Shown piece after piece: positions 1-20,503 of a stretch of 20,503 nucleotides of DNA. The notes beneath the pieces are model-generated. The model had not been told where the DNA came from, did no database searches, and saw only the letters and a list, made by a program, of their open reading frames with translations. The stretch comes from a virus, in IMG/VR virus record IMGVR_UViG_3300030451_003415, positions 1-20,503 of that record. One strand, 5' to 3'. The number at the start of each line of letters is the position of its first letter. The stretch's first letter is position 1. The translations under genes and the position numbers were made by a program.

Positions 1-270
1 CTTGAAATGTTCTACACCACACCGACGAAAGACGGTCGATACGAATCCTCCTAGTGCAACAATTTTACTATGGCCGATGGTTTGTTCTTTTACGAAGTCG
101 AGATCAACATCTTTTAGTTTGTACTCGCCTTCATACGGTATGACATTACTAAAACAGTAGTGTTCATAACCTAACTTGGTCATCCAAATCTGTAGACGAT
201 CCAATGAGCAGTTCTTACGCCATGCTTGGCTCGATGGGTTGATCCCCATCACTAAGACTGATTCTTTCAT
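1..270 (-). CDS. Uracil-DNA-glycosylase-like superfamily protein (partial, 3' end outside window)
   Basis: The first 90 residues of a protein that runs off the left edge of the window. The start is ATG at 270, with GGAG at 277-280 six bases upstream. The N-terminus is a short beta strand followed by GINPS (residues 9-13), and a second strand reads IVALGGFVS (70-78). This pattern of strand, G-x-N-P, then strand with a glycine turn is what I know from the Rossmann-like fold of uracil-DNA glycosylases. The usual C-terminal HPS-type motif would lie outside the window, so activity cannot be judged. The gene overlaps the 3' end of the dCMP deaminase gene by 56 bases in another frame, an unusually long overlap for this compact genome. 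The fold assignment is inference; the open frame, start and ribosome site are seen directly. Confidence 0.6.
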   Translation of the reverse strand, partial: MKESVLVMGINPSSQAWRKNCSLDRLQIWMTKLGYEHYCFSNVIPYEGEYKLKDVDLDFVKEQTIGHSKIVALGGFVSTVFRRCGVEHFK

Positions 271-703
271 AAGTCACTCCGGCTTCTTCAAACATGTCTG
301 CCGTTGCCATAAACGATTGTGCCCACTTGAGTGGTACAACATCTCCTTCGTGTGGCATCACAACGTGTTTGATACCAACTTGGATTACACCCTTTGCACA
401 TTCGCTACATACGGGCAGACCCCATACATATAGTGTTGCTCCACGCAACGAGATACCATTGTGTGTTGCGTTGTATATACAGTTCATCTCTGCATGTACA
501 ACTAACTTATACTTTTCTTCACGGTTTGTCAACCTAAATTCCGTATCTTCTATGCCACGAGGTAAACCGTTGAACCCAGTAGCAAGTATCTCACCGACAT
601 CACCAACGGCTACAGCTCCGATCTGTTTGCTCGGATCCTTACTCCAGGACGCAACATGTTTTGCAAGTCCTAGATACTTTTGATGCCAGCTATACGATAT
701 CAT
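215..703 (-). CDS. dCMP deaminase
   Basis: A zinc-dependent deaminase of 162 residues that should convert dCMP to dUMP, feeding thymidylate synthesis. The zinc and catalytic motif HAE is at residues 70-72 and the second zinc motif PCxxC-type (PVCSEC) is at 97-102, with Cys99 and Cys102 as ligands. Both are intact. It is shorter than T4 Cd (193 aa). I chose the ATG at 703, not an upstream in-frame TTG at 709, because ATGA overlaps the stop codon of the preceding gene, the coupling used throughout this operon. Lying beside a dCMP hydroxymethylase, it competes for the same substrate and probably helps to set the balance of dUMP and hydroxymethyl-dCMP. Confidence 0.93.
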   Translation of the reverse strand: MISYSWHQKYLGLAKHVASWSKDPSKQIGAVAVGDVGEILATGFNGLPRGIEDTEFRLTNREEKYKLVVHAEMNCIYNATHNGISLRGATLYVWGLPVCSECAKGVIQVGIKHVVMPHEGDVVPLKWAQSFMATADMFEEAGVTYERISLSDGDQPIEPSMA

Positions 704-1287
704 TTCCAAAAGTACTTACCTACTTTGTGTCCCTCAATGGGATAGTTCTTTAAGAAATACTTATCGTTATATTTACTCTTCTGTATATATCGACGATCAG
801 AAAGTACGTGTGATGCAAAGATTCCAAGTATCTCAATATCACCGGAATATACTTTATCGTTACGATTAAGCGTCTCTGCTACAAGAACGTAATCTATCGC
901 ATCGATATGCCTTTGTGCATGAAAGATACGTTCCTTCTCAAATGTAATAAACGTCTGCTCTTGTTTATAATCCTGACGACTCATATGCTTACATTCAATC
1001 GTCGCTCGACCTTCTTTTTTCAAGGACCAACCAAATGCCTCTTGTACATCGGCATGAGTCGTAATGATATCAAACTCATAGTTCGGTGCTTCATCACCAG
1101 CATGTCTTGAGTTCGGTAACAGATGCATCACCGCAAACTCAATGAGATTTCCCTTGAAGCACTGTCTCTTTTTATGCTCAAGTGTTTCGTTATTATAGTT
1201 GGTTCTTCCGTTGCTGAATAGATCTGCAGCCATCTTATCGCTGTATGCAATCTGCTTATCGTTCAGTTGATAGTTCTCAATGATCAT
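700..1287 (-). CDS. PD-(D/E)XK nuclease-like protein
   Basis: A 195-residue protein I do not recognise by name. It shows the layout of a PD-(D/E)XK nuclease core: a helix with a conserved-type glutamate in GNLIEF (Glu50), an aspartate at the start of a strand (FDI, Asp73), then the E-x-K signature in TIECKHM (Glu98, Lys100). The rest is charged and has no membrane segment or signal peptide. It is coupled by ATGA overlap to both the dCMP hydroxymethylase gene upstream and the dCMP deaminase gene downstream. A nuclease in a cytosine-modification operon could degrade unmodified host DNA or act in repair or packaging. This is inference from a motif, and it could be an inactive relative. Confidence 0.55.
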   Translation of the reverse strand: MIIENYQLNDKQIAYSDKMAADLFSNGRTNYNNETLEHKKRQCFKGNLIEFAVMHLLPNSRHAGDEAPNYEFDIITTHADVQEAFGWSLKKEGRATIECKHMSRQDYKQEQTFITFEKERIFHAQRHIDAIDYVLVAETLNRNDKVYSGDIEILGIFASHVLSDRRYIQKSKYNDKYFLKNYPIEGHKVGKYFWK

Positions 1288-1976
1288 TTTAAATTTACCG
1301 TTGCTTTACGATTCCAATGATGTGGTTCGTTTCGTACAAGATCGAAGTGTCGTTCATATACATGTAAAGAACCTGCATTCCAAATCAGATCACCTTTCTC
1401 GACAAGGAGTTCATCAGCAATCAGTTGGTGAATATACATCTGCCATGCTGCATCATTCTTGAAACCGTAGATGGCATCGTTACTTCGCATACTGACGATA
1501 GAAACCAACTTACCGTCTCGAATAAGATACTGACAAGCATTAGTACAGATAAAGTCGGATCGACCACCTTCATCGAAGTCAACCCAGATGGAAGGACGAG
1601 TATAGATCAGGATTGCTCTACGAGAGTCAGGGTTCTTCTTGAGCTCATCGATTAAGCGCTCGTATTGATTATAGTTCTCTTCGGAGTATACACACCAACC
1701 GTAGTTTGAATTAATGTTGCCATCCTTGTCAGCAACTGATTTCCAGATCTCAGGCACAGGAGGTTCAATGTCGTATACATTACGAGACATGCTCTTGTAC
1801 CAATCCATTTCACGACGGACATAATCCTTGTTGACCTTACCGAAGATGGAAGGTTCATCGACTACAAACTGAGCAGCAACCATCTCGATAGTTTTGACGC
1901 CGGTCTTATCGGTTACAAAACGCTTAGCAGCTAACTCATCGATGAAGTATTGACGGACATCATTTACGTTTTGCAT
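1284..1976 (-). CDS. 42: dCMP hydroxymethylase (T4 gp42-like)
   Basis: A thymidylate-synthase-fold enzyme of 230 residues that should add a hydroxymethyl group to dCMP using methylene-tetrahydrofolate. It aligns from end to end with what I recall of T4 gp42 (246 aa), with shared blocks such as DKTGVKTIE (residues 23-31), SNYGW (90-94), NPDSRR (115-120) and SLHVY (203-207). The catalytic Cys144 sits in ICTNACQY. Asp175 in GFKND takes the place of the asparagine that selects dUMP in thymidylate synthases, matching T4 Asp179, which selects dCMP. The start at 1976 fits the T4 N-terminus; the frame is open up to 2036, but that would add 20 residues inside the previous gene. It overlaps the upstream gene by 17 bases and the downstream one by four (ATGA). 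A dUMP-specific variant is less likely, given Asp175. Confidence 0.88.
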   Translation of the reverse strand: MQNVNDVRQYFIDELAAKRFVTDKTGVKTIEMVAAQFVVDEPSIFGKVNKDYVRREMDWYKSMSRNVYDIEPPVPEIWKSVADKDGNINSNYGWCVYSEENYNQYERLIDELKKNPDSRRAILIYTRPSIWVDFDEGGRSDFICTNACQYLIRDGKLVSIVSMRSNDAIYGFKNDAAWQMYIHQLIADELLVEKGDLIWNAGSLHVYERHFDLVRNEPHHWNRKATVNLK

Positions 1977-2295
1977 TGAACATATCCCTATCCGGATCCT
2001 GACCTTCCATCTTACCGCGCATATACGATACGGCAAAGCTGCAGTAGTTGATCATATCCTTATATGTATCTTCGAGAGACTCGAAGTTAGGGTCGCCTTC
2101 TGCTTCGAGTAAAGACTGTGCTCGAAGTAACTTTTGCCATATCATATCATGGATCGTATCAACACCGCGACGATAATGCATAGCCTGCACGACATTTGAG
2201 TTTGGGTTTTGATAATCCTGCGACTTTTGAGTCTGTAGATATACGCATTCTCTCAAAACTTTGACTGACTCACGTTCACCGGAGGCTTCACTCAT
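1960..2295 (-). CDS. DUF1599-like helical protein (nucleotide-modification associated)
   Basis: A small protein of 111 residues, predicted to be mostly helical. The stretch KSQDYQNP (about residues 24-31), followed by DMIWQKLLRAQ (50-60) and a C-terminal D-x-x-N-Y block (DMINYCSFAVSY, about 80-91), resembles the DUF1599 family, which has been linked to nucleotide-modification genes. The start ATG at 2295 has GGAG seven bases upstream and overlaps the previous stop as ATGA. It lies directly before the dCMP hydroxymethylase gene, which fits a role in the same pathway. The biochemical function is not known to me, and the family call is from memory of the pattern only. Confidence 0.5.
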   Translation of the reverse strand: MSEASGERESVKVLRECVYLQTQKSQDYQNPNSNVVQAMHYRRGVDTIHDMIWQKLLRAQSLLEAEGDPNFESLEDTYKDMINYCSFAVSYMRGKMEGQDPDRDMFNAKRK

Positions 2296-2885
2296 AGTGT
2301 TGCTCCTTGCTTAATCATCTTAGAAACATGCTTAATAACTTCAAACTTATACTGACTATCTGTTAGATTCAATTCATCAATAACCTTATGCGCAAATGAA
2401 CGACACTCTTTAATAGTCTTATGTAATGCTCCGTGAGTACTAATTTGTCTGTGCCTATAATCTTTAACATCAAATCGGAGTTTATATTTTCTGCTTTCTT
2501 TAGCGTAATAAACACAATACGATTGGCCTCTATATTCGTACACTCCTTCACTTTCTTCTTCTTCTCGAGAACTCACAGGAATATCTCCTCCTCTGTATTG
2601 AGAAAATCGCTCATCATAAAGTTTGCCACCGGCCTCCTTAATAATGTTTCCAAAACAAAGCCAAAGCCAAGTATTCTTCTGTTTGTCAGGCGCCATAGCA
2701 TTACGTACATTGTCAATATACATAATTTCATTAAACGGTTTAATCGAAGATAGCAATTTATTTTCTTGCCATATTTCAAGTGAACAGCCAGAATTTTTAT
2801 AGTATTCTCCTTTATCAGGATAATACCTAAACACGTTAGAAATTTGCTTCTCGTAGATCGGCAATTCTAGTTTCATCGTTTCCAT
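2292..2885 (-). CDS. Hypothetical protein, first gene after an early-type promoter
   Basis: A 197-residue protein that I do not recognise. I place the start at the ATG at 2885 because AAGGA stands eight bases upstream. The frame is open to an ATG at 2933, but that one has no ribosome site. The sequence is soluble, with a mixed charged composition, no signal peptide and no membrane segment. There is an acidic run (REEEESE, about residues 107-113) and a basic C-terminal half rich in K, R, Y and H (about 118-150). It is the first gene of the nucleotide-modification cluster, downstream of a sigma70-like promoter, and its stop overlaps the next start as ATGA. Early phage genes in such positions often encode host-takeover proteins, but nothing in the sequence proves this. 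Confidence 0.7.
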   Translation of the reverse strand: METMKLELPIYEKQISNVFRYYPDKGEYYKNSGCSLEIWQENKLLSSIKPFNEIMYIDNVRNAMAPDKQKNTWLWLCFGNIIKEAGGKLYDERFSQYRGGDIPVSSREEEESEGVYEYRGQSYCVYYAKESRKYKLRFDVKDYRHRQISTHGALHKTIKECRSFAHKVIDELNLTDSQYKFEVIKHVSKMIKQGATL

Positions 2886-2948
2886 TGTAAGTTCCTTCGT
2901 GAGGTATGGGTGTTGGTAAGGTATGGCCGTCATCGACCGAATAAGATT

Positions 2949-2976
2949 ATTATATCTAAAAAAAGATATATGTAAA
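2949..2976 (-). promoter_or_regulatory. Probable sigma70-type (early) promoter
   Basis: On the minus strand TTTACA (2971-2976) and TATAAT (2949-2954) are separated by 16 bases. The -35 box matches TTGACA at five of six positions and the -10 box matches perfectly. It sits in one of the few intergenic gaps of this half of the window, upstream of the gene starting at 2885, and would drive the nucleotide-modification cluster. The spacer contains an AT-only inverted repeat with a T7 run. Confidence 0.6.
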
Positions 2977-2982
2977 TAAGTT

Positions 2983-3378
2983 TCAGAGATTTCCTGTATT
3001 ATTTTTATGTGATGGCGGCTGCCATCCTTCAGGTTTCATCAGGTCAGGCAACCCAAGCGGATTTGGTCGTTCCGGTTTGACACCGACTTCCTTGGCCATG
3101 TTTGCCTTTAAGACTTGATCCCAAGCAGCATTGGCGTCAACACCAAATGCATCCAAGGTTCCAATAGCAACAACGCAAAGATCAATAAGACCATCCACGA
3201 TTTCTTCAGGATCTTCGTAAATAAATGCTGCCTGCTGAGTTTCATCGAGTTCCTCCTGTAAGAAGTTAATCCTGAACTCGAGGTACTTCTTTAGTTTATC
3301 TGGGTTGTTCTTTACCCATTCATGCACGCCATACTTTACATGCATATTATTAATATCTTTTACCCAATCATTGCTCAC
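2983..3378 (-). CDS. MazG-like nucleoside triphosphate pyrophosphohydrolase
   Basis: An all-alpha NTP pyrophosphohydrolase of 131 residues. The metal-binding pattern is intact: EELDE (Glu42, Glu43, Glu46) and then EIVD (Glu59, Asp62), the EExxE...ExxD layout of the MazG and dUTPase-like superfamily. The start is GTG at 3378, backed by GGAG at 3387-3390 eight bases upstream; the next ATG, 12 codons in, has no ribosome site. T4 dCTPase gp56 belongs to the same broad superfamily, so this protein may remove dCTP so that hydroxymethyl-dCTP replaces it, but a general MazG role in nucleotide or ppGpp control is equally possible. The C-terminal tail is proline-rich. It overlaps the preceding gene by 11 bases. 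Confidence 0.75.
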   Translation of the reverse strand: MSNDWVKDINNMHVKYGVHEWVKNNPDKLKKYLEFRINFLQEELDETQQAAFIYEDPEEIVDGLIDLCVVAIGTLDAFGVDANAAWDQVLKANMAKEVGVKPERPNPLGLPDLMKPEGWQPPSHKNNTGNL

Positions 3379-3664
3379 ACTCTTTACTCCAATCTTGATA
3401 CCAACCTTCGGCGGCAGACATTACAATATTAGGATAGTTCTTAATCTGATATCCTGTTCCTGCTCCAAGAGCCTTGCGATTTACTCTTCTTTTATGTTGA
3501 TGCTTAATGTCTTTCCACTCCGCAAGAATGCGTTTGCACATCTTATCGTAATCAGCATCAGAAAGAACGTTCTTATCTTTTTTATAGTAGAGATAAGAGC
3601 TCATCATATAGTAAGAGATCAAGCGATTAGGATGGATCGTATCGATGTCAGGATATACACTCAT
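3368..3664 (-). CDS. Small protein resembling the N-terminal segment of NAD-dependent DNA ligases
   Basis: A 98-residue protein starting at the ATG at 3664, which overlaps the stop of the 46-aa gene before it as ATGA; an in-frame TTG at 3682 is a less likely start. The segment YYKKDKNVLSDADYDKMCKR (about residues 28-47) resembles the start of NAD-dependent DNA ligases, where a Y-x-D-x-P-x-(I/V)-S-D-x-x-Y-D-x-L pattern helps to bind NMN. The rest is short and basic, and there is no adenylation domain, so it cannot be a ligase by itself. It may be an NAD- or nucleotide-binding accessory protein, or the likeness may be chance. It is well packed between coupled genes, which supports a real gene. 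Confidence 0.65.
   Translation of the reverse strand: MSVYPDIDTIHPNRLISYYMMSSYLYYKKDKNVLSDADYDKMCKRILAEWKDIKHQHKRRVNRKALGAGTGYQIKNYPNIVMSAAEGWYQDWSKECEQ
3387..3390 (-). promoter_or_regulatory. Ribosome binding site deciding a GTG start
   Basis: GGAG on the minus strand lies eight bases before the GTG at 3378. It sets the start of the MazG-like gene, which otherwise has no ATG until its twelfth codon. The site is inside the coding end of the preceding gene. Confidence 0.6.
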
Positions 3665-3801
3665 TCGTATGATTTCATCCAATCTAACAATACCTTCTTA
3701 GCCTCATTGCGATCCAATCCAAATTCACGCTCAAGGTATGGACCTGCATCAAACATATTCGTTACACCCGACTTACGTAGTCCTTCGAGATAGGTGAACA
3801 T
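3661..3801 (-). CDS. 46-residue small conserved-type phage protein
   Basis: A short gene filling the gap between the deformylase gene and the ligase-N-terminus-like gene. It starts with ATG at 3801, seven bases after the deformylase stop, and its TGA overlaps the next ATG as ATGA. The product begins MFTYLEGLRKSGVTNMFDAG and continues with a helix-rich segment ending near WMKSYE. No cysteine, no membrane segment. The arrangement (no slack on either side, coupled stop and start) and the protein-like composition make it a real gene. Similar small proteins with an SGVTNMF-type motif are familiar to me from marine T4-like phages, but no function is known to me. Confidence 0.75.
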   Translation of the reverse strand: MFTYLEGLRKSGVTNMFDAGPYLEREFGLDRNEAKKVLLDWMKSYE

Positions 3802-3808
3802 GGTATCT

Positions 3809-4342
3809 TCAGTTGCTCTTTCCACTTGCCTTCTTTCTTCTTCGCATATACATCTTATAGTCTTTCCTGGCCTTGTCTAGGTGTATACGATTTGCACGCT
3901 TTTGAAACAACACACCATCTAGATGATCGTACTCATGCTGTATCGATCTTGCGGTCATTCCGCTATACTTAGTAGTCGTTGTTCTACCGTACATATCAGT
4001 AAACCTAACCCTTACACCAGCAGGACGTTTGATCTTTACATAAAGACCTGGGAAACTTAAACATCCTTCCATATAGTACACCATATCACCAAAGGTGTCA
4101 ACAATTTTTGGATTGAACATGGCCATGACTCCTTCTTTATTCGAAGGATCACCAATTACGAATACGGATAAATTTATACCAACCTGTGGTGCCGCAAGAC
4201 CGATACCGTTTTCAAGACACATCGTATCAGCAAGCATAGACGCAAGTTGCTCTGGTGGAATCTGTGGATCATCGAAGTTGAATGCTTCAGTCTTTTCCTT
4301 CAGGATCGGATCTGCATTATCAATTAGTGTGTATACACCCAT
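3809..4342 (-). CDS. def: Peptide deformylase
   Basis: A metal-dependent hydrolase of 177 residues that removes the formyl group from the N-terminal methionine of new proteins. All three family motifs are intact: GIGLAAPQ (residues 46-53), EGCLS (92-96, metal ligand Cys94) and QHEYDH (135-140, ligands His136 and His140, catalytic Glu137). I start at ATG 4342, whose first base is the last base of the previous stop (TGATG); the TTG at 4345 is not needed. The C-terminus is a basic tail (KMYMRRRKKASGKSN) longer than the core needs. Deformylases are known auxiliary genes of marine phages. It probably speeds maturation of phage or photosynthetic-type host proteins whose deformylation limits the rate; the target is unknown. 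Confidence 0.95.
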   Translation of the reverse strand: MGVYTLIDNADPILKEKTEAFNFDDPQIPPEQLASMLADTMCLENGIGLAAPQVGINLSVFVIGDPSNKEGVMAMFNPKIVDTFGDMVYYMEGCLSFPGLYVKIKRPAGVRVRFTDMYGRTTTTKYSGMTARSIQHEYDHLDGVLFQKRANRIHLDKARKDYKMYMRRRKKASGKSN

Positions 4343-4788
4343 CAAACATTCCTATATTCAAAGTTGTTGCTTTCTTTATTTTCTGATAAAAGAACTGCAC
4401 CGTTTCGTAGATGGAATCGTTCTGCCATCTTAGTCTTTGGAGAAAGTGTTACGAACCTATGTATATGCGGTTTATTTTCTTTGATCCAATCCACCGTCTT
4501 AAATACAATATCTCTCCCTGCTCCTTTCTGATATGACCATACCGTATAGAACACCGCGATACTAGCAGGGTCATTAAAATCTGGAAACTCTACGAGATCC
4601 CTCATACTCTTAGGAACCTGATCATTGTATGATACGCATATACAAGCTGCAGCATCACCTGTAAATTCATTTTCATATACAAAGAAGTCTTTATTTGCAG
4701 ACGTTCTGAATGCATAACTAATGTTCGGACGTACTGGATCATCCTCGACTAAGTATGCTCTATCTGGGGTGGCCTTATGTAGAATCAT
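4342..4788 (-). CDS. GNAT-like acetyltransferase
   Basis: A 148-residue protein with the layout of a GNAT acetyltransferase. A strand (SIAVFYTVW, about residues 76-84) is followed by the loop QKGAGRD (87-93) and a helix, as in the acetyl-CoA pyrophosphate loop, although the usual Q/R at the first motif position is replaced by Tyr86. A later strand-helix unit, RFVTLSPKTKMAERFHLRNG (111-130), matches the C-terminal GNAT half, where the A-x-x-F-x-x-x-x-G pattern is typical. It starts with an ATGA overlap on gp46 and ends one base inside the deformylase start, so both are translationally linked. The substrate is unknown. The degenerate acetyl-CoA loop leaves some doubt about activity. Confidence 0.6.
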   Translation of the reverse strand: MILHKATPDRAYLVEDDPVRPNISYAFRTSANKDFFVYENEFTGDAAACICVSYNDQVPKSMRDLVEFPDFNDPASIAVFYTVWSYQKGAGRDIVFKTVDWIKENKPHIHRFVTLSPKTKMAERFHLRNGAVLLSENKESNNFEYRNV

Positions 4789-6500
4789 GCTGCTATCCTG
4801 CTAAAGTTCTTATGTTTTTCAAACCTAACCACAGAACGAAACTTATCCTGTAGTATATCACCCTTATGACTTATAACGAATATGTTAGTATCCATACCAA
4901 GTTCATTTAACAATTTAAGGAACTCATCACAACCGTTCGAGTCAAGTGAAGCATCAAATACTTCATCAAGAATAAGAAGGTTTGTATTTGTGGAGTTCTT
5001 CATCTTTGCAATCGACCGCCATGTAAGTAATAGCGAAAGATCAATACGCATCTTTTCACCTTCACTGAACGATGAATAACTAAACTTATCACGGTGTCTG
5101 GATTTAATCGTTTCTTCGAAGTTTTCATCGAGTTCAAAACTTACAAAGAATTCCATCGCCGCTAGATATTTATTAACAAGTTTATTCATTACCGGTATGT
5201 ACTGTCGTACGATCTGTGTTTTTATACCTTTGTCTCGTAACATATCGTAAGCAACATCGAGCAACTCCTTTTCGTTGATATGTTGCTCTCTCTTTTTCTC
5301 AAGAGCCTTGATAGCTTTCTTAAGATCGTTTAACTTTTTATTCTCGGCTTGTAGGTCTGTGCTGTCCGATACTTCTGTATCAATGCTTTCTCTCATCTGC
5401 CTGATGTATCTATTAAGAGAAGAAATCTGATTGTTCTCATCAGTTACTTTTGTAAGGTACTCTTGGATTTCCTTATTAACTTCTGTGATATCAAGGAGTC
5501 GCTGATTTTCTTTGTCGAGTTCAACCTGTAGTTTATCAAGAGCATCGGTAACTTCATGTACCTTTTGTTCTCCTTCTCCGATCTTAGTCTTCTTAATGGT
5601 TGTATTGATATCTTGATCGCAGGTAGGACAGTGATCGTTATCCTGAAAGAACTTTATTTCACGTTTATACTTTTTGATCTTATCGCCGAACTTAGTTTCA
5701 ATCTTTAGTATATCCTGCAGCTTCTTATGTACGGAATCTTCGTCGCTAATCTTTTCCTGCAGTTCCTTGATCTTTGTGTTATTCGACTCGATGGATAGTG
5801 TAAGTCGACTGATAGAAGATTCCGATTTATCCACTTCAGTCATAAGGTTAGCAATGCGCTCTCGGTTCTTACTCTCAATCTCGTTAATATAGTTTTCGTG
5901 CAGATGAAGCTTTTCATCTTCAACGAGCAATGCATTCTTAACATCGGTTATCTTTGTTTTATTGTCCGCAATCTTTTCCTTCAGTAACATATTCATAGTC
6001 GTAAAGATCTTGATATCCAAAAGATCCTCAATGATATCACGACGTAGGTGAGCAGGTAACTGCATAAACGGAACGAATGTCGACGAGCCTAGTATGACGA
6101 TCTGTGTAAATGAATTGTAGTTGAGCTTGAGTATATTTTGCTCAAGATGTATTTGATACTCACGGCGTGATGCAACTTGATTAAGTAGGTTACCGTCCTT
6201 GTATATCTCAAACTTCTTTGGCTTTTCTCCACGTATAACTTGGTATTGAGTTGATCCAATCGTAAAGTTAACCTCGCACATCAGTCCTTTCTGATTGACT
6301 GAATTAACGAGTTGTGGAATATTGATCTTACGGAAAGGTCGACCAAACAAAGAAAAACAAAGCGCATCGAGCATAGTCGACTTACCGGCTCCGTTTTCAC
6401 CTATCACAAGAGTATTAGGACTCCTGTCTAGTTGTATTTCAGTCCACGTATTTCCGGATGACAGAAAGTTCTGCCACCGAACATTATGAAATCGTATCAT
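4785..6500 (-). CDS. 46: Recombination endonuclease subunit gp46 (Rad50/SbcC type)
   Basis: The ATPase subunit of the phage Mre11-Rad50-type complex, which resects DNA ends for recombination-dependent replication. Of 571 residues, the N-terminal ATPase half carries Walker A GENGAGKST (34-42). A long coiled coil follows (about 170-285 and 300-420), with the zinc-hook motif CPTC (291-294) at its tip. The C-terminal half holds the ABC signature SFSEGE (477-482), Walker B LLILDE (508-513) and an H-loop SHK (His545). All catalytic elements are intact and the length is close to T4 gp46 (560 aa). The start shares one base with the stop of gp47 (TAATG), so the two subunits are made together. Confidence 0.97.
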   Translation of the reverse strand: MIRFHNVRWQNFLSSGNTWTEIQLDRSPNTLVIGENGAGKSTMLDALCFSLFGRPFRKINIPQLVNSVNQKGLMCEVNFTIGSTQYQVIRGEKPKKFEIYKDGNLLNQVASRREYQIHLEQNILKLNYNSFTQIVILGSSTFVPFMQLPAHLRRDIIEDLLDIKIFTTMNMLLKEKIADNKTKITDVKNALLVEDEKLHLHENYINEIESKNRERIANLMTEVDKSESSISRLTLSIESNNTKIKELQEKISDEDSVHKKLQDILKIETKFGDKIKKYKREIKFFQDNDHCPTCDQDINTTIKKTKIGEGEQKVHEVTDALDKLQVELDKENQRLLDITEVNKEIQEYLTKVTDENNQISSLNRYIRQMRESIDTEVSDSTDLQAENKKLNDLKKAIKALEKKREQHINEKELLDVAYDMLRDKGIKTQIVRQYIPVMNKLVNKYLAAMEFFVSFELDENFEETIKSRHRDKFSYSSFSEGEKMRIDLSLLLTWRSIAKMKNSTNTNLLILDEVFDASLDSNGCDEFLKLLNELGMDTNIFVISHKGDILQDKFRSVVRFEKHKNFSRIAA

Positions 6501-7570
6501 TAAACTTCCAGGTTCTGGGCCTCAGTGTATAGATTAGCAAACAACTGATTAAGTTGAGACTTATCTACCTTTGTGTCCATTACATCAACATACTTATATA
6601 AAGAAGTCAATGTATCCTCCGCTTCGCTAATGATCTCTTCCTCGGTTTGTAGATCTGCATTCTTGTGATCATCGACGATTGATAAATGCGCAGGATTTGA
6701 CTTATAAAGATTATCAAGAAATAGATCAAACCAATAAGGATTTGACTTATTCTGTACAATAACCTTTACATAAGTATCAGTATAGGAACCAAAGTCAAAG
6801 CTTTCTAAAAACTTCTCAAGTTTCATATCAGTATCATCGTACCATATCTTATGGAATATTCTATAAGGATTCTGAACAAATGTCAACATTCTTTCTTCAG
6901 AATTAAATATATGAAACCCTCTTTGATCGTTATGATCGTTCCAAAACATTTCATATGGATTACCAAGGTAGTGAATGTTACCTCTACTTGATTTGTGGTG
7001 GAAGTGACCGGAGCATACTGTGTCGAACTTATCGAATAAAGCTTTTTCTAATCCATGTGGATTTGGCATGCCACGATACATCTCGAAACCTTTGATCTCA
7101 AGGTGTCCGAATAATATCTGAGCCTTTGTGTTCTTAATGAACTGCATTGACTCTGCATAGTTGGAATTATTGATCCACGGCAACATTGCTATATCACATG
7201 AGTCAAATGTTACATTCTGTGGATCGGAGTACACACTAATTAGATGATGCTTATCTCCAAACAGCTCGTTGAGTGCGTTGACCTCGTTTGTATTACGATA
7301 AGGGATATCATGGTTACCTACGATAGCGTGTACCTTTATGCCACGATCGATACATGGCTGAACAAAGATATCCTTGAACTCTCGCAATGTTACATAGTTA
7401 ATAAACTTACGTCTATCAACAATATCTCCAAGATGAAATATTGTCTTGATGTTGTGTTCATCTAAGTAAGGAAAGAATACTTCCTTATAAAATTTACCAA
7501 AGTATCGTAAGAATGTCTTGCTATCGTTTCTTGCACCAAAGTGCGTGTCAGTTATAACTGCTGCTAACAT
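6500..7570 (-). CDS. 47: Recombination endonuclease subunit gp47 (Mre11/SbcD type)
   Basis: The nuclease subunit paired with gp46. It is a calcineurin-like metallophosphoesterase of 356 residues with every two-metal motif present: DTH (residues 8-10), GDIVDRR (48-54), GNHD (85-88), GH (155-156) and GHFH (188-191). The length is near that of T4 gp47 (339 aa). The C-terminal third (about 250-356) is the capping and Rad50-binding part. The ATG shares a base with the stop of the gp55 gene (TAATG), and GAGGA stands just upstream inside that gene. Together with gp46, UvsY and UvsW it supplies the recombination machinery of T4-type replication. Confidence 0.97.
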   Translation of the reverse strand: MLAAVITDTHFGARNDSKTFLRYFGKFYKEVFFPYLDEHNIKTIFHLGDIVDRRKFINYVTLREFKDIFVQPCIDRGIKVHAIVGNHDIPYRNTNEVNALNELFGDKHHLISVYSDPQNVTFDSCDIAMLPWINNSNYAESMQFIKNTKAQILFGHLEIKGFEMYRGMPNPHGLEKALFDKFDTVCSGHFHHKSSRGNIHYLGNPYEMFWNDHNDQRGFHIFNSEERMLTFVQNPYRIFHKIWYDDTDMKLEKFLESFDFGSYTDTYVKVIVQNKSNPYWFDLFLDNLYKSNPAHLSIVDDHKNADLQTEEEIISEAEDTLTSLYKYVDVMDTKVDKSQLNQLFANLYTEAQNLEV

Positions 7571-8121
7571 TAGTCCTCTATCAAGACGTCGATGGCTGTA
7601 GAAGTTTTGTTCTTCTTACGACGTTTTGTTTCTTCAAAGTTTTGTATAAAGTTTCCTACATGATCCTTGCTCCACTCGCTCATCTTACCCTGTGGAACAT
7701 AACTGTCATCATGGCTTTGCGAATCACTCGTAAGATTCATTACTTCCATTTCACCCATCAGCTTGTACTTAGTATACATCTGTTTCTTTTCCTTCTGTAT
7801 GCGTCGAAGGAATGCATAGTAAATAATTTGAGTAAAGTATGCAAATGGATTATGAGACTTCTCAGGATTAAAATTATCGATATACTGCAGACAGTTTTCT
7901 ATACCGTCTGATATCATCTCTTCTTTAAATGTATAGTTAATAAAGTTTGGTTTATGAGACAGATGTACAGCAATCTTCATTATACATTCGCCTACATAGT
8001 GAGAAACAACAGGTCTTTCCTTTCCTGCCGCCTCTGCCTTTTTAACCTGTTCCTTATAGTCAATCATGGCTGCAAGGAACTCTTTATTATTTACATAGTG
8101 CTGTGACTTCTTTTTTGCCAT
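7570..8121 (-). CDS. 55: Late-transcription sigma factor gp55
   Basis: A phage sigma factor of 183 residues (T4 gp55 has 185) that directs host RNA polymerase to late promoters with the TATAAATA element. The central block around NPFAYFTQ (residues 91-98), followed by RRIQKEKKQMYTKY (106-119), corresponds to sigma region 2, which binds the core enzyme and melts the -10 element. The C-terminal end TAIDVLIED is a short hydrophobic-acidic tail that may serve as the sliding-clamp contact, as in T4. Seven exact TATAAATA elements lie upstream of structural genes in this same window, the expected targets. The start overlaps the preceding stop by one base. No gp33 or gp45 gene is in the window. Confidence 0.93.
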   Translation of the reverse strand: MAKKKSQHYVNNKEFLAAMIDYKEQVKKAEAAGKERPVVSHYVGECIMKIAVHLSHKPNFINYTFKEEMISDGIENCLQYIDNFNPEKSHNPFAYFTQIIYYAFLRRIQKEKKQMYTKYKLMGEMEVMNLTSDSQSHDDSYVPQGKMSEWSKDHVGNFIQNFEETKRRKKNKTSTAIDVLIED

Positions 8122-8495
8122 TAGTGCACCACTATACTTGTATTAGAAAACTTTTCGTATAAAGCCATTGTTACTTCCTCTTCTTCAATATCACGCTCTT
8201 CATTTGCAAGGCCTATAGATTCTTCTTCATCGCTTAAAGCATTGATAGCTTCGAAGTAGTAGTCCTCAATGTCCTGTGTAGGTTTTGAGTACATCAGTAT
8301 ATGGTTTTGCTTTAAAGATAGCAAGTGATCTTCAATAAACGGAATCCACTTTGCAACTCGAACAGCTGCTCCATTTACACTATTTTGAACGAACAACTGA
8401 AGAGGCTTATCTAAAACAACATACTGATCATCGATAGTATCCACGAAAGATACTATGTGTTCTCCTGATACTAACTTAAGATATAAAACATCCAT
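8121..8495 (-). CDS. Conserved-type small protein between uvsW and gene 55
   Basis: A 124-residue protein of unknown function. The N-terminal 75 residues are predicted to form short beta strands (YLKLVSGEHIVSFV, YVVLDKPLQLFVQ, VRVAKWIPF, HILMYSKP), which reads like a small SH3- or Sm-like barrel. The C-terminal 50 residues are strongly acidic (LSDEEESIGLANEERDIEEEE within about 87-107) and end in a helix. GAGGA stands seven bases before the ATG at 8495. The stop shares a base with the gp55 start, so it is co-translated with the late sigma factor. The pattern suggests a nucleic-acid or protein adaptor, but that is inference; I know similar unnamed proteins from marine T4-like genomes. Confidence 0.8.
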   Translation of the reverse strand: MDVLYLKLVSGEHIVSFVDTIDDQYVVLDKPLQLFVQNSVNGAAVRVAKWIPFIEDHLLSLKQNHILMYSKPTQDIEDYYFEAINALSDEEESIGLANEERDIEEEEVTMALYEKFSNTSIVVH

Positions 8496-8506
8496 TGTAT
8501 TGTCCT

Positions 8507-10015
8507 CTATAAGTTAATGTTATAGATCTTATAGTCAAACTCTTCATCGTTATATATTTTAATTCTTTCGGCAAAATGTTTCAGTGTATAGTTTACTTTG
8601 CTCTTATTTCGTAAATCATCGGCTATGTCGTAGAGAGTTGCCTTATCTTTTGACTGGCCCTTTCGCAGACCACGGCCAATAGACTGCAGATTACGTATAC
8701 GAGACTTAGTGGGAGAAGCAAAAATAATGTTATGAAGATTGCGAATATTAATGCCAGTACTAAATGTACCGTATGAAGCAATGATGATTGCGTTTGCTTC
8801 TTCCTCGGTGATAGCCCGAATCTTTTCCCGTGTCTCTGCATTTGTTCCACCGTAGACAAAGAATACCTTTCTATCGTTTTCTGCTACTTTATTAATTTGA
8901 TTATATAATATTTTGCCGTGCTTGTCAACATATTGAAATAACAAAAGTGTATTACCACTTAATGATATAGCAAGGTTCTGTATAAATTTATTTCTTTTAA
9001 GATTTCCAACTATGAAGTCGATCTCGTCCTGATACTTTAACTTACTTACTTGTTTTCTATCGTTCTGATTATACTTGAGAACAAGTGCTTTAATTTTAAA
9101 GTTTGCAAGTACCTCTTGATCGATGAGCTCACGTGTCTTTACAAATTGTTTTGATCTTCCGAACAACCCCTCGAGTACTAACTTATGAGTTTGCGTTCCA
9201 TCAAGTGTTCCTGTAAATCCAAACCTATACTTACAGTCGATGAGCTTTGTCATTATAGATGTGAGCGACTTTGCTTTGAAAAGATGACACTCGTCACCGA
9301 TCACAACGTTATACTGAGAGAAGTAATCCTTACGCATCTTGTATAGAGACTGCCAGGTGGATACAACTATTCTGCAATCTGTATTCTTTTCCTGTCCACT
9401 CATAATCATATGGATGTCGTTCTCATCCGATCCATACTCAACAAAATCAGATTTCATCTGATGTACTAAGGACGTCGTTGGTACTACGATTAGAGTCTTA
9501 CAGTCGCCGTACCATTGAGTTAGGAGCCATATAATGAACGACTTGCCTGAAGCAGTTGGAGAAACAAGTAGACCCCTATTATTTCGTACGAGATGAACGA
9601 AACTGTCCAACTGATAATCACGAGGATCGAACGAAGTTTGGAGAGAAGTGATGAACTGAGCTGCATCGACCCGCGCAAGATTCTGTAGTGTATCAATGTT
9701 ATCCTGTATATCTATATCGTATTCACGTTCCTCAGCAAACACCTGTACATACGGAAGGAGGCCAAGGTACAGTTCCTTCGTCCTTGCATTGTATAATCGC
9801 ATCTTTCCATCCCACATGCGATTACGATACGCAGGCATAAACTTAGCACCTGGTACCGTGAACGTAAAGTAGTCAGAGAGCTCCTGTCTTATAACAGGCT
9901 CTGCATCGATCTTCATATATACTTCGTTTTCCTTCGATACAATCAAGGTATTCGCCTTAACGTCATTATTGCCCAGAAGTAAATCGGAGGAAATCCAGGC
10001 TGTTTTTGATGACAT
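8507..10015 (-). CDS. uvsW: ATP-dependent helicase UvsW
   Basis: A superfamily 2 DNA/RNA helicase of 502 residues. In T4, UvsW unwinds R-loops, removes origin transcripts and drives branch migration, shifting replication from origins to recombination. Visible motifs: an N-terminal domain with MWDGKMRLY (67-75) as in T4; the Q-type motif PRDYQ (131-135); Walker A PTASGKS (153-159); DECH box (241-244); FTGT (267-270); and motif VI QSIGRGLR (444-451). All are intact. The ATG at 10015 has GAGG four bases upstream and lies 50 bases inside uvsY. T4 UvsW is 587 aa, so this version is somewhat shorter. Confidence 0.96.
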   Translation of the reverse strand: MSSKTAWISSDLLLGNNDVKANTLIVSKENEVYMKIDAEPVIRQELSDYFTFTVPGAKFMPAYRNRMWDGKMRLYNARTKELYLGLLPYVQVFAEEREYDIDIQDNIDTLQNLARVDAAQFITSLQTSFDPRDYQLDSFVHLVRNNRGLLVSPTASGKSFIIWLLTQWYGDCKTLIVVPTTSLVHQMKSDFVEYGSDENDIHMIMSGQEKNTDCRIVVSTWQSLYKMRKDYFSQYNVVIGDECHLFKAKSLTSIMTKLIDCKYRFGFTGTLDGTQTHKLVLEGLFGRSKQFVKTRELIDQEVLANFKIKALVLKYNQNDRKQVSKLKYQDEIDFIVGNLKRNKFIQNLAISLSGNTLLLFQYVDKHGKILYNQINKVAENDRKVFFVYGGTNAETREKIRAITEEEANAIIIASYGTFSTGINIRNLHNIIFASPTKSRIRNLQSIGRGLRKGQSKDKATLYDIADDLRNKSKVNYTLKHFAERIKIYNDEEFDYKIYNINL

Positions 10016-10403
10016 AACCCCTCGTGTTTATTGCTTTTATTATTTCTTCGAGGATATCAACCAATTCCTGCTGATACGCAATCTTCGTATTCAGCTGGAC
10101 CATTTCAGAATCACTTTCTACATAATGAGATACTTCCTGCTTGAGTCTTTTGAATTCATAAGGTTCACGACCCAACTCAGCAAGATCCTCAGGATTATTT
10201 AAATCGCCTCTGTAGTAATCGGTAAGGCGAGTGCTTAGTTGTTTGTGCTTCATCTTAAAAGCACGAAGCTTCAATCTCTCATCTGAGAAATGCTTCAAAT
10301 ACTTACCATGTAAGAGAGGAATGTTTAAACTTTCTCGTGATAGTTCGGTTTCATCAATCTTTACATCCTCTTGCCACATACTAATAATATCTTCAATCTT
10401 CAT
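9966..10403 (-). CDS. uvsY: Recombination mediator UvsY
   Basis: A 145-residue protein matching T4 UvsY (137 aa), which loads the UvsX recombinase onto single-stranded DNA covered by gp32. The match with T4 as I recall it includes the N-terminal K-x-E-D-I...D-x-x-I-D pattern, the LTDYYRG segment (about residues 59-65) and the C-terminal INTRGYVIKN...LDFLRF block (about 124-141). I chose the ATG at 10403, where ATGA overlaps the stop of the IscA-like gene; an ATG at 10430 would only add nine residues encoded inside that gene. Its 3' end overlaps uvsW by 50 bases. In T4 these two genes are also adjacent, in the opposite order. Confidence 0.9.
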   Translation of the reverse strand: MKIEDIISMWQEDVKIDETELSRESLNIPLLHGKYLKHFSDERLKLRAFKMKHKQLSTRLTDYYRGDLNNPEDLAELGREPYEFKRLKQEVSHYVESDSEMVQLNTKIAYQQELVDILEEIIKAINTRGYVIKNSLDFLRFTSGQ

Positions 10404-10705
10404 ATACCGAAACTTTCTCCACATCCACAACTTGAAGTTGACATTGGGTTCTTAACCGCAAGGAACGAACCACCTAATTCATTTACATAATCAACCGTAC
10501 TACCTAATATATATAACTCTGCGACCGGGTCGACAACGAGTACATCATCGATAGGATCACTCCAATCTACACTCGGATTGTCAGACTTTAGTCCCCATAT
10601 ATATTGAAATCCGGCACAACCTCCACCCTGTACACCTAACGATACATAATCATTGCCACGTACTGAATTGAGATACTCTTTAGCGGACTCAGTAATAGTA
10701 ACCAT
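10400..10705 (-). CDS. A-type iron-sulfur carrier protein (IscA/ErpA-like)
   Basis: A 101-residue HesB/IscA-domain protein that would bind and deliver Fe-S clusters (or iron) to target proteins. The three invariant cysteines are present: Cys30 in GGGCAGFQY and Cys93/Cys95 in SSCGCG, with the normal spacing of about 63 residues. The length is that of a complete stand-alone protein. AGGAG stands six bases before the ATG at 10705 and a consensus promoter lies just upstream. It is the first gene of the operon uvsY-uvsW-55-47-46 and is coupled to uvsY by ATGA overlap. Similar genes are known from cyanophages. Possible clients are Fe-S enzymes of phage or host; none of the neighbours visible here is a known Fe-S protein. 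Confidence 0.93.
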   Translation of the reverse strand: MVTITESAKEYLNSVRGNDYVSLGVQGGGCAGFQYIWGLKSDNPSVDWSDPIDDVLVVDPVAELYILGSTVDYVNELGGSFLAVKNPMSTSSCGCGESFGI

Positions 10706-10736
10706 TAGATACTCCTATTGCAAAGCCTACAAGGCA

Positions 10737-10764
10737 ATTATAACAAGATTAATGATAATGTCAA
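10737..10764 (-). promoter_or_regulatory. Consensus sigma70 promoter for the recombination operon
   Basis: On the minus strand the -35 box TTGACA (10759-10764) and the -10 box TATAAT (10737-10742) both match the bacterial consensus perfectly, with a 16-base spacer. It lies in the 63-base gap before the IscA-like gene and should be used early by unmodified host RNA polymerase. It marks the border between the late structural region and the replication and recombination operon. Confidence 0.8.
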
Positions 10765-10768
10765 TAAG

Positions 10769-11293
10769 TTATAGTCTTTCAATCGAAAACTTACGATATC
10801 TGAATACTACTTCAGCTTCAAGGTATTCTATATCGGTTTGAGTGACATCAAACTGTAGAGGCGTAAGAGATAGTGGAAACATATCTTCAAATGCTACTCG
10901 TATATGTGGATTGCTGTTTGATGTAAGTATAAGAATGGAACCATCCGATAATTTTTCTGGTACATCATTGAACTGTGCAAGTTTTTCTGGATGACCAATA
11001 GATATTAACCAGTTATGTATCTCCAGATAGTTATTCATATCTTCATCAACTCTGAATCTCAGGTTGAATGGCTCGTACGTAATTCTATCACCAAATCGTG
11101 GCAAAGCACCTACTGGGTTCGGCTGAAGAATTTCATTCATTGAAATAGATGGTAGAGCTGCAGCCTGACAAAAGTACTCGAGGTTAGGAGCACGATTCAT
11201 AATGAATCGAAAACCGAGCGGTGACAGAAAGTTAACGTTATCAGTAACTGTTGCCGATGTATCTTCAACGAACGTATTTGTAATTACTGCCAT
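10769..11293 (-). CDS. Tail-tube-like structural protein (baseplate or tail-end)
   Basis: A 174-residue protein that resembles the tube-fold proteins of contractile tails. The segment GFRFIMNRAPNLEYFCQAAA (27-46), followed by LPSISM and later FGDRITYEPFNLRFRVDED, reads like the pattern strand-P-x-x-x-C-x-x-x-x-(L/I)P-G/S-I seen in tail tube proteins and tube-initiator baseplate proteins. The C-terminal LEAEVVFRYRKFSIERL is a closing strand pair, as in gp19. It is not the main tube protein, which is at 18891-19436. It overlaps the 82-aa gene by ten bases and is probably transcribed with it from the late promoter at 11540. A role as tube terminator or initiator is inferred. Confidence 0.65.
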   Translation of the reverse strand: MAVITNTFVEDTSATVTDNVNFLSPLGFRFIMNRAPNLEYFCQAAALPSISMNEILQPNPVGALPRFGDRITYEPFNLRFRVDEDMNNYLEIHNWLISIGHPEKLAQFNDVPEKLSDGSILILTSNSNPHIRVAFEDMFPLSLTPLQFDVTQTDIEYLEAEVVFRYRKFSIERL

Positions 11294-11532
11294 GTTTTAA
11301 TCTCTTTTATGATATCAGCCGCTCTGTAATCGCCTGGTTTTTCTGAATAAGCAACCTGCACATCCTTTATCACTGCATCTATATTGTGATGCCAATAATT
11401 TAAGAACTTATGCACCCGTGGTAATTCAGGTGTAATGTCCTTTGTCTGCCATATAAACTGCTGAACGATATCAGTATAATCAGGCATATAGTATGTAATG
11501 TCAAGTGTAACTAAGTTCTTACGTATCCACAT
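11284..11532 (-). CDS. Hypothetical 82-residue late protein
   Basis: A small protein of unknown function with many aromatic residues (YYMPDY, FIWQ, FLNYWHH) and no membrane segment or signal peptide. It follows the capsid terminator and a late promoter. The ATG at 11532 is only seven bases below the TATAAATA element, leaving room for a leader of about two bases, so the mRNA would be nearly leaderless. The alternative ATG at 11487 (residue 16) has a normal leader but no ribosome site. The upstream residues look protein-like, so I keep the longer form. It is overlapped at its end by the tube-like gene, which suggests a virion or assembly role. Confidence 0.65.
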   Translation of the reverse strand: MWIRKNLVTLDITYYMPDYTDIVQQFIWQTKDITPELPRVHKFLNYWHHNIDAVIKDVQVAYSEKPGDYRAADIIKEIKTWQ

Positions 11533-11539
11533 AACCTAC

Positions 11540-11547
11540 TATTTATA
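11540..11547 (-). promoter_or_regulatory. T4-type late promoter TATAAATA (82-aa gene)
   Basis: An exact TATAAATA on the minus strand, 15 bases below the terminator hairpin that ends the capsid gene. It would drive the 82-aa gene and the tube-like gene. It is unusually close to the first ATG. Confidence 0.65.
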
Positions 11548-11561
11548 TAATCAACAAAGAC

Positions 11562-11591
11562 AAAAAAAGAGAGGGACCGAAGTCCCTCTCT
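11562..11591 (-). terminator. Intrinsic terminator after the major capsid gene
   Basis: A perfect ten-base-pair hairpin on the minus strand (arms 11582-11591 and 11568-11577) with a TTCG tetraloop closed by a C-G pair, followed by a run of seven T (11568-11562, first base shared with the arm). This is a textbook Rho-independent terminator, 43 bases after the stop of gene 23. Confidence 0.95.
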
Positions 11592-11634
11592 AAGTTTATA
11601 ACAATCTTTTCTTGTTATATGCCGGGGCGGCTTA

Positions 11635-13020
11635 TTACATAAGATTGCTGACCGTAACGATGCGGTAGTAGATGTTCTTCTTCTGCGAAGAAAGCGCACC
11701 GTCAGCTGCCGTCGTTGCGAAAGGATTAGCGACCATGCCGTAGCGAGTCTTAAATCCGATTTTTGGTTGGAACGTATTCTCACCAACCGCACGAACCATC
11801 TGTAGAGGAACGTATGGGCAGTAGAATAATCCGGCATCAAAGGCAGAAGCACCTTTGTAACCGACCGTGACGTATTGATCTCCACCAGCAGAGGCGAAGT
11901 ACGGATCGATGTAAACCTTAGTCCGACCGTTGAGAACACCAGCAAACGTGTTACCTGTATCGTCAACATTCAAGTTCGAGCTAAGAGCAGGTGTATAATC
12001 GAGAACACCGGCCATCTGCAGAGCAGATGCAACATCCGAACCACAGATCATTACGTTACCTTTACCGCGGCGGGTAGACTTGGCAATCTGATTGGCTTCA
12101 CGCTCAATCTGGAAGACAAGACCTTTAAACCGCTCAACACTCCAGCGGCCGTTGGCATCGACGTCGAGGTCGAAAGTACCAGCCGTTGTCGTATTGTCCT
12201 GGGCACCTGCTGTAGCCGTGTAGTTGATCGTACGAACAACTTCGCGGTTGATCTCAGCAAGAATCTCAGCAGACAGGATGTTGCTGAGTTCGGTTTCAGC
12301 GTCGAGACCGTGGATGGCTTTAAGATCTTGAGCCAACTCCATGGTGTACTCCGCTTTCAGCGCGCGAGAGACGGCCGTGACGGCAACCTTCTCGATGCTG
12401 AATGCCATTTCCGAAATCTCGTTCGTTGTGGCATCGCCGAATGCTTCAGCCGTAGCAGTAGAAGCACCAGTGGCAACGGTATATCCAGAACCGGAAGCAC
12501 GATCCGTTGGATCGGAACCTGTCTGAACCGTAGCAAATCCGCTTGTGTCAAGCGCGTTCTTAATGTTAGCACCACCAACCGCGTTGTTCGAAGATGCAGA
12601 GAACGATGTGCTTGCTTCGTTATAAAGCGCTTCGTTACCAGACTGGCTGGCTGTACGAGGACGCATAGCGAAGATCAAGCCCGTTGGACCCGACATCGGT
12701 TGAACACCGCAGATATCGTATGCGATGAGGTTTGGCATTGAACGACGAACCAGCGAAATAAGTACTGGATCGAAGATATCAACAGCACCCGCCGCAGCCG
12801 TGGAGCTCGAGGCACCCATAGCGTTGGTTGGCGCCGCTTCGCCGAGTAGAGTAGGCATTGCATAACCACCCGAACCCATAGCGGATTCGCGTGAAGCCTT
12901 CTCCTGGTTTTCTAGAAGAGTTGCTGTGACGGCACGACGATGAGGATCCTTAATCTCTCCGAGGTCGGGATGCTCAATGACTGGCTGCCACTTCTTCTGT
13001 AGTTCTTCAGATAGGAACAT
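11635..13020 (-). CDS. 23: Major capsid protein gp23
   Basis: The main head protein, 461 residues (T4 gp23 has 521). The N-terminal 61 residues form the charged, helical delta domain that is removed during head maturation. A gp21-type cleavage site L-x-E before A is seen at LGE-A (residues 59-62), close to the T4 site near residue 65. The mature part shows the usual gp23 features: VDIFDPVLISLVRRSMPNL (about 79-97) and PTGLIFAMRPR (about 111-121). Regular, G+C-richer codons than the neighbours suggest high expression. A late promoter at 13060, GGAGA before the ATG and a strong terminator after the gene make it a separate transcription unit, although read-through from gene 22 is possible. Confidence 0.97.
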   Translation of the reverse strand: MFLSEELQKKWQPVIEHPDLGEIKDPHRRAVTATLLENQEKASRESAMGSGGYAMPTLLGEAAPTNAMGASSSTAAAGAVDIFDPVLISLVRRSMPNLIAYDICGVQPMSGPTGLIFAMRPRTASQSGNEALYNEASTSFSASSNNAVGGANIKNALDTSGFATVQTGSDPTDRASGSGYTVATGASTATAEAFGDATTNEISEMAFSIEKVAVTAVSRALKAEYTMELAQDLKAIHGLDAETELSNILSAEILAEINREVVRTINYTATAGAQDNTTTAGTFDLDVDANGRWSVERFKGLVFQIEREANQIAKSTRRGKGNVMICGSDVASALQMAGVLDYTPALSSNLNVDDTGNTFAGVLNGRTKVYIDPYFASAGGDQYVTVGYKGASAFDAGLFYCPYVPLQMVRAVGENTFQPKIGFKTRYGMVANPFATTAADGALSSQKKNIYYRIVTVSNLM

Positions 13021-13059
13021 CTTTTGTTTCTCCTTACTGTAAAATATCAGCCTTCATAT

Positions 13060-13067
13060 TATTTATA
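13060..13067 (-). promoter_or_regulatory. T4-type late promoter TATAAATA (gene 23)
   Basis: An exact TATAAATA on the minus strand, 39 bases above the ATG of the capsid gene and directly after the stop of gene 22. The expected leader is about 34 bases and includes a GGAGA ribosome site. Confidence 0.85.
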
Positions 13068-13073
13068 AAATCA

Positions 13074-14174
13074 TTATTTTCTAGCAGACTGGGAAATGGC
13101 AGCCATGTAGGCTCCCATGGCACCGGTCGGACCATCCTTCTCTTCATCAAGAGAGATCGGACCATCTTCATCATCGACGATAACCGTATTGGTTTCTTCA
13201 TCAATATCAAAATATTGTTCTCTTAGCATTCCAACTTTCTTTTCGAAGTCTTCGGCTGAAGAGAATTCAATTCCTTCTGCAAGACCGCGGAGTTTCTCGA
13301 TCTGACTCTCAGTAAGACCATCTGCGGCGGCAGAAAAAGTTTGATCTTTCTCGAACTCTTTCACGCGGTTCGAGAGATCAACACTCTTATCGGTTTCTTC
13401 ATTGAGCTTGGACTCAAGTTCGTCAACCTTTGCGATAAGTTCTTCTACAACATCGACCTTCTCTTCTGGAATGTCGACATAGTGTTCTTCGAACAAACCT
13501 TTAAGACCTAACATAAAGTCTTCGACCATATCAGCGCGTACGCCTTTCTCGATCGCAAGTTTGTTTTCATCGACCCATTCTTGAACAACATAGTCAAGAT
13601 ATGAATCAACCTTTTCGGTAAGTTCATCGATTGTTTCTGTACGAGCAACTTCCACATCGGCTTCAGCTTCAATGGCAAACTTTTCCAGTTGTTCGTTGAC
13701 CTTAGATACGACAGCTGCTCCGAAGATCGTTGCAGCTTTTTCCTTGAACTCCTCATCGAGTTCAGATCCTTTAAAGATCGCATCGACATCATCTTGGATG
13801 TTAATATCATCTGATGTAATCTGAGCAAGCTCACGTGGAGCATCGATTACTTCTTCTTCAGATTCAATTTCTTCCTTCATATCTTTATCGCCATACATGG
13901 CACCAAGCATTGATTTATAAGCGGCTTGAAGATCTTTCTTCTTCATACCGTTCATATGACCCATCATTGCATTGATCATTGCCATCTTTGTCTTAGGCAT
14001 CGGATCACCTTTGCCCTTTGGCTTCTCATCCGTCTTTACGGCGTCTGAATCTGGTACTTCGGACTGCTTATCGTCGGACTTGAACTCTAAAAGATCTTCA
14101 TCTTCTGAAATCTCTTCAGGAGTTTCAAGAACCTCTTCAGCGTCCTCCATAACTTCAAGTTCTTGTTCGGACAT
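13074..14174 (-). CDS. 22: Prohead core scaffolding protein gp22
   Basis: The internal scaffold on which the head is assembled; in T4 it is cut to small peptides by gp21. This one has 366 residues, longer than T4 gp22 (269). It is very acidic, with a Glu/Asp-rich N-terminus (1-55), a basic methionine-rich block (about 56-95, with TKMAMINAMMGHMNGMKKKD), and then long helices with coiled-coil character (about 140-280). One clear gp21-type site, LAE-G, is at residues 298-301. Its place between genes 21 and 23 and the composition identify it; sequence match to T4 is low, as usual for scaffolds. A late promoter stands upstream. Confidence 0.88.
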   Translation of the reverse strand: MSEQELEVMEDAEEVLETPEEISEDEDLLEFKSDDKQSEVPDSDAVKTDEKPKGKGDPMPKTKMAMINAMMGHMNGMKKKDLQAAYKSMLGAMYGDKDMKEEIESEEEVIDAPRELAQITSDDINIQDDVDAIFKGSELDEEFKEKAATIFGAAVVSKVNEQLEKFAIEAEADVEVARTETIDELTEKVDSYLDYVVQEWVDENKLAIEKGVRADMVEDFMLGLKGLFEEHYVDIPEEKVDVVEELIAKVDELESKLNEETDKSVDLSNRVKEFEKDQTFSAAADGLTESQIEKLRGLAEGIEFSSAEDFEKKVGMLREQYFDIDEETNTVIVDDEDGPISLDEEKDGPTGAMGAYMAAISQSARK

Positions 14175-14212
14175 CTGTTATCTCCTTTATGAAATAATGC
14201 TTCATTTCCATT

Positions 14213-14220
14213 TATTTATA
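14213..14220 (-). promoter_or_regulatory. T4-type late promoter TATAAATA (gene 22)
   Basis: An exact TATAAATA on the minus strand, 38 bases above the ATG of gene 22, in the 59-base gap between genes 21 and 22. Confidence 0.82.
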
Positions 14221-14233
14221 ATATCGCCATCTT

Positions 14234-14890
14234 TTAGAGTTGCTTCAAGAAGTTTTCAAAGGCTGCGATCTTTGCTTCCTGTAGATCATTTCTTGATGCT
14301 TTTTTGATTTGTGTTTGAGTTTTCTCAATGTACTGAGGAACCCAACGATCGTCGACTTGTAACCATTCAACTCCTTCCATAACACCCTCTACGAATGCAT
14401 CGGGTGCAGAAGGATCGGCTACAATATCAGCAGCTGTTGCCAACTGAAAATCTGATGAAACAATATTTGTTCCATCTTTACCTTGTTTCAGAGTACCCAT
14501 ACCTCTTGATGAAACGCCGAGCTTAGCTCCTTCATCCATAAGATTCTTTACGATCTTACCCATAGGAGTTTCGGTCATTATTTTCGCTTTACCCATGATG
14601 TTATTACCATCCTGGTGTAACTCTTTCACCATATGTGATACGCGTTCAAGATTGATAGTCGGACCCTGCGGATGACCAAGTTCTCCATACGCACGATTCT
14701 GCTCGACATATTCTTTGTTATATCGCTTAACTTCTTTGAGGAGAGTTCCGATAGGATACATACGACCATTGCGGTTCTTAATCTCTCCCTGCATAAAGAC
14801 GCCCTCGATGAAATAGTTCTTACCACCGTCTTCCTTAGCTTCGGTGATGAACTGAACATCAGTGTCGATCATTTCGGTGATAAGTTTCAT
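14234..14890 (-). CDS. 21: Prohead maturation protease gp21
   Basis: The serine protease (herpesvirus-assemblin-like fold) that cuts scaffold and capsid proteins in the prohead. Of 218 residues (T4 has 212), the catalytic histidine is His73 in GELGHP and the catalytic serine is Ser128 in GVSSRG, the same offset as T4 His85 and Ser140. NRNGRMYP (39-46) is typical of the family. Two L/I-x-E sites before A occur within the protein itself, ITE-A (15-18) and LQE-A (203-206), which suits the known self-cutting of this enzyme. It has its own late promoter, and is separated from gene 68's position by three accessory genes. Confidence 0.95.
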   Translation of the reverse strand: MKLITEMIDTDVQFITEAKEDGGKNYFIEGVFMQGEIKNRNGRMYPIGTLLKEVKRYNKEYVEQNRAYGELGHPQGPTINLERVSHMVKELHQDGNNIMGKAKIMTETPMGKIVKNLMDEGAKLGVSSRGMGTLKQGKDGTNIVSSDFQLATAADIVADPSAPDAFVEGVMEGVEWLQVDDRWVPQYIEKTQTQIKKASRNDLQEAKIAAFENFLKQL

Positions 14891-14914
14891 TTTACGTTCC
14901 TATTTCTTTTTTAT

Positions 14915-14922
14915 TATTTATA
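14915..14922 (-). promoter_or_regulatory. T4-type late promoter TATAAATA (gene 21)
   Basis: An exact TATAAATA on the minus strand, 24 bases above the ATG of gene 21. It overlaps only the gap after the 84-aa orphan gene, so gene 21 can be transcribed without the accessory genes. Confidence 0.82.
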
Positions 14923-14923
14923 A

Positions 14924-15178
14924 TCAATAACCCTGCAAGACCTTTAATCCCATCTTTCGACCGGAACTATCGTGCTGAACCATGATCATGAAATCGTGCG
15001 TGCCTGGATCGAAAGATCCTTCATCCGATACCATCGAGTAACCAGATGGTAAAGCACCGAGTAAAGCTTCTATGTCGCTAGCCCGATCAGTATCTGATGA
15101 AGTCCACGAATCCATTTCTGATGCATCCGTTGCTTCACTGTTTCTAATTGCATTCTTGATTTCTGTTAAGTTTGCCAT
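14924..15178 (-). CDS. Hypothetical 84-residue protein of the accessory head-region cluster
   Basis: A small acidic protein I do not recognise. The N-terminal half is Ser/Asp/Thr-rich and probably helical (EIKNAIRNSEATDASEMD), and the C-terminal half looks like a few beta strands (SMVSDEG, HDFMIMVQHD, KMGLKVLQGY). No cysteine, no signal peptide, no membrane segment. It starts three bases after the stop of the LamG-like gene and ends just before the gene 21 promoter, so it is the last gene of the three-gene insertion. It may be a chaperone, linker or minor head protein for its neighbours; that is a guess from position only. Confidence 0.7.
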   Translation of the reverse strand: MANLTEIKNAIRNSEATDASEMDSWTSSDTDRASDIEALLGALPSGYSMVSDEGSFDPGTHDFMIMVQHDSSGRKMGLKVLQGY

Positions 15179-15181
15179 TTT

Positions 15182-16045
15182 CTATACCTGATATCTTGTA
15201 GGTGCATTGTCATAAAGAATTGCTGCTTCAGCTGCACTTACTGCCTTATTATAAACTGCGCAATAACCGACGCCGTCATTTTGTCCCATTGGGAATCTTG
15301 GGTTGCTCAAGTTAGCATCGAGCAAGCTACAAAGCCAGTGCCAATTATGCGTTGAGTTTCCAGTTGACGGAGAACTGTAAGTCAGAGTGAAAGTGTCGAG
15401 AGTAGCATCGTTATTATAAAAGAAACTGCCGTTGGTTACGCCTTCATCTACAGATATCACAAGGTGATTCCTTCCATTGGCGATCGATGAAGTACTTACT
15501 TTACCAGCGCAAAAAGACCCAGCAGTTCCTCTATGAATATTTAACTGTATTCTTCCGTCGTTATAAGTCTGTAGACTAATGCCTGTATCGTTAGTATCTT
15601 CTGCTGTACAGATGACAAACCCTCCTTGACTAGAGGGTTTATGAATACCTATCTCTATGGTAAACTGAGCACCATCTTTATGCAGAGAATTTGTAAAGGT
15701 TGTATTTGTCTTAAACCCTTCCATCGTAACGAAGTCGGCTGATGAGTTACTGACCTGTGAGTAGTATTTGTTACCACTATCATAATTTGGATCACGAGAA
15801 TCAGAACCAGTGCTGGTTCCTTGTCTCACATCATAAGTCGTCTGAGATGATCCATCTGCCGGAGACGATTCTTGGTTCGCAATTGTTTGGGATGTAGTTG
15901 AAACTTCGGCGTTCCACATAAACACACGGGATTCGAGTATAGATTCAATAGTAGGACCACCGCCACCACCGGCAGCAGAAATAACCGCTGCTGTTTGTGA
16001 TGCAACTATTGAAGTTGTTGGTGAGACACCGACACCTAATTTCAT
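15182..16045 (-). CDS. LamG/concanavalin-like lectin-fold protein, probable virion decoration
   Basis: A 287-residue protein with a hydrophobic Ala/Ser/Val N-terminal stretch, then a run of five glycines (26-30), a Ser/Thr-rich linker (about 48-105) and a C-terminal domain (about 105-285) that reads as a jelly-roll lectin fold. It has repeated strands FTIEIGIHK, GGFVICTAED, GRIQLNIHRG, NHLVISVDEG and GSFFYNNDA, and a closing YCAVYNKAVSAAEAAILYDN typical of LamG-like domains. Such domains often bind sugars. The gene lies among head genes with GAAGGG before its ATG, so the product is probably on the capsid surface or a head fibre. The N-terminal stretch is not a convincing signal peptide. No counterpart is known to me in T4. 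Confidence 0.72.
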   Translation of the reverse strand: MKLGVGVSPTTSIVASQTAAVISAAGGGGGPTIESILESRVFMWNAEVSTTSQTIANQESSPADGSSQTTYDVRQGTSTGSDSRDPNYDSGNKYYSQVSNSSADFVTMEGFKTNTTFTNSLHKDGAQFTIEIGIHKPSSQGGFVICTAEDTNDTGISLQTYNDGRIQLNIHRGTAGSFCAGKVSTSSIANGRNHLVISVDEGVTNGSFFYNNDATLDTFTLTYSSPSTGNSTHNWHWLCSLLDANLSNPRFPMGQNDGVGYCAVYNKAVSAAEAAILYDNAPTRYQV

Positions 16046-16061
16046 AACGATGCCCTTCTTT

Positions 16062-16340
16062 TTAGTACAACCCTACCACTGAGTTTGCCGTACCTACAGT
16101 GCGAACTTTACGAACACGAATTGGTAAAGTCGTTCCTGCTGGAACTGCAGTGAAAGTGGTGGTTGTTCCGGATGCATCATCTGCCATCTCGACAACTAAG
16201 TTACCTGCGGAACCGACGTATACAGCACGTGTTGTAAATGCAAGGTTAGCACTTTCATTCGATGTAATGGCAAACCCTTTTGTAGCAGGACCCTCGAATG
16301 TTGCGGGAAAGAATCGGAATTTATCTGTTTGATCTGGCAT
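16062..16340 (-). CDS. Small beta-rich protein resembling the GTA/phage spike-base family
   Basis: A 92-residue protein with the pattern of a small family found in phages and gene transfer agents: an N-terminal F-x-x-A-x-F-E-G-P-A segment, a middle TRAVYVGSAGNLVVEM (about 37-52), a central TFTAVPAGTTLPIRVRKV (about 61-78) and an end SVVGLY. I recall this as the spike-base (RCAP_rcc01079-type) family of the Rhodobacter gene transfer agent; the name is from memory. GGAG is six bases before the ATG at 16340. Directly upstream of the lectin-fold gene, it could be the base or anchor that fixes that protein to the head. It could also be a capsid cement protein. Confidence 0.6.
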   Translation of the reverse strand: MPDQTDKFRFFPATFEGPATKGFAITSNESANLAFTTRAVYVGSAGNLVVEMADDASGTTTTFTAVPAGTTLPIRVRKVRTVGTANSVVGLY

Positions 16341-16350
16341 CTGTCACTCC

Positions 16351-17040
16351 TTAGGCCGCTGCTTTCGCAAAGTCAACCATCGCATCGAAAGATTTCTTAT
16401 CCTTCATTGCTTCGGTTTCCATCTTTTTGCGATTGCCCGGATTTAATTGTTTCATGGCATTGTTGAGAAACTTTGCCGTCTTTTCATCGATCTTAACTGT
16501 CTTACCATCCTTGAGCTTAAGCATTCCTTTCTTGAATGCTTCATCGATGTAATCAGCTTCTTCCTTCATCAGTTTATTAAAATTCTTTTTGAGATATGCA
16601 TTCGCTGATGCCATATCTTTGAAGCTTTTAACAATTTTTCCGGCAGCGTTCATGACATGTTTGCCATCACGGTCAGATGAAACATACGGCTTTTGTTTTT
16701 CATTTAACTCGACTTCTTCTTTGATCTTTGACGATCCTTGCATTACGGGTGTTTTATCCCCACCTGGTTTTGCAGCGGAACGAGTGCCAGATACAAAGTC
16801 CGAGTATTTCTTTAGAATAGGTTCACCTTTACCAGATTCTTTCTTAGGTATTTCACCACTAAAAACATAATCCGGTGCAACTGGATGATCCTTAGGCATT
16901 ACAAGATTGGCATTATGCGTAGTGTGCAGATTCTTGAACTTTTGTTCATCGTCACTTGCCGCTTCATAATCCTTTTGGCTCTCGCCATCACCCACGTAAT
17001 CTTTTGCATCTTTTTCGAGTAAGTCTCTAAACTTCTTCAT
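16351..17040 (-). CDS. Protein in the gene 68 position, probable prohead core protein
   Basis: A 229-residue, lysine-rich, highly charged protein with little hydrophobic core. It starts MKKFRDLLEK and has a disordered-looking middle (about 35-115, with many K, P, G, S). A compact segment around DGKHVMNAAGKIVKSFKDMA (125-144) and a helical C-terminus (about 155-229) follow. Its place between gp67 and (in T4 order) gene 21 is that of gp68, a minor prohead core protein of 141 residues in T4; this is longer and I see no clear sequence match. The ATG at 17040 lies inside the gp67 gene with GGAGGAA upstream, so the two are coupled. A core protein is the best guess. Confidence 0.6.
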   Translation of the reverse strand: MKKFRDLLEKDAKDYVGDGESQKDYEAASDDEQKFKNLHTTHNANLVMPKDHPVAPDYVFSGEIPKKESGKGEPILKKYSDFVSGTRSAAKPGGDKTPVMQGSSKIKEEVELNEKQKPYVSSDRDGKHVMNAAGKIVKSFKDMASANAYLKKNFNKLMKEEADYIDEAFKKGMLKLKDGKTVKIDEKTAKFLNNAMKQLNPGNRKKMETEAMKDKKSFDAMVDFAKAAA

Positions 17041-17251
17041 CGGGTTCTTCCTCCGAAACTTCTAGGTCGATTTCATCTTCAACTTCAGTCTCGACTTCTT
17101 CATCATCGAAGAAGGCTTGTCCCGCTGCAATCTTTTGGATTTGAATCTGATCCTTTGCTCTTGCCATCAATTCAGTATTGATCGCATCTTTAAACTGAGC
17201 TGAATCTCCACCCTGCAGTGCAATGATTGCATCTTTAATAGTATCAGTCAT
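17027..17251 (-). CDS. 67: Prohead core protein gp67-like
   Basis: A 74-residue protein with a helical N-terminal half (TDTIKDAIIALQGGDSAQFK) and a C-terminal third made almost only of Asp, Glu, Val and Ser (about 49-74). T4 gp67 is 80 residues with the same two-part design, lies directly after gene 20, and is a prohead core component cut by gp21. I start at the ATG at 17251 because GGAGG (17259-17263) lies seven bases upstream; an ATG at 17269 is in frame but lies before that site and almost at the expected transcription start. Sequence match is by composition and place, not by motif. Confidence 0.82.
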   Translation of the reverse strand: MTDTIKDAIIALQGGDSAQFKDAINTELMARAKDQIQIQKIAAGQAFFDDEEVETEVEDEIDLEVSEEEPDEEV

Positions 17252-17258
17252 ATCACGA

Positions 17259-17263
17259 CCTCC
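17259..17263 (-). promoter_or_regulatory. Ribosome binding site deciding the gp67 start
   Basis: GGAGG on the minus strand, seven bases before the ATG at 17251. It lies between two in-frame ATGs, so the first (17269) is not the real start. Confidence 0.75.
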
Positions 17264-17276
17264 ATTCATTCATTAT

Positions 17277-17284
17277 TATTTATA
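17277..17284 (-). promoter_or_regulatory. T4-type late promoter TATAAATA (gp67)
   Basis: An exact TATAAATA on the minus strand, 25 bases above the chosen gp67 ATG and just after the portal stop. It would drive gp67, the gene-68-position gene and the accessory genes behind them. Confidence 0.82.
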
Positions 17285-17296
17285 AAAGAAACCCTT

Positions 17297-18790
17297 TTAA
17301 CTTTCGACATCCATCATATCATCTTCACCGCCACCTTCTTGACCAATCTGCATATCGATCTTTTCGACTTCTTCTTCAGTTAAACGAAGTACGTTTGTAC
17401 GAACCCAGGCTTCAGAAAAATACTTACCAACATAAGAATCGATATCACCTAATAGACGAAGTCTTTCAGTCATTATCTCAGTTTCTTTGAGTTCAGTAAA
17501 GTGATTATCTTCCATAAAATCATAGTAGATATTCTGTTTTATGTCTTGCCATTCTTTGCGAGTGATTACTCCCGTAAGAGCAAGTTGTATCTCCAAGAGT
17601 TCATCGAACAGCATAGCAAAACGATTACGCAATCTCTTAATGAATTTATTAAACTTTAGTTCATCACGTGTTATCTCAGAAGATCGACCCAGTTGGAATT
17701 GATTCTCTTGTTCCATACGAGCAGTAGGAACATTTAGTGACTTATAGAGTTTGCGGCGGAAGTAATCAACATCCTCCATCTCTCCAAGATTCTGACCACC
17801 GGGTAACGTCGTAATCTCAGTGCCTCGACCGCCTTCACGACGTGGTAACCAGAAATCTTCAAGCATTGTCATGAACTTACGATCGTCTCTCACCTCGCCT
17901 GTGGTTGCATCATAAGTCAATTTATTCTTATGCTTGACCATCATATCACGCAGGTACTGTTCTGCCTTCATCTTTGGTAGGTTACCTACATCGATATAGA
18001 AGATACGACGCTCAGGCGCACGAGCTAGTCTATAGATTACAACTGCATCTTCCAACATACGCAGCTGATTAAGAGGTTTGATTGCTTTATGCAGATGTGA
18101 ATAAATCATATTGTTACGTGTATCTAATATACCTGAGTGACAATATGCAATGGAATCTTTTGCGATCTTTACACCCTGTGCTTGATTCGCCGTAGTGATT
18201 CCCTTCGGGTTATACATATAGTATTCGTTACTGCCTTTGTATATAGTAACGCCGGTTCTTTTGTCTTTTTCTTTTATAGGCTCTTTAATCTTGCGAATCT
18301 TACGCGGATCGATATAACGTAGATCCTTAATACCTAACTTTGGATTTGTTTCATCAATTACAATGTGATAGTATAACCTTCCGTCGATATACCACTTACG
18401 AAAGATATCATAGGCATTGTTTTGAAAGTCAAGAATCTTGAAGATTTCATGGAATGATTCTCTGATTCTTTTCTTGATAGCAGCCGGTTGGTTTATCTTA
18501 TCTAGTATAATCTCACAGGGACCGGAGTTCTCATCTACCACAATCGCTTCATTTACAATATCTTGTATTGCATAATCAGCTTCAGGTTGTATAGACATTT
18601 CACGATACTTTGAAACAAGATCACCTTCATTCTTTGCTTTATTTTCTAAATCGACATATGTACCATATGCGCCGCCTGGTGCTATCTCAACAGAACCGTC
18701 TTCAACGGAAGGCGAAACAATAGATGGTAGTTTTGCCTGATCGTCTTTTTCTTTTTTACGAGCGATAGTAAATCCAAATAGTTCAGCCAT
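17297..18790 (-). CDS. 20: Portal protein gp20
   Basis: The dodecameric portal ring at the head vertex through which DNA enters and leaves. Of 497 residues (T4 gp20 has 524), the family is clear from YREMSIQPEADYAIQDIVNE (about 62-81), the YIDPRKIRKIKE segment (about 159-170), GILDTRNNMIYSHLHKAIKP (about 219-238), the APERRIFYIDVGNLPK stretch (258-273) and LPGGQNLGEMEDVDYFRRKL (about 329-348). The C-terminus is acidic. AGGATC lies before the ATG at 18790, and the gene has its own late promoter directly after the tail-tube terminator. This gene is the usual marker for marine T4-like phage diversity. Confidence 0.98.
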   Translation of the reverse strand: MAELFGFTIARKKEKDDQAKLPSIVSPSVEDGSVEIAPGGAYGTYVDLENKAKNEGDLVSKYREMSIQPEADYAIQDIVNEAIVVDENSGPCEIILDKINQPAAIKKRIRESFHEIFKILDFQNNAYDIFRKWYIDGRLYYHIVIDETNPKLGIKDLRYIDPRKIRKIKEPIKEKDKRTGVTIYKGSNEYYMYNPKGITTANQAQGVKIAKDSIAYCHSGILDTRNNMIYSHLHKAIKPLNQLRMLEDAVVIYRLARAPERRIFYIDVGNLPKMKAEQYLRDMMVKHKNKLTYDATTGEVRDDRKFMTMLEDFWLPRREGGRGTEITTLPGGQNLGEMEDVDYFRRKLYKSLNVPTARMEQENQFQLGRSSEITRDELKFNKFIKRLRNRFAMLFDELLEIQLALTGVITRKEWQDIKQNIYYDFMEDNHFTELKETEIMTERLRLLGDIDSYVGKYFSEAWVRTNVLRLTEEEVEKIDMQIGQEGGGEDDMMDVES

Positions 18791-18822
18791 TATATGATCC
18801 TATAGCTTAATGTTATTTCTAT

Positions 18823-18830
18823 TATTTATA
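18823..18830 (-). promoter_or_regulatory. T4-type late promoter TATAAATA (gene 20)
   Basis: An exact TATAAATA on the minus strand, 32 bases above the portal ATG and 11 bases below the T-run of the tail-tube terminator. Confidence 0.85.
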
Positions 18831-18840
18831 ATAGATGAAA

Positions 18841-18868
18841 ACACAAAAAAAGGGAGCAAAAGCTCCCC
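18841..18868 (-). terminator. Intrinsic terminator after the tail tube gene
   Basis: A six-base-pair hairpin on the minus strand (GGGAGC at 18862-18867 and GCTCCC at 18852-18857) with a TTTT loop, followed by seven T (18851-18845) and more T-rich sequence. It ends the sheath-tube unit shortly after the tail tube stop codon. Confidence 0.9.
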
Positions 18869-18890
18869 TTTCTTGAATAACCAAGTATAC

Positions 18891-19436
18891 TTATACGATA
18901 GCAGCTCCAGGAGCATTTCCACCGGAGTTTGTTGTCCAGTAGTCAATACTGAATGTTGCCGTATATTCTTCAAGTGCGTCAGTATTCGACCAATCAAGAT
19001 CGATAGCAGCAATGTTAGTTGGGAACAATCCAACAAAATCATATTGGCGAAGTATATCACCGGATTTACCGAAGTGAGTTACCTGAGCCTGAGATTTATA
19101 CACCGTGTTGAAAACCTGTGATACGTTATCCACCGTGGCGTTGATATTGTTCATCCATTCTTCTAATGTACTGCGTACCGAGAAGTCCTCATCATTGAGG
19201 ATTGTGACTGTCCAATCTTCATAAGTACGATTACCCGCGAACTTAATCGGCCGACCGAAGTAGTTTGTCGTAATCGGAGTCAAGATAGATGCCGGTACCT
19301 GTGCGACACGACATACGAAACGAAACCTATCATCTGCCGAAGCATTGATTGGGTTAGTCATTGTCACTTCAAATAATGAAGGTCGAGCACCACCGAAAGG
19401 TAAATTACCTTGGAACTCTGTGATATTGAAGGGCAT
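18891..19436 (-). CDS. 19: Tail tube protein gp19
   Basis: The hexameric inner tube of the contractile tail, 181 residues (T4 gp19 has 163). The N-terminus FEVTMTNP (about 22-29), then RFVCRVAQVPASILTPI (about 39-55), YFGRPIKFAGNRTYEDWTV (about 59-77), NDEDFSVRSTLEEWMN (about 80-95) and the late block FVGLFPTNIAAIDLDW (about 134-149) are typical of the family. AGGAG stands seven bases before the ATG at 19436, a late promoter is just above, and an intrinsic terminator follows. It lies directly after the sheath gene, as in T4. Confidence 0.96.
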   Translation of the reverse strand: MPFNITEFQGNLPFGGARPSLFEVTMTNPINASADDRFRFVCRVAQVPASILTPITTNYFGRPIKFAGNRTYEDWTVTILNDEDFSVRSTLEEWMNNINATVDNVSQVFNTVYKSQAQVTHFGKSGDILRQYDFVGLFPTNIAAIDLDWSNTDALEEYTATFSIDYWTTNSGGNAPGAAIV

Positions 19437-19459
19437 GGTCTTCTCCTAATCCTTTTATT

Positions 19460-19467
19460 TATTTATA
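19460..19467 (-). promoter_or_regulatory. T4-type late promoter TATAAATA (gene 19)
   Basis: An exact TATAAATA on the minus strand, 23 bases above the ATG of the tail tube gene and just after the sheath stop. It allows the tube gene to be transcribed apart from the sheath gene. Confidence 0.82.
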
Positions 19468-19474
19468 TCCAAAA

Positions 19475-20503
19475 TTAGAACTGACCAACAACTTCTTCAA
19501 ACTCAACGCCGGTTCTTACCGCAATAAAGTTAAGTTGGATGAAGTTAATTGAACGAGCGGGTTTGATATAGATATCACCGATGAATTCGTTACGATCGAT
19601 TACTTCTGGAGTATTGTTTGTTTCATCACAAACAACTCGGAAGTCAAAGATACCACGACGACCCTGTACATCCCGAAGGAAAGGCTCAACCAAGTTCTTG
19701 AACTGAGCTCGAGTAAATGCATCGTTAAACTCAAAGAGAGTAAACTTAGCAGCTGTCGAGATCGCTTTCTCAAGAACGATAAACAATCGACGAACATTGA
19801 TACGATCAAAGGCACTTGGTTTTGCTAGCAGTGTTTTATCACCGAAGAGAACCGTACCTTGACCTGGGAAAGTGACAACAGGATTCACACCTGATTTGTA
19901 TAACTGATCCCTGTCAGCTTTACGTGGATTATAAGTAAGTCTTGTAACATTCTTAACATTTCCACGATTGAAACCAGCTGGCGAATACCACGGATCACGT
20001 ACATTATCGGTGCGAGCCATCAAACCTGCTGTGTCGCCGTTCAATGGAACGTTACGATAAACATCGTTGAACTTATCGTACTGATATTTGTAACCACTAT
20101 CCATGATTGCGTACGAACTAGATGGCAGAGTATTACGGAAGTTAATAATATCTTCCTGCTCTGCTCCGATGAATGCGCTGTTATTTACAACGTCTGCACT
20201 CTCAGGCGAAAGCGTTACAACACAATCCAATCTCGTTTCACAAATATTATTGATGATGTGAGTAATAATGGTTGCATTATGATCCGCTGCCATGATGAGA
20301 GATACATCTACATCTTCTGCTGATTCAAACTTTTCGTAACCATCGATAATTTGTGCGTTCGTTGGTGTATTTCCGTCGGATCCACCGGACAGAGATACCG
20401 TCGTTGGTTTATCGTTACTGTTTACAAATGCAGATGTAGCAAGACCACCAGCTGCCGTCATGTTATCGACGTGAGATGCCCACCAGATCCAAGACGACTG
20501 TTG
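19475..20503 (-). CDS. 18: Tail sheath protein gp18 (partial, 5' end outside window)
   Basis: The C-terminal 342 residues of the contractile sheath protein. The frame stays open past the ATG at 20461 to the window edge, so the true start is outside; T4 gp18 has 659 residues, so about half may be missing. Recognisable parts: ADHNATIITHIINNICETR, YKYQYDKFND, WYSPAGFNRG, LTYNPRKADRDQLYKSGVNP, INVRRLFIVLEKAI and the ending YIKPARSINFIQLNFIAVRTG. These are the conserved core and the C-terminal arm that links sheath subunits. It is followed by a late promoter and the tail tube gene. Confidence 0.96.
   Translation of the reverse strand, partial: QQSSWIWWASHVDNMTAAGGLATSAFVNSNDKPTTVSLSGGSDGNTPTNAQIIDGYEKFESAEDVDVSLIMAADHNATIITHIINNICETRLDCVVTLSPESADVVNNSAFIGAEQEDIINFRNTLPSSSYAIMDSGYKYQYDKFNDVYRNVPLNGDTAGLMARTDNVRDPWYSPAGFNRGNVKNVTRLTYNPRKADRDQLYKSGVNPVVTFPGQGTVLFGDKTLLAKPSAFDRINVRRLFIVLEKAISTAAKFTLFEFNDAFTRAQFKNLVEPFLRDVQGRRGIFDFRVVCDETNNTPEVIDRNEFIGDIYIKPARSINFIQLNFIAVRTGVEFEEVVGQF

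Follow-up and report, generated by a model that had tools for sequence, protein, structure and literature searches.

A candidate vertex head spike with exchangeable lectin-type arms in the head gene module of a marine-type T4-like phage

Gene content and borders of the cluster

The window, as we call the DNA analyzed here, is a virus record of 20.5 kb. It belongs to a marine-type T4-like phage, and its genes are read on the minus strand. In the direction of reading the gene order is gp18, gp19, gp20, a gp67-like gene, an ORF of 229 aa, three ORFs of 92, 287 and 84 aa, and then gp21, gp22, gp23 and onward. The ORF coordinates agree with the location given in the first-pass annotation: the three genes lie between the gene-68 position and gene 21, and all are on the minus strand. 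The 92-aa ORF (16062..16340) matches the RCAP_Rcc01079 family of spike bases, the 287-aa ORF (15182..16045) encodes the putative spike fibre, and the 84-aa ORF, called orf84 (14924..15178), encodes a possible helper or passenger. The gaps between the 229-aa ORF, the 92-, 287- and 84-aa genes and gene 21 are 10, 16, 3 and 33 nt, in that order. The 5′ border is formed by the 229-aa ORF (16351..17040, minus strand), which is kept in relatives and gave no significant match in profile searches against Pfam, PHROGs and NCBIfam; the name 'gene 68' is for this ORF only a positional one. The 3′ border of the exchangeable segment is gene 21, encoding the prohead protease (14234..14890, minus strand; Pfam Peptidase_S77, E 8.7e-36). 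The major capsid protein gp23, the predicted docking surface, is encoded further on at 11635..13020 of the same strand (Pfam Gp23, E 4e-146).

Seven copies of the T4 late promoter word TATAAATA were counted in the window, each on the coding strand, against a chance mean of 1.6 for both strands. A scan of the window found no copy within the three-gene cluster. The nearest upstream copy precedes gp67 (17277..17284, minus strand) and the copy belonging to gene 21 lies just past the cluster (14915..14922, minus strand), which bears out the earlier statement that the cluster has no promoter of its own except that of gp67. No prominent sigma-70 promoter or terminator signals were found in the window.

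The 92-, 287- and 84-aa genes are each conserved as ORFs in independent IMG/VR contigs; the related contigs that we compared with the window are numbered L004, L006, L021 and so on. In S-SM1 and P-SSM2, which are cultured marine T4-like cyanophages, a single small ORF lies between gp20 and gp21 and the spike cluster is absent, so the cluster is accessory. Several relatives carry another insertion nearby that the window does not have. Between gp20 and gp67 they encode a protein of about 500 aa with collagen repeats (Pfam Collagen, E 1e-20; L026:1229-2797, L065:2306-3793), and L005-L009 have a similar-sized gap at this place. The collagen-repeat protein is a second candidate head or neck fibre. 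Elsewhere in the window, amid structural and recombination genes, an ORF of 101 aa (10400-10705) looks by eye like an IscA/HesB-type iron-sulfur carrier.

The base and fibre proteins

The 92-aa protein matched the NCBIfam model NF048002, 'spike base protein, RCAP_Rcc01079 family', with 80.7 bits (cut-off 28; E 7.4e-23) and phrog_12296 with E 1.8e-18. As a single sequence it matched Rcc01079, the spike base of the gene transfer agent RcGTA (PDB 6tb9), with E 3.9e-8, and a profile from six T4-like relatives matched the same spike base with E 2.3e-10. Among solved structures the RcGTA head spike base is the clear match; a further entry named 'Spike Base Protein' (PDB 8cjz) matched the base query weakly (E 0.42). 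By these matches, the 92-aa protein belongs to the family of RcGTA head-spike bases. The gene is intact across the relatives that have the cluster, with a sequence conservation of 66-95%, and the six-sequence alignment of the base held no stretch conserved enough for scanning. Spike-base proteins are labeled 'tail fiber protein' in phrog_12296 and in the GenBank records MW353175-MW353177 and JQ066768, which is probably a misnomer.

The 287-aa protein starts with MKLGVGVSPTTSIVASQTAAVISAAGGGGG and combines an N-terminal putative plug peptide with a linker of Ser/Thr/Ala and Gly and a distal domain that we call B. The lectin-type jelly roll is contained in the terminal ca. 250 residues. An AlphaFold2 model had a mean pLDDT of 61, with best blocks of 80-93 and values below 50 for the first 28 residues. 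The core of the model resembled CBM40 and other ConA/LamG-type jelly rolls in a Foldseek search (E 5.8e-7) and viral ConA-like proteins with E 2e-8 to 6e-8; a VIA search gave Z 15.2 and an rmsd of 3.3 over 193 aligned residues, to be read with the mean pLDDT of only 61. Searches with the 287-aa fibre and orf84 against Pfam, PHROGs and NCBIfam returned nothing useful, and no relatives of either were found in the phage collection. Pfam Laminin_G_3 directly matches the related fibre types A, C and D, described below, and also the fibre of phage P8625. The model gives the distal part of the window fibre a LamG/ConA lectin-type fold, a fold that by itself is not proof of sugar binding. Clostridial neurotoxin binding domains, which stood at the top of the fold list, share only the common lectin jelly roll at 11-16% identity, and this match was discarded as functionally meaningless.

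The first 12 codons of the fibre gene (16010..16045, minus strand) encode the predicted plug peptide MKLGVGVSPTTS. It begins with MKLGVGVSP, in which hydrophobic residues, proline counted, occupy positions 1, 3, 5, 7 and 9. In RcGTA an alternating hydrophobic peptide of the single fibre (IALGLGLGL) plugs five pockets of the base pentamer (PMC7296036). Residues 2-10 of the RcGTA fibre Rcc01080, with which we compared the start of the window fibre, contain five alternating hydrophobics, and at the sequence level MKLGVGVSP resembles this plug. In many plug-type starts the alternating hydrophobics likewise number five, as many as the pentamer has pockets. The window fibre fits this count if Met1 is kept and Pro9 is counted; retention of Met1 is expected before Lys, given the specificity of methionine aminopeptidase.

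In other phages, too, the gene that follows the spike base was found to start in this way, with MGLGLGIGLGL in RcapNL, MIGLGLDLSL in P8625 (a LamG protein), MLIGLGIGIGF in Pben1 and MYIGLGISL in Immuto. We formulated a strict plug rule that asks for three alternating hydrophobics within residues 2-15, with small residues between them of which one is Gly. A strict plug was present directly downstream in 11 of 43 spike-base family clusters and at 5 of 788 control ORF ends (p 7e-12). With the five clusters that had suggested the rule held out, the count was 6 of 38 (p 2.5e-6). In the other 32 of the 43 clusters the strict plug is missing, so the base also occurs without a plug partner, or the partner is encoded elsewhere. 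The starts in the T4-like lineage are looser (MKIGLSPGP; MKIGSGVGT in L055/L057; MQIGFQVGT in L004), and of nine T4-like members two satisfied the strict rule and seven a loose one. We therefore base the proposed plug identity in the T4-like fibres on position, first residues and conservation, and not on the strict pattern.

A conserved base with exchanged arms

In the T4-like contigs with a readable region the base is found between the gene-68 position and gp21, and the order of base and then fibre is conserved in every T4-like relative that was read through. About 30 N-terminal residues of the fibre are kept among these relatives and the remainder is swapped. The distal part is domain B in the window, L006 and L021, domain A in L026 and L055, domains A and C in L030, domain C in L057 and domain D in L004. 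A fibre with A and B occurs in L021 and probably also in L020, where the contig holds only the end of A; L021 has two fibre genes with the same anchor. Two comparisons illustrate the exchange. L004 and the window are 91% identical in gp23 DNA and 91% identical in base DNA, and their arms are unrelated. Conversely, the DNA of L030 and L057 is 98.1% identical in domain C and 99.5% in the next gene, of 63 aa, against 64.6% in gp21 and 70.6% in the base, and each of the two has retained its own anchor. At the sequence level, a conserved base and anchor with swapped LamG domains is how a receptor-binding part mounted on a fixed socket behaves.

The third gene, orf84, accompanies domain B. It lies directly after fibres that end in domain B (window, L006, L014, L020 and L021) and is also present in L025, whose contig ends within the preceding gene. 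Its conservation in the domain-B relatives is 89-94%. It is absent in L004, which has domain D. In L026-L031, where the fibres have domain A or C and different small ORFs are present, only the final 24 codons remain; orf84 is therefore dispensable for the base. The structure model of orf84 was uninformative (pLDDT 54). The helper function proposed for this protein in the first-pass annotation is unproven: relatives lack the gene or retain only a remnant of it, and have other small ORFs in its place, next to other LamG domains. The 84-aa protein may be a helper specific to domain B, or its gene may be carried along with the domain as a passenger. In several loci the domain type is paired with a particular small ORF (B with orf84, A with MYQ64, C with the 63-aa gene), with an exception in L021/L022, where an A-containing fibre occurs without MYQ64. 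This pairing could be plain co-transfer.

The 24-codon remnant is near-identical ahead of gp21 in L026-L031 (e.g. L027:1827-1898) and marks a recombination border. A programmed frameshift joining the 64-aa ORF (MYQTW...) to these last 24 codons of orf84 was ruled out: the 64-aa ORF stands as an intact, independent gene without this tail in L020 and L055, and we regard the 24 codons as a scar.

A proposed head spike and competing explanations

We consider it likely that the cluster encodes an RcGTA-type spike at the vertices of a T4-like head, by which the phage would attach reversibly to surface sugars of the host. The placement of the late promoters counts in favor of this reading. In this model, the 92-aa base, a jelly-roll protein, would sit in five copies on gp23 pentamers at the non-portal vertices. 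Each spike would hold one 287-aa fibre, of which the peptide M-K-L-G-V-G-V-S-P would run across the base pentamer with its hydrophobics filling the five pockets; we infer this docking from the structure of the RcGTA spike and from the N-terminal pattern that the two fibres share. The flexible Gly/Ser/Thr/Ala linker would then extend the LamG/ConA-type domain onto a host glycan, giving weak and reversible capture before the tail engages. Comparison of the relatives shows that base and anchor stay in place and that the distal LamG domains are traded from phage to phage, as a receptor-binding part would be. The 84-aa protein would be a dispensable partner or passenger of domain B. The earlier proposal of a head-surface system built from a base and a LamG arm is thus upheld in its main part by base homology, the plug-like N-terminus, synteny in the head module and the evolution of a conserved base with variable arms; the 84-aa helper that was part of it is unproven.

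A location on the tail or baseplate, with base and fibre together making up a side fibre or tip, appears unlikely to us. This alternative draws on the name 'tail fiber protein' in phrog_12296 and GenBank, and on the small siphophages RcapNL, P8625 and Pben1, in which the pair is encoded near tail-fibre or lysis genes. The latter is not decisive, as RcGTA shows that the place of a gene does not fix the place of its product in the virion. The solved homologue sits on the RcGTA head. The first-pass annotation had named occurrence of the same genes in tail-fibre loci of related phages as evidence against a head function, but in the T4-like relatives the base gene belongs to the head module, with head genes around it in every case, and in none of those read is it encoded with tail or baseplate genes. 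In a survey of the genes upstream of the base in ca. 40 representatives of the whole base family (75 proteins), the named PHROGs hit by more than one of them were most often portal, terminase, head morphogenesis, minor head and head protease families, each with small counts. In the T4-like Immutovirus, which has a Flavobacterium host, the base directly follows gp23. The 160-kb Immuto record yielded no second Gp23-type gene (gp24), so a spike would there probably stand on gp23 pentamers.

We assign a similarly low probability to a base that decorates or stabilizes the head next to an unrelated LamG protein, separately attached or released and adjacent by chance. The lack of a strict plug-type gene downstream of most spike bases is compatible with this, as is the occurrence of domain B without a plug in L115-L118, where no base was detected in the two fragments searched. 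Chance adjacency does not agree with the base-fibre order kept in every T4-like relative read through, nor with the conservation of the 30 N-terminal residues of the fibre when the rest is swapped. That the three genes are merely recombination-hotspot cargo (morons), hitchhiking between late promoters without a function in the virion, seems very improbable: frequent swapping, the orf84 scar in L026-L031 and the absence of the cluster from S-SM1 and P-SSM2 would suit such cargo, but the base is intact and conserved in those relatives that carry the cluster, and the same base is found independently in the Immutovirus head module.

The proposed head spike can be compared with several known systems. 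The RcGTA spike (Rcc01079/GhsA base and Rcc01080/GhsB fibre; PDB 6tb9/6tba) has a homologous base, a fibre gene directly downstream of it, alternating hydrophobics at the fibre N-terminus and a lectin-like distal part, and its fibre binds the host capsule (PMC7296036, PMC10218006). The RcGTA spike genes lie outside the main RcGTA cluster and adjoin capsule genes, whereas the window cluster is part of a T4-like head gene run, with gp23 as capsid protein and a LamG-type distal domain that is swapped between phages. The first-pass annotation knew of no described system of this make-up. A base with an N-terminally plugged fibre is the known GhsA/GhsB arrangement; its occurrence on a T4-like head appears to be new, and a search of a literature collection that covers few subscription papers found no paper on GTA-type spikes in T4-like phages. 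Immutovirus (Flavobacterium phages immuto, cultured on Flavobacterium sp. LMO8) has the same base family in a T4-like head module (QQO92123), followed by a 546-aa gene with the MYIGLGISL start (QQO92124). The base is there located after gp23 and not before gp21, and the distal part consists of arrayed repeats that gave no LamG match.

T4 Hoc is a head-surface fibre of a T4-like phage (PMC10385173). It is a single protein present in 155 copies, with a C-terminal capsid-binding domain and Ig-like domains, whereas in the window the base is a protein of its own and the arm, of LamG type, would be anchored by its N-terminus. The window fibre gave no Pfam or PHROG match, and its conserved attachment part is N-terminal. 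Agrobacterium phage 7-7-1 has, as proposed for the window phage, a single fibre at each capsid vertex, with a proposed Ig-domain base, and RcGTA is not mentioned in that paper (PMC12796354).

Adsorption of T4-like phages is normally credited to the tail fibres. If the head-spike reading is true, uncultured marine T4-like phages gain a head-borne, recombining binding module, and head and tail could both grip host cells. It would also account for proteins wrongly named 'tail fiber', connect gene transfer agents to T4-like phages by way of a common socket, and provide a short, testable anchor sequence by which such arms can be found in other genomes. A general plug-and-socket rule, which we put forward tentatively and rate at somewhat below an even chance, would make the Rcc01079-type base a widespread vertex socket across unrelated capsids, T4-like ones included. 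A short N-terminus of alternating Leu and Gly would mount any adhesin on it. The result would be a freely exchangeable host-range module on the head, with each LamG domain bringing a small helper gene of its own.

Other arrangements were observed in more distant contigs. In L115-L118 (e.g. L116:5947-6798), distant T4-like relatives with 62% identity in gp23, domain B is located on a protein encoded after gp23 and a 682-aa fibre-like gene. The domain-B protein starts with MLHSVPAGVVSAAYS and has no plug, which represents a different mount for the same adhesin domain. L116 also encodes a 151-aa protein with no assigned family (20-475) directly before gp21, at the position of the spike cluster, which may be another decoration protein. 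In L053 and L056 the gene after the base has the plug-type start MYIGLGLSLL followed by a sequence that by eye is von Willebrand-A-like (DIVFLVDYTGSMGS); non-LamG adhesins may therefore use the same socket.
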